55,496 bases of DNA. It comes from Deltaproteobacteria bacterium. Its GTDB lineage: Bacteria > Desulfobacterota > Desulfarculia > Adiutricales > Adiutricaceae. The position numbers were made by a program, and so were the translations under genes. The notes beneath the pieces were generated by a model. The model was not told where the DNA came from and searched no databases. It saw nothing but the letters and a program-made list of their open reading frames with translations. Position 1 is the first letter of the stretch, and each line of letters opens with the position of its first letter. This document shows, one piece after another, positions 1 to 55,496 of this stretch. The stretch is taken from assembly GCA_031264145.1 (NCBI GenBank), contig JAISEK010000052.1, positions 1 to 55,496 on the forward strand, read 5' to 3'.

Positions 1-80
1 CGTGGTCCTGCCTGAAGTCAGTCGATGCGACTCGGCGATGACCGCGCCAAATTTCGATTCCATGGGATAGGGCGATTCCT

Positions 81-347
81 TTATCTCAAGATTTGCCCCG
101 TTTTCCCGGCACTGGGCTCCCTCGACTTTTTTTTTGAGCCATCGCTGAGGTATTGTCCCGCGACCTTGACGTTGACATCTTTGCTGGCCTCCAGGATGGC
201 GCCTTCCAGCTTATGGAATGCGGCGGCAAAACCTGACTCCTCAAATTCAGCGAAACCAGGGATCGCCCTTGAACTGGTGACGATGATTTCATCCTCGCCG
301 TCCTCGTTCTTGATTTTGACAGTGTATTCAATTGTTTTTTCTGTCAT
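81..347 (-). CDS. Small acidic protein of unknown function
   Basis: This 88-residue product begins MTEKTIEYTVKIKNEDGEDE and has alternating beta-like and helical segments with a lysine-rich tail. I do not recognise the family. I chose the internal ATG at 347 because an AAGG sits 11 bases upstream of it. The longer start at 398 (105 aa) has no visible ribosome binding site. The gene stands alone and ends just inside the window edge, so its downstream partner, if any, is outside view. No signal peptide or membrane segment is visible. Confidence 0.55.
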   Translation of the reverse strand: MTEKTIEYTVKIKNEDGEDEIIVTSSRAIPGFAEFEESGFAAAFHKLEGAILEASKDVNVKVAGQYLSDGSKKKSREPSAGKTGQILR

Positions 348-686
348 TGAAGCACTTACCTTGCTATTGGATAGATTTAATGCATATGTAGTACCCATTT
401 AGGGTGACCACAATGATCGCCTTCTCATACAATAGCAGGTCAAATTGAACCTGTCCAGTTTTATTTTACTCGCGTGAGACAGAAATACGATATTTTGTGG
501 TGATACTGGATTTGTTTCCGCTATATATTCGGTCGCTATCCTGGCATGAACGTGACTCCTGGCTTTGCCAATTGTGGGCACTGGCTTTGGTCAGGTTGGC
601 TGGCAATGGTGGTCTGGTGGGGCTTTGTTTCCAATTGCACAGGTGGAACTTATTCGTAATGCTATCAATTAAAGGAGCGAGAAATT

Positions 687-1463
687 ATGAGTAAAATTAT
701 TTATCTTTTTCTTCTATCAATGCTGTTTGCCTGGCCGGCCCAGGCCCATGATTTTTGGGCCGGAGTGGATAAGGCAACCCTTGGAGAACCTGCAATAGTC
801 TTTCTGGGATTCAGCGACGATTTCCCCATCGGCGAAGAGATAACCGCAGAGGATTACGCCAAAAGGTACATGCCAGCCAAACTTATTGGCGACAAGGGGG
901 AGCTGGGGCTGGAACCTGGGGCCAAGGCCAATGTATTCCAGGGCGTCTCACCTCTTGAAAACGGCACCTACTTCGTCGTGACTGAAAGCCAAAATAGCTT
1001 CGTCAGCCGTACGCCATCAGGGCCATCCTGGAAATCAAAACTGGAAGAGCCCGAGGCCACTGCCTGCTTTTACGGGGCGGTCTATGGTAAGAACCTTTTT
1101 GTCCTTGGGGAAGCCGGCGACGAGGATTTCATTGCCAGGCCGCTTGGCCAAAAGCTGGAAATCGTGCCGCAGCTGGATCCTGGGACCCTAAAGCCTGGTG
1201 ACAAGTTCCCGGTGAAAGTCCTTTTGGATGGCCAGCCTTTGGCCGGGGCCAACGTCGGTGCTTTTTTCGCTGGCTTCACGGCCGACAACGAGGCCCTGGC
1301 ATTTTCGCAGGCAACGGACCAAGACGGCCAGGTCGAGATTATTCCGCTCAGGCCCGGAGAGTGGCTGGCCAAGGTCAACCACATGAATCCATACTCAGAC
1401 ACAAAGGTTTGTGACAGGGAAAGTTACTCGGCATCGCTGGCCTTTACCATTGGGGCAGAATAA
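687..1463 (+). CDS. Periplasmic DUF4198-family protein
   Basis: The 258-residue protein opens with a clear signal peptide (hydrophobic core, cleavage after WPAQA) followed by the HDFW start typical of DUF4198 proteins (COG5266), which are periplasmic and often linked to nickel/cobalt uptake. The C-terminal part (about residues 165-255) looks like a beta-sandwich carrying LDGQPLAGANVGAFFAG, typical of carboxypeptidase-regulatory-like folds. The start is supported by AAAGGAG 8-9 bases upstream. There is no metal transporter gene beside it, so a role in metal handling is only family-based inference. A decayed copy of its C-terminal segment follows directly downstream. Confidence 0.8.
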   Translation: MSKIIYLFLLSMLFAWPAQAHDFWAGVDKATLGEPAIVFLGFSDDFPIGEEITAEDYAKRYMPAKLIGDKGELGLEPGAKANVFQGVSPLENGTYFVVTESQNSFVSRTPSGPSWKSKLEEPEATACFYGAVYGKNLFVLGEAGDEDFIARPLGQKLEIVPQLDPGTLKPGDKFPVKVLLDGQPLAGANVGAFFAGFTADNEALAFSQATDQDGQVEIIPLRPGEWLAKVNHMNPYSDTKVCDRESYSASLAFTIGAE

Positions 1464-1475
1464 AGAGGCTCCAAG

Positions 1476-1660
1476 CCAGTGCGAGGAACAAGGCCTGATG
1501 CCAGGTTCAGGGTGAGATTTCTGTTGGCTGGCCAGACTCTGGCAGGGGCCAAAGATCTGTGCCATTTCGCTGGCTGCACGGCAGACAACGAAGCTCTGGC
1601 CTTTTCCTGGGCGGCAGACCAAGATGGTGTCCGACCGAGATTATCCGCTCAGCCATGGTG
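1476..1660 (+). pseudogene. Decayed partial duplicate of the DUF4198 gene
   Basis: The DNA here repeats the stretch at about 1176-1360 of the preceding gene. The translated pieces FLLAGQTLAGA, CTADNEALAFS and ADQDG mirror VLLDGQPLAGA, FTADNEALAFS and TDQDG. After AADQDG the reading frame shifts, yet the nucleotides still match through the GAGATTAT.CCGCTCAG region. It has no start region or signal peptide, so it is a tandem duplication remnant rather than a working gene. Confidence 0.75.
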
Positions 1661-1700
1661 CGGACGTTTCCGTAAATTCTTTGGAACATGCGGGGCGAGA

Positions 1701-2084
1701 TTATTGGATGAAGATAATCCCCACTGGGTATTCCCGCAAGGCGCTGTCGGAAGTCAAAAACAGCATTCCTTCAGATTTGGCCTGGGCTAGAAGAATTCTG
1801 TCAAAAGGATCTTTGTGAACCATCGGAAGATCATTGACGGCCAAAGTGTGTAAGCCGATGATAGGCAGTTCCAGATAATAGCTGTCTTTTAGCCCACGCC
1901 AAAGCAAATGTGGCTCAACCATGAAGTCGTCCCGCCCAAGCCTATTTTTGATGACGATTTCCCATATGCTGGCAGGGCTAAAATATGGGATGTTGGTCGG
2001 GTCGGATAAAAGCGTTTCCGCTTCCTTGGGAAGCGTTCCGGCCGCAGCCCAAAGGAGCATGTGGGTATCAAGCAGCAGCTTCAC
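1701..2084 (-). CDS. vapC: VapC-like PIN-domain toxin
   Basis: This 127-residue PIN-domain protein is a probable RNase toxin of a type II toxin-antitoxin pair. Acidic residues expected for the metal site are visible: D6 in LLLDTHMLLW, the E in SIWEIVIK, the D in HKDPFDRILLAQA and the D in LTSDSAL. The HKDPFDR form belongs to the COG3744-type PIN subfamily. Its ATG overlaps the antitoxin stop by 4 bases (ATGA), so the two genes are translationally coupled. Length is normal for the family and no catalytic residue is missing. Confidence 0.9.
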   Translation of the reverse strand: MKLLLDTHMLLWAAAGTLPKEAETLLSDPTNIPYFSPASIWEIVIKNRLGRDDFMVEPHLLWRGLKDSYYLELPIIGLHTLAVNDLPMVHKDPFDRILLAQAKSEGMLFLTSDSALREYPVGIIFIQ

Positions 2085-2323
2085 TCATAGCTCCCAAACA
2101 ATGACGATATTTCCTTCTGGCCCATGGAATCGAAATCATCAGGTACTTTTATCGTTCCTTTGAGAAAGCCGATTCTGACGGCTGGATTCAATGGCGGTTC
2201 ATAGGCCCTGACCGTGACCATGGGTTTTCCTGATTTTGCGATAATGAACGGTTCGCCATTGATGGCCTGCTTTATTAGTCGGGACAAATTGGTCTTGGCC
2301 TCGTGGATGTTTACTTGTAGCAT
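2081..2323 (-). CDS. Phd/YefM-type antitoxin
   Basis: The 80-residue protein begins MLQVNIHEAKTNLSRLIKQA, the classic Phd/YefM DNA-binding N-terminus, followed by NGEPFIIAKSGKPMVTVRAY. The C-terminal half (FLKGTIKVPDDFDSM) is the usual toxin-wrapping tail. It should neutralise the PIN toxin encoded just downstream and repress its own promoter. A GGAGG lies 5 bases before the ATG, with a strong sigma-70 promoter and repeated operator-like motifs further upstream. Confidence 0.92.
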   Translation of the reverse strand: MLQVNIHEAKTNLSRLIKQAINGEPFIIAKSGKPMVTVRAYEPPLNPAVRIGFLKGTIKVPDDFDSMGQKEISSLFGSYE

Positions 2324-2338
2324 ACAAGCCTCCGTCAG

Positions 2339-2382
2339 CTTAGTTCATTCCTTAGTTTATTTCGTGGGATTCATTTTGTCAA
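2339..2382 (-). promoter_or_regulatory. Promoter and putative operator of the Phd/VapC operon
   Basis: On the minus strand a perfect -35 TTGACA (2377-2382) is followed after exactly 17 bases by a -10 TAAACT (2354-2359). Two copies of AACTAAG (2339-2345 and 2351-2357) lie 12 bases apart and overlap the -10, a good place for antitoxin binding. The operator role is inference; the promoter match is direct. Confidence 0.7.
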
Positions 2383-3370
2383 GCAAAAAGGACTGGCCAG
2401 GGACTGGCCTTTTAAAATGAACTGATATAAAAAATACAATAAAATAATTATAGTCTAATAAATTATATAATATAGTAATGATCTGTCACTGTGCTCGATC
2501 TTTTGCGCGCATGAGATTACATTATCCCGATGGGATTTCGTTCGGCTTTCGGTTTGGCGGCCCTGGCAGTCACCGGTCTTTGTTTTGTCAGCCCCCTGAA
2601 AACACGTCTGATTGAGTCGTCGCCTGCGTGAACCGTCGGCCTTCTCAGATTACCTGGCTGGTGTCCCTGACTGACATTTCGAGGCCTGCCCGGTACTCAC
2701 TCGCATCATGGCCTGAGCACATTGCGGCCCCGCTTGGCTGTGTCATTGCGTTCAAAGCGCAAACCACATCGTTGCCTCCATGATCCTTGAGTTTGCTACC
2801 GGCAGTGGTTGTCAGGTTGCCGGGCTGGTATTCTAACCAGTTAGACAAGCCCTCCTTTTCATGTGCTACAAATAATATTGAAAATCATTTCAAATTATTA
2901 AATTATATAAATGTTTATTTATTCTTAATAAGAACGCATGTTCAGGCACATTCGTCACGCCCATTCTCCCTCCAGCCTCAGAATCACCAACCTCCTAAAC
3001 GCATTCTTGATCTAACCTGCCCACTCTACGGCATGGCAAGGGCCGGAGATCCCCGGCCTTTGGATTCTTTTGGCTTATTGACGCCGAGAAGCCTGGTTTT
3101 TGTGGATAAAAACTGGACCGCTAAAAAAATAGCCGCTACCGCTAGCCGAGATTGAACTTTTTCCGCATGATGTGGCTATTGGCGACAGCAAGCCGGAGAT
3201 GGCTTTTGGTTATCCTCGCACCTGGAAATGCCCCCGTTTTGCTCCTTGGGCCGGAGGTCTGGCCTGCCCCAGCCAGTGGAACTGTCCGCGGTCGAAATCA
3301 ATAGTTTTATACATTCATAAAATCAATATTCGCTATATCGCATATATTAATCTATAAAAAAGAGGTCAAT
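2383..3370. other. Gene-free spacer before the ABC operon
   Basis: No convincing gene is seen on either strand. The stretch alternates AT-rich tracts (about 2420-2490, 2860-2940 and 3300-3360) with GC-rich blocks full of GGCC/TGGCC words. An imperfect hairpin (AAGGGCCGG...CCGGCCTTT, about 3037-3062) is followed by a short T-rich stretch and could be a weak terminator. The last 70 bases should contain the promoter of the ABC operon, but I cannot pick a good -35/-10 pair. Confidence 0.5.
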
Positions 3371-5164
3371 ATGGCCGAAATTGCTCAACAGGCACCCAGG
3401 CCAGGGCTCAGGAGGCTCTTGAGGCTGTCGGAGGCGAGGAAGGGGGCCCTTATCCTTTCGGCCATCTTCTCGGTCCTTTCCTCGGTCCTCTCCCTGGCCC
3501 CGTACGTCCTGATAGCCGTCCTGCTTGGGGTCCTGGCCCAGAAGGGGCAGCTGGACGAGAGCCAGTACGGCCGCATGATCAGGCTGGCCCTGGCGCTGGG
3601 CGGGCTGGCCATCATCCGCTACGCGTTCCTGTTCGTCTCCACCATAGCCTCCCACATGGCCGCGTTCGAGATCCTGTACCGGCTGAGGACGTCCCTTTGC
3701 GCCCACCTGGGACGCCTCTCCATGGGCTACTTCAGTCTTCGCCAGTCGGGCAAGATCAAGAAAATACTGACGGAGGACGTCGAGGAGCTGGAACTTTTCC
3801 TGGCCCACCATATCCCCGACATCGTGGCCGGGGTTGTCCAGCCGGTGGCCGTGGTGGCCTGCCTCCTAGTCTTCGACTGGCGCCTGGCCCTGGTGGCCCT
3901 GGTTCCCTTGCCGCTGGCCTTCATGCTCCAGCGGGTCGCCTTCGGCCGGGACAAGAACCGGGAGTACCGCAGCCAGTTCCACGATGTCCTGGAGGCCATG
4001 AACGGCAGCATCGTCGAGTATGTCAGGGGCATGCCCGTGGTCAAGATCTTCAACCAGACCGCCGAGTCGTTCACCACCCTCAAGACGGCGGCCCTGGCCT
4101 ACGAGTATTTCCTGGCCAAGCTGACCCGCCTGATGGCCCCTCCCTGGGGCATGTTCGTGGTCACCACCACCTCGGGCCTGTTCTTTCTCCTGCCCTTCGG
4201 CCTCTGGTTCTACTTCCAGGGAACCCTGTCCTTCCCGACCCTGATGCTCTTCCTGATGCTGGGCTCGGCCTACATGAACCCAGTCTTCAAGCTGGCCATG
4301 ATGGGCGGGCAGCTGCAGCACCTCCTGGAGGGCCTTGCCCGGGTGGACGCCGTCCTGGCCGAGCCGCCCATGGCGGAGAGCCGGGAGCCCCGCCGGGGCA
4401 CCGGCCACGACGTGGAGTTCAGGGGCGTGTCCTTCGGCTACTCCCAAAGGCGGATCCTCGACGGGGTCAGCTTCCGGCTCAAGGAAGGCGGCGTCTACGC
4501 CCTGGTCGGCCCCAGCGGGGCCGGCAAGAGCACCCTGGCCAGACTGCTGGTCAGGATGTGGGACGTGGGGGAGGGCTCAATCTCCATCGGGGGGGTGGAC
4601 GTCAGGGACATGTCCCTCGCCGATCTGATGGACACGGTGGCCTTCGTCTTCCAGGAGACCTTCGTCTTTTCCGACACCGTCCGCGAGAACATCCGCATGA
4701 ACTGCCGGGCGGCGACGGACGAGGAGATCCTGGAGGCGGCCAGGGCGGCCCAGTGCCTGGGTTTTATCGAGGACTTGCCGAGGGGTCTCGACACGCTGAT
4801 AGGCGAGGGCGGGGAAGTCCACCTGTCGGGCGGGGAAAGGCAGAGGCTGAGCCTGGCCAGGGTCATCCTGAAGAACGCCCCCATAGTGGTCCTGGACGAG
4901 GCGACGGTCTTCAACGACGCCGAGAACGAGGCCCGCATCCAGGAGGCCTTCGTCTCGCTCATGGGCGGCAAGACCGTGATTGTCATCGCCCACCGTCTCT
5001 CGACCATCACCGACGCCGACGGCATCCTGGTGGTCGATCGGGGCCGCCTGGCCCAGATGGGCAGCCATGAGGAGCTTCTTGGCCAGGACGGGCCATACCG
5101 GGGCCTGTGGGCGGCCCATACCTCAGCCCTCAAGTGGAAGATGCGAAAGGAGGCCGGGAGATGA
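3371..5164 (+). CDS. ABC transporter, fused permease-ATPase, YbtP/IrtA-like half
   Basis: This 597-residue protein has an N-terminal six-helix membrane domain (about 20-320) and a C-terminal nucleotide-binding domain. The Walker A motif is GPSGAGKST, the Q-loop is FVFQETFVF, the signature is LSGGERQ, Walker B ends VVLDEAT with the catalytic Glu present, and the H-loop is IVIAHRL. The D-loop reads FNDAENE instead of the usual SLDP type, a deviation seen in the YbtP/IrtA side of heterodimeric siderophore importers that use an exporter fold. The next gene overlaps by 4 bases and encodes the partner half. The probable role is importing a metal-metallophore complex across the inner membrane. GAGGT lies 5 bases before the ATG. 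Confidence 0.85.
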   Translation: MAEIAQQAPRPGLRRLLRLSEARKGALILSAIFSVLSSVLSLAPYVLIAVLLGVLAQKGQLDESQYGRMIRLALALGGLAIIRYAFLFVSTIASHMAAFEILYRLRTSLCAHLGRLSMGYFSLRQSGKIKKILTEDVEELELFLAHHIPDIVAGVVQPVAVVACLLVFDWRLALVALVPLPLAFMLQRVAFGRDKNREYRSQFHDVLEAMNGSIVEYVRGMPVVKIFNQTAESFTTLKTAALAYEYFLAKLTRLMAPPWGMFVVTTTSGLFFLLPFGLWFYFQGTLSFPTLMLFLMLGSAYMNPVFKLAMMGGQLQHLLEGLARVDAVLAEPPMAESREPRRGTGHDVEFRGVSFGYSQRRILDGVSFRLKEGGVYALVGPSGAGKSTLARLLVRMWDVGEGSISIGGVDVRDMSLADLMDTVAFVFQETFVFSDTVRENIRMNCRAATDEEILEAARAAQCLGFIEDLPRGLDTLIGEGGEVHLSGGERQRLSLARVILKNAPIVVLDEATVFNDAENEARIQEAFVSLMGGKTVIVIAHRLSTITDADGILVVDRGRLAQMGSHEELLGQDGPYRGLWAAHTSALKWKMRKEAGR

Positions 5165-6915
5165 TCAAGGCCATGAGAGCCATTGCCGGCGATCTAGGGC
5201 AGCTGAGGAGGCTGACGGGCATGCAGATTGCCCACACCGTCCTGACCGGTCTCCCTGTCGCCTTCCTGTTTCTGGTCATAAGGGAGCTGATCGGGCCAAG
5301 GGAGGGGGTCGATGTCCGAAAATTGGCCATGTATTGCCTCGTTATCAGTCTCATAATGATCGTGAATCTGTTTTTGGCCTCCAAAGTGTATCTTTTCAGT
5401 TACCTCAAAAGCATAAACATAACGACAAGCGCCAGGCTCAGGCTGGCCGACCACCTGCGCCTGTTGTCCCTGGGCTTCTTCAAGCGCCGGGACCCGGGCG
5501 AGATATCGGCCCTCATGCTCCAGGACATGACCAAGGTCGAGCAGCTGTTCAGCCACCTTTTCAACGAGGCCGTGGCCTTCGTCGTCCTGCCGATCCTGAT
5601 GGCCCTGTGCTTCCTCTTCCAGGACCTGAGGCTGACGGCCCTGATGGTCGGGACGGTGGCCGTGGCCTTGCCGCTCCTGGCCCTGGGGCAGAAGGCGATA
5701 GACCACTTCGGCGCCAGGCAGATTGCCTCCCGCAACCGGGCAGCCTCGAGGACGCTGGAATATCTCCAGGGCATCAACGTCCTCAAGGCCTTCTCCCTGA
5801 CCGGCCAGGCCTTCAGTCGCCTGGACCAGGCCCTTTTGACCCTCAAGAGGGACTGCATCCTTCTCGAGGCCGGGGCGGCCGTGCCCATCATGGGTTATGC
5901 CGTCCTCCTCGATCTGGGCGTGGCCGGCCTTGTCCTCCTCGCGACCTTCCTGCTGTTTCACGGGAAGCTGGCCCTGGTGGTCTACGTCCTCTTCATGGTC
6001 GTGGGCATAAAGTTCTTCGAGCCGCTCCTGAACTTCGCCCTGTTCTTCTCGGAGCTCAGGTACATGAGCCTGGCCGGCAAAAGAATCTCGGCCATATTCG
6101 GGGAGAGGCCTCTCCCAGGGGGGAAAGGCGGCCAGGAGCCGGCCGACTACGGGATCGTCTTCGAGAACGTCTCCTTCGGGTACAACCCCGGGCGGGGCAT
6201 AGTCCACGACCTCTCCCTGGCCTTTCCCAACGGGGCCATGACCGCCCTGGTCGGCCCATCCGGGAGCGGCAAGACCACCCTGACCAGCCTCATGGCCAGG
6301 TTCTGGGACGTCGGCTCGGGACGCATCCTGATCGGCGGGGTCGACATAAGGGACATCGACAGCCAAAGGCTAAACTCCTTGTTCAGTTTCGTCTTCCAGG
6401 AAGTCTACCTGTTCCAGGACACCATCTTGGAAAACATCAGGGTAGGCCGCAAGCAGGCCACCGAGGAGGAGGTCGTGGCGGCGGCCAGGCTGGCCCAGTG
6501 CCATGACTTCATCCTTGACATGGAGGATGGCTACCAGACCAGGGTGGGGGAGGGGGGCGCAACCCTTTCCGGCGGGGAGCGCCAGAGGATCTCCATCGCC
6601 CGGGCCATCCTGAAGGACGCCCCCATCGTGGTCCTGGACGAGGCCACCGCCTCCATGGACCCGGAAAACGAGCTCAACATACAGCGGGCCATCGGGGCCC
6701 TGATCAGGGAAAAGACCCTGGTCGTCATAGCGCATCGCCTCAGGACCATAGTCGAGGCCGACCAGGTGGTGGTCATCGACCAGGGCCGGGCGACCGAGGT
6801 GGGCACCCATGAAGAGCTCCTGGCCAATGGAGGCCTGTACGCCTCCCTGTGGCGGGAGCAGCTGAAGACCGGGGGCTGGAAATTCGCCAAACGGGCGGCC
6901 GCCGCCGATTCCTGA
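5161..6915 (+). CDS. ABC transporter, fused permease-ATPase, YbtQ/IrtB-like half
   Basis: The 584-residue protein is the partner of the preceding gene, with a membrane domain (about 15-310) and an ATPase domain. Motifs are GPSGSGKTT, FVFQEVYLF, LSGGERQ, VVLDEATASMDPENE and VVIAHRL, all canonical. I chose the ATG at 5161 over one 54 bases upstream because it overlaps the previous stop as ATGA and has AAGGAGG 7 bases before it. A canonical partner with a D-loop-deviant first half is what a heterodimeric YbtPQ/IrtAB-type transporter looks like. A general drug-exporter pair is the alternative; the neighbouring RhtX-like MFS, TonB system and AraC regulator favour metallophore transport. Confidence 0.85.
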   Translation: MIKAMRAIAGDLGQLRRLTGMQIAHTVLTGLPVAFLFLVIRELIGPREGVDVRKLAMYCLVISLIMIVNLFLASKVYLFSYLKSINITTSARLRLADHLRLLSLGFFKRRDPGEISALMLQDMTKVEQLFSHLFNEAVAFVVLPILMALCFLFQDLRLTALMVGTVAVALPLLALGQKAIDHFGARQIASRNRAASRTLEYLQGINVLKAFSLTGQAFSRLDQALLTLKRDCILLEAGAAVPIMGYAVLLDLGVAGLVLLATFLLFHGKLALVVYVLFMVVGIKFFEPLLNFALFFSELRYMSLAGKRISAIFGERPLPGGKGGQEPADYGIVFENVSFGYNPGRGIVHDLSLAFPNGAMTALVGPSGSGKTTLTSLMARFWDVGSGRILIGGVDIRDIDSQRLNSLFSFVFQEVYLFQDTILENIRVGRKQATEEEVVAAARLAQCHDFILDMEDGYQTRVGEGGATLSGGERQRISIARAILKDAPIVVLDEATASMDPENELNIQRAIGALIREKTLVVIAHRLRTIVEADQVVVIDQGRATEVGTHEELLANGGLYASLWREQLKTGGWKFAKRAAAADS

Positions 6916-6942
6916 CCCCAAGCCAGGCAAGGACGGGAAGTC

Positions 6943-7749
6943 ATGAGAAAGAAGGAAAAGCACAGTCCACTGGTCGCGGCTGGCCTTCTGGGCCTGGCCC
7001 TGGCCGCCTCCCTCCCCGCCGGCCCGGCCCAGGCCTTCGAGCCGGAGGCCAGGGAGATAATGGCCAGGGTCTACGACCGCCCCGACGGCGACGACCGCCA
7101 CACGGAGCTGACCATGATCCTGGAAAACAGGCAGGGCCGGACACGCAGGCGCTCGGTCGAGACCTTTTCCAAGGACCAAGGGCCTGACCGCAAGAGCGTC
7201 ATGATCTTCCTGGAGCCAAGCGACGTCAAGGGAACCATGTTCCTCAGCTGGGAGTACGACGAGCCCGGCCGGGACGACGACAAGTGGCTCTACCTGCCGG
7301 CCCTGCGCAAGGACAGGCGGATCAGCGGTGCCTCGCGGAAGGAGTACTTCATGGGGACCGACTTCACCTACGACGACATGGGCCGGCGCCATCCGGGCAA
7401 GGACGAGCAGAGGATCATCGGCCGGGAGGCCGTCAACGGGCGCGAGACCGTGGTCATCGAGTGCCTGCCAGTGGATTCCGGCGAGAGCTACTCCAAGAGG
7501 ATAGCCTGGGTGGCCACTGGCCTCGACCTCATCGTCAAGGGCGAGTACTACGACAAGGACGGGCTCCTCAAGGTCTTCGAGGTCAAGACAATCAGGGAGC
7601 AGGATGGCTATTTCGATGTCGCCGACTGCCTGATGCGCAACGTGGTCACCGGCCACCAGACCAGAATGGTCTCGGACATGATCGAGTATGACCAGGGCCT
7701 CGACGATTCCCTCTTCAGCGTGGCCACCATCCAGCGCGGCCGGTTCTGA
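6943..7749 (+). CDS. LolA-like outer-membrane lipoprotein-sorting protein
   Basis: The 268-residue protein has a signal peptide (cleavage after PAQA, about residue 31) and the beta-rich sequence of the LolA-like family often annotated 'outer membrane lipoprotein-sorting protein'. Typical pieces include SVMIFLEPSDVKGTMFL, KWLYLPALRKDRRI and YFMGTDFTYDDM. Members carry a hydrophobic cavity and are usually encoded beside MMPL exporters, as here, so carrying lipid or a hydrophobic compound across the periplasm is likely. AAGGACGGGAAG precedes the ATG. It lies 27 bases after the ABC gene and its stop overlaps the next start by one base (TGATG), so it is part of the operon. Confidence 0.85.
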   Translation: MRKKEKHSPLVAAGLLGLALAASLPAGPAQAFEPEAREIMARVYDRPDGDDRHTELTMILENRQGRTRRRSVETFSKDQGPDRKSVMIFLEPSDVKGTMFLSWEYDEPGRDDDKWLYLPALRKDRRISGASRKEYFMGTDFTYDDMGRRHPGKDEQRIIGREAVNGRETVVIECLPVDSGESYSKRIAWVATGLDLIVKGEYYDKDGLLKVFEVKTIREQDGYFDVADCLMRNVVTGHQTRMVSDMIEYDQGLDDSLFSVATIQRGRF

Positions 7750-9101
7750 TGGCCAGGGTGGCCGCCGCCATCGGCCTCATGGGCTTCTGGCTCCTGTCGC
7801 CGGCGGTGGCCGCCTGGGGCCCCCTGTCCCCAGGCGCCTGCTGGGCCGCGACGGCAGGCGGTGACGGCGGCTACGGAGAGCCAGGGTGGCCGGACGGGGC
7901 AGGTGGATCGGGCCGGGCCGTGGAGGTGGATGGCATCACCGGCCCAAAGACCAGTATCTCCGGGTTCATCGAGGCCATCAGGTCCCAGGGCCTCAAGGGC
8001 CCGGGCAAGACCATAACCTCCAGGGTGAAGCTCCGCCTGGAGGCGGCCCTCGAGTTCGAGGGCCTTTACGGGCTGGCCTCGGCCCAGGCCGAGAGGAATT
8101 GGGCCATCGGCTCGGAGACGGGCATCGATCTCCATGAGGTTTGGATCGAACACGTTGGGGAAGGCTTCGATGTCAGGGTCGGACGCCAAATCATCATCTG
8201 GGGCAAGGCCGACGGCATACAGATTACTGACCTTGTCTGCCCCCCGGACTATACCGAGTTCATCACCAGGGGGCTAGACGAGATAAGGCAGCCGGTGGAG
8301 GCGGCCAGGCTGCGTTTTTTGGGCAGGGTGGTCAACCTGGAGCTCATCTGGATCCCCTTCTTCCGGGCCGGCGTCAGTCCCCGGCCCGGAAATCCCTGGT
8401 ATCTGGGCGACCCCGCCAGGGGGCCAGGCTGGGAGGCCAGGGAATTGAAACCAGGGGGAAGCCTCGGGGACGGCGAGATTGCCATGAAGGCCTCGGCCTT
8501 CCTCCCCGGCCTTGACTTCGCCGCCTCGGTCTTCTACACCCACGACGATTTTCCCGTCCTGGGTCCCATAGTCCCTGGCCAGGGCGGGACGCCAGGTTTC
8601 CGCGAGAGCCGCTTCCGCCGCATGACCGTTCTGGGGCTCGAGATGTCAAGGCCGACCGGCAATCTCGTCATCAGGGCCGAGACGGCGGCCCTGCTGGGCC
8701 AAAGGAGGCAAAACCCGGATCCTCTCGGGCAGCCGGTCAGGCAGGACGGCCTCAAGTGGCTCTTCGGCCTGGATTGGACACCCGGCGACGATTGGACGGT
8801 CTCGGGCCAGCTCGCGGCCGACCAGATCCTGGGAAGAAACAAGGCCGGCCTGCCTCCGGAAAGCTATACCGCCACGTTAAATGTATCGAAGAAACTATTT
8901 AACCAGATCCTCACGGTGACCAACATGATATATGGCGATATCAACAATTCTGGGTTCTATGACTCCCTGAAAGTGGAGTACGAGGCCATGGATGGCCTGA
9001 TCATATCCGTTGGGACCGACATATTTTGGGGCCATGAAGGCCGCTTCGCCCTGTATAGGGACAACAGCCAGGCCTGGGCCAAGGTCAAGTATTATTTTTA
9101 A
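7749..9101 (+). CDS. DUF1302-like outer-membrane beta-barrel protein
   Basis: This 450-residue protein has an N-terminal signal segment (LMGFWLLSPAVAAWG) and then a series of amphipathic beta strands ending in ...AWAKVKYYF, a C-terminal aromatic typical of outer-membrane barrels. VRVGRQIIIWGKADGIQITD and the PVEAARLRFLG region fit the DUF1302 family, whose genes often accompany MMPL/RND exporters. Its ATG overlaps the LolA-like stop. I infer an outer-membrane exit or entry channel working with the exporter and the LolA-like carrier. The last 200 bases become AT-richer toward the AT-rich spacer that follows. Confidence 0.72.
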   Translation: MARVAAAIGLMGFWLLSPAVAAWGPLSPGACWAATAGGDGGYGEPGWPDGAGGSGRAVEVDGITGPKTSISGFIEAIRSQGLKGPGKTITSRVKLRLEAALEFEGLYGLASAQAERNWAIGSETGIDLHEVWIEHVGEGFDVRVGRQIIIWGKADGIQITDLVCPPDYTEFITRGLDEIRQPVEAARLRFLGRVVNLELIWIPFFRAGVSPRPGNPWYLGDPARGPGWEARELKPGGSLGDGEIAMKASAFLPGLDFAASVFYTHDDFPVLGPIVPGQGGTPGFRESRFRRMTVLGLEMSRPTGNLVIRAETAALLGQRRQNPDPLGQPVRQDGLKWLFGLDWTPGDDWTVSGQLAADQILGRNKAGLPPESYTATLNVSKKLFNQILTVTNMIYGDINNSGFYDSLKVEYEAMDGLIISVGTDIFWGHEGRFALYRDNSQAWAKVKYYF

Positions 9102-9198
9102 TCCAATCCAATTGTTATTATAATTGTATAAATTTATTTATATAATTGATTATAATTTAATATAAATTATTAATATAATATGTTTGTGAGGTTGTCAA
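9102..9198. other. AT-rich operon spacer with hairpin
   Basis: This 97-base, almost pure A/T spacer sits between otherwise tightly packed genes. It contains an imperfect inverted repeat (AATTGTATAAAT/ATTTATATAATT). It may hold an internal promoter or lower read-through into the MMPL gene. A GTGAGG lies shortly before the next ATG. Confidence 0.45.
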
Positions 9199-11547
9199 AT
9201 GTTTGACGCCACCAGAGTGAACGATCGGTTCAGATCAATCACCGAAACGGTAGTCCGGCACCGGTTCCTGTTTTTGACCGGAACGCTTCTCCTGACGGCC
9301 ATTCTGGCCTCGGGACTGCCCCGCCTGCAGGTGGACACCAGCCAGGAGAGTTGGTTTCTCGAGGGCGATGAGGCCTTGCTGGCCCAGGCGCGCGTGGAAG
9401 AGATTTTCGGCAAGGACGATTTCTGCGCCGTCCTGGTCAGCGCCGACAACATCACTGCCAGGGAAAACCTCGCGCTCATACGCGAGCTAAGCCAGGAGTT
9501 CCTGGACCAGGTCCCCTATGCCGACGACGTCGTCTCCCTCACGGACTTCGAGTTCTCCCAGGGCGTCGAGGGAGGGATCGAGATCGTGAGCCTGGTGCCC
9601 GAGGACCTGGACGAGTTGACCGACCATGATTTCAATGGGGGAATCAGGGACAAGATTTTGGGGAAAAAGCTGTTTAGGGACAAGATCATATCAAAGGATG
9701 GGCGGGAGGCCTGGATCTTCCTGCGCCTCAAGCCGGTCCCGCCTTCCGAGACGCTGCAGGGCGGGGTCCACGCCGACTACCTGATCGGCGAGAAGTTCAT
9801 GGAGATCGCTGGTCAGGACAAGTATGCGTCCATTAACCCCAAGACCATCGGCATGCCGGTCCTCGACGTCGAGAAGAGGATATATTTTGCCCAGATTACC
9901 AGCAGACTGATACTCATGAGCATATTGGTCATCGCCGTGGCCATGGGGCTGGCCACCAGGAAATTCAGGGCGGTCTTCTTTCCTTTTCTGGTCACGATCA
10001 TGGCCTTGCTGGGGGTCTTCGGGCTGGAGGGGTACCTCGGATTCAAGTTCGATCCCGTGACAGTGTTCTTGCCCATCTTCCTGACGATGGCCATGTCCAC
10101 CTGCTACAGCATACATATACTTAATTTCTTTGACTCAAGGCTGCTGGAGACAGGCAACAGGCTAGAGTCGATCCTGTTTTCAACCCAGAAGGCCGGCTGG
10201 TCGCTTCTTTCCAGCGCCCTGACGACCATGGCCGGCCTCATTTCCTTTCTGGCCATCCCCATGAGGCCCATCCGTTTCGTGGGCCTGACGGCCGCCCTCC
10301 TTGTCGGGGCCACTTTTTTGCTGGTCTACGTCCTCATGCCCATTTTGCTGAGCTTTGGCCGGGGGGATACAGGGACGTCCAAGGCCTCGGGGCATGGCCT
10401 GGCCGACCGTCTCCTGGACGCGCTGGGCCGCCGGGTCCTAAACCGGCCCTGGCTGACGATGTCAGTGTTTTTCCTGTCGTTTGGCATCGTCATGACAGGC
10501 CTGAAGAACTTCGAGGTATCTTTCGACGTCAGGCGCACGTATGGGACCAAGGTCAAGTATATCCAACGGATGTTCGAGGTCAGCGAGTCGAGCCTGGGGT
10601 CGTTGTACTCGTACGGGATAGCCATCGAGCTCCCGAGGCCGGACATGGCCAAGGATCCGCTGGTCCTGGGAAACCTGAGGATCCTTGAGGATGAGATTGG
10701 CCAATACCGGCTGACCAAAAGGGTCTCCTCCCTGGTCGGGATTCTCGAGGACTTAAACCAGGTCCTCAACGACGGCCAGGAGGAATACCTGAGGCTCCCG
10801 GAAACCCCCGAGGAAGTGGCCCAGATGCTTCTGCTGTACGAGAACGCCGGCGGGCGGGAGACTGAAAGGTGGATCGACTACGACTACCAGAGGCTCCGTG
10901 TCATGGTGGAGGTGGACGACTACAACTCGGCCGAGATCCTGCGGACCATCGAGGGCGTCAAACGCCGGGCCGCCGAGCTCTTCCCCGGGGCCAACGTCAT
11001 CATGACCGGGTCCCTGACCCAGTTCACCGTCATGATGCAGTACATCACCTGGGGCCAGATCAAGACGTTCTACATGGCCCTCCTGACCATCGCCCTGGTC
11101 ATGTTCTGGACCTTCAGGAGCCTCAGGACGGCCCTTCTCGCCCTCATCCCCAACGCCGTGCCGGTCCTGGCGGTCAGCGGGCTGATGGGCTGGCTCTCGA
11201 TTCCCCTGGACATCATGACCGTGACCATCATTCCCATGCTCCTGGGTTTGGCCGTGGACGACACCATCCACTTCATCAACCATTCCTCGCGGGAATTCAT
11301 GCAGTGCGGCAACTACGGTCAAGCAGTCTACCTGACCGAGAAAAGCGTCGGAAAGGCCATCGTCCTGACCTCGGTTATCCTGATACTGGCCTTCAGCCCC
11401 TACCTGGTGGCCGACATCAGGGTGTTCTTCCATATGGGATTTCTCATCGCTCTGGGCGTCCTGGCCGCCCTTATGGCCGATCTCTTCGTCACCCCGGTCC
11501 TTCTCAAGGTTGCCCGGGCCTTTGGCCCGGAAAGGACTGGCCGATGA
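9199..11547 (+). CDS. MMPL/RND-family exporter (COG1033 type)
   Basis: The 782-residue inner-membrane protein has the two-fold architecture of RND superfamily exporters. A first membrane helix near residue 25 is followed by a periplasmic domain (about 50-230), a helix block (about 235-400), a helix near 420, a second periplasmic domain (about 440-620) and a second helix block (about 625-775). The second block contains LGLAVDDTIHFINHS, matching the conserved acidic motif in helix 4-type segments used for proton coupling. Single-gene RND proteins of this type move lipids or hydrophobic molecules. The LolA-like and DUF1302-like genes upstream would supply periplasmic and outer-membrane steps. 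Its stop overlaps the next gene's start (ATGA). Confidence 0.88.
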   Translation: MFDATRVNDRFRSITETVVRHRFLFLTGTLLLTAILASGLPRLQVDTSQESWFLEGDEALLAQARVEEIFGKDDFCAVLVSADNITARENLALIRELSQEFLDQVPYADDVVSLTDFEFSQGVEGGIEIVSLVPEDLDELTDHDFNGGIRDKILGKKLFRDKIISKDGREAWIFLRLKPVPPSETLQGGVHADYLIGEKFMEIAGQDKYASINPKTIGMPVLDVEKRIYFAQITSRLILMSILVIAVAMGLATRKFRAVFFPFLVTIMALLGVFGLEGYLGFKFDPVTVFLPIFLTMAMSTCYSIHILNFFDSRLLETGNRLESILFSTQKAGWSLLSSALTTMAGLISFLAIPMRPIRFVGLTAALLVGATFLLVYVLMPILLSFGRGDTGTSKASGHGLADRLLDALGRRVLNRPWLTMSVFFLSFGIVMTGLKNFEVSFDVRRTYGTKVKYIQRMFEVSESSLGSLYSYGIAIELPRPDMAKDPLVLGNLRILEDEIGQYRLTKRVSSLVGILEDLNQVLNDGQEEYLRLPETPEEVAQMLLLYENAGGRETERWIDYDYQRLRVMVEVDDYNSAEILRTIEGVKRRAAELFPGANVIMTGSLTQFTVMMQYITWGQIKTFYMALLTIALVMFWTFRSLRTALLALIPNAVPVLAVSGLMGWLSIPLDIMTVTIIPMLLGLAVDDTIHFINHSSREFMQCGNYGQAVYLTEKSVGKAIVLTSVILILAFSPYLVADIRVFFHMGFLIALGVLAALMADLFVTPVLLKVARAFGPERTGR

Positions 11548-12776
11548 CTGGGCCGCCCACCCAGCGGCCCAGCCAAATGGACATCTCCCGCTGGCTGCTC
11601 ATCGGGAGCCTCTACGTCAGCCAATACGTGGGCCAGGCCTTTCTGCTGATTTCCCTCATAACCATAATGAGGAGGCAGGGCCTGCCGATGGAAAAGCTGG
11701 GTCTCGTCTATTCATTGGCCTTGTGTTGGGTATTCAAGTTTGTCTGGTCACCCGTAGTTGACAGATACAATCCCATATGCGGGCGATACAAGGGCTGGAT
11801 TCTCATTACCCAGCTCGGCATGGCGCTGAGTCTCCTCGCCTTGAGCCTCTGTCGGCTGCCCGCTGATTTCTACCTGATTCTGGGCCTGGGGTGTTTCCAT
11901 TCCTTCTTCTCGTCCACCCAGGACGCGGCCAGCGACGGCCTCTGCCGAACACTGCTACTGCCTGGGGAAAGGCCAGCGGGCATGAGCGTCCAGGCCTTCA
12001 GCGGCCTTCTGGGCAACATCATCGGCGGCGGGGTCGTCCTGGCCGCCTTCCCGAGCCTGGGCTGGTCCGGCTGCTGCCTTCTTCTGGCCGGGGTGATCAT
12101 GGTCAGTTTTTTCCAGTGCCTTTTTTTGAATGAGCCACCCAGGAGGACGGCATATTCCATTATCTCGATGAAAAGGCTAATTGATTTTTGGAAAATTGAC
12201 AATAATTTGTCTTGGCTGGCAATCCTGGTTCCCTATTCGGTCGGCATCGGTCTAGGGTGGGGCCTGTTGCCAGTCCTGCTGGCCGACCTGAAATGGGGCT
12301 TTGGCCAGATAGGCTTCACCCTGAACGTGGCCGGTTCCCTGACCGGCATGATCGGGGCGGCCCTTTCGGGCCTCATCCTGAAAAGGATCGGCCGGGCCAG
12401 AATGCTCAAGCTGACGTCAGCGGTGGTGATTCTGGGCCTTCTGGCCATAAGCGCGATCATCGGCTCGACCGCCGACAAGGGCATGGTCTTCCTGGTGGTC
12501 CAGATCTATTTCCTGTGCGTCTCACCCTGCATGGTCGTGATTCCCACCCTGATGATGGACCGATCCTCGGCCGACAGCCCGGCCACAGACTACTCGGTCC
12601 AGTTTTGCCTCGCGACCCTCTGCCAATATCTGGCAGCCAGCGTCGGCACCATGGCCGGCCCCCGGCTGGGCTTTGACCTCGCCTTCCTGTCCTGCGCCCT
12701 GGTGGAGACCATGACCCTGCTGTTTGGCCTGAAATGCATCCATAAAGGCGTCTTGGTCCTCAAGGCGGCGGAGTGA
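11544..12776 (+). CDS. MFS permease, RhtX/FptX/YbtX-like
   Basis: This 410-residue protein has about 12 membrane helices. The N-terminal LIGSLYVSQYVGQAFLLISL and FKFVWSPVVDRY segments resemble RhtX/FptX/YbtX siderophore permeases and the related AmpG group. The start at 11544 overlaps the upstream stop by 4 bases, with GAAAGGA 8 bases upstream; a longer in-frame reading is a shadow. In Yersinia, ybtP-ybtQ-ybtX form a set, so its presence in an operon with a YbtPQ-like pair supports metallophore uptake. A local AT-rich patch lies at about 12150-12215. Confidence 0.75.
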   Translation: MTGPPTQRPSQMDISRWLLIGSLYVSQYVGQAFLLISLITIMRRQGLPMEKLGLVYSLALCWVFKFVWSPVVDRYNPICGRYKGWILITQLGMALSLLALSLCRLPADFYLILGLGCFHSFFSSTQDAASDGLCRTLLLPGERPAGMSVQAFSGLLGNIIGGGVVLAAFPSLGWSGCCLLLAGVIMVSFFQCLFLNEPPRRTAYSIISMKRLIDFWKIDNNLSWLAILVPYSVGIGLGWGLLPVLLADLKWGFGQIGFTLNVAGSLTGMIGAALSGLILKRIGRARMLKLTSAVVILGLLAISAIIGSTADKGMVFLVVQIYFLCVSPCMVVIPTLMMDRSSADSPATDYSVQFCLATLCQYLAASVGTMAGPRLGFDLAFLSCALVETMTLLFGLKCIHKGVLVLKAAE

Positions 12777-13013
12777 CTGGCGAGTCTCAGCCAGTCCTTG
12801 ACAGGGGCCAGCGCCTTACACCCGGACGGCCCTCCTTGGCCTAGCCGCCCTGGGGGAAACCAACGGCCAGTATAAGGTTTCCGGCCGCGGCTTGCGGATC
12901 CCCCTGCTCCCACGCCCGGGCCAAGGAGACGGGAGACGAAATCTAGCTTGATTCCGACAACTCCGCCTGCATCATGAGGACAACTATGGCCACATCGACC
13001 AAAATCAGCGTAG

Positions 13014-13040
13014 TCTCTCTCTCTCTCTCTCTCTCTCTCT
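13014..13040. repeat. TC dinucleotide microsatellite
   Basis: An uninterrupted run of about 13 TC units in the spacer upstream of the AraC-type regulator. Such tracts are prone to slippage; it is outside any coding region, so any effect would be on transcription. Confidence 0.9.
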
Positions 13041-13111
13041 GGGCGGTATAGTCGCCACGGTATTTCCGCGGCCTGCCTTCTGGGTCCTTTACGGCCCATG
13101 ACGACGACTGT

Positions 13112-13155
13112 GGCCCAGTCCAGAACCCAAATCGGTTCGGGACTGGGCCCTTTTT
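13112..13155 (+). terminator. Strong rho-independent terminator hairpin
   Basis: GGCCCAGTCC pairs with GGACTGGGCC. A second GAACC/GGTTC stem sits inside after one A/G mismatch, with a 6-base loop, and five Ts follow directly. It lies 336 bases past the MFS stop and about 300 before the regulator, so it either ends the transporter operon or acts as a leader attenuator for the regulator. Confidence 0.75.
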
Positions 13156-13453
13156 ACGCCCTCATGGCCATCAGTCCAGGAAAGCCGGGACCAAAAGCCC
13201 GCACCACGGCCCCAAGATGGCCGACGGGCAAGACGGAGTTTCCCCTGCCGGAAGGCCAAGCCGTAATGCCATATGGTTCCTGAGATTATCTGACTGACTA
13301 TCCTGATTTCACCCAAAAGCCGGCTTCCGAAACGACAAACATCAATGGCCTTATCGCGGATTTGTTCCGATTGACTGGTAAACTTTTGGTCGCTACCTGG
13401 AATTGCCTGGGAGCACGGCATCCATAAACTCAGAGCATCACCTTGGTTTTTAC

Positions 13454-14473
13454 ATGAACGACAGCATCCGTTCCATAATTCCTTACCGGCCGAGGCCGCC
13501 TTGGCCAGATGGAGGCCATCCCTTGGCGCCCAAGACGCCCGGCGCGGCCAGCCAGAGACCCTGTAAGTGCCATTTCCCGCTGAAGATTTGCCGGGTGGTA
13601 AACATTCGGCCAGGCTTTGACCTGCTTTTGGCCGAACAAACCGCGCCAGCCGATTTGAGGGACAGCGTCGAGTATACCGGCCAGGCCCTGGTCCTGTCCA
13701 CAATCGTCTCCGGCCAGACCTTGTTTTTCGGAGGATCCCCCGAGCCAGCGCGCGGCCACCTTCTCAGCCCCGTGGCCGGACCGGCGGAAACTGTTTCCTG
13801 GCTCTCCGATCTCAGCGGCGAAATCCTTTTGGGCAGCGGGCAAGCCCTGGCCTCGGTGACCATCGTCTTGAGTTTGGATTGTTTTGGCCAGTTAGGCTGC
13901 CTGACGGGCCTAAAAGAGGAACTGCTGGCCAGCGTCGACGCCCCGCGGAACTTCCATCTCCACGCACAAAGGCCCCTTGGCGTCCAAAAAAGGCAGATAG
14001 CCATCCAGATGCTCAACCCTCCATTGCCCGAAACCTGCCGGCGACTTTTCTGGGAAGGCAAGGCCATGGAACTCCTGGCCATCTACCTGAGCCAGCTGGC
14101 CGATATCACGCCGGGCAAGTTCGTCTTGAGCCCTGGCGATCTGGAAAGGCTCTCCGAGGCCAGGAGGCTCCTGGAGGGAAGCTACTTCGCCCCGCCCAGC
14201 CTCAAGACCCTGTCCCGGAATTGCGGGCTAAACGAGAGCAAGGTAAAGAAGGGTTTCCGCGTTTACTATGGCGAGACCTTCAGCGACATCCTGCGCAAGG
14301 AACGCATGAGGCAGGCCCTGGCGTTGATGAAGAAGTCCGACAAGCCGGTCAGCCTGGTGGCCAATTTGGTCGGCTACAGCAACATCAGCCATTTCATCGC
14401 CGCCTTCAGGGCCGAATTCGGGCTTACCCCCGGCCAAATGCGCCGTCTGGACAGGCATAGGGAAAAGGGGTGA
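13454..14473 (+). CDS. AraC-family regulator, PchR/YbtA-like
   Basis: The 339-residue protein has a variable sensor domain (about 1-230) and a C-terminal double helix-turn-helix. LKTLSRNCGLNESKVKKGFR, YGETFSDILRKERM and VGYSNISHFIAAFRAEFG are the AraC motifs, and the KKGFR/ERM form is close to PchR and YbtA, which activate siderophore uptake genes when the ferric siderophore binds. I use the ATG at 13454; a TTG 51 bases upstream is possible and neither has a strong ribosome site. Position between the transporter operon and the TonB genes suggests it controls both. Confidence 0.85.
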   Translation: MNDSIRSIIPYRPRPPWPDGGHPLAPKTPGAASQRPCKCHFPLKICRVVNIRPGFDLLLAEQTAPADLRDSVEYTGQALVLSTIVSGQTLFFGGSPEPARGHLLSPVAGPAETVSWLSDLSGEILLGSGQALASVTIVLSLDCFGQLGCLTGLKEELLASVDAPRNFHLHAQRPLGVQKRQIAIQMLNPPLPETCRRLFWEGKAMELLAIYLSQLADITPGKFVLSPGDLERLSEARRLLEGSYFAPPSLKTLSRNCGLNESKVKKGFRVYYGETFSDILRKERMRQALALMKKSDKPVSLVANLVGYSNISHFIAAFRAEFGLTPGQMRRLDRHREKG

Positions 14474-14730
14474 TTCCATGGGCTGCCCGTTGTTTTCCCG
14501 GAATCAGACGAGAACCTTCTTGTTTTTGAGGTGCCGGCCAGGCATGGTCCAGATTCTTCAGGGGGAAACGCGGGCTTGACCAGGTTAGCCAGAGGTATTT
14601 TTCCCAGTCATGCCGGATAAAGCGGGATTACGGCGCGAGGCGAATTCGATAGAGGCGCACAACCCATTTTGACGGCTGCATTTCATGAGCGATGGTAATC
14701 TTCACCCGCCACATAGGATGCAGCGATGCG

Positions 14731-15558
14731 CTAACGCAAGGCGAATTGGATTGGGACGGTCAATTCCAGTGTGTTGATCTCCAACTCCTTGGGAAAGGCC
14801 GGCAGGGGATTGACCCTCTGGATCAGGGCCTGGGCCTCGTCGTCCAGGATTGGGAAGCCGGAACTCTTGACCAGCCTGGCCGCCACCACCTGGCCCTGGC
14901 GGTTGAGGGTGAAGCTTATGGTCGCCACTCCCTGGATGTGGTTGTTCCTGGCCGAAGGCGGGTATTTCCTATAGCGCTCTATCTTCCGCCTAATCTGGCT
15001 TTTGTAGGCGTTCATGGCATTGGCCGTGCCCCGTCCCGTGCCGCCCCCCTCGCCACCCTGGCCCGGCCCCTCGCCGCCTCCAGTGCCAGAGCCCGTGGCC
15101 TGGCCGGCTGGGTCACCAGGGGAAGCCTGGGTCCGTGGCAACGGCTTGGGCTTGGGCCTCGGCTTCGGTTTTGGTTTGTCGACTGGCGGTGGCGGCGGGG
15201 GGGCCGGGGCTTCCTCAGCCTGGGTGGCCTGGCTTTCAATAAGGGACAGGTCCTCGGGATCAGGTTCGGGCTCAGGCTCAGGCTCGGGGACTGGCTGGTC
15301 CTCGGCCGTAGGGGTGGTGGCCTCAGGCTCGGGCTCGGCCATGGGCTCGGGCTCGGCCATGGGCCCAGGCTCACCGCCTCCCGGCTCGCCTCCAAGGGGG
15401 TCGTATTCGAACTCCATGACCGCCAGGGCGGACAAAGGCCCGTCGCCCTGGTCGGGCGAGGCCAGGAACGAGACCAGCGGAAGGTGCAGGCAAAACGACA
15501 GGGCCATGGCCGCGGCCAGGGCATTCGACTCGATTCTCGATATTCCGGATGGGTTCAT
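14731..15558 (-). CDS. tonB: TonB energy-transducing protein
   Basis: The 275-residue protein has an N-terminal membrane anchor (about 12-34) and a long periplasmic linker very rich in Pro and Glu, then Pro and Lys (PEPEPEPEPDPED, PKPKPRPKPKP). A glycine-rich patch follows, then the TonB C-terminal domain (about 190-275) with KIERYRKYPPSARNN, GVATISFTLNRQGQVV and SSGFPILDDEA. It transmits inner-membrane energy to TonB-dependent receptors. It is the last gene of an exbB-exbD-tonB operon, 18 bases after exbD. Confidence 0.93.
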   Translation of the reverse strand: MNPSGISRIESNALAAAMALSFCLHLPLVSFLASPDQGDGPLSALAVMEFEYDPLGGEPGGGEPGPMAEPEPMAEPEPEATTPTAEDQPVPEPEPEPEPDPEDLSLIESQATQAEEAPAPPPPPPVDKPKPKPRPKPKPLPRTQASPGDPAGQATGSGTGGGEGPGQGGEGGGTGRGTANAMNAYKSQIRRKIERYRKYPPSARNNHIQGVATISFTLNRQGQVVAARLVKSSGFPILDDEAQALIQRVNPLPAFPKELEINTLELTVPIQFALR

Positions 15559-15576
15559 GGCGAAGGGCCTGCTGGC

Positions 15577-16143
15577 TCAGAAGGCCATCGCCGGAACGGC
15601 CGGGGCCTCCGTCTCGGTGCCCTTCTCGGCCACCTTGGCGGCCGGGGGCGCCGGCTCCGCATGTCCCTGGCCCGTGGCATCCTGAGGCCGTGGGGCCTCA
15701 GCCTCTTTGCCAGGATCCTGGACCGTCTGGGCGTTGGTCACCAGGGTCACCCTGGCGAAGCCGGCCTGGCCCAGCTCGCTCATGAGCTCCATCATCCTGG
15801 CATATTTTACCTCGCCGTCGCCCCTGACGAACACCTCCCCCGACTCCGACTCCAGGGCCAGACGCCTGAAGGTCTCCGCCCTCAGTCCGTCATTGACCGG
15901 ATCCTTGTCCACGAAGACCTGGCTCTCGGCGTCCAGGCTGACGATCAGGGGATGATCGGGGCGGGGCATGGGCGTAGTCGCGGTCTTGGGGAGGTTTATC
16001 CTTACCCCGCCCATCATCAGTGGCGCCGTGACCATGAAGATAATCAAAAGCACTAGCATCACGTCAATGAAGGGCGTGACGTTTATGTCCGATATGGAGC
16101 GAACGTCTCCGCCGCCATGGATGAGCTCAGGGTTTCGTTCCAT
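15577..16143 (-). CDS. exbD: ExbD proton-channel subunit
   Basis: The 188-residue protein has a single N-terminal membrane helix, NVTPFIDVMLVLLIIFMV, with the proton-carrying Asp at residue 27, and then a periplasmic domain. The C-terminal 45 residues are a low-complexity Ala/Pro/Glu tail longer than usual for ExbD/TolR. It works with ExbB in the inner membrane to energise TonB. It lies 20 bases after exbB. TolR is the alternative family label; the adjoining tonB gene favours ExbD. Confidence 0.9.
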   Translation of the reverse strand: MERNPELIHGGGDVRSISDINVTPFIDVMLVLLIIFMVTAPLMMGGVRINLPKTATTPMPRPDHPLIVSLDAESQVFVDKDPVNDGLRAETFRRLALESESGEVFVRGDGEVKYARMMELMSELGQAGFARVTLVTNAQTVQDPGKEAEAPRPQDATGQGHAEPAPPAAKVAEKGTETEAPAVPAMAF

Positions 16144-16163
16144 AGGTTGGCCTCCGGCTATAG

Positions 16164-16829
16164 CTATTCTGAAAGGCTGTCCAGGCCCTCGAAACGGATC
16201 CTGGCCAGGTTGTTGCCGACCAGTCCGATGCCGGCCAGGGCTTCCTTGGTAATCTTCCTCACGGTCGAGTTTATCTTGTTGAAGGCGATGACCGCCGGGA
16301 TGGCGGCCACAAGGCCCATGGCGGTGGCGGAGAGCGCCTCGGCGATGCCCGGGGCCACGACGGAGAGGGTGGTCTCGCCGGAGGCGGCGATGCCGATGAA
16401 GCTGTTCATGATGCCCCAGACCGTGCCGAAAAGGCCAATGAAGGGGCTGGTCGAGCCCACGGTGGCCAGGACCGTGACCCTGGCCTCCAGGCGGTCGAGG
16501 CGCCCGGAGAGGACGACCCGCATGGAGCGCTCGACCCTTTCCCGATAATCGGCCCTGGTCTCGTTCCCGGCGTGGTCGACGCTTTCCCTAAGGCCGGCCT
16601 CGGCCACGAGGAAGGTAAAACCAGGGAACTCACCTGGCGCGACCTCGCCAGCGAGGCCCATGGCCAGTCTCTTGAATTTCCAGATTTGACGGCTGATTAC
16701 GTTCAAGATGATTGTCTTTTCCAAAATGACGACCCAGGAGGCCAGGGAGGCCAGGACAAGCAGGAGCATGACGCCCTTGACCGCGTTGTCCGCTGACATG
16801 AACATGTTGGCGATGGAAAATTGTGGCAT
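16164..16829 (-). CDS. exbB: ExbB/TolQ-type proton channel protein
   Basis: The 221-residue protein has three membrane helices (about 17-37, 125-150 and 165-190). The motif around TVGSTSPFIGLFGTVWGIMN and the AIAEALSATAMGLVAAIPAV segment define the MotA/TolQ/ExbB family. I chose the ATG at 16829 (MPQFSIANM) because AAAGG lies 10 bases before it; the ATG at 16856 has none. It heads the exbB-exbD-tonB operon that powers the TonB-dependent receptor encoded nearby on the same strand. Confidence 0.92.
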   Translation of the reverse strand: MPQFSIANMFMSADNAVKGVMLLLVLASLASWVVILEKTIILNVISRQIWKFKRLAMGLAGEVAPGEFPGFTFLVAEAGLRESVDHAGNETRADYRERVERSMRVVLSGRLDRLEARVTVLATVGSTSPFIGLFGTVWGIMNSFIGIAASGETTLSVVAPGIAEALSATAMGLVAAIPAVIAFNKINSTVRKITKEALAGIGLVGNNLARIRFEGLDSLSE

Positions 16830-17915
16830 ACGGTCAGAACCTTTGCATTTATTCATGGCGCGTTGGGATGTAGACGGCGAGTATCATTTTGATCGGACGG
16901 GGCCGACAGGGCAGGGACCAGCCAGCCGCGTTTCCAGAGTCATATTATCTGCCCTGGCTTAGATCAGAGTGCCCAGAACGAGGCCGGCATGAGCCAATTT
17001 GGCCACCGTGTTTCCTGCGTTGCTAGAGTGAGGATCTGGCGGAAAAGAGCATAATCTATTTTTTATATAAAGTCAATGTTTTCAATATATTACATAATTA
17101 TAACATGTCCCAAAAATGTAACTTTTCTCGATTCCATTGTCCATCAGGTCATTGTCCAAGAAGGAGGTCCTGGAGGCCATCGTCCAGGAAAATTAGGTAA
17201 AATTATGCAGGTCTACATAAATACCTGTTAACCTCATAAGAGTTCAGGATGATATATATTATCATGCACAGCAGTATAGTAAACAGGGCTCTATTGTCTC
17301 ACCCGGTGCTTTTATCATGAAGTGATCATTTCCAACTAATACGCTTGTATGTTACTGGTTTCAGGTGGTCAAAATACTTAGTTACTCAAATATATTAGCT
17401 CCGAGGATCCCTAAATATCCGTCAAACCAATTGGCCCTACCCCAAACCGATCCTTGACAGCTCGCCCAAACAGCAGGCCATAACCGACTGACTGACTATC
17501 TGTCTTTTCCCACGGCACCGCCACAAGCGTTTTGGCTCTATCGCGAGCCGAATGGAGCGTGGCGCCATGATTCCGATTGAGCCAGCCGGACAAATTTCTT
17601 TTAAAGTGTAAAATCTAAAAATAATTAGATATACTAAAGTAATAATTTTTAACCAATATACATAATAAAACTTATATATTAAATGTAATAATATAATGTT
17701 TTGGTAATTTTTTTAAAGATGTGATTATCAACGAATTATATAACATGACTTCAAATGACATACATTTGATCGGATTTGCTTAAAGGCACCCTGATTCAGC
17801 ATGTCCAGCGGTTTCCAATGGCGGCACACAAGGACCATGACGGCTAAGGCCGGCCAGTCCCGCAAAGGCCAATGGTACCGGCCGGCCAGCCACTGACAGA
17901 CGTCAATGTAGTGTC
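16830..17915. other. Spacer between the TonB receptor gene and exbB
   Basis: About 1.1 kb without a convincing gene; a 63-codon minus-strand frame at 17728-17919 looks fortuitous. AT-rich tracts (17040-17110 and 17590-17720) alternate with GC-rich ones. It includes a 17-base palindrome resembling a Fur-type operator (17249-17265) and a block (17488-17580) sharing ordered words with the spacer before the AraC regulator. Confidence 0.5.
17249..17265. promoter_or_regulatory. Fur-box-like palindrome
   Basis: ATGATA-TATAT-TATCAT is a perfect inverted repeat whose arms match the centre of the classical Fur consensus (GATAATGATAATCATTATC). It lies about 420 bases before exbB. Iron-dependent control is plausible for this locus, but AT-rich palindromes arise easily here. 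Confidence 0.4.
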
Positions 17916-20051
17916 TCAATAGTAGAAATTGAAGCCCAGACCGACTTGAAGCGGTTTTGTGGGTACTCCGTACTTCATATCAGTGGATACGGCCATGGGT
18001 AAACCCTTTTGTAAAGCATATTTATTTGTTAAATTATCACCAAATAAATATAATTCCCAATGTTCAGCCACATAGCCTAGTCTTAGGTGGAGTGTACTAT
18101 AAGTATTTTGGCTATATAGATTAGTTCTATCCCAGTATGTTTTCCCTTTTATTCTTACTTCTGGCGCAATATAAAAGCCATCAAGGAATCTAAAATTTAA
18201 TCCAAGATTAGCATTGAAACGTGCAACACCAGCAATTATATTTCCAGAATACTCTCCACTTAGATCTTTATATTCTTTATATGTTGGTTTAATATATCCA
18301 AATCCAAGATTAACAGAAATATAATCATTTAATTCAGCTATACTTTCAATTTCTAGGCCATATACTTCAGCTTTACCTACATTATAAAAATATGAAGTCC
18401 ACATATCTACTATATATTGATCTTGATAGCCATTATATTTAGTATAAAAAGTAGAAATATTAATCATAAATTTATTATCAAAAAAAGTATTTTTTGAGCC
18501 AATTTCATAAGTCCAACTAGTTTCTTTCTCAAATTTTATCTCATCAGAACTAGGAAAGGGAAAAACTTGTGGTACCCAGACATTGTAGTAGCTTCCAGGA
18601 CGCCAACCCTTCGCCACTGTCGCATATATCATGTTATCAGGAGTTAGGCGATAATCAATACTGAATTTAGGAATAAACTGCGAGTCCTTTTTTTCTAGCC
18701 TTTCACCCACGAAATAAAGACGATCGGTCAATTTACGCCTTGTCCATTCCTGCCTCAATCCCAGTGTAAGGCCGAGCCTGTCGTCCAAGATGCGATAGGT
18801 GGCCTGGCCGAAGACGGCAAAGTCGCGCAAATCGAGGATCGACTCCACCATTGGCTGGTAGCTTACCGGGACGCCATCAAGCGTAGACCCTCCAGCCATA
18901 TTACCCTCTCGCCGAGAGTCGCGATAGAATAGTCCCAAAAGCCACTCGAGCGACGAAGCTCTGTCCTCTGGGGACATGACCCGCAATTCCTGGATAAAAG
19001 TCCGATATCTCGAATCCACCACCCCATACATGCCAAATGGTCCGAAGGCCTGAGAGCCTAGATCAAAATCAGTCCCGTAGCGCTGATCCGTGCGGCGCCA
19101 GCCGGTGATGGATACTATATCGGCCGGCCCCGTTTTCAGCCTCATGGTCAAATCCGAGGTAAAATTATTGACTTTGCTGTACTCCGGATAGTCAATGTAG
19201 ACTTCCCATTTTCCAAATCCAGGCCAATCTATGTTCCCGGCCGCCGAGGCGTCTATTGGCAAGGCCAGGTAGCCGTTGTTGGCGCTCAGTTGTGAGTAGC
19301 CGACGTTGAGTGTCGCCTCGAAGGCCTCGTTGGGCGTCAGGACCGTGGAGAAGCGGACCCCGCTGCGCCGGCTCTCGCCGTAGTCGTCATCCCTGAGGTT
19401 ATTCTTTATATAGCTGCCGTCCTGGCTCCCTGAGAAGGAGAGGCCCACGGAGAGCCTGTCCTGAACGACAGGCGCGCTGACTGAGCCCTGCACCCCCCAG
19501 CTGATGTCGGAATTGCGGCCAGAGCCCATGGTCAGCCCAAACCTGGCCCTGGGCTCTGGCCCAGGCTTGTTGGTTATGATGTTGATGACGCCGGCCTCGC
19601 TGTTGAGACCGTACAGGGTCGACTGTGGGCCGCGCAGGACCTCGATCCGCTCTATGTCGAAGAGTGGCAGGGAGGAGACGGAGTAAAAATCATCGAAGGG
19701 CACCCCGTCCAACATGACCGTCACCGTGGGGTCGATGTCTCCTCCGGAGCTGTTGACCCGGCCCCGGATACCCATATAGGTATAGGTGGCGCCCCCGCCT
19801 GAAGAGGTGATGGTCATGTTGGGGACCAAGGTGTGCAGATCCTGGAACTGCCTGATCCCTTTCTCCTCAATGGCCCGTTCGCCAATGACGTTAATCGAGG
19901 CGGGAATCTCCTGGACGTCCTCCTCGCGCTTTTGGGCCGTGACCCTTATGGAATCCAGGGCAAGCTCCTGATCGGCGGCCTTTGGTTCGGCGGGGTCGAG
20001 GGCCGCCAGGAAAAGGACGCAGAGAATCGGGGTAAGGAACTTTTTGGGCAT
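17916..20051 (-). CDS. TonB-dependent outer-membrane receptor, FyuA-like
   Basis: The 711-residue protein has a signal peptide (cleavage near PAEPKA) and a TonB-box-like stretch followed by RVTAQKREEDVQEIPASI. A plug domain (about 45-165) carries VTVMLDGVPF, DIERIEVLRGPQSTLYG and AGVINIITNKP, and a 22-strand-type barrel ends in FNFYY with a terminal aromatic. The plug resembles FyuA, the yersiniabactin receptor. It would bind the ferric metallophore at the surface. Base composition changes inside the gene: codons for about the first 450 residues are GC-rich, while most of the rest (about 17990-18690) is strongly AT-rich. Confidence 0.88.
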   Translation of the reverse strand: MPKKFLTPILCVLFLAALDPAEPKAADQELALDSIRVTAQKREEDVQEIPASINVIGERAIEEKGIRQFQDLHTLVPNMTITSSGGGATYTYMGIRGRVNSSGGDIDPTVTVMLDGVPFDDFYSVSSLPLFDIERIEVLRGPQSTLYGLNSEAGVINIITNKPGPEPRARFGLTMGSGRNSDISWGVQGSVSAPVVQDRLSVGLSFSGSQDGSYIKNNLRDDDYGESRRSGVRFSTVLTPNEAFEATLNVGYSQLSANNGYLALPIDASAAGNIDWPGFGKWEVYIDYPEYSKVNNFTSDLTMRLKTGPADIVSITGWRRTDQRYGTDFDLGSQAFGPFGMYGVVDSRYRTFIQELRVMSPEDRASSLEWLLGLFYRDSRREGNMAGGSTLDGVPVSYQPMVESILDLRDFAVFGQATYRILDDRLGLTLGLRQEWTRRKLTDRLYFVGERLEKKDSQFIPKFSIDYRLTPDNMIYATVAKGWRPGSYYNVWVPQVFPFPSSDEIKFEKETSWTYEIGSKNTFFDNKFMINISTFYTKYNGYQDQYIVDMWTSYFYNVGKAEVYGLEIESIAELNDYISVNLGFGYIKPTYKEYKDLSGEYSGNIIAGVARFNANLGLNFRFLDGFYIAPEVRIKGKTYWDRTNLYSQNTYSTLHLRLGYVAEHWELYLFGDNLTNKYALQKGLPMAVSTDMKYGVPTKPLQVGLGFNFYY

Positions 20052-20076
20052 AAGCGCCTCCAGTTTTATTTTCCTA

Positions 20077-20095
20077 TATGATAATGAGTCTAAAT
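20077..20095 (-). promoter_or_regulatory. Partial Fur-box-like site before the receptor gene
   Basis: ATGATAATGAGTC, seen on the plus strand, keeps one half of the Fur consensus (GATAATGA) 30-40 bases before the receptor start codon. The other half is poor. Iron control fits the gene, but the site itself is only a suggestion. Confidence 0.35.
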
Positions 20096-20418
20096 TGCAA
20101 TAGTACCCCGAGCCGGTTTATTTTTAACCGAAATAGATTTTTGATGGTTTTGCCAGGGGGAATGAATTCCATTCGAGGAGGGGATGGCCGGGGAAGAGCC
20201 CTAATGACAGAGTTACCGTCAATGCGGCATATAGACTGGCTGGTACTATTTTCCAGTGACTTTTTGCAGATAGGCTTGATCTGACAATAATCCAATATTA
20301 ATTTTTATATGCTAATTTATCTAAATTTATTAATTAATTATTCTTATAAATTACATTAGATATATTTATTTCACTTATAATTCTTAATATTTATTTTCTA
20401 TTTTTATAGATTAAAATC

Positions 20419-20434
20419 ACCAGCTTTAGCTGGT
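20419..20434. repeat. TTTA-loop hairpin, left of the AbiE pair
   Basis: ACCAGC-TTTA-GCTGGT is a perfect 6-bp stem with a TTTA loop. Nearly the same sequence occurs at 22361-22380 on the right of the AbiE pair. Confidence 0.8.
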
Positions 20435-20490
20435 ACATTTAGTATTTCTTCTTGATAATGCTGGCCAATTACTTAAGAAACATTTATAAA

Positions 20491-20526
20491 GTAAACTACC
20501 ACCAGCTTTAGATGATGGTAGTTTAC
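20491..20526. repeat. Larger TTTA-loop hairpin, left of the AbiE pair
   Basis: GTAAACTACCA pairs with TGGTAGTTTAC around an inner CCAGC-TTTA-GATGA segment. It shares the CCACCAGCTTTA core with the hairpin at 22361-22380. Confidence 0.75.
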
Positions 20527-20643
20527 TCAAATGGATATGTTTTTCATACATGCTTGTTAATCCTTCTCGTTTTCAAGTCTCGCAATCCTGTGGCTGTTTT
20601 CTTAGCACCATCGCACCGGGCCAAACCGTAATCCTGTAATTGT

Positions 20644-21486
20644 TCATTTACCATTATCAAACACCCAAGCAAGCAATGTGAGGATGTCAGGCAGGGCAAT
20701 GCCCCAAGCGTAAGGGTAGCCTTTGGTATACCCAGTCCAAATTTTGGATATCTCAGGACTGGTTGCGATATCGCCCAAATGCTTCGCATAGCTTTCTATG
20801 AAAGGGACACTGCCGCGTTCTTCCGCTTTGGCGCGGAGTGCGTTAAGCAACTCGGGTCTTGAAAGTGTATCTTTGTGCATGGACAGCAATATGTAAACAT
20901 CATAGAAATCACGCCCACGCGTGTTGGTCACATTGCGCGAGAGGATCGTCTCGATCTTCTCCGCAAGGACTGTGCAAAGGTTGTAGGCCATAACAGGGAT
21001 CGTCCGGTCCTCGAACATCAGCCTGTAAGGGTATTCAATCTCACGGGGAATGACTAAGCCCCCTGTTGTGACGTCGAGCTTCATGTCGACACGGATCGTA
21101 TGAAACGCAGCCCGAAGCGATATGCGAAAGTCATCGTACTCGCTTATATCGTGGATGTTCTTGATGTTTTGGATCTCAAAGGCGATTCCGTCATCGGCGT
21201 CGATAGATATAATTTCGCTCAGGATGTCCGCAATGCTTTCCTGGCTCACAGGCAGCCTTTTCACCGTCGTGTCCATATCTATTGTACTGCGCCGGTCGAT
21301 GCCCACCATCGATGCAATCAAGAAACCGCCTTTGAGAATGATGTTCTTGCGATACGGTGAGAGAAACACCCGCTCCAGCAGGCGTTCCATCATATAGATG
21401 TGCAGAAGCGTATTCGCCGGCACGCCGGCCTGCAAGGATTTGTTTTTGATACAAGCTTTCAACTGCGTCGCGCTTGTGAACCTCAT
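20644..21486 (-). CDS. AbiEii-type nucleotidyltransferase toxin
   Basis: The 280-residue protein belongs to the AbiEii/AbiGii nucleotidyltransferase family, the toxin half of type IV toxin-antitoxin and abortive-infection systems. ILKGGFLIASMVGIDRRST followed by IDMDTTVK is the polymerase-beta-like active site (GG...S with the acidic D-x-D). A later AEKIETILSRN...RGRDFYDVYIL segment is typical of the family. Its ATG overlaps the antitoxin gene's stop by 4 bases. Composition and codon choice differ from neighbouring genes, pointing to transfer, perhaps from a Firmicute. Confidence 0.92.
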   Translation of the reverse strand: MRFTSATQLKACIKNKSLQAGVPANTLLHIYMMERLLERVFLSPYRKNIILKGGFLIASMVGIDRRSTIDMDTTVKRLPVSQESIADILSEIISIDADDGIAFEIQNIKNIHDISEYDDFRISLRAAFHTIRVDMKLDVTTGGLVIPREIEYPYRLMFEDRTIPVMAYNLCTVLAEKIETILSRNVTNTRGRDFYDVYILLSMHKDTLSRPELLNALRAKAEERGSVPFIESYAKHLGDIATSPEISKIWTGYTKGYPYAWGIALPDILTLLAWVFDNGK

Positions 21487-22076
21487 GACAGCACCTCCAG
21501 ATATCTGTAAACCATATTGCGGATTTTCAGTTCGGAAGCGAATTCCAGAAGCTTTGCGCTGTCCCTATCATTGCTCTTTGCGTATCGTTTGAGTGCGGTG
21601 AGAACCAAATTCCGATCCAGCTTGTCTATATTGCGCAGACAATCGCAAAGCGTTCGCTCGGTATCATATGCTTTTACTTTCATGCCGGATGGGGTTTCCA
21701 AGGCGCAAACACCCAGCCCCATCCATTTCTGCCTGCTGTAGAAAAATTTAATAGTGTCGTCCGTCAGCAACGGCGTGTTCCAACCGGAGGGAATAGTCAT
21801 CGCAAGCCTTAGCGGATCGCGGTCGCTTAGATCATGCAGGAATAGAGCTGTCTCATTTGAAAAAACACCTTTCGGACAGCGGTATTGCGCAACAAAAAAA
21901 GGATCAGGAAAAATTTCCACAGCGAAATAAAGCCCATGTGCGGCACGCTCGATCAGCCCGCGCTCCGCCATGCGCTGCAACGTTTTGTTCTCCACGCCTT
22001 TCTCCCGTGCTTCTTTTGAAGTCAGGTAGCCGCCGCGCTCTTCCAAAAGCACAAAAACTTTTTCGGTTGCGTTCAT
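21483..22076 (-). CDS. AbiEi-type antitoxin / winged-helix regulator
   Basis: The 197-residue protein has an N-terminal helix-turn-helix (about 1-50, with GGYLTSKEAREKGVENKTLQ) and an AbiEi C-terminal domain (SNETALFLHDLSDRDPLRLA, YDTERTLCDCLRN). It is the antitoxin and autorepressor of the AbiEii toxin downstream. I chose the ATG at 22076 over an upstream in-frame ATG (22142) because GAGGTG lies 6-7 bases before it and the longer start falls inside the promoter. Confidence 0.9.
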   Translation of the reverse strand: MNATEKVFVLLEERGGYLTSKEAREKGVENKTLQRMAERGLIERAAHGLYFAVEIFPDPFFVAQYRCPKGVFSNETALFLHDLSDRDPLRLAMTIPSGWNTPLLTDDTIKFFYSRQKWMGLGVCALETPSGMKVKAYDTERTLCDCLRNIDKLDRNLVLTALKRYAKSNDRDSAKLLEFASELKIRNMVYRYLEVLS

Positions 22077-22113
22077 CGCTATCACCTCGTTGGCCGGTAT
22101 TAGTATCGTAAAT

Positions 22114-22142
22114 ATTGTAAAACATACGAACAATAAAGTCAA
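22114..22142 (-). promoter_or_regulatory. Promoter of the AbiE operon
   Basis: Minus strand: -35 TTGACT (22137-22142), 17-base spacer, -10 TACAAT (22114-22119), about 30 bases before the ribosome site of the AbiEi gene. This close consensus match supports the shorter start. Confidence 0.75.
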
Positions 22143-22224
22143 GATGCTGCGCGTTGATTTTTAGCAGCGGTAAAAATGCAATTTGGATGCGACTCCAATC
22201 TCGATGTAGAAACTGCCGACTGGA

Positions 22225-22292
22225 GAGCCGTATGCGGGAAAACCGCCCGTACGGTTCGGAGGGAGGGGAGGGGAAACTCTTCCCTACCCCTA
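22225..22292 (+). ncRNA. Group II intron 3' fragment (domains V and VI)
   Basis: The 33 bases at 22225-22257 fold as a group II intron domain V: GAGCCGTATGCGG, a GAAA tetraloop, then CCGCCCGTACGGTTC. The AGC catalytic triad is near the 5' side and a two-base bulge lies opposite. A G/C-rich hairpin follows (GGGAGGGGAGGGGAAACTC then TTCCCTACCCC), the expected domain VI, ending in CCTAT. No upstream domains or reverse transcriptase gene are present; the AbiE promoter lies directly upstream, so this is a truncated, immobile remnant. Confidence 0.8.
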
Positions 22293-22311
22293 TTGATGTC
22301 GATCTTCAGAA

Positions 22312-22380
22312 CGGCTTTAGCCGCTCAAAAGCGACTTTAGTCGCAGAAGAAAAAGGTAAGCCACCAGCTTTAACTGGTGG
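22312..22380. repeat. Cluster of three TTTA hairpins right of the AbiE pair
   Basis: Three palindromes follow each other: CGGC-TTTA-GCCG (22312-22323), GCGACTTTAGTCGC (22331-22344) and CCACCAGCTTTAACTGGTGG (22361-22380). The last matches the hairpins at 20419 and 20491. Such hairpins resemble the subterminal structures of IS200/IS605-type elements, but no transposase gene is present. Confidence 0.75.
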
Positions 22381-22926
22381 TTGTTAACTAATGATTACCT
22401 TACATTTGCTGATGAAGTGCCAGAAAGGCCCATCACAGGGGTTGTCGTCGGCAGGTATTGGCCACTGGTGACCGGGGCGCATTGACGGGGCCGGGTTCCG
22501 GACGATTGACAAGAGGCCAATAAGGCTATAGAATTTTGGGCATGGTCTGATCCTGGCCGGTTTGCTCAAAACCGGGTGGGTACGGATTGGATCGGGCGGG
22601 ATATGACCAACCGTTGGTCGCATCAAGGTTTTTGAGCGAAAAACTGGCTAGCTTCTGGTGCCTGGAGGCCGTGTGGTCTTGTTGCCTGTTGAGCACCCAA
22701 TTAGTGATGCGCGTTTTTTTAATTTCATAATATTCGGAGGAACGTAATACAAACACTGTTACATACAAAAATTTATCAGGGCATGGAAACTACACCTGGA
22801 TAAAATAATAATTTAAATTTATAATTAGCCAGGTTTGTTAGGTAAATAATTTTTATTATAAAATAATTGCTATAATTTTATTAAAAAAATTGTCGTGACG
22901 CATCTGTTTCCAACAAGGAGGCCTCC
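22381..22926. other. Spacer before the PTS genes, with nested inverted repeats
   Basis: No gene is apparent. An outer imperfect repeat GCTCAAAACC (22564) / GGTTTTTGAGC (22627) encloses a perfect GACCAAC-C-GTTGGTC hairpin (22605-22619). The last 130 bases are AT-rich with a TATAAT (22871-22876) that may be the -10 box for the PTS operon; no good -35 is visible. Confidence 0.45.
22871..22876 (+). promoter_or_regulatory. Possible -10 box of the PTS operon
   Basis: A perfect TATAAT lies 51 bases before the start codon in an AT-rich spacer. The -35 region is not convincing. Confidence 0.35.
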
Positions 22927-25506
22927 ATGCCAGCTGATGCCGCCCATGTTCCCCAATCCCTAGTCTTGTCCGCCCCGCTTTCAGGCCCCATAATTCCCCT
23001 CGAAAATGTCCCGGATCCCACTTTCGCCCAGAAGATGGTTGGAGACGGAATAGCCATTGACCCGACCTCGGAAGTGCTGCTTTCGCCCTGCCTGGGCAAG
23101 GTTACCCAGCTGCACAGTGCCTGCCATGCCTTGACTGTCACCACGCCTGAAGGGGTCGAGGTGCTCATGCACATAGGGCTGGACACCGTCATGCTGAGGG
23201 GGAAGGGCTTCACGGCCAGGGTCGCCGAGGGCGACTCGGTTGCCCCAGGCGACCCGCTCATCGCCTTTGACGCCAATTTCGTCGCCCACAACGCCGCCAG
23301 CCTAATGACCATGATGCTCGTGGCCAACGGCGATCTGGTCGAGTCCTATCTCCCGGCCGCCGGGATGGCCAAGGCCGGCGAGACCAAGGTGCTCGAGCTC
23401 AGGCTGGCCACTGGTGCCGAAGGGGCCTGCGGTTCCGGAGGCGACGGGCCGCTCGTCTCCGATCCGATCGTCATCCTGAATCCGGCCGGGATCCACGCCC
23501 GCCCGGCGTCCGTGCTGGTGGCCAAGGCCAAGACGTTCGCCTCGGACGTCCGCCTCGTCAAGGACGGCCGGGAGGCCAACGCCAAGAGCGTGGTGGCCAT
23601 AATGGGCCTGGAGGTGAGGCAGCACGACAAGATCGCGGTCAAGGCCTCAGGCGGCGACGCCCAGGCCGCCCTGTCCGCCCTGGTGCCGCTCATCGGCTCC
23701 GGCCTGGGCGAGAACATCCACGCCCAGCCTGCCGAAAAGCCCGCCCCCAAGCCGCTCCCCCCCAAAAGGCACGAGTCAGGCGACCCCAACGTCCTCTTGG
23801 GCGTCTCCGCCTCTCCCGGCCTCGTCACCGGCCACGTCTTCCAGCTGCGCCATGAGTCCATGAGGCTCGAGGAATTCGGCCAGGGCTTCGAGGCCGAGAA
23901 CCAGAGGCTGCTTGCGGCCATCGCCGCCTCACAGGAGGAACTCTCGGCCCTCACGGAGACCATGCGCAAGCGCGCTGACGCCGACAAGGCGGCCATCTTC
24001 GCCGCCCACCAGGAACTCCTTGAGGACCCGGAACTCATAGAGGGGGCCAGGATGCGCCTGCGCCAGGGCAAGGGTGCCGCCTTCGCCTGGAACGAGTCCT
24101 TCGCCGAGCAGGCCGCCAGCCTGGCTGGCCTCAACAACGAGCTTTTGGCCGGCAGGGCCAACGACATACGGGACGTGGGCCGCAGGGTGTTGATCCACCT
24201 GACCGGCGCCCAGAGGCCGACCCTGGCCATTCCCAAGAACGCCGTCCTCATCGCCGAGGATCTGACACCATCTGACACGGCCAGCCTCGACAAGAGCACC
24301 GTGGTCGGATTCTGCACCACCGGCGGCAGCGCCACTTCCCACGCCTCCATACTGGCCAGATCCATGTCCATCCCGGCCATCGCCGCCATAGAGGGGCGGG
24401 CCCTGGAACTGGCCGATGGCACGGCCGTGGTCCTCGACGGGGACAGGGGGCAGCTGCGCCTGAATCCCTCGGAGAAGGAGGTCGCCGAGATCCGCCTTCT
24501 CCAGGACCAGGCCGCGGCGACCAGGGCCATCGAGCTCATGGAGGCGGCCAAGCCGGCCATGACCGCCGATGGGCATCGGGTCAAGGTCGTGGGCAACATA
24601 GGCGGTGTGGCCGACGCCGAGGAGGTGCCTCCCCTGGGTGGCGAGGGCGTGGGCCTCTTGAGATCCGAGTTCCTCTTCCTCCAGCGGGCCAACGCCCCCA
24701 GCGAGGACGAACAGGAGGCCATGTACGTGGCCATCGCCAAGACCCTGGGGCCGGAGCGGGATCTGGTGGTCAGGACACTTGACGTCGGCGGCGACAAGCC
24801 CCTGGCCTACCTCCCAATGCCCCCCGAGATCAATCCCTTCCTTGGCGTCAGGGGCATCAGGCTCAACCTCCTGGGGACCGATCTCTTCCGCTCGCAGGTG
24901 AGGGCCGTCATCAAGGCCGCCGCCTTCACTAGGCTGCACATAATGTTCCCCATGGTCTCCTCAGTCATCGAGCTCAGGGAGGCCAAGGCCATCGTGCTGG
25001 CGGAACGGGAGGCCCTGGCCATATCCGCCCCGGTCAACGTGGGCATCATGGTGGAGGTGCCCTCGGCGGCCGTCCTGGCCGAGGGGTTGGCCAGGGAGGC
25101 CGATTTCTTCTCCATCGGCACCAACGATCTGACCCAGTACACCCTGGCCATCGACCGTGGCCACCCCCGCCTGGCGGCCATGGCCGACGCCCTCCACCCG
25201 GCCGTCCTGCGCCTAATCGAGCAGACCGTCCAGGGTGCCCACAAATATGGCAAATGGGTGGGGGTCTGCGGGGGGTTGGCCGGGGAAATCCCTGCCGTGC
25301 CGGTCCTCCTGGGCCTGGGGGTCGATGAGCTCAGCGTCAGCGTCTCCTCCATACCCTCGGTCAAGGCGGCCGTCCGGAGGCAGAGCGTCCCGGCCTGCCG
25401 GGCCCTGGCCACGGAAGTCCTGTCAATGCTCACTGCGGCGGAGGTGCGCGAGCGCCTGGCCGCCTTCGCCGCCGAGACAGCGGGTAAGGAGGGTGCCAGT
25501 GTTTAA
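22927..25506 (+). CDS. PTS multidomain phosphoryl carrier: IIA(Glc)-HPr-Enzyme I fusion
   Basis: The 859-residue protein joins three PTS proteins. Residues about 10-150 are a glucose-type IIA with the two active-site histidines H67 (SACHAL) and H82 (LMHIGLDT). About 178-262 is HPr with phospho-His190 in [11 protein letters not shown]. About 288-850 is Enzyme I with phospho-His472 in [14 protein letters not shown] and the C-terminal PEP-binding barrel including GVCGG. It takes phosphate from PEP and passes it down to the PtsG IIB domain. The next gene overlaps by 8 bases. AAGGAGGCC lies just before the ATG. In the Enzyme I active-site region CGG replaces the commoner CGE; the effect is unknown. 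Confidence 0.93.
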
Positions 25507-27280
25507 GAACCTGATGGGCTTCCTGCAGCAGGTCGGCAAGTCGCTGATGTTGCCAGTGGCCATCCTGCCGGTGGCCGGAATCCTTCTGGGCATCGGATCC
25601 TCCAATTTTTCCTGGATGCCTATCTTCATATCCAAGATAATGCAGGCCGGCGGGAGCATCATATTCGGCAACCTGGCCCTCATCTTCGCCGTCGGCGTCG
25701 CCCTGGGCTTCACCAAGAACGACGGTGCCGCGGCCCTGTCGGCGGTGGTGGGCTACATCGTCATGGTCGCCACCCTCGGTGCCATGGGCGTCTACGTCCT
25801 GGGCCTGGATCCTAGTCCAGGGGCCGGGCAAATGCAGTCTATTCTTGGCCTCCCGTCCATAGACACCGGCGTCTTCGGCGGCATACTGTCGGGGGGGATA
25901 GCGGCGGCCCTATTTAACCGCTTTTACCGCATAGAGCTGCCGTCGTACCTGGCCTTCTTCGCTGGCAAGAGGTTCGTGCCCATCATCACCGGGTTCGCCT
26001 CCATAATCCTGGGGGCGTCTCTCAGCTACGTGTGGCCCCCGGTCCAGGCCAAGATACTTCTCTTCTCCAACTGGGCCGCCTATTCCAACCCGGTCATGGC
26101 CGGCAGCCTGTACGGCCTTGTGGAGAGGCTTTTGTTGCCCTTTGGCCTCCACCACGCCTGGAACGTCCCTTTCTTCTTCGAGATAGGGTCGTTCATCGAT
26201 CCGGCGACAGGGCAGGAGGTCCACGGGGACATAACCAGGTTCTTCGCCCGGGACCCCACGGCCGGTATCCTCTCCGGGGGCTTCCTGATCAAGATGTGGG
26301 GCCTGCCGGCGGCGGCCATAGCCATGTGGCACTCGGCCAAGCCCGAGAACAGGCTCCGGGTGAGCAGCATCATGCTCTCGGCGGCCCTGACCTCCGTCCT
26401 GACCGGCATCACCGAGCCCATCGAGTTCTCCTTCATGTTTGTGGCCCCTGTCCTCTACGTCCTGCACGCCGTCATCACCAGCTTCGCCTTCGCCCTCCTG
26501 AACGTCATGGGAGCGCACATCGGCTACACCTTCTCCCAGGGGGGCCTGGATTTGGCCCTCTACTACGCCATAGACACCAAGCCCTGGCTGACCTTCGTCT
26601 TCGGCCCCATGTTCGCCTTGGGCTATTACTCTCTCTTCAGGGTCTTCATCCGCGTCTTCGACGTCAAGACCCCAGGTCGCGAGGAGACCGACGCCGAGGG
26701 CCTAGGGGACTTCCATGGCTCTGAGCTGGCCCGCCAGCTGGTCCTGGCCTTTGGGGGTAAGAGCAACATCACCAACCTCGACTCCTGCATAACCAGGCTC
26801 AGGATCTCTGTGGCCAACCCCTCCCTTGTCAACGCCCCCCGGCTCAAGGAACTGGGTGCCGCCGGCGTGGTCGAGGCCGGCAACGCCGTCCAGGCCATCT
26901 ACGGCACCAGGGCGGGCAACCTCATGACTGAGATGCACGAGTACATGCTGGGCTCCGGCAGCGAGGCCGAGCTGACGCCGGAGCAGGTTGCCGCCCTGGG
27001 CGGGAAGGCTGCGCCAGCCGAAAAGACCGCAGAAGAGGTCGTGGCCCCGGTCCAGGAAGGCGAGCTCAAGGTCATCCGTCTGGCCCTGGGAGGACAGGAG
27101 AATATCATCGGCTCCATGCCTCTGGCCAAGACCAGGCTGGCAGTGGCCTTGAAGGATCGCTCCTTGATGCGGCCTGAACTGGCTGCGAAGCTTCCCATCG
27201 CCTTCTTCGTGCCCCAGGAGGGAAGCGAGATCCATGTCCTGGTTGGCCCGCACCCGGAGCGCTACAATGCCCTGGCCTAG
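25499..27280 (+). CDS. ptsG: PTS glucose transporter IICB with a second, degenerate IIB
   Basis: The 593-residue membrane protein closely follows the layout and motifs of E. coli Pts[53 protein letters not shown] and [19 protein letters not shown] domain has phospho-Cys430 ([10 protein letters not shown]). Unlike PtsG it continues through a Glu/Ala linker to a further domain (about 522-593) that aligns with IIB but has Ala where the cysteine should be. It starts with GTG at 25499, overlapping the upstream gene by 8 bases, with AAGGAGG 8 bases before it. It should import and phosphorylate glucose using the upstream fusion protein. Confidence 0.93.
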
Positions 27281-28369
27281 CGGCTTTTCCAGGAACCACT
27301 TATACGGGGGCTCCATAATTTCGTCCAGACCTTGGCCGGGAGCGTGAGCCAAGGACAGCCATGCTTAGGCGCATACAGCGGATAATATCCTGCTTCGTTT
27401 TTTGGGCGGGGAGATGGTGGAGCCAGGAAGACACCGGACATGTTCCTGCCGCCATCTCCGAGAAGCCCAAGGCCTGGGCCACTTGGAATGCTTGACCTGG
27501 CGGGAAGTCCAGGAAAATCATCAAACAGGGTTTCGGTCTGCCTGGGAATGATTATTTAAATCATGCCGTAATTACAATAATAAAGCACTAAATATAATTT
27601 TTATATTTATTATCTTGTAAATTATAAAATTTTAACATTATTACAATAAAGAATTGCAAAATAATGTTCTTCGCAATTATCCAAATTTTAATCATATTTT
27701 GTCTCAAATATGATTATTTTTTAAAATTATTTTATTGATTTTACCTAGCAAGAAGAATCAGGCCAACCTAGCCGTTGGGGTAGGGCAGGCAGTAAGGAAA
27801 ACATTCGTGTCGACCATTATAAAAATAATATCTTAAATGTTATATAGGTATAATAATAATAAACGTTAAATATTTTATATCTAGGGTTCTAATTATAACT
27901 ATTTTAATCTAATTAGTGACATATTTTAGTTGATAATATATATATTTAACAAATATATATATTATCAACTAAAATAAATAATAATTTTTTTATTATTTTT
28001 TAGCGTTACAATTAATAATAGTATTATTTAAACAATATTATATATAAAAATAAAGAAGCATACTAATATTTTATAAAATATATATCCATCAATAATTTAT
28101 CTATGAAAAATTTTAAACTCGGATCAAACTATTAAATTATAATTATTTAACTATAATATAGTATATAATGTCATTTTATAAATAATAGATTACTAAAGTT
28201 GATTAATAATGAAATTTTTTATAAAAAATAATCAATATTATTTACTGACTATTAATATTTGTCAAATTTATATTATAAATATAAGATATCTCTAACGCCA
28301 TAATTTATCTTTACTCATCTTCTTTATCCAAAATTTTGGTCTTAAATCATAAACAAAACTGAAAACATA
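27281..28369. other. 1.1-kb AT-rich gene desert
   Basis: The first 260 bases are GC-rich and contain a hairpin CCTTGGC...GCCAAGG (27331-27355) without a T run. From about 27540 to 28340 the DNA is almost wholly A/T and has no coding frame. It contains a 55-base perfect palindrome (27922-27976) and a second smaller one (AAATAATAA/TTATTATTT, about 27977-27999). Confidence 0.7.
27922..27976. repeat. 26-bp perfect inverted repeat with 3-base loop
   Basis: TATTTTAGTTGATAATATAT... on the left is matched exactly by its reverse complement on the right, 26 bp per arm around the loop AAC. It lies in the middle of the AT-rich desert, far from either flanking gene. Confidence 0.95.
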
Positions 28370-29317
28370 GTGGTCCTCGATGGGGCTCTTGTTAACCCTG
28401 GGGATTTGTCCTGGGAACCACTGGCGGCTTTGGGCAGGCTGGAGGTCCATGAGCGCACGCCAAGGACCCTGGTGGCGGTGCGCCTAAGGGAGGCCACCGT
28501 GGCCTTGACCGGCCTGGCCTCCATTGGGGCGGGCATCTTTGACCAGTGCCCTGGTTTAAGATACATAGGGGTCCTGGCCACGGGCTACGACATGGTCGAC
28601 GTGAGGACGGCCACGGAGAGGGGCGTGACCGTCTCCAACGTACCAGGCTACGGCACCGCCGCGGTCAGCCAGCAGGCCCTGGCCCTCCTCCTGGAGATCT
28701 GCCACAACGTGGGCCGCTACAGCCAGGCCGTCCACGAGGGGGGCTGGGTATCCTCCAGGGGCTGGTGCTTTGGCGATCATCCCCTGATCGAGCTCGAGGG
28801 CCTGACCATGGGCGTGGTCGGCCTTGGTCGCATCGGCCAGGCCATGGCCAGGATGGCCCGGGCCATGGGCATGGAGGTCATGGCAGACCAGGAACACCCC
28901 GCTGCCTGGCCTGGGCCCTTGGCAGATTACGTTCCCCTGGCCGAACTTCTGGCCAGCTCCGACGTGATATGCCTAAGCTGCCCACTTGGGGAATCCAACA
29001 TGGAAATGATCAACCGGGAAACAATCTCGGGGATGAAGGACGGGGTGATAATCATCAACGTAGCAAGGGGTGGCCTGGTGAATGACCTGGCTCTTGCCCA
29101 GGCCCTTGAGTCGGGCAAGGTCAGGGCCGCCGGCCTGGACGTGGTCTCCAGCGAACCCCTTAGGCCGGGGGATCCGCTTTATGGGGCCAAGAACTGCTTC
29201 ATCACGCCGCATGTGGCCGGGACGGGCCGAAAGAGCCGCCAGAGGCTTTTGGACGTGGCCGTTTCCAACCTGCGCCATTTCCTTGGCGGCCGGCCGGCCA
29301 ACCTGGTCAATCCCTGA
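28370..29317 (+). CDS. D-2-hydroxyacid dehydrogenase (glycerate dehydrogenase-like)
   Basis: This 315-residue NAD-dependent dehydrogenase reduces a 2-keto acid such as hydroxypyruvate or glyoxylate to the D-hydroxy acid. The Rossmann motif is GVVGLGRIGQAMARMARAMG, the catalytic Arg is in NVARGGLVND, the Glu in SSEPL and the His in ITPHVAG. The only usual start codon is GTG 28370, but codons upstream of it (...ENI) extend the expected first beta strand (xxIVVLDG). The true start may therefore be a rare ATC/ATA at 28346-28349 or may have been lost. No ribosome site is visible and the upstream DNA is AT-rich. It stands alone. Confidence 0.82.
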   Translation: MVLDGALVNPGDLSWEPLAALGRLEVHERTPRTLVAVRLREATVALTGLASIGAGIFDQCPGLRYIGVLATGYDMVDVRTATERGVTVSNVPGYGTAAVSQQALALLLEICHNVGRYSQAVHEGGWVSSRGWCFGDHPLIELEGLTMGVVGLGRIGQAMARMARAMGMEVMADQEHPAAWPGPLADYVPLAELLASSDVICLSCPLGESNMEMINRETISGMKDGVIIINVARGGLVNDLALAQALESGKVRAAGLDVVSSEPLRPGDPLYGAKNCFITPHVAGTGRKSRQRLLDVAVSNLRHFLGGRPANLVNP

Positions 29318-29369
29318 CCTGGGCCAGGTCCGCCTCTCTCGCATCCAACGGGAGTGGCCTTCGAACTAG

Positions 29370-29609
29370 TCAGTCGCCTTCCAGCTCGGCCGATTCCAGG
29401 CTGAAGTCAAATTTGTGGCGGATGGAGTCGAAAAAGTACTTTCCTTGCGACTCAGCCTCCTTCAGCTCATCCCAGATTTCCCGTGGGACGTTATGATAGA
29501 AGTGCGTGTTGCCATTTTTGAACAATATTTCTAACAATTTTTTTTCAAAGGTATACTTTAATCGATGTATTAGACTGGATTTATTTGAAAAAGATATATC
29601 AAAAGACAT
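29370..29609 (-). CDS. KTSC-domain small protein
   Basis: The 79-residue protein matches the KTSC domain pattern: a short strand with SSLIHRLKYTFEKKLLEI, then FKNGNTHFYHNVP and a helix ending GKYFFDSIRHKFDF. KTSC domains occur alone or on lysyl-tRNA synthetase-like and phage proteins; the function is unknown. The first half of the gene is AT-rich and the second half GC-rich. A paralogue lies about 300 bases upstream on the same strand. Confidence 0.7.
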   Translation of the reverse strand: MSFDISFSNKSSLIHRLKYTFEKKLLEILFKNGNTHFYHNVPREIWDELKEAESQGKYFFDSIRHKFDFSLESAELEGD

Positions 29610-29915
29610 TATATATACCCATTAAAAATATTAATATCTTTGCTATTATTTAGATAATAGTTAGTATAATCAATTAAAATTAAAAATACATAACTATAAC
29701 CATATATCAGTAAAGAGATAGCCTTGTAGATATGATTCACGGTATAGTATTGATAAATATTGATTTTAAGCTGGTCTAGATGGGGACTTGAACAAGAATA
29801 TAAGGCTTATTAACGAAAAAATGTGGTAATTTCAGTAAATAGTTTATATTTTAAAGTAACATCTTGAAATAGTAATATATTTATACTTAAAATTTTCTTA
29901 GACAGTGAAATATCG
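29610..29915. other. AT-rich spacer between the two KTSC genes
   Basis: I see no gene, terminator or clear promoter in this AT-rich stretch. Confidence 0.5.
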
Positions 29916-30134
29916 TTAATCTTCAAGGGTATCGAAATCATCTTGGACATAGCCTTCGTAGAATTCGTCAGGGTTAGTCGCCTCTAGAAAGTCAACCCAA
30001 ATTTCTGAAGGAACATTGCAATATGTTAATGTTTTACTTTTATGAAAATTAATTGTCAGTAATTGTTTTTCATAGTCATATTTTAACGATAGTATTAATC
30101 GAGACTCAATTGAATCACATATTTCAATACTCAT
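29916..30134 (-). CDS. KTSC-domain small protein, paralogue
   Basis: The 72-residue product has the same plan as the gene at 29370: LILSLKYDYEKQLLTINFHK, then TLTYCNVPSEIW and a short helix. The end is acidic (DDFDTLED) and lacks the basic GRYF-like finish. It is AT-rich throughout. It probably arose by duplication and has diverged strongly. Confidence 0.65.
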   Translation of the reverse strand: MSIEICDSIESRLILSLKYDYEKQLLTINFHKSKTLTYCNVPSEIWVDFLEATNPDEFYEGYVQDDFDTLED

Positions 30135-30784
30135 GATAACCCTATAATTCCAGACAAGGACGTAACACTTGATCGGGGAGGGCCAGTGCCCGCCGACGAT
30201 GGCCCGGCATTTTTAGGCTAATCCCATGTGGTCTGGCATGGCCAAATGACACTTTTGGGACTTAACTAAAGATCGAATCGACAAATTTTTGCCTTATTTA
30301 GTCTTAACTTTTAATTTATAGATCAAAAGGTCTGATAATGATTAAACAGACATGATTTGAAATCGCAAACAAAAAAATTCTATCTTGCCCATCCAGAAAT
30401 ATCAAGCCGTTTACGAAAAACCGGTCGGGGGACATCGCCGGAACTTTCCCGGCGGCGACTTGCCAAATGGCAAACCGCCTTGGGCGCAAGGAGTTTTGCC
30501 ATTCGGATTTTTGATTGGGACACCAAAATTTGGGCCATAGGTATACGGTCAGCGACGGCCGCCCTGTGGACATTGTCGTATTTCTTTTTATTAGACGTCG
30601 TACCTATTAGCTAAGTCTAGTCCCTCTCGGACCCCAAAAACCAGTGAAGGATGAATTTTTTTGATTGTGGTTTTGTTAACGATCAAAATCAGTATTTCTA
30701 CGTTAAGCAAAACAATACTCGCTGATTTATTCTTTTAGCGGTAATATCAAAGTGATGGATTTTACTGGACTCATGGCTGGATAT
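30135..30784. other. Spacer with small hairpins
   Basis: Overlapping frames on both strands at 30316-30614 give no recognisable protein and are not called. Short inverted repeats occur (CGCCGG...CCGGCG near 30434 and TTGCCA-AA-TGGCAA near 30459). The rest is AT-rich. Confidence 0.45.
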
Positions 30785-30871
30785 TGGTGCCCGGGGGGGG
30801 ACTTGAACCCCCATGACTTGTAAGTCAACGGATTTTAAGTCCGTCGTGTCTACCAATTCCACCACCCGGGC
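30785..30871 (-). tRNA. tRNA-Leu (anticodon UAA)
   Basis: The minus strand starts GCCCGGGTGGTGGAATTGG and ends with the matching CCCGGGC acceptor, discriminator A and an encoded CCA. The anticodon loop is CTTAAAA, giving UAA for Leu codon UUA. A long variable arm (TTGACTTACAAGTCA) confirms a class II leucine tRNA, and the T arm contains GTTCAAGTC. Confidence 0.97.
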
Positions 30872-30910
30872 ACAAATTGTCTGCCAACTGGCCATACAAA
30901 TCTAAGGCCT

Positions 30911-30939
30911 AATATAGTCCATTTCATCCAGACAATCAA
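30911..30939 (-). promoter_or_regulatory. Promoter of tRNA-Leu
   Basis: Minus strand: -35 TTGATT (30934-30939), 17-base spacer, -10 TATATT (30911-30916), about 40 bases before the tRNA. Confidence 0.65.
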
Positions 30940-31608
30940 GCTTCAAGCTTGGCCAACCACAGCAGTTCTAGTTTTGTATTTTTCTATAATCATCTTTAAT
31001 CATCAGTAATTATCGACAATCGTCCACATCCTCGCTTTATACCATAAGCTCCTAGGCTATTCCCCTGCCCACTGAGACATGTGTTAGTGGTTCTTCGTGT
31101 CAGTAGAATGACGAGCTTTTGTATATCTGACGAACATAACGCCTTACTCTTCCTCCGTCTCCTTACCTATTTGTCTTCAGCTTGGATACCAATATCAACA
31201 ACTTGAGGGGCCCATCCGGCTTCGGGCACTTAAAGAACATATCAATTCAAGCCTGTTAGCCGGGAAGTGAGACAAAGTGACTTTGTTCTGGAGGCCGATA
31301 TAAGCCTAAGTTGTTGGCATTGACCAGCAGGGTTGGCCAATTCTGTGCCCATCGCCAGGCTCGTCGTGGCCTGTGTCATGCGGCTGATCGGCAGAATGAG
31401 GAATTGTCGTCGATATCTCCTGGACGACAAGCGACAAAGCCACTTCGCCGAGACATGTCCGGAAATTGGATGGCCATAATCTGGAAAAAGGCCCGCCAAA
31501 CACGGCCCAGCACGTGTCCATGGCGGGGAAAGGAGGGGAGGTGGCCCTGCCCGTTGGCAATCCCTGGCACGCCGGTTACCAGGCCCGTCATCTGGGACGG
31601 AATTGGGA
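30940..31608. other. Spacer holding a MITE-like element
   Basis: No gene is supported. The segment 31191-31319 is a small element with terminal inverted repeats, listed separately. The remainder is of mixed composition and lies downstream of the DUF3089 gene. Confidence 0.5.
31191..31319. mobile_element. MITE-like element, copy A
   Basis: The left end AATATCAACAACTTGAG and right end CCTAAGTTGTTGGCATT are inverted copies of each other with few mismatches. The same ends occur at 33065-33207. The last 33 bases of the two copies agree at about 26 positions; the interiors are diverged. There is no coding capacity, so this would be a non-autonomous element or an ancient IS remnant. Confidence 0.6.
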
Positions 31609-32673
31609 TCAACGCTTCCATGTGGCCAGAAAGACGCGGGTCCGTTCCATGGCATTGTGGCGAAGATCGAAATAGTACAGCGGGATGTCGTTTTCATGCA
31701 GAACGCCGATGGGAAAATAGGCGCGGGAGGCTGGCGCGCTGCTGAAAGCTTCCCGGTCAACCGTCGAGCATATGATGGTCCCGCGCGATGGCTCATAACG
31801 GGCATCAGCCAACTGGCTAACCGCTGTCAATGTGCCGTCCGGCGCAGCAATAACGGACCCCAAAGAGCTGGCCTGGGGAATATGAGCCGTTGTCTGCGTC
31901 CATGACAGAGGATTGATGGTCACCGCCTTGGCAGTGGCAAAGGGATTGGGCCCGTCCACGCGTGCCGCTTCAGTATTGTAGGCAATGACCACCCCTACGT
32001 CCGAGGAAGAACGGGCAGGCTTGAGCCAGGGATGGGAGGCATAATCCTCAGCTGTCCACACAGCCCCTATCGTATAGGCGGCAACCATTCTGTCGTAGAC
32101 TTCCGGGTTATCGCGCATGTAATTAAACAATAGCCCCTGAAGCGCTAAGCTGCCTTGACTGTGCCCAAACAGTATAAATGGACGGCCGGAATTGTAGTGC
32201 TGTATGTAGTAATCAAAGGCGGCAATGATATCGGCGAAGGGGGCGTCCCAGTAAGGCTGCTTGCTTTTGCCGGGATCGGAAGAAAGGAGATAGGCGGCGT
32301 CCAACTGTCTGTAGAAGGGAGCGTAAACGTTGCCCACTGGCTCCAGGGCTGAGGCGCGCGTCTTGAGATAATACCTGGCCCATTGCCGCATTTCCGGATT
32401 ACTGATGTCCGCAAGAGGTATGCTTCCGGTGTTGCGCCAGGAAGTAGGATAGACAAAAAAAACGTCTACAGCCTTTGGGGAGACTCCGGGAGTGGCAGAG
32501 AGAGCCGGCGGGCAAGCAAGCCAGTTGTCTGGATCGCCATAGTCTATGGTGGATACAGGCGGAGTTGGTTGCGGGATTTCCTGGGCACGGGGAATCATAA
32601 AAGGCCCCTGGCTACTCTGGCATGCGCAAAGCGTTAGGAGCAGTGCCGCTAAGTGGATAAAAAGGAAGCGCAT
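31609..32673 (-). CDS. DUF3089 lipoprotein, alpha/beta-hydrolase fold
   Basis: The 354-residue protein has a lipoprotein signal (hydrophobic core then LTLCACQSS, lipidation at Cys). The body matches DUF3089, an alpha/beta-hydrolase-like family, with VDVFFVYPTSW, GNVYAPFYRQ and the nucleophile elbow FGHSQGSLAL; H in LHEND or a later residue may complete the triad. Substrate is unknown. The base composition is more balanced than in the GC-rich neighbours, and the gene is bracketed by two MITE-like elements. GAGG lies 6 bases before the ATG. Confidence 0.85.
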   Translation of the reverse strand: MRFLFIHLAALLLTLCACQSSQGPFMIPRAQEIPQPTPPVSTIDYGDPDNWLACPPALSATPGVSPKAVDVFFVYPTSWRNTGSIPLADISNPEMRQWARYYLKTRASALEPVGNVYAPFYRQLDAAYLLSSDPGKSKQPYWDAPFADIIAAFDYYIQHYNSGRPFILFGHSQGSLALQGLLFNYMRDNPEVYDRMVAAYTIGAVWTAEDYASHPWLKPARSSSDVGVVIAYNTEAARVDGPNPFATAKAVTINPLSWTQTTAHIPQASSLGSVIAAPDGTLTAVSQLADARYEPSRGTIICSTVDREAFSSAPASRAYFPIGVLHENDIPLYYFDLRHNAMERTRVFLATWKR

Positions 32674-33301
32674 TTCATTCCTCGATGTGTTTTCGCCATG
32701 GAGCCTGCCTAATGAGTTTAGCCTATGGTGCCCGTTTTTTCCAGCCTATCGTATCCGGTATGGTAATGATTTGCTGGATGACATTCATAGCATATTCTTT
32801 TGTGGCAAGTCTGACGGTATTATACAATTTAGCACTTAATTTTTGTGATTACGCTATTATTTTATATCTTATAAGTTTTTATTATATAACTTTCATGCCT
32901 CCACCAGTTTTTTCTCCCCAAACTGCGTTCAACAAGCTACGTGTACAATACTTTTTTTGTCCCACTTTTAGTGCTCCAGGTAGTGCGACGCAATTTCGGT
33001 CGGATCCATATACTGTTAAGTAAAAGCTCTGATAATGCGACTACTAATTTTGACATTTACAATCAATATCAACAACTTAAGTTGTCCCATCCACAGATAT
33101 GGGAAAATGGTACTCGTTTATGGCCCGTTAAATGAGGAGCAAGACGTCTGATTTTTTGCACTGGGTACCGGGACCGGATGCCGAGATTGGCTTAAGTTGT
33201 TGACATTGCTCTAAACATTATCTTCTCTATACCTGATACGACATAAGAAAACTGTTACGGAGGGCAAAATTCGAACTGCAGGGCCTGCCTCGGGCAGGGG
33301 C
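32674..33301. other. Spacer with second MITE-like element
   Basis: No gene is supported; plus-strand frames here have no recognisable protein. The spacer is AT-rich at 32760-32900, then holds the element at 33065-33207. Confidence 0.5.
33065..33207. mobile_element. MITE-like element, copy B
   Basis: The ends AATATCAACAACTTAAG and CTTAAGTTGTTGACATT form a 17-base terminal inverted repeat with one mismatch. It shares both ends and some internal words (CCCATCC near the left end) with copy A at 31191-31319. Confidence 0.65.
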
Positions 33302-35659
33302 CTATCTGGAGGCCGTCGGGGCACCGAGCTCCTCTCTAGGCTTGACCAGGCTAACATCCAGGCTGCTGCCGATGTAGAACTCAATGCCGTTGGCGTTGAA
33401 CTGCTTGTAGACGGCTTCCCTGATCAGGGACTGGGCCGCGGCGTTTTTGTCGATGTTGTCGATGGTGACGTTGAGGTTGATGATGACAGCGTTCTCCGAC
33501 AGATCGGCGATGGAGGTGTAGGGCTCAAACGGCTCCTGTGTGCATATGTCCTCGGTATGGTTGGCTATGTTCTCTATTATACCACGCGCCTTGTCGATGT
33601 CGGTCCCGTAGACTATCCTGAATTCCAGTTTCCGCCTGACCCGGCGGTCGTTTCGGGTCCAGTTGACGAACTGGCCGTTGACCAGGCTGGAGTTGGGCAC
33701 GTAGACTAGGGAATTGTCGCTGGTCTCGACCACCGTGCAGCGGATGTTGATGCCAACGACCTTGCCTATGACCCCGTTTACCTCGATAAAGTTGTCGATT
33801 TGGACATTGCCCCCCAGGATCAGGATGAGGCCGCTGAATAGGTTGTTGACTATAGTCTGGAGCCCCAGGCTCAGGCCCACGCCCAGGCCCGTGATTGCGA
33901 CGCCTATGGTGGTCAGGTTGACCCCCAGGAAGGTCAGGACGATGACGGCGAAGATGGCCCACAGGATGTAACTCATCAGGGTCCTGAAAGACTGGATGAA
34001 CCCGTTTCTTATGTTCTGGAACTTGTCTGCCAGGTGGATCAGGGAAGTGTTGGCCAGGGCCCCCAATGACCGGAATAGGAGCAGGAGCATGATGATGATA
34101 ATGACGCGGTAGAAGCTGATAGAGGCCGAGCCCACGCTGTAGCCGCGGTTCATCAGGAAATCCAGGAGGTAGGAGGAGCCAGGCACGGCCAGCAGCCAGG
34201 GCAGGGCGGAGACCAGCGATAGCATGAAGGAGCAGGGTAGGGTCAGGGCGTTGACGATGGCGTTCTTTATCGGGGCCGTATCCGGATCGAAAATGTGTCT
34301 GCAGACCATTTTCGTCAGGACGACCAGGGCACTGCCCAGGATGATGATGTTGGCCAGGGCGAAGAGGCCCATGAAAACGAGGATGGCCAGCCTGGAGTAT
34401 CCGATGATGGCCACCAGAAGCGAACCCAGAGCAAAATATATGCCGCTGCCGTAGGCAATTTGCTCTGGCAGCGAGTTCATGGCCCGTAGAGCCCTGGAGC
34501 CGGAGCGCCAGAGGTAGTAGAGGAAAATGGCCATTATGATGAGCCAGATGGCAGTGACGACGCCAGTCGGCAGATCCGAGAAAAGGAGGGCCACGCCCAG
34601 GGCCGCCGGGACGTAGAAGCGGTGGAGAGGGGAGTTGTTGTCATTCAGGGTCGGGTTGGTGGCCACCCTTAGCTTCCAGCTCAGTGTGGCCAAAGTACGG
34701 ATAATTACCAGGATGCCCGGCAGCTTCAGAAGGAGGTAGTTGCCACCCTGTTGGGTCATGGAGGCGGAGATCAGGGCCAGGCCCAGGGACAGTGTGATCC
34801 AGGGGCCCTTGATGATCGCTCTGATGAGGTCCCTGAATTTCTCAGGGATCTTCTGGGAGTTGCTAAGGATGATGGAGGCGATTGTGGACATGACGGCAAC
34901 GGTTATGAGGAGCCTGAATATGGCCTGGGAACGGGTGTCCTTGTCCAGGGGATACATGAAGGGCAGCCTGGCGGACAGCGAGTCCAGCCAGTTGGCGAGT
35001 TCCCGCTTGGACTGGAAGACGCCGCTAGATCCCGAGTCCCCGAAATAATAATTGTTCCAGATGGCAGGGATTTTCACGTTGATTTGGCCAATGGCGTCGT
35101 CGAGGGTCGATATGGCGTCACGGATCGGCTTGAGGGCGCTCTCGAGGCCGTTTTTGGCGGTCGCAAGCTTCCCGATTGCCATGGCCAGCCTCTGGTCATC
35201 GGCCACGATCCTGGGGTCGCCGGAGTCAAGCATCTCGGCGAAGGCGGCCCTGGTGTCGGTGGCCTCGTCAAGCTTAGTGGACAGGTTCTGGAGCCTGGTG
35301 TCAAGCGGGATCAGCTCCATCTCAAGCTTTTGGCGCATGCCGCGCATGTTGGAAAGAACTTCCGTCTGCTCGGTGGGGTGTCCCGAGGATGTCTGGAAAA
35401 CCATCTGGTAGCTCTTGAATTTAGACATCAGGTTCTTGGTTTCCAGGTTCAGGACAGAAATATCATCATTATGCGCTAACAGTTCATTTATTTCATTGGT
35501 AATAAGTGTATATTTGGCTATGTTTTGCTCCCACAACTCCTGAACGTGCTGATCGGCGGCGGAGTCAGTCACCTCCTTACCGTTGGTCTGGGCCAGCAGG
35601 ACTGGATTCCAAAGCCCGGCTAGGGCCATGATGGTGATCGCGATGAGCTTTTTTAACAT
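33302..35659 (-). CDS. Large MscS-family mechanosensitive channel (DUF3772-like)
   Basis: The 785-residue protein has a signal-like N-terminus (MLKKLIAITIMALAGL...AQT), a periplasmic coiled-coil-rich domain (about 20-225) and about ten membrane helices. The MscS pore and beta domain run from about 590 to 700: TTIGVAITGLGVGLSLGLQTIVNNLFSGLILIL lines the pore, followed by DNFIEVNGVIGKVVGINIRCT and a C-terminal alpha-beta domain. It should open under osmotic downshock. I chose the ATG at 35659, which has GGAG 6 bases upstream, over one 114 bases earlier. Confidence 0.88.
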   Translation of the reverse strand: MLKKLIAITIMALAGLWNPVLLAQTNGKEVTDSAADQHVQELWEQNIAKYTLITNEINELLAHNDDISVLNLETKNLMSKFKSYQMVFQTSSGHPTEQTEVLSNMRGMRQKLEMELIPLDTRLQNLSTKLDEATDTRAAFAEMLDSGDPRIVADDQRLAMAIGKLATAKNGLESALKPIRDAISTLDDAIGQINVKIPAIWNNYYFGDSGSSGVFQSKRELANWLDSLSARLPFMYPLDKDTRSQAIFRLLITVAVMSTIASIILSNSQKIPEKFRDLIRAIIKGPWITLSLGLALISASMTQQGGNYLLLKLPGILVIIRTLATLSWKLRVATNPTLNDNNSPLHRFYVPAALGVALLFSDLPTGVVTAIWLIIMAIFLYYLWRSGSRALRAMNSLPEQIAYGSGIYFALGSLLVAIIGYSRLAILVFMGLFALANIIILGSALVVLTKMVCRHIFDPDTAPIKNAIVNALTLPCSFMLSLVSALPWLLAVPGSSYLLDFLMNRGYSVGSASISFYRVIIIIMLLLLFRSLGALANTSLIHLADKFQNIRNGFIQSFRTLMSYILWAIFAVIVLTFLGVNLTTIGVAITGLGVGLSLGLQTIVNNLFSGLILILGGNVQIDNFIEVNGVIGKVVGINIRCTVVETSDNSLVYVPNSSLVNGQFVNWTRNDRRVRRKLEFRIVYGTDIDKARGIIENIANHTEDICTQEPFEPYTSIADLSENAVIINLNVTIDNIDKNAAAQSLIREAVYKQFNANGIEFYIGSSLDVSLVKPREELGAPTASR

Positions 35660-35950
35660 TGGTAGCTCCAAACGTCTGGCTGGCGGCCCTGGGGGCTTGG
35701 GTAAATTGGGTTGGCTTTCAGATCGACTGTCCAAGAGCGGCCCCATTTTATCCCCGATCTGCCTACTGGTCAATGTGTCGACTATGTTGGCCTTTTGGTT
35801 TTTTGTCCCTTATCGGAATGAAAACACTATTATTTTGTCATTTTATATTATCATTTTTTATATAATAATATAATAAATATATTATATATAAATATTTACA
35901 ATAAATATAAATAATAAAATACTTTATTAAAAGATACATTATGCATAAAA

Positions 35951-35999
35951 TTACATTAATAAAATTTTATTGTTATATAGTAAAATTTTATTAATGTAA
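35951..35999. repeat. 19-bp perfect inverted repeat
   Basis: TTACATTAATAAAATTTTA (35951-35969) is exactly complementary to 35981-35999, with an 11-base loop. No T run or gene end is near enough to make it a simple terminator. Confidence 0.93.
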
Positions 36000-36132
36000 A
36001 AAATATAGAATAAAAAATTAATATAATATTAATAAATGATTTTAAATATAATATTATATCATAATATAACTACTATTGATAGCTTTATAGAGAGATACCA
36101 GGAGGAGATCAGGTTGACAGGGAGATCAAGAC

Positions 36133-36208
36133 TGAAGTAATATCCAAATAAAATCAAGTAAAAAAATACTAATCGATTTTTTTACAGTATGGATTAAATA
36201 TTACTTCA
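36133..36208. repeat. Nested inverted-repeat structure
   Basis: Outer arms TGAAGTAATAT (36133) and ATATTACTTCA (36198) enclose ATCCA/TGGAT, which enclose GTAAAAAAAT/ATTTTTTTAC (36158-36185) with an 8-base loop. Three successive stems make a long cruciform or RNA hairpin. Confidence 0.8.
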
Positions 36209-36617
36209 TGTTTTTGCCAAAGAGCCTACTCCGCTCCTGGTCCAAGTCTGGACAAAAGGTTTTATATCTTAGGCTCTCAATAGGCTCTCAAACTGTGATA
36301 GTCATTTTTTAGTTATATAACTTCAATTGGTTGGTGTTATTTTCAATTTAGATCGTTTGAGAAGATATCTGGATTTCAAACCAGGATTCGGCTATAATGG
36401 CGGGACATCGTTTTTTGCTTCGGCCAGGCTACTTGACGGCCAGGGTGAGCGGTCCGTGGTCTGAGGTTATTTGACGCGTTTTTTTTGGCGCCTGACAGCC
36501 TTAAATTTCCTTGACCCTATTTATATTCTCTCATCGATATAAATAGTCTTGCTATAGATGGATTTACCAAATATTTTTATGTTATATACCTACAATTTTC
36601 AAACCTACTAAGACATA

Positions 36618-38156
36618 ATGGCTATACCCGTCATCTCGTCCACAATATCGAACTCCACCAAGACTCGCTCCGGCTTTAGCTCCAACTCAAGCAAGCCTGT
36701 CTCGGCCTTGCGCCTGATCATGTCCTCCGATTTTGGCTCCCTGCTGGTCTGGGAGTTCGTCGGGCCCAGGGCCGTGGTCATAGGGCGAGGGGCCAGTTCC
36801 AGCCTTAGGCTCCCGGACACATCGGAATACCAGACCGTCTCGGGCTACCACTGCGTGATCGAGCTAAGCCGGAACAGGGCCTATCTCCGGGACTTGGGCA
36901 GCCTCAACGGGACTTTCCTCAACGGACACCTGGTCAGCCGGCGGGAGGAGGACCGCCTCCAGGGCGTGGCCGTAAGCGGCTTTGGCGTCAAGCTGGTGGA
37001 CGGCGACATAGTCACCTTGGCCGGCACCTTCAGCTTCCGGGTCGGCTTGGTCGATGATTCCTCGCTGGACCAGGCCGGAGCTCCGGTGACCATGGTCGAG
37101 GTTGCCCCCCTTTGCCCCTCCTGCGGCCGTCCCCACGACCCGGTGCCGCTCTCAAAATACGCCGACGTCCTTTGCCAGGAGTGCCGCCCCAATCCCCTGG
37201 CCTCACTAAGGCTCCTGAAGGCCGGCCTAAACCGCCGAGTAAAGACGCTCGATCCTTTAAAGGGCCTGCGCATCACCAAAACCCTTGGCCGAGGCTCAAC
37301 CTCGGCTGCGTTTCTAGCCGAGCGCAAGGACAACATGATGCCCATGGCCCTGAAGGTCATGTCGCCGGCCATCTCCGAGAATGAATGGGCCAGGAAGAGT
37401 TTCCTGCGGGAGGTGGCCATAGGCCGGGCCCTGAAACACGATAACGTCACCAAGCTCTACAGCTTCGGCTATTACGGGGGGGCCTACTTTTACCTCATGG
37501 AGTACTGCCGGGGTGGCAACAGCGAGGAAAAGCGCCTGGAGGCCGGTGGTGCGCTTTCCCCAGAGGCGGCCTTGGCCATAATCCTGCCTGTCCTGGACGG
37601 CCTCAGCTACATCCACAATGTCAAGTTGGCCGCCATGCGGGCCGACAGCGATCTTTCGTCCGAGTCCAGGGGGCTGGTCCACCGGGATCTCAAGCCGGCA
37701 AACATCTTCCTTGGCGGTCCCGATGGGACGGTACCCAAAATCGCCGATATCGGCGTTGGCAAGCTCTACAACAACAGCGACAGCTTCAGCAACACCCGCA
37801 CTGGCTCGGTGGCCGGCTCCCCGGCCACCATGCCCCGGCAGCAGGTGCTGAACTTCAAGAGGGCCGGGCCTGAGGTTGACATCTGGGCGGCTGCGGCTTC
37901 CCTCTACAAGCTCCTGACGGGCGACTACCCCCGGGACTTTCCAGACGAGGAGGACCCGTGGCGGGTGGTCCTCAATCGTCCGCCGGTGCCCATCCTGAAA
38001 AGGGGTCGCCATGTCCCGGCCCACCTGGCCTTGGCCATCGACGAGGCGCTGGTCGATAACCCCGCCATCAAGCACCAGGCCGCCCTGAGCCTCAAGAGAA
38101 GCCTGGTCGGGGCCGCCCTTCGCGACGGCGTGGCCGTGGCTGGACTGGGAACATGA
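36618..38156 (+). CDS. FHA domain - zinc ribbon - Ser/Thr protein kinase
   Basis: The 512-residue protein begins with a Ser/Thr-rich tail, then an FHA phosphothreonine-binding domain (about 45-145; GRGASSSLRLPD, SGYHCVIEL, LGSLNGTFLNG). A four-cysteine zinc ribbon (C166, C169, C186, C189) and a kinase domain (about 215-500) follow. In the kinase the glycine loop is LGRGSTSAAF, the ATP lysine is K246, and the catalytic HRDLKPAN has D357. The DFG motif reads D377-I-G, keeping the metal-binding Asp. It should phosphorylate proteins and bind phosphothreonine partners. The next kinase gene overlaps by 4 bases. No strong ribosome site is visible at the chosen ATG. Confidence 0.88.
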   Translation: MAIPVISSTISNSTKTRSGFSSNSSKPVSALRLIMSSDFGSLLVWEFVGPRAVVIGRGASSSLRLPDTSEYQTVSGYHCVIELSRNRAYLRDLGSLNGTFLNGHLVSRREEDRLQGVAVSGFGVKLVDGDIVTLAGTFSFRVGLVDDSSLDQAGAPVTMVEVAPLCPSCGRPHDPVPLSKYADVLCQECRPNPLASLRLLKAGLNRRVKTLDPLKGLRITKTLGRGSTSAAFLAERKDNMMPMALKVMSPAISENEWARKSFLREVAIGRALKHDNVTKLYSFGYYGGAYFYLMEYCRGGNSEEKRLEAGGALSPEAALAIILPVLDGLSYIHNVKLAAMRADSDLSSESRGLVHRDLKPANIFLGGPDGTVPKIADIGVGKLYNNSDSFSNTRTGSVAGSPATMPRQQVLNFKRAGPEVDIWAAAASLYKLLTGDYPRDFPDEEDPWRVVLNRPPVPILKRGRHVPAHLALAIDEALVDNPAIKHQAALSLKRSLVGAALRDGVAVAGLGT

Positions 38157-41086
38157 GCGATAACTCGTCCAGCCCCAACCTGGGCACGGCGGTTTGCCCA
38201 AAATGCGGCACCGGTTATCGGCTGAACGTCGACAATATGGGGCACCGCTCCATCTGCGTAAAGTGCGGCCAGAACTTCCATCTGCTGCCGGCCTCCACGG
38301 CTGCGGATACCCTGTGGATGGACACGACGGTGGCCTTGAACAGGCTGGCCGGCCGGGTCTGGGAAAAGGGCCTGGATCTGAGGGTCGGGCAGGTGGTCCT
38401 GGGCGTCTACGTGGTCCAGGAGGTGGTGGGGCGGGGAGGGCTGGGCCAGGTCTTCAAGGTCCGCCACCAGGAATGGCAGAGGGAGCTGGCCCTGAAGCTG
38501 CCATACCGCAACGTCATGGAGCCAGCGTACTTCCAGTCCCTCAAAAACGAGGCCGAGACCTGGGTGGCCCTGGGCCTCCACCCACACGTGGTCACCTGCC
38601 ACTACGTGAGGCCACTGATGGGCGTGCCCTCCATATTCATGGAGTACATATCAGGCGGCTCGGTCAAATCAATGATGGAGCCGACTGGCGGTGCCCTGCC
38701 GGTCATCCACCAGGGCGACGATCTCCAGAGGACCGCCAGGATCCTTGATCTGGCCATCCAGGCCACCTGGGGCCTGGAATACGCCCACAGCCGCGGGGTC
38801 CTCCATCTAGACATAAAGCCCCAGAATCTCCTGGTTGAGGAGGACTCTGGACGCCTTTTGGTGACTGACTTTGGCCTGGCCAGGGCGGCCAAGGACACAA
38901 AGCCGCCTTCGGACAGCGCCTCCCTCTGGCCAAGCGATCTCAAGGACGCCGTAGGGGGCGGCCAGGGCGAGGCTGGCACCAAGTCACCGGTCCAGGGAGG
39001 TTTCGGTACCATCCAGTACATGTCCCCCGAGGCCTCCGAGCGCAGCCAGCCGGCCGTGGGCTTTGACCTGTGGGCCATGGCCTTGACCATCCTCGAGCTT
39101 TTTCTGGGGCAGAGGCCCTGGGAGTATGGGGGTGCCGTGGGCGTGGCCCTGGATCAGTACCTGGCCTCGGTGAAGGCGGTCACCCCCCTGCCTGGTCCGG
39201 TTCTGGACTTCCTGCGCCGGGCCCTTAACGCCGACCCTTCCCGAAGGTACCAGAAGGCCCTGGACATGGCCTCGGAGTTGGCCTACATCCATGGCAAGGT
39301 GCTAGGGTCAGATTATCCCAGGACCAAGCCCTTCACCACCCCCGACTCGGCCGATAACCTGAACAACCGCGCGGTCTCCCTGCTCGACCTGGGGCGGCCC
39401 GAGGAAGCCGAGAGGCTGTGGCGCCAGGCCCTCAAGGAGGATCCGGGCCACCTCTGGGCCTTCTTCAACCTGGCCCTCCAGCGCTTCCACGCCAAGACTC
39501 TTTCCCCCGAGGCCTTCCAGGGCCGCCTGGAGGACTTGCTGAGGCTGGCCGCCGGCCGGAGCGTCCCCGAGCTGCCCCTGGCCCTGTCCGGGGCATATCT
39601 GGACCTGGGCCTCTGGTCAGAGGCCCAATCGGCTCTGGAGGCCTTCGGTGGGCCGGCCATGGCCTATGAGGCCAGGCGCCTCAGGGAGATACTGGACCGC
39701 CACCGCCAGAACCCCAACGCCGAGGAACGGGCCCGCTCGGCCCACCCGAGGCTTTCAATGATCTCGGCCAAGCCTGACGAGGACGCCGCCGCCAGACTGC
39801 TGCCACCGCTCCTGGCCAAGGCCTCCGCCGCCCTGGAGACCGGGAACCACGCCTTGGCCCTTGAGGCCTTGAGGGAGGCCCGGCTCCTGAAGCTCCCGAG
39901 ACGTTCGCAGGAGCTTGACGGCCAGTGGCGGTCGCTCTACTCGCATCTGTCCCGCCTGGAACTCAAGGACGTCGTGGAGGAGCGGATCCTCTCGGGCGGC
40001 CTGACCGGGGATCTTGCCTGCCAGGCCGCCGGGGTCTTGGTTCTGGCCGAGGACAGAACCCTCAGGTTCGTGAGAAACCCGGAGAGCCAGGCCCCAGGGA
40101 CCGTGGAGGTGCGCCTTTCCTCGGCCCTCGGCGCAGTCTCCCTTTCGCCAGACGCGGCCATCGCCGCCGCCCTGACCGAGGACGGGCACCTTTGGCTCTT
40201 CAACCCGCTGACCGGGGCCGGGGCGGGCCAGGCAATTGCCCACTCTGGTCCTGGCCGCGCCATGCGTTTTAGGCCGGACGGACGGCGGCTCTTCACTGCC
40301 GGGGATGACGGCCAGCTCAAGATGTGGGACACGGCCCACGGCTACCTGGACAAGGGCACGCCCCTGCTGGTCCGAAAGCTCTCCGAGCACCCCCTCCAGG
40401 CCATGGCCTTCTCGCCCAACGGCCTCATGCTCTCCGTGAGCGACGGCTACGTGGAATACCGCCTCTCAGCCGACAAGGTCTCCGGCCCGGTCCGGATCCT
40501 CCCCATGGCCTCCCCTGGGGAGGAACCCAGAAGCATAGCGGCCCTGGAGGCCGACCCCTTCAACCGCTACCTCGTCTCCGCCCACCAGTCGGGCCTGACC
40601 TTCCACCCCCTCTTCGACACCGACTGGCGGGCCGACCTTGGCGGCCTGGGGGCAGCGGCCAAGGCCCTGGCGGTCAGTCCCGACGCCCGGCTCTGGGCAG
40701 TGGCCCTGGCCGACGGCCGGCTGCTCCTGGGCCTGGCGCCGGACCAGCGCCAAAAGACCTTTTTGCCCTCAAGGCGCCTGGAGGCTGGCCATATCCACTT
40801 CCTGTGCTTTTACCCCGACAGTTCGCGCCTCCTGGCCGTGGGCCGGGCCGGGGTGGCCGTCTATGGCCTGGACTGGAACCTGGAGCCAGCGCCGCCCCGG
40901 CCCTGGGACAAGAGGTCGGAAACCATTCTGCGTAACTTCGTCGCCCGCCAAGGCGACCGCCCTTGCTCCGAGACCATGGCCCAGACGTTCCTGACGGAAC
41001 TGGTCTTCTCAGGTCTCCCCGGCCACGAGCCCCAAGGCACCTTGAGACGCCTTGGGGAGGCCCTTGAAAGACAAGGCCGAGACTGA
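38153..41086 (+). CDS. Zinc ribbon - Ser/Thr kinase - TPR - WD40-like protein
   Basis: The 977-residue protein starts with an MJ0042-like zinc ribbon (C15, C18, C35, C38). A kinase domain (about 85-390) follows: VGRGGLGQVF, K115, H218-L-D220 with IKPQNLL, and D239-F-G. The catalytic loop has Leu for the usual Arg of HRD, so control by activation-loop phosphorylation may differ. Residues about 395-560 contain TPR-like helices (NRAVSLLDLGRPEEAERLW), and about 610-930 a WD40-like beta-propeller with AVSLSPDAAIAAALTEDG and MAFSPNGLMLSVSD repeats. No membrane helix is evident, so it is probably cytosolic. It is coupled to the FHA kinase by an ATGA overlap. Confidence 0.87.
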   Translation: MSDNSSSPNLGTAVCPKCGTGYRLNVDNMGHRSICVKCGQNFHLLPASTAADTLWMDTTVALNRLAGRVWEKGLDLRVGQVVLGVYVVQEVVGRGGLGQVFKVRHQEWQRELALKLPYRNVMEPAYFQSLKNEAETWVALGLHPHVVTCHYVRPLMGVPSIFMEYISGGSVKSMMEPTGGALPVIHQGDDLQRTARILDLAIQATWGLEYAHSRGVLHLDIKPQNLLVEEDSGRLLVTDFGLARAAKDTKPPSDSASLWPSDLKDAVGGGQGEAGTKSPVQGGFGTIQYMSPEASERSQPAVGFDLWAMALTILELFLGQRPWEYGGAVGVALDQYLASVKAVTPLPGPVLDFLRRALNADPSRRYQKALDMASELAYIHGKVLGSDYPRTKPFTTPDSADNLNNRAVSLLDLGRPEEAERLWRQALKEDPGHLWAFFNLALQRFHAKTLSPEAFQGRLEDLLRLAAGRSVPELPLALSGAYLDLGLWSEAQSALEAFGGPAMAYEARRLREILDRHRQNPNAEERARSAHPRLSMISAKPDEDAAARLLPPLLAKASAALETGNHALALEALREARLLKLPRRSQELDGQWRSLYSHLSRLELKDVVEERILSGGLTGDLACQAAGVLVLAEDRTLRFVRNPESQAPGTVEVRLSSALGAVSLSPDAAIAAALTEDGHLWLFNPLTGAGAGQAIAHSGPGRAMRFRPDGRRLFTAGDDGQLKMWDTAHGYLDKGTPLLVRKLSEHPLQAMAFSPNGLMLSVSDGYVEYRLSADKVSGPVRILPMASPGEEPRSIAALEADPFNRYLVSAHQSGLTFHPLFDTDWRADLGGLGAAAKALAVSPDARLWAVALADGRLLLGLAPDQRQKTFLPSRRLEAGHIHFLCFYPDSSRLLAVGRAGVAVYGLDWNLEPAPPRPWDKRSETILRNFVARQGDRPCSETMAQTFLTELVFSGLPGHEPQGTLRRLGEALERQGRD

Positions 41087-41285
41087 TTATCCCCCAAACA
41101 CCCTCAATAAGCTGGTGCCCCACGCACCGGCCGCGGACAAATGGCCATCTTGGACGTCATAAAGGCCTGACCCGAGGACTTGGGCTAGACTTGTCCCTGG
41201 CTTTATCCACGAGGGCATGTTGGAATGGCAAATGGGACGGAAAAAACGGGATGGGGATGGTTGCATTTAGCTGATATATGAGGAT

Positions 41286-42572
41286 TTATTTACGAGCATT
41301 TAGACCAATTGTTTCAGCTTCTTTTTCTAGCATAAATATTGACTTGCATATATTTTTATATAATGAATCAAAGAAAATATCAGCGCTTCTATTTATTATT
41401 AATATCTCATTTAAACAGCAATCTACTTTATTTAAAATATCTTTAATAATATTTTTAATTGTCATTGATATATCTACAGTGCTTATACGTACATCATTAG
41501 CAAATTTAATCCATTCTTCACTTTTGATTTTATATAATTTATTTTTATCGCCATATTTCATCGCAAAATTATTGTCTAAGTTAGGATAACTTAATGTTGA
41601 TAATATATCATAAAATGGTGCTAATCTTTTTCCAGTTAATTTGTTATCATAAATAATTGAATAATTCTTGCCATGCGCATCACAATTACCTATTATATAA
41701 TTAAATATAGATGCTTTAATAAAATTTTCAAGATCTAAATATTTATTATTTAGCTGACTATTTAAAATTAAATCAGTACATTTTTTAAAATTTGGACCAT
41801 TTTGTTCTTCATATTTTCGTTGAGGAGATATATTTAATGCTTGGCAAAAATCTTCTTGATGTAGTCTTATTATAGTGCCGTCTTCAGTTTTAGCACGATC
41901 ATAACGTTCTAATATTAATACGTTTGTATTTTCAATAGTAATTATTTTTGATTTTGTCACTGATAAACCAATTGAATCAGCTAAATTTAGACAAAAATAT
42001 TCATTCTCTACTAAAAATTTATAATTATCTGATTGTATCTTCATGATAATTGTCGTTGGCGAATTTGAACCGTCTTCTGGCAAATAAAATCTGTCATTTT
42101 TTGTATATAGAGGGATTTTATCCTGGGCCCCGGCTATCGACAACTTGGCTCCAAGCCCTTTGAGCAAAGGGGGCCGATCCTTGAATGACTTGGCGGCCAA
42201 GGCTTCCAACTGGTCGGTTACGTCCCGGTAGGCACTTGCCGGCCTTAGATCCTCCCAACCCTCTGGGCCAATGCTCAAAGCCCCGGCGCAATCAAGGCCA
42301 TAAGTCGTGAGATAATCGTAAAGGACATTATCATCAAAAGATGTCTTGTCCATGATGGCCCAATAGGCTGGGCCTTCAATCAATAAATTCCTAAAAAAAT
42401 TCGTGCTCCGTTCCGGGCCATGTTTTTTCATCTCCGTGGGCAAGGACAGGGAAATGGCCGTAAACCCCTGAGAAAGCCAGGAGTCGGCGTATTCGAACAC
42501 CACGAGGTTATCTTCCTCGGGGTACAAATAGCCAACCAATCTCTCGTCCCAACTAACCGTCAATCTGGACAT
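41286..42572 (-). CDS. HipA-like Ser/Thr kinase toxin, orphan and mosaic
   Basis: From the ATG at 42572 the product is 428 residues. It has an N-terminal HipA cap (SRLTVSWDERLVGYLYPE), a GAQDKIPL segment, HQEDFCQAL and the catalytic GNCDAHGKNYSI followed by LAPFYDILST, all HipA hallmarks. HipA kinases inactivate a translation factor or tRNA synthetase and are normally paired with a HipB DNA-binding antitoxin. No HipB gene is visible on either side. Codons for roughly the first 150 residues are GC-rich and the remainder is strongly AT-rich, with the switch near 42118. A longer start at 42755 is possible but adds sequence outside the family. Confidence 0.82.
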   Translation of the reverse strand: MSRLTVSWDERLVGYLYPEEDNLVVFEYADSWLSQGFTAISLSLPTEMKKHGPERSTNFFRNLLIEGPAYWAIMDKTSFDDNVLYDYLTTYGLDCAGALSIGPEGWEDLRPASAYRDVTDQLEALAAKSFKDRPPLLKGLGAKLSIAGAQDKIPLYTKNDRFYLPEDGSNSPTTIIMKIQSDNYKFLVENEYFCLNLADSIGLSVTKSKIITIENTNVLILERYDRAKTEDGTIIRLHQEDFCQALNISPQRKYEEQNGPNFKKCTDLILNSQLNNKYLDLENFIKASIFNYIIGNCDAHGKNYSIIYDNKLTGKRLAPFYDILSTLSYPNLDNNFAMKYGDKNKLYKIKSEEWIKFANDVRISTVDISMTIKNIIKDILNKVDCCLNEILIINRSADIFFDSLYKNICKSIFMLEKEAETIGLNARK

Positions 42573-43207
42573 AAGGCCTTTGCCCTGTGCACACTGGCCA
42601 TGGCCGGTGGTGGGCTCTCCTTTTGCCAAAAATATACTCCATGGCACTGATGGGCCACTTTCTTTAGCCGTGAAGATGTTTCGGATGGACCCTGTCAGGC
42701 CAATCGTTACCATTTTCCGCATGCCTACGTAATGCCTGCCCTCTCCCCTGCACAAGGATGTCGCTTCCTTAAGGCAAGTTCCGCAGAAGTAGCTTTACTA
42801 TGGCCAGGCTTATCTTTCTTAAACAACACTTTGAGTTCAATTATAAAACTCGTTGACATATTTTGCAAGGAATTATTTTTAACTCGTTTACCTTTTTATA
42901 CTAAAATCGCCAACCATCCCTCAACCATTGGGTGACTCCTACCGGGAACCACGATCGTTTCCCTTGCGTACCCCTGGTCCGGCGCATGGACTGACTGCAA
43001 CCAGGCCAGTCACGATCGGCCTGGGATATGGCCAGGACTAAGCCTGATTTCTTGGCTCGAAAATTGCTTTGGATTATGGTATGCTGGCCAAAGTCTGCAA
43101 CTCGGCCAGTGGACCGGGGGGAGTGACAGGCTCGCCCTTACGACCAAACGGTGGCTGACCTCTCCCGAAAGTCATGGCCAGTCAATCACCAGAATCGGAG
43201 GCTTGCT
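42573..43207. other. Gene-free spacer upstream of HipA-like gene
   Basis: No HipB-like frame is seen on either strand. The spacer is mixed in composition, with an AT-richer patch at about 42830-42910 that may hold the promoter of the HipA-like gene. Confidence 0.5.
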
Positions 43208-43414
43208 ATGAGCGGCTCGGGCAAGAATAACCCAAATCCCAAAGCAACAGGCCAGGAGACCGAGCCTTTCGACCGCCAGGGCTTTTTGAAGAATCTGCGC
43301 AACGAGTTTCTCAACAAGATAGGCCTCCCTGAGAATACCAAGCCAGGCCAGGTGGTCCAAATATTAGAAATAAAAAAAGAATTGGAACTGATAAAGGCCA
43401 GAAAAAATAATTAA
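43208..43414 (+). CDS. Small hypothetical protein
   Basis: The 68-residue product is hydrophilic with a disordered start (MSGSGKNNPNPKATGQE) followed by a helical part containing FLKNLRNEFLNKIGLPENTK and a charged tail. I do not recognise it. It is called because GGAGG lies 6 bases before the ATG and its codon use fits the neighbours in the first two thirds; the last codons are AT-rich. Confidence 0.55.
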   Translation: MSGSGKNNPNPKATGQETEPFDRQGFLKNLRNEFLNKIGLPENTKPGQVVQILEIKKELELIKARKNN

Positions 43415-43678
43415 TTAAATTATTCATATTTTAAAATAATAATTTCAGCTTTTATTTTTAATTATGATTTTCGATTTTATCTTCTATCAAGGCAATATTC
43501 ACTTCTTTATTCACCCAAAAAACATATAAATACACCATTGGTGGGACTCCGCCTGGGCCCATCCCACCCAGTCGCTACGCACTCCAGGCCAGGAATAGGG
43601 CAGGGCCCCTTGATTTGGGCGATGTCCTTGCGGCTTTCGTGCCCGGTGGAGGTTGCCCATCTCCAATGACGGAAAAGC
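43415..43678. other. Spacer before the metallophosphoesterase gene
   Basis: AT-rich at first, then GC-rich. I see no RNA or gene in it. Confidence 0.4.
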
Positions 43679-45007
43679 ATGTTTAGGGATCTGTCCAGTT
43701 ATTTCTTCCAGCATTTTTGGGCCTGCCTGATCGTCCTTTGCCTGTTGGGCCAGATGGTGACCTTCTGGCTCTGGCACAGGTTGTTTGCCTCGAAGCCGGT
43801 CAGGCTGGCCGTCAAGATGGGCTATCTTTTTCTGAACCTGGCCTGGATTGTCTGCCTCTGCCTGTTTCACATGGGCAAGATGCGCGGCCCCTGGTGGACC
43901 TTCATCGGCCGTCCGGCCATCTCCTGGGAGATCTTCAGCTTCATCCTGGTCATTCCAACGGTCCTGGTCGGCCTTGTTTGGCTGGCCTCAAGATTGCTGG
44001 CCTGGATAATCCACGGCTGGCGGCGCCTGAAGCTGGACAAGGCCAGGGAGGCGGACAGTGGGCGCCGACTTTTCCTGAAGAGGGCCGGGGCCGCCGGCCT
44101 GGTGGCCGCCACGGGACTGTGCGGGTTTGGCGTGCTGGCCCAGACCATCCGCCCAGGGGTGGCCAGACGGGAACTCTTTTTCCCTGGCCTGCCGGCGGAA
44201 CTGGATGGCTTCGTAATCTGCCAGCTGACCGACCTCCATCTGGGCATGTGGTCAAACCAATGGGAACTGGAGACGGCCATACGGACGGCGGGCGAGGAAA
44301 AGCCAGATCTGGTCGTCATTACCGGTGATCTGGTCGATAGGGATCCGGAAAACGCCCGCCTCTATCACGAGCCGTTGAGACTACTGCGCCAAGTGCCCCA
44401 TGGAGTCTTCGCTGTCCTTGGCAACCATGACCACTATGCCGGGGCGACGCGGGTGGCCGAGCTTCTGGACGGGTACGGCCTGACCATGCTGGTCGAGAAA
44501 CGCCACAATCTGCCAGGAGCCCCCATCACCATTGTGGGCCTCGACGACCAGAGTTCTGGTGGCTGGATGGGTTCCTACACAAAACGCAGAAGGGAGGGGC
44601 TCGAGACCGACCCAGATGCCCTGACCTTTGGCCGCCTGACCGGGCCTGCCAGACGGCCCGGCGACTTCTCCCTTTTGCTGAACCATCGTCCCGAGGGCTA
44701 CCGCCAGGCCAGCCGAGAGGGCTTCGACCTCTACCTGGCCGGGCACACCCACGGAGGCCAATACCAGTTGCCCTGGGACGATCAGGGTAACCTGGCCGCC
44801 CTGTTCTACAGGTACTCGAGCGGCCTCTACCACGACCACGACTGCTATCTGAACGTCAGCCGAGGCCTGGCTTCTGTCGGCTTGCCCTTTCGGTTGTTCG
44901 CCTGGCCGGAGATAGACGTCCTGACCCTCAGAAAACCCCGCCATGATGCTTTATCAGATTTCCGGAACATCAATAAAGACAGCCAAGGAATTATGATGCC
45001 CATGTAA
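43679..45007 (+). CDS. Membrane-anchored metallophosphoesterase (YaeI-like)
   Basis: The 442-residue protein has three N-terminal membrane helices (about 12-35, 45-65 and 78-105) and a fourth segment at about 133-150 preceded by SGRRLFLKRAG, which looks like a twin-arginine signal inside the protein. A calcineurin-like phosphoesterase domain follows, with the metal ligands in TDLHLG, GDLVDRD, GNHDHY and AGHTHGGQ. It belongs to the YaeI/YkuE-like group, which includes lipid-headgroup hydrolases such as UDP-diacylglucosamine phosphatases; the substrate here is unknown. The catalytic domain is probably outside the cytoplasm. Confidence 0.88.
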   Translation: MFRDLSSYFFQHFWACLIVLCLLGQMVTFWLWHRLFASKPVRLAVKMGYLFLNLAWIVCLCLFHMGKMRGPWWTFIGRPAISWEIFSFILVIPTVLVGLVWLASRLLAWIIHGWRRLKLDKAREADSGRRLFLKRAGAAGLVAATGLCGFGVLAQTIRPGVARRELFFPGLPAELDGFVICQLTDLHLGMWSNQWELETAIRTAGEEKPDLVVITGDLVDRDPENARLYHEPLRLLRQVPHGVFAVLGNHDHYAGATRVAELLDGYGLTMLVEKRHNLPGAPITIVGLDDQSSGGWMGSYTKRRREGLETDPDALTFGRLTGPARRPGDFSLLLNHRPEGYRQASREGFDLYLAGHTHGGQYQLPWDDQGNLAALFYRYSSGLYHDHDCYLNVSRGLASVGLPFRLFAWPEIDVLTLRKPRHDALSDFRNINKDSQGIMMPM

Positions 45008-45600
45008 AAACGACTGGAGAGCCTGAAAACGAGCAAGTTTAAGACATATTATCAAGGTTTTATTTTCGCAGATCCCAATGAAGCAGGCTTTTTACATCAA
45101 CATCAATGGCCGGACGGTTTTTAGACCCCCGACTGCAACATAATAGCGATTATCGGACATTTGCCATGACCCACCCTCGCGGGCCTTGGCAGCCAAGCCG
45201 GCGCTGAGCCCGACTTCTTTCCCCCAAGGACCTCCCATGGCCCTGCCGAAGCCCTGGCCCGCAGACTCATTTGGCATATCAAGGCCATCTCACGATAATT
45301 TCGGTCCCATTTTGAAAATGAGACCTTGAAACAGAGGGCGGTCAAATGTCCAGAAAAAATCCAGCGCCCTCCCCTTCCTTTTACCATGGCCTACATTTAT
45401 TAGTATATTACGGCCAATCTATAATAATTTAGAACTCATTTTGAAAATAGCATGATGAAACGGTGGGAGGCCAAATGTCCTGGGAAAATCCGGCTCCCTC
45501 CCCTTCGTTAGGGACCAACCTCCCGCATTCCGGCATTGCCTGGCAGCCGGGGCCAGTCCGCGACGGAACCGCGGGCCAAGACGTGGCGGAGCCTCTGCGG
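45008..45600. other. Spacer with a 100-base direct repeat
   Basis: No gene is present. Two diverged copies of a roughly 100-base sequence lie at about 45282-45380 and 45412-45511. A short inverted relative (GGACATTTGCC near 45155) may belong to a third, decayed copy. Confidence 0.6.
45282..45511. repeat. Two diverged direct repeats of about 100 bases
   Basis: The copies at about 45282-45380 and 45412-45511 share, in order, ATAATTT, CATTTTGAAAAT, TGAAAC, CAAATGTCC, AAAATCC and CCCTCCCCTTC. The period is about 130 bases. The conserved blocks have no coding frame in common. Confidence 0.75.
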
Positions 45601-46656
45601 TCATATGACCAGCATGGCGTCGCCATAGCTGTAAAAGCGGAATTTCTCGGCGATGGCCTCCCCATAGGCCCTCATCAGCGCCTCCCGGCCCATGAAGGCT
45701 CCCACCAGGAGAAGGAGGCTCGACGCCGGAAGGTGGAAATTGGTCACTAGGGCCTCGACCACCCTAAACTCGTGGCCGGGACGGATGAACAGGTCGCAGA
45801 GGCCATCCCTTGGCCGCAGGGAGCCACTTTCAGCCGCCCATTCCAGCGCCCTGGCCGTGGTCGTGCCCACGGCCACAACCCTCCGGTTCGACTTTTTGGC
45901 CTCCAGGATGGCCTCGACCGCCACCTGGCCCACCGACACGCGCTCCTCGTGAAGCCGCCCCTCGCTAAGTTCCTTCGAGGTCAAGGGGGCAAATGTCCCG
46001 GCCCCGACCCTGAGGTTGATCCAGGCCATCGGGTGGCGGTTGCCGAGTTCCTCCATAAGGGCCGGCGTAAAATGAAGCCCGGCCGTCGGGGCGGCAATGG
46101 CCCCCGGGTTCCGGGCGTAGATCGTCTGGTAGCGCTCGAAGTCCTGGGGACGATCAGGGCGCTTTATGTAGGGCGGGAGGGGCAGGTGCCCCAAGGCCTC
46201 AAGGACCGCCAGAGGCGGGTCGGGAAAATCGAACCGCACCAGACGGCGCCCGGTGCCTTCCAGGGCCCCGATGACCTCGCCCCTGAGCTCGATTGCGCCA
46301 TTGGCGAAGCTCAGGACTGTCTTCGGCCTAAGGCAGCGGCCAGGCCTTCCCAGGCACCAGAGATCGAGGATTCCCGGTCCCTGGTCCAGGGGTGGATCCA
46401 GGATCAGGAGTTCCACCAGGCCCGGATGCCCCCGGCGACGGCCCAAAAGCCTGGCCGGGGTCACTTTGGCGTCATTTAGGACCAACAACGATTCCGGGGG
46501 CAGAAACTGGCCGATATTGGCAAAGAGGGACCGCGTGAGGCTTTGGTCCCTCCGGTTGGCGATCATGAGCCTGGACGCCCCCCTGTCCTGGGCCGGTTCC
46601 TGGGCGATCAGCCCCGGGGGAAGCGCGTAGCGGTAATCATCCAAAACTGACGTCAT
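45601..46656 (-). CDS. queA: S-adenosylmethionine:tRNA ribosyltransferase-isomerase
   Basis: The 351-residue enzyme transfers and rearranges the ribose of S-adenosylmethionine onto 7-aminomethyl-7-deazaguanine in tRNA, making epoxyqueuosine at the wobble position of His, Asp, Asn and Tyr tRNAs. Family motifs are DDYRYALPPGLIAQEPA at the start, VLNDAKVTPARLLG, LPLPPYIKRP, AAPTAGLHFTP and NLRVGAGTFAPL. Length is normal. It follows the MATE gene by 5 bases in reading order; no other queuosine gene is in the window. The ribosome site is weak. Confidence 0.96.
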   Translation of the reverse strand: MTSVLDDYRYALPPGLIAQEPAQDRGASRLMIANRRDQSLTRSLFANIGQFLPPESLLVLNDAKVTPARLLGRRRGHPGLVELLILDPPLDQGPGILDLWCLGRPGRCLRPKTVLSFANGAIELRGEVIGALEGTGRRLVRFDFPDPPLAVLEALGHLPLPPYIKRPDRPQDFERYQTIYARNPGAIAAPTAGLHFTPALMEELGNRHPMAWINLRVGAGTFAPLTSKELSEGRLHEERVSVGQVAVEAILEAKKSNRRVVAVGTTTARALEWAAESGSLRPRDGLCDLFIRPGHEFRVVEALVTNFHLPASSLLLLVGAFMGREALMRAYGEAIAEKFRFYSYGDAMLVI

Positions 46657-46661
46657 TGCGT

Positions 46662-48116
46662 TCAGTCAGCCATGACCGGCTCAATGACCATCATGCTTTT
46701 CCACTTGCCCTGCCTGTAGCGCCACGCTCCTGTGATGGTGAGGCCCATGACGTAGAAGACCATGCAGTACCATAGGGTGTCGATGGTGGCCAGATCGAGC
46801 CAAAAAAGGAGAAGGATGGGGGCGGTCAGGCCAAAAAGTCCCCAAAGGCCCATGGCCGCCATGGGGAACCACACGTCCCCCGCCCCCTTGATGGCCCCGA
46901 AACAGGCCAGGTAGAGGCCATCGAGAAAGCTGTAGGCTGAGACGTAGAGGAGCAGGATCCGGCCAAGGTCATAGATGAACTCCTTGGTGGCCGGATTCTG
47001 GCCGGCGTCCAGAAATAGGGACAACAGAGGCCGAGGCAGGAAAATGAACACGGAGGCCATCATGGTGACGTAGGCCGTGCTTATGACCGCCCCCGTCTTT
47101 GTGGCCCGGGCGCCGTCGGATGGCTGCCCCCTGCCTATTGCCTGGCCGACCATGATGCTTATGGCCTGGCCGACACCGACCATGGGGAAGAAGGACAGGG
47201 CCTCAACGGAAAAGGCGATGTTGTTGGTGGCCAGCTCAAGCTCTCCCAGGTGGCCGACCGCGAAGCTGAAGAAGCCGAAAGCGAAGAGCTCCATGAAGAA
47301 CTGGACCCCTCCCGGCCATCCGTATTTCACGAGACGGCGCATCAGGGGCCAGTCCAGCCGGTGGTTGCTCCTCACTCTGAAGCTCCGTTCCATTTTGGCA
47401 TTGAAAATCAAAAAGACGTAGATCACTGTGGACAAGAGCCACGAAAGGACCGTGGCCACGGCGGCTCCCCTGACCCCCAACTCGGGGATAATTACCTGCC
47501 CGCCGACTTTAAGGCCAAAGATGAGCAGGTAGTTCATGGGGATATTGAAGCCGGCCCCCAACAGGCTTACCCACATGACGGCCTTGGTCCGGCCCATGGC
47601 CGCCAGGAAGGAGGACATGACCACCATGACCAGATCTAGTGGGCTGAAGGCGATCAGGACCTCGAAGTACTGGATTTCCAGGGCGATGATCTCGGGGCTG
47701 GGACTGCCGAAGCCAAAGATGAACTCGCTGGCGAAGAACAGAAGCGAGAGGAGCAGACCAGTGGCCACGGCGAAATAGAGAGCTTGCCACAGGGTGGCCG
47801 CAGCCCTCTCGGGCTTGTTCGCCCCGACGTACTGGGCCACGAAGACTCCGCTGTAGGCGGCGATGCCCATGAAGAACGAACTGACGGCCACCTTGGTCAC
47901 CCCGGCCGGGAGGGAGGCGGCGATGGCGTTGACCGAATAGTGGCTCAGGAAGATGCGATCGGTGAATAGCATCAGGGACGAAGCCGTGGTGGAGGCGATC
48001 AGGGGCAGGCAGAGAGCCAGGACCTCACGGTAACCTTGGGGTGCATTCCAGCGTTTTGAAGGGTTAATATCATGTAAATTATAATTGATCCAACGCCAAA
48101 TAGTTGTAAAAAACAT
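46662..48116 (-). CDS. MATE-family efflux transporter
   Basis: The 484-residue protein has about 12 membrane helices in two related halves. LALCLPLIASTTASSLMLFTDRIFLSHYS begins the first half and KYGWPGGVQFFMELFAFGFFSFAVGHLG the second, the typical MATE (NorM/DinF-like) pattern. It would export drugs or metabolites by Na+ or H+ exchange. The first 20 codons (FTTIWRWINYNLHDINPS) are AT-rich and unlike the rest. The queA gene follows 5 bases downstream on the same strand. Confidence 0.92.
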   Translation of the reverse strand: MFFTTIWRWINYNLHDINPSKRWNAPQGYREVLALCLPLIASTTASSLMLFTDRIFLSHYSVNAIAASLPAGVTKVAVSSFFMGIAAYSGVFVAQYVGANKPERAAATLWQALYFAVATGLLLSLLFFASEFIFGFGSPSPEIIALEIQYFEVLIAFSPLDLVMVVMSSFLAAMGRTKAVMWVSLLGAGFNIPMNYLLIFGLKVGGQVIIPELGVRGAAVATVLSWLLSTVIYVFLIFNAKMERSFRVRSNHRLDWPLMRRLVKYGWPGGVQFFMELFAFGFFSFAVGHLGELELATNNIAFSVEALSFFPMVGVGQAISIMVGQAIGRGQPSDGARATKTGAVISTAYVTMMASVFIFLPRPLLSLFLDAGQNPATKEFIYDLGRILLLYVSAYSFLDGLYLACFGAIKGAGDVWFPMAAMGLWGLFGLTAPILLLFWLDLATIDTLWYCMVFYVMGLTITGAWRYRQGKWKSMMVIEPVMAD

Positions 48117-48335
48117 AAAAAATCCGATTTATATAATTTATATCCATATAACTTTATAAAATATGCTCACATATTACAATGCATTTAATTATTTGCCAGA
48201 AAATACAATAAAAGTATGTTTTATATTGTATGACAATTGTTATTAAACACTATTATATAGTTATCTGGTTTGTTTTGGTCAACGGACAGGGCAGAGCCAT
48301 CGCCAGACGCTTGGAAGACCAGCGCATGAACCCGC

Positions 48336-49955
48336 TCAGGAACCACCAAAAAGAAGCTCCCGGGACTCTTTGAGGATAGCCTCCAATTGGCCTGGGCCGC
48401 CCAGGCTCTCCGCATAAAGCTTCATCTTGGGCTCGGTCCCGCTTGGCCTCACGGCGAACCAGGAACCGTCGGCCAGGGTCACCTTCAGGCCGCCGATTGG
48501 GGCCTGGTTGCCCGGGGCCTTGTCCCAGGCCTCGATGATGTCGAGGCCGGCCAGCTTGGAGCCGACGAGTGACCGGGGAGCAATCCGGCCCAAAGCGGCC
48601 TTGTGTCCCTCGGTCAGCTCCGAATCTACCCGGCTATAGTCCGTGCCCCCGTACTTTTTGGTCAGCCCGCCGTAGATCTCGTGAGGCAGCCGGCCTGTCC
48701 GGGCGGACATCTCGGCGGCCAGCAGGGTCATGCAGAAGCCGCATTTGTCCGTCGTCCAGGCCCGGCCGTCACGCCTAAGGAAGGAGGCCCCAGCGCTTTC
48801 TTCACCGCCAAAGCCGAGTCCCCCGTCCAAAAGTCCTTGGACGAACCATTTGAAGCCGACCGGCGTCTCGTAGAGCCGCCGTCCAGCACCCTTGACCACG
48901 CGGTCGATAAGGGTCGAGGAGACAAGCGTCTTGCCAATTTGGGCCTCGGCCGGCCAATCGGGCCGGTGGGCCAAAAGATAGTCGATGGCCGTGGCCAGAT
49001 AGTGGTTGGGGTTCATGAGGGTCCCGCCCGAGACGATCCCGTGGCGGTCAAAGTCGGGATCGTTTCCGATGCCGAGGTCATAGCTCCCGCCGGTCCTGAT
49101 GAGGTTGGCCATGGCGTAGGGCGACGAGCAGTCCATGCGGATGATCCCATCGTAGTCCAGAGACATGAAAGAAAAGCCGACATCGATCCTGGGGTTGACC
49201 ACGGTCAGATCCAGTCCCCAGCGCTCGGCGATGGGCCCCCAATAGCGCGTCCCGGAGCCACCAAGGGGGTCGGCCCCTATTTTCAGCCCTGATTGCTTAA
49301 CCACGGCCAGATCCACCACTTGGCCCAGGGCCTCGACGAAGGGGCCGACATAATCCATGACCGACACGCATCCGGCCTGGAGGGCCTTTCGGAAAGGGAG
49401 CCTCTTGATCGAGGCCAGGTCGGCCAGAAGCTCGTTGGCCCTCTCCTGGATCCAGCCGGTAGCGTCAAGGTCCGCCGGGCCGCCGTTAGGCGGGTTATAC
49501 TTTATGCCGCCGTCCTGGGGGGGATTATGGCTCGGGGTCATGATAAGGCCATCGGCCATGGCCCCGGGGTGGGTCCTGTTGTGCTCCAGGATGAGGAAGG
49601 AAATTACCGGTGTCGGGGCATATTCCCTGCCCTGGCTGATGACCACCGGGGTACCTGCGGCGGCAAGGACGGAAAGGGCGACCCGCCAGGCCGGCTCGGA
49701 GAGAGCGTGGGTGTCATGGCCCAGGAAAAGCGGCCCCCTGTGTCCCTTGAGGGCCCGGTATTCGATCACGGCGGCGGTAATGGCCACCACGTGGGACTCG
49801 TTGAAAGCCCCCTTGAAGGCGCTGCCGCGGTGGCCCGATGTCCCGAAGGATACCTTGGCCTCTGCATCTAGGGAATAAAAATCGGACAGAAGGCAGGCCA
49901 GGTTTATGAGCTTGTCCGGGGTGGCCGGCCGTCCGGCCTGGGGGTCGATGGTCAT
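48336..49955 (-). CDS. pgm: Phosphoglucomutase (alpha-D-glucose specific)
   Basis: The 539-residue enzyme interconverts glucose-1-phosphate and glucose-6-phosphate. Motifs: SFGTSGHRGSAF near the start, the phosphoserine loop TPSHNPPQDGG, the metal loop NDPDFDRHG, the sugar-binding GGEESAGASF and the phosphate-binding RPSGTEPKMKLYAES near the end. Length fits the bacterial Pgm form rather than the shorter phosphomannomutase group. AAGAGG lies 5 bases before the ATG. It lies downstream of the glucokinase gene on the same strand, 101 bases apart. Confidence 0.95.
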   Translation of the reverse strand: MTIDPQAGRPATPDKLINLACLLSDFYSLDAEAKVSFGTSGHRGSAFKGAFNESHVVAITAAVIEYRALKGHRGPLFLGHDTHALSEPAWRVALSVLAAAGTPVVISQGREYAPTPVISFLILEHNRTHPGAMADGLIMTPSHNPPQDGGIKYNPPNGGPADLDATGWIQERANELLADLASIKRLPFRKALQAGCVSVMDYVGPFVEALGQVVDLAVVKQSGLKIGADPLGGSGTRYWGPIAERWGLDLTVVNPRIDVGFSFMSLDYDGIIRMDCSSPYAMANLIRTGGSYDLGIGNDPDFDRHGIVSGGTLMNPNHYLATAIDYLLAHRPDWPAEAQIGKTLVSSTLIDRVVKGAGRRLYETPVGFKWFVQGLLDGGLGFGGEESAGASFLRRDGRAWTTDKCGFCMTLLAAEMSARTGRLPHEIYGGLTKKYGGTDYSRVDSELTEGHKAALGRIAPRSLVGSKLAGLDIIEAWDKAPGNQAPIGGLKVTLADGSWFAVRPSGTEPKMKLYAESLGGPGQLEAILKESRELLFGGS

Positions 49956-50056
49956 AAAAACCTCTTGGAAAAAGGTCGCTAAATTGACTATGCATGCCTG
50001 AAAGCCAGAAAAACGGGTCCGGGCCGAATATCCAGGGCCCTGGCCCTCTGGGCTTC

Positions 50057-51043
50057 TCAGAATCCCCCGGCGTTCAGGAGGGCCGCCGCACCCACTAGGG
50101 GCGCATTGATGCCCAGGGTGCCCTTGACAATCTGGATCTCGTCGATCTTGGCCGTGACCAGGTGTACCGAAAGGTACTCGACGATGGCCTTCCTAATGTA
50201 CTTGAAGGCCCCGGAGGCACCGCCGCCCAGGACGGCCCGCTCCAGGCTCAAAAGATTGAAGACCCCGGCCAAGACCTGGCCCAGGGCCGTGCCTGCCCTT
50301 TGAAAGACGTCCAGGGACATGGGATCGCCCCGTTCGGCCAGTTTGGTCATGACCTCTGTGTTGAGTTCAGTAGGGCTCCCCCTGAACTTGGTCTTACGGC
50401 CTGCCTCCAGCCATTCCCTGGCCAGTCTGGCCATGCCCCTGGCCGAGGCCATGGTCTCCAGGCAACCTAAGCGGCCGCAGCCGCAGGGGGCAGTGTGGGC
50501 CGGACCCAAGGGGATATGGCCTATCTCGGCGGCACTTGTGAAAGATCCGTTCCACAGCTGTCCGCCAAGGATCAGCCCCGCCCCAACCCCGGTCCCCAAG
50601 GTAAGCGTGATCTCGTTGTCGCTGCCCTTGCCGGCCCCGGCCAGCCACTCGCCCAAGGCGTACAGGTTGGCGTCGTTTTCCAGCCGGGCCGGCAGTTCCA
50701 GGGCCTGGGACATGATCTTGGTGATGGGAACGTCGACCCAGCCCTCGATATTGGGGGCGGTCACGACGATGCCCTCCAGCGGCTTGATCCAGCCAGGAGC
50801 CCCGATGGCCAGGGCGGAAGGCCTGTGGGTCTGGTCGGCGGTTGCCCAGAGGACCTTCAACCGATTGATGATCAGGCTTATGAGGGCATCGGGGGTCCGG
50901 CCATCCCTGGTCGGGAAAATGTCGGTCGACAATACTTCCCCGACTCTGCTGACAAGGCCACAGGTGACGTTGGTCCCGCCAATGTCCAGGGCCAGAAACG
51001 TGTCTTCCTCGCTGCGGTCTTTGATCTGGCGCATTGAAAGCAT
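50057..51043 (-). CDS. ROK-family glucokinase
   Basis: The 328-residue sugar kinase has the ATP loop LALDIGGTNVTCGLV, the substrate region LENDANLYALGEW, the LTLGTGVGAGLILGG motif and the ROK zinc-binding segment EIGHIPL...CGCGRLGCLE. ROK kinases phosphorylate glucose or related hexoses; the position before pgm favours glucose. AAGGATC lies 5 bases before the ATG. It gives a route for free intracellular glucose, alongside the PTS. Confidence 0.88.
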   Translation of the reverse strand: MLSMRQIKDRSEEDTFLALDIGGTNVTCGLVSRVGEVLSTDIFPTRDGRTPDALISLIINRLKVLWATADQTHRPSALAIGAPGWIKPLEGIVVTAPNIEGWVDVPITKIMSQALELPARLENDANLYALGEWLAGAGKGSDNEITLTLGTGVGAGLILGGQLWNGSFTSAAEIGHIPLGPAHTAPCGCGRLGCLETMASARGMARLAREWLEAGRKTKFRGSPTELNTEVMTKLAERGDPMSLDVFQRAGTALGQVLAGVFNLLSLERAVLGGGASGAFKYIRKAIVEYLSVHLVTAKIDEIQIVKGTLGINAPLVGAAALLNAGGF

Positions 51044-51715
51044 TTATAGATCCTTGAAACAATAGTCACAAAATATATCCATTCTGAATATATTGGTAAA
51101 ACCTAATTATTATATAAATAAATGATATAATTGACAAAATATAACACTATTTTAATTGATTTATGAATAATATTTTAAATATGAGCAATCAAGATCCTTG
51201 AAAGTCTGATTATAGTATAACTAAGATAGATTTACAGTTTCAACACAAAAAACAAAGTTATAAATTAATTAATTATCAAATTATAGACTGAAATAAAATT
51301 AATATATAGTATAATTACTTTTTAACATGCTATCAACTTAAAATTTACTTTTTTTATGATATCAAAAAAATTATCATTCATCAAGAGGAAAAAATAGGCC
51401 AAGGCCTGTCGGGGTGCCGTGCCGGACAGGTTGGGCCAGCCGACGGATAACAAGGGATTGTTCGCTTTCACCTCCATGTAGCCAAAAGTGTGACCCTGGC
51501 AAAGCAAAGCGGAGGTCCCTGGGCTGACAGGTCCAAAATGGGGCACCGACGATGGGACCAGTAAGCCGGTAAAGCCAGGGGGCAGGCCCTCGGGCTAGTT
51601 CCGAGTTCTTGCGATGGCTTCCTGGACACAGGCCTGGAAGGACTGGTTCTTTGCTATGGGGAAAATAACGTTCTGGGGGGGTCAGGCCAATATGGAAGTT
51701 GCCTTAAAAAACCGC
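51044..51715. other. AT-rich spacer before tRNA-Gln
   Basis: About 51060-51380 is AT-rich without a gene and should contain the glucokinase promoter. The next 300 bases are GC-rich, with a CCTGTC...GACAGG hairpin near 51408; I see no gene. Confidence 0.5.
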
Positions 51716-51744
51716 TTGACATCGTCTTGGGGATCATGTATACA
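51716..51744 (+). promoter_or_regulatory. Promoter of tRNA-Gln
   Basis: TTGACA (51716-51721), a 17-base spacer and TATACA (51739-51744), 43 bases before the tRNA. Near-perfect sigma-70 consensus. Confidence 0.85.
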
Positions 51745-51787
51745 GAATTGACGCGTCGCCCGTTCCGACACGTTGATCGGTCCATGC

Positions 51788-51861
51788 TGGGGAATCGTCT
51801 AAGGGTAGGACTGCAGTCTCTGGATCTGCCTATCGGGGTTCGAATCCCTGTTCCCCAGCCA
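51788..51861 (+). tRNA. tRNA-Gln (anticodon CUG)
   Basis: The acceptor TGGGGAA pairs with TTCCCCA, then discriminator G and encoded CCA. The anticodon loop CTCTGGA gives CUG (Gln, codon CAG). The T arm is GGGGTTCGAATCCC. The T-T pair closing the anticodon stem is slightly irregular. Confidence 0.93.
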
Positions 51862-51930
51862 ATGTGCCTTTTCATCGCCGGCTTAAGGGGAATCCACTTC
51901 TTTAAAGCGGAGGATGAGGTCAAAAAACAA

Positions 51931-51961
51931 AAAAAAGTGGCCATAGGCCATTTTTTTTTTG
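51931..51961 (+). terminator. Rho-independent terminator after tRNA-Gln
   Basis: TGGCC-ATA-GGCCA is flanked by six As on the left and at least ten Ts on the right, 70 bases after the tRNA. It is usable in both directions. Confidence 0.85.
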
Positions 51962-52569
51962 TTTTTCCACTTGATTTTTTTACAAGATGTGTTACAATTA
52001 ATAAGGATGGCTTGTTCTGCCCCCCAATGGCCGTTAGCCAGATAAAGGCCCGGCCTTAATTGCCTCTTATGGCCAAGGAACGAAGCCTGTGACCTACATA
52101 AGGCATGTCGCATTTTGGCGGCCTGGTTCGGTTGACTTGTGTTTTTAACCAACAAAACCTTGATGGCTTTTTTCAAGTTGTCGAACCACCAGACCGTTAA
52201 AGCTCTTTTATTGTCCAAATCGATTTTGTGTCCTGGGTTTGGCCCAGGAATCTGGACGTAAATAACCGGCCAAAGCGTCATGGCCAGACGGCATCCCTGG
52301 ACGGGGACCACCGTTCGTAACCGCTCGTCAAGGTGTTTAAACAGTTAACCATAAATTTGGCATGGTGTCAAGAGTCAAAACGAGAACACCCCGGACCGAG
52401 TGTCCTGACCATGAAAAATGTCTCAAGCTTTTTTTGAGCCTGGACGCCAAATTTTTAGTTTCTTTTTCTGATTTTCGGTCTATAGTCTATGTTTTCTAGA
52501 TTAATTTTATCTTTTTTAACATAAACGCAACTAAGTGGCCGTTGGGCCACCCAGGGAGGTTGCAGAAAA
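51962..52569. other. Spacer upstream of rpoD
   Basis: About 600 bases with no supported gene. The final 130 bases, AT-rich around TCTATAGTCTATG (52481), probably hold the rpoD promoter, but I cannot pair it with a -35 box. Confidence 0.45.
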
Positions 52570-54330
52570 ATGGCCGTGGACTCATTTACTGCCAATTTGT
52601 CTTTCCTTGGTAAAGAAAACGAGAGCCTTGACTATGTCGATTTGAGCGAGACGATGACCTCGGACCTTTACGGTGCCAACAACCCTCTAGCAGACGTGGT
52701 GGCCACGCTGGTTGATTCGGACGGCCACTCCGTTGACGATATAGACTATGACAACTCCAAGAAGTTCGAGGACTTCAAGGGTGAGCATGTCCCTGACACC
52801 AAGTTTGAGATGGACAGCGATTTCAGGGTCGCCGATTTGGTCAAGATGTACCTAAGGGAGATGGGCCAGGTTAACCTCCTCAGCCGAGAGGACGAGGTCA
52901 AGATCGCCAAGAGGATAGAGTACGGCGAAAAAGAAATCATCAACTCAATCATGAAGACCACTGTGGGCCTGGAGAGCATAATCGGCATCCGAAAGAAGCT
53001 GGAGGCCGATGAGTTGCGCCTCAAGGAGGTCGTCAAGGACGCTGACGATGAGGACGAGGCCAACTCCAATACCGACGTCAACAAGCGCCGGGATCAGGTC
53101 ATAAACCTCCTAAAGGACATCGAACGCCAGTTCCAGAACCAGGCCCGCTACCTTAGGAGGGTTGAGGCCGAAAAGGCCACTGCCTCCAAGGAGCGTCATA
53201 AGACCCACGCCGACAGGCTTAGCCGCTACCAGACCGACATCGAGCAGCTCTTCCAGAAGCTCAAGCTGGTCAAGCGCCAGTTCGATCTCATGGTCAGCCA
53301 GCTGAGGGAGTGGGAGCAAAAGTACAGCCACAGTAAGACGGCCATCAACAAGTACCTGGCCATATTCAAAGCCAAGACCACCTCGGCCGTCGAGGAGTTC
53401 AGGCAGAAGGTCAAGAAGGATCCCAAGGGCACTGCCCGTCGGTGTCGGACCCTGGGCCTTTCGTCAGGCAACGTCGAGAAGTGCGCCCAGGAGGTCTTCC
53501 AGCACTCCAAGGTCCTCAAGGATCTCGAGCAGAAGTGCAAGATGACCCCTGAGGAGTTGCGCTCGATCATTAAGACCATCGAAAACGGCGAACGTATGGC
53601 CAGCGAGGCCAAGAAGCACCTCATAGAGGCCAACCTCAGGCTGGTAGTCTCCATCGCCAAGAAGCACACCAACAGGGGCCTGCAGTTCCTGGATCTCATC
53701 CAGGAGGGCAACATCGGGCTGATGAGGGCGGTCGACAAGTTCGAGTACCAGAGGGGATACAAGTTCTCCACCTACGCCACCTGGTGGATCCGCCAAGCCA
53801 TAACCAGGGCCATTGCCGATCAGGCCAGGACCATACGCATCCCGGTCCACATGATCGAGACCATAAACAAGCTGGTCCGGACCTCTCGCTACCTCTTGCA
53901 GGAGCTGGGGCACGAGCCCACTCCCGAGGAGATCGCCGAAAAGATGGACATGCCCCTGGAAAAGGTCCGCAAGGTCCTGAAGATCTCCAAGGAGCCCATT
54001 AGCCTGGAAACCCCCATCGGTGACGATGAGGATACCAGCCTGGTTGACTTCATCGCCGACAGCGACAGCATCAGTCCCTCAAATGCGGTCATGACCCTGG
54101 ATCTGACCGAGCAGGTCCACAAGGCCCTGAGCACCCTGACCCCAAGGGAGGCCGAGGTCTTAAGGCTCCGGTTCGGTATCGGCAAGCCCACCGACGGCAC
54201 CCTTGAGGACGTGGGCAAGATCTTCAACGTGACCAGGGAGCGCATCAGGCAGATCGAGGCCAAGGCCATAACCAAACTCCGCCACCCTAGCCGCAGCCGC
54301 GAGCTTAGGGCCTGCACCATTGACAGCTAG
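52570..54330 (+). CDS. rpoD: RNA polymerase primary sigma factor RpoD
   Basis: The 586-residue housekeeping sigma factor has an acidic N-terminal part (about 1-90), region 1.2 ([20 protein letters not shown]) and a long non-conserved coiled-coil insert (about 135-330). Region 2 contains [33 protein letters not shown] and [15 protein letters not shown]. Region 3 ([14 protein letters not shown]) is followed by region 4, ending in the helix-turn-helix [22 protein letters not shown] lies 12-15 bases before the ATG. A clear terminator follows. All regions needed for -10 and -35 recognition are present, consistent with the canonical promoters seen in this window. Confidence 0.97.
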
Positions 54331-54358
54331 GTCCGCCCTCGCCTCATCCGATTGACCA

Positions 54359-54400
54359 CCCCTGGCACCGGCCAATAAATATCCGATGCCAGGGGTTTTT
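54359..54400 (+). terminator. Rho-independent terminator of rpoD
   Basis: CCCCTGGCA pairs perfectly with TGCCAGGGG across a 19-base loop, followed by five Ts; 28 bases after the rpoD stop. Confidence 0.9.
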
Positions 54401-54429
54401 CAACTTTAGTTCCTCATAAATGGTATGGA

Positions 54430-54476
54430 TTCGAAACAAGTCGGTCAACTCCACGCCAACGTCCTTGACGAACATG
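54430..54476 (-). pseudogene. Short Rpn-type gene fragment
   Basis: On the minus strand this encodes FVKDVGVELTDL and RIHT, the same residues as the piece at 54951-55002. It is an isolated piece of the same repeated gene and has no continuing frame. Confidence 0.65.
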
Positions 54477-54559
54477 GTTAAGTGATAATGAGCAGCCGGT
54501 ACAATTTACCATCAACCAGGCAAAGTTATTTTGCATATCAGAATCATCTTCATGAAATG

Positions 54560-55002
54560 CTATCTTGCCAAACTTAGCTGTTCTATTTCCTCAATGGACA
54601 GTTTTGTGACCGCACTAATTTCATCAACAGGCCAGCCCAATTCCATAAGTTTTAAAGCACTGTTGGAAGCTGTAATTTTGGCACCTTGCTCATACCCAGC
54701 TTTTTCCCCTTTCGCATATGCATCATCTTTGAAACTTTCTATGTCCCGCCATTCTTTCAAGCGGAGCTCGTTGAGTTCACGGGCGCGCTGGTCATAGGAA
54801 AATATCCCCAGCTTGTCGGCAGCATGGCTGATTTGCTTATTTTTTTCTGACGCCATGATCAGTTCATCCTCTGTTTCCGCCGCTATGAAGCATGACCAGT
54901 TCATGGAGTTCCGTTCCGTCGGGCTCAGGTGGCAGCTTCGGCAGCTCCAGGGTATGGATTCGCAAGTCGGTCAATTCCACGCCAACGTCCTTGACGAACA
55001 TG
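54560..55002 (-). pseudogene. Frameshifted Rpn-family nuclease/transposase remnant
   Basis: The piece at 54905-55002 reads FVKDVGVELTDLRIHTLELP, KLPPEPDGTELHEL and runs to a stop near 54882. A different frame then continues with AAETEDELIMASEKNKQISH, the helical QRARELNELRLKEWRDIE and a GEKAGYEQGAK tail to 54560. Together these match the C-terminal part of Rpn/PD-(D/E)XK transposase-like nucleases, joined by one frameshift near 54885-54900. The nuclease domain itself is missing, so it is a pseudogene. Confidence 0.7.
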
Positions 55003-55117
55003 ATACAGTGATGATGTCAGCCGATACTATTTACCATCATCTCGCATTGCCATGATTTCTTTCATTTGCGGTCAGGCAAAGGGTTATTTTGCATATCAGA
55101 ATCATCTTCATGAAATG

Positions 55118-55496
55118 TCATCTTGCCAAACTTAGCTGTTCTATCTCCTTAATGGACAGTTGTGTGGCTGCACTAATTTCATCAATTGGCCTGCCAAATT
55201 TCAAAAGTTTTAAAGCAATATCGGAAGCTGTAATTTGGGCACCTTTCTCATAGCCAGATTTCTCACCTTTCTCATAGCCAGATTTCTCACCTTTCTCATA
55301 CCCAGATTTCTCACCTTTCTCATACCCAGATTTCTCACCTTTCCCATACCCAGATTTCTCACCTTTCTCATAAGCATCATCTTTGAAACTTTCTATGTCG
55401 CGCCATTCTTTCAAGCGTAGCTCATAAAGTTCACGGGCGCGCTGGTCATTGGACAATATCCGCAGCTTGTCGGCAGCATGGCCGATTTGCTCATTT
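55118..55496 (-). CDS. Rpn-family nuclease/transposase C-terminus, runs off the window
   Basis: The frame is open to the right window edge, so the gene start is outside. Visible are NEQIGHAADKLRILSNDQ, RARELYELRLKEWRDIESF, an octapeptide GEKSGYEK repeated about five times, and a terminal helix pair ending IEQLSLAR. It is homologous to the remnant at 54560, which has only one copy of the octapeptide. The C-terminal coiled or charged repeat is typical of Rpn family proteins; whether a complete nuclease domain lies beyond the edge is unknown. Confidence 0.6.
   Translation of the reverse strand, partial: NEQIGHAADKLRILSNDQRARELYELRLKEWRDIESFKDDAYEKGEKSGYGKGEKSGYEKGEKSGYEKGEKSGYEKGEKSGYEKGAQITASDIALKLLKFGRPIDEISAATQLSIKEIEQLSLAR
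55241..55372. repeat. 24-bp tandem repeat inside the Rpn-type gene
   Basis: The unit TTCTCATACCCAGATTTCTC plus ACCT is repeated about five times with single-base differences (CATAGCC/CATACCC, TTCCC/TTCTC). It is in frame and encodes KGEKSGYE. The neighbouring remnant has one unit, so copy number has changed. Confidence 0.9.

Follow-up and report, generated by a model that had tools for sequence, protein, structure and literature searches.

Two genes for Ser/Thr kinases, referred to here as K1 and K2, overlap on the forward strand of the window, a 55,496-nucleotide stretch of DNA that corresponds to contig C86 of a 4.0-Mb genome (96% complete). The closest relatives are Deltaproteobacteria MAGs, with 71–84% identity in K1, and the host probably belongs to the Adiutricaceae of termite guts, a family described elsewhere (PMC9137090). 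An earlier sequence-only reading of this DNA had described overlapping kinase genes that each carry a four-cysteine ribbon, which is borne out by the open reading frames and by alignment of the cysteines (Table 1). Because the gene upstream of K1, encoding an MscS-type channel, is divergent and the gene downstream of K2, encoding a HipA-type protein, is convergent, K1 and K2 look like a two-gene operon and would be co-transcribed. The HipA-type kinase gene occupies positions 41286–42755 on the − strand.

The sequence-only reading had also stated that no phosphatase gene lies beside the pair. This holds for PP2C; outside the putative operon, 2.6 kb downstream of the pair, positions 43679–45007 encode a calcineurin-like metallophosphoesterase. 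Conserved neighbors were considered as a pointer to the output of the circuit and gave no clear partner, since only the divergent MscS-type gene (7 loci) and the metallophosphoesterase gene (3 loci) recur in relatives.

Table 1. Features of the K1–K2 locus, in positions of the window
Feature	Position	Strand	Evidence or remark
K1 gene: FHA–zinc ribbon–Ser/Thr kinase, 512 aa	36618..38156	+	ORF, Pfam, orthologues
K1 FHA domain, residues 53–115	36774..36962	+	Phosphopeptide residues R57, S75, H78, and N97 kept in nearly all relatives
K1 ribbon, C166-x2-C169-x16-C186-x2-C189	37113..37184	+	Invariant in close relatives
K1 kinase domain, residues 217–500, RD type	37266..38117	+	K246, E265, H355-R356-D357, N362
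K1 DIG motif, residues 377–379	37746..37754	+	Variant of DFG; relatives have DVG, DYG, or DFG
K1 activation-loop T393-x-T395	37794..37802	+	Aligns with PknB TQT (Thr171/Thr173)
ATGA overlap of K2 start and K1 stop	38153..38156	+	ORFs; same overlap in 13/19 relatives
K2 gene: zinc ribbon–non-RD kinase–TPR–propeller, 977 aa	38153..41086	+	ORF, Pfam
K2 ribbon, C15-x2-C18-x16-C35-x2-C38, MJ0042-like	38195..38266	+	Lowest dN/dS of K2
K2 kinase domain, residues 86–367, non-RD	38408..39253	+	K115, E133, D220, N225, D239
K2 HLD motif, residues 218–220	38804..38812	+	
K2 conserved activation-loop insert PSDSASLWPSD, residues 252–262	38906..38938	+	Specific to the family, except genus g2
K2 TPR-like helical region, residues about 400–595	39350..39937	+	Pfam, structure model
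K2 WD40-like β-propeller, residues about 600–911	39950..40885	+	Pfam, AlphaFold2 model, fold match

In K1, Pfam identifies an FHA domain (residues 53–115, E = 3e-14) followed by a protein kinase domain (Pkinase, residues 219–440, E = 5e-30). The FHA domain scores 53.6 bits against a cut-off of 20.7 bits and keeps Arg, Ser, and Asn in its binding loops, features by which K1 is predicted to be a phosphothreonine reader. Among the nearest relatives, dN/dS values indicate that the FHA, ribbon, and kinase domains are the most constrained parts of K1, with values of about 0.05–0.1 for FHA. The structure model of K1 is poor (pLDDT 52.7). In every K1 homologue tabulated, K246, E265, the HRD motif, N362, D377, and T393 are present, and T395 is kept in all of them except two paralogues.

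The sequence-only reading rightly gave K1 an FHA domain and a DIG motif in place of DFG, as well as an HLD motif in place of HRD, TPRs, and a WD-like propeller to K2. Both DIG and HLD are invariant among close relatives and are therefore real rather than sequencing errors. The middle residue of the K1 DxG motif varies by lineage (the family has I, whereas f2, f3, and G308 have V, cyanobacteria Y, and paralogues F), so that DIG is a lineage variant and not a sign of inactivity. The possibility that either kinase is catalytically dead because of these substitutions was considered and rejected, since all active-site residues are present and the variants are lineage-wide; judged by alignment, DIG and HLD are lineage variants at positions not needed for phosphotransfer. 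With Pkinase scores above the cut-off and the Lys, Glu, catalytic Asp, Asn, and DxG Asp all present, K1 and K2 both classify as predicted Hanks-type Ser/Thr kinases.

Among solved kinase domains, those nearest to K1 and K2 alike belong to PknB/StkP-type Hanks kinases, which share the activation-loop TxT with K1. The PASTA-kinase equivalog NF033483 gave 88.7 and 116.6 bits against a cut-off of 450 bits; unlike the PknB/StkP-type kinases, K1 and K2 are fused to FHA, ribbon, TPR, and propeller domains. FHA-kinases of the Chk2/Rad53 type in eukaryotes use FHA–phosphothreonine dimerization. Like these, K1 has its FHA domain N-terminal to an RD kinase, and a Rad53 chain is among the matches of the K1 profile. 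The likeness is one of design rather than of demonstrated descent, and K1 differs in having a ribbon and in belonging to a bacterial kinase subfamily.

For K2, Pfam identifies a kinase domain (Pkinase, residues 86–367, E = 5.5e-32), a TPR (residues 401–433), and a WD40 repeat (residues 702–726). The AlphaFold2 model has a pLDDT of about 90 over residues 600–911 and is reliable only in the propeller and in much of the helical regions and the C-lobe. The best PDB match of the modeled propeller is that of PkwA (TM 0.81–0.84 by target length), and by its predicted kinase and C-terminal β-propeller K2 fits the WD40-type bacterial Ser/Thr kinases. It shares this architecture with the WD40/TPR kinases, such as PkwA of Thermomonospora and the STKs of Planctomycetota (PMC11032199), from which it differs in its N-terminal ribbon, its non-RD character, and its consistent FHA-kinase partner. 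At the HRD position, K2 proteins of this lineage have HLD, HQD, or HHD and are thus non-RD throughout, and they have no TxT; K2-like kinases of the phylum that are less closely related have HRD. Most of the family has K115, E133, D220, N225, and D239, and these residues are under purifying selection. The PSDSASLWPSD insert in the K2 loop is a candidate docking or phosphorylation site.

All eight ribbon cysteines are invariant in every family relative that covers them. In the search with the MJ0042-type zinc finger model TIGR02098 (NCBIfam), the K2 ribbon scored 16.2 bits, below the cut-off of 20.9 bits, with the CxxC pairs and their spacing present. The sequence-only reading had suggested that the pair possibly senses zinc or redox state through the ribbons, which would switch kinase activity upon metal loss or thiol oxidation, and both the invariance of the cysteines among close relatives and the strong constraint on the ribbon, the most constrained part of K2, are in line with this idea. 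Conserved CxxC ribbons, however, are usually structural, and the pair does not need them: no ribbon is found in a K1/K2 pair from Nostoc, in K1 of Stanieria, or in the paralogous K2s, and K1 of G040 has lost the cysteines. In f2 and G308, K1 has two ribbons. From this distribution the ribbons are judged to be accessory, which speaks against a core role in sensing zinc or redox state; we consider such a role improbable and the earlier suggestion unsupported.

Co-conservation of the two genes, on which the sequence-only reading had made its proposal depend, was found. In the close relatives first fetched, K2 directly follows K1 in 19/19 cases, 13 of them with the 4-base overlap. Both genes occur in 27 of the 37 family genomes, K2 only in three, K1 only in none, and neither in seven; of the 12 with a completeness of 90% or more, 11 carry both and one lacks both. 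Contig breaks inflate the apparent K1–K2 linkage. In the near-complete genome G002 (3 contigs), the genes are unlinked, one at 40 kb and the other at 4.10 Mb on a single contig of 4.48 Mb, which shows that the pair is retained even when unlinked. In neighboring families of the order, K1 lies beside a ribbon-bearing K2 of 1348–1390 aa (G037, G038, and G040); no K2 was found within the stretch fetched around K1 of a further order-level relative (G039). Upstream of K1 in G037 there is a YcaO-TPR gene (L110, 6592–8310, − strand; Pfam), and G038 has a counterpart at the same place (L111, 10266–12032, − strand), recognized by N-terminal sequence likeness only. At the search threshold used, K1 was absent from other families of the class.

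A tblastn search of plasmids showed that Nostoc and Stanieria also carry K1 homologues. In Nostoc sp. C057, the mobilizable plasmid p057_E has a K2 homologue immediately ahead of K1, in reversed order, and this ribbonless pair (L153, 5158–10338) adjoins an AAA_11/AAA_12 helicase-like gene. Kinase-domain trees of K1 and K2 are concordant on the main splits, with some long branches.

The two kinases could simply be transcribed together and serve separate pathways, in keeping with their different accessory domains and with the faster evolution of K2. It is hard to reconcile this with a pair that is kept across the order, recurs in paralogous clusters, is reversed on the Nostoc plasmid, and persists unlinked in G002, and we regard separate action as unlikely. 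An even less probable role is that of anti-phage defense kinases (PD-T4-6, MADS, or BREX-like). The PADLOC models PD-T4-6 and mad6 do match (E down to 2e-48), but unrelated control kinases do so equally well or better, and the scores are far from the NCBIfam cut-offs for mad6 and PglW. Furthermore, defense genes are patchy, whereas the pair is present in nearly every good family genome, with concordant trees.

In other members of the phylum, FHA, PP2C, and WD40 kinase genes stand side by side. These clusters (L005, L105, L107, and L124) have homologous K1 and K2 genes in the same order as in the window and a PP2C gene between them, whereas K1 and K2 of the window overlap directly with none between. 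In G308, from another family of the phylum, the order is K1–PP2C–K2, followed by a Clp/FtsH-like AAA+ M41 protease fusion. Judging from the PP2C gene that separates the kinases in G308 and in the paralogous clusters, the window operon could be a reduced form from which PP2C was lost; gain of PP2C in the other lineage might instead account for the difference, the rooting being weak. Of the phosphothreonine circuit put forward in the sequence-only reading, the coupled pair of reader, kinases, and scaffold is well supported, and the description "self-contained" is doubtful, given that the paralogous clusters carry a PP2C that is missing here.

A Clp/AAA+-type ATPase gene lies near two of these clusters; the window operon has none. 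In the G308 locus (L124, G308:C63, 9676–19164), the FHA-kinase, PP2C, and ribbon-kinase-WD40 genes are followed by a gene for a 1187-aa fusion of AAA_2, FtsH-type AAA, and M41 peptidase, and this kinase circuit is apparently tied to the AAA+ protease. A similar AAA+ gene, cut at the end of the locus, runs from position 9502 of L105 onward. Between it and the paralogous kinase cluster lies a gene for an FHA-GAF-HD-GYP-type protein (7634–9304), which possibly joins phosphothreonine reading to cyclic-di-GMP turnover.

The combination of FHA and kinase follows the same logic as PpkA/Fha (PMC3953482), and the pair could in principle switch a type VI secretion system by threonine phosphorylation, in the manner of PpkA/Fha/PppA. 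A search of the 96% complete host genome revealed no TssK, and the conserved neighbors of the pair include no secretion genes; the type VI genes and the adjacent PP2C of that pathway are both absent. VipB is represented in the genome by an isolated 60-residue fragment (G000:C175:51659–51835), which may be what is left of a former type VI secretion system. The link to type VI secretion raised in the sequence-only reading thus finds no support, and we consider it highly improbable, the least probable of the roles weighed here.

The two kinases have not decayed alike. In genus g2, the propeller is missing from K2 of G002, G003, and G004, and the motifs read NLD/DFA, HLD/DYG, and RLD/DYG, respectively, with the core Lys, Asp, and Asn remaining; K2 of G005, from the same genus, is full length with HLD/DFG. 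The stem of g2 accumulated 1.34 changes per site in K2 and 0.45 in K1, compared with 1.45 and 1.63, respectively, on the family stem. Decay has gone further in the paralogous K2 of G009, which has lost the VAIK Lys, the αC Glu, the catalytic Asp, and the DFG Asp and is, judging by these residues, a clear pseudokinase. It is encoded by a 571-codon open frame running off the contig (L107, G009:C306, 1–1715, − strand) and is adjoined by an intact FHA kinase gene and a PP2C gene. This decay of K2 beside an intact K1, both in g2 and in the G009 paralogue, makes K2 appear necessary as a folded partner, also with its catalysis weak or gone.

Co-inheritance, the RD/non-RD asymmetry, and the decay of K2 but not K1 make it the likeliest reading that K1 and K2 would form one complex, with K1 as the output kinase, K2 as a scaffold and activator that acts mainly by binding, and docking through FHA; we hold this reading with middling confidence. 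K1, with its RD kinase, PknB-like activation-loop threonines, and FHA reader, would be the output enzyme, and K2 would use its TPR and propeller surfaces to gather input and would activate K1 mainly through binding and positioning, any catalytic step of its own being secondary. The FHA domain could then dock on a phosphothreonine of K2 or of a neighboring K1 loop, so that the active state is locked and amplified, while the ribbons may serve as structural or interaction modules. Two observations speak against this scheme. The FHA asparagine N97 is lost in two K1 proteins of g2. In addition, since K2 keeps its catalytic residues under purifying selection, K2 catalysis probably matters in most of the family.

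The latter point touches on the main rival, a catalytic cascade in which an always-competent K2 phosphorylates the TRT loop of K1 and thereby switches K1 on, with the propeller recruiting substrates. Non-RD kinases are usually independent of loop phosphorylation, the catalytic residues of K2 do not vary within the family except in g2, and the K1 loop has PknB-type threonines. Such a cascade is difficult to square with the erosion of the K2 motifs in g2 and their abolition in the G009 paralogue, with K1 intact in both, and we regard it as a possible but less likely explanation than activation by binding.

A precedent for activation by binding exists in plants, where EFR, a non-RD kinase, acts allosterically and without catalysis to activate BAK1, an RD kinase (PMC10473708). 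EFR–BAK1 resembles K2/K1 in pairing a non-RD with an RD kinase and in that the partner can act without catalysis; it differs in that these are membrane receptors, with accessory domains unrelated to those of K1 and K2. Tentatively, and with clearly less confidence than we have in the complex itself, the pair could be a widespread bacterial counterpart, in which a propeller kinase that is evolving into a pseudokinase, and in some lineages already is one, switches on its FHA partner without catalysis.

We found no paper on this RD/non-RD kinase pairing in the open-access literature; every domain is known, and the pairing seems to be undescribed. Bacterial Hanks kinases have mostly been studied singly, whereas K1 and K2 have been locked together over long evolution. 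With its built-in reader, clean RD/non-RD split, and natural partner decay, the pair makes the possible use of pseudokinase-type allosteric partners by bacterial kinases directly testable with two proteins.

The overall picture points to a conventional phosphorylation circuit, in which dephosphorylation would be carried out by a PP2C encoded elsewhere. The host genome has three PP2C genes, on contigs C99, C43, and C81. The first lies in a paralogous cluster, where it overlaps an FHA-ribbon kinase gene. The C81 gene stands alone, and its type occurs in 28/37 family genomes; it is possible that a phosphatase of this type acts in trans. G002 and G004 have the pair and no C81-type PP2C at E ≤ 1e-20, so any such coupling is loose. 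The C43 gene is near a kinase gene and genes for VWA proteins and is TerY-like by resemblance only; the TerY-type VWA gene array at this locus (L068, 4075–12955), with the PP2C and kinase genes nearby, resembles a TerY-P triad in which the VWA genes are repeated.
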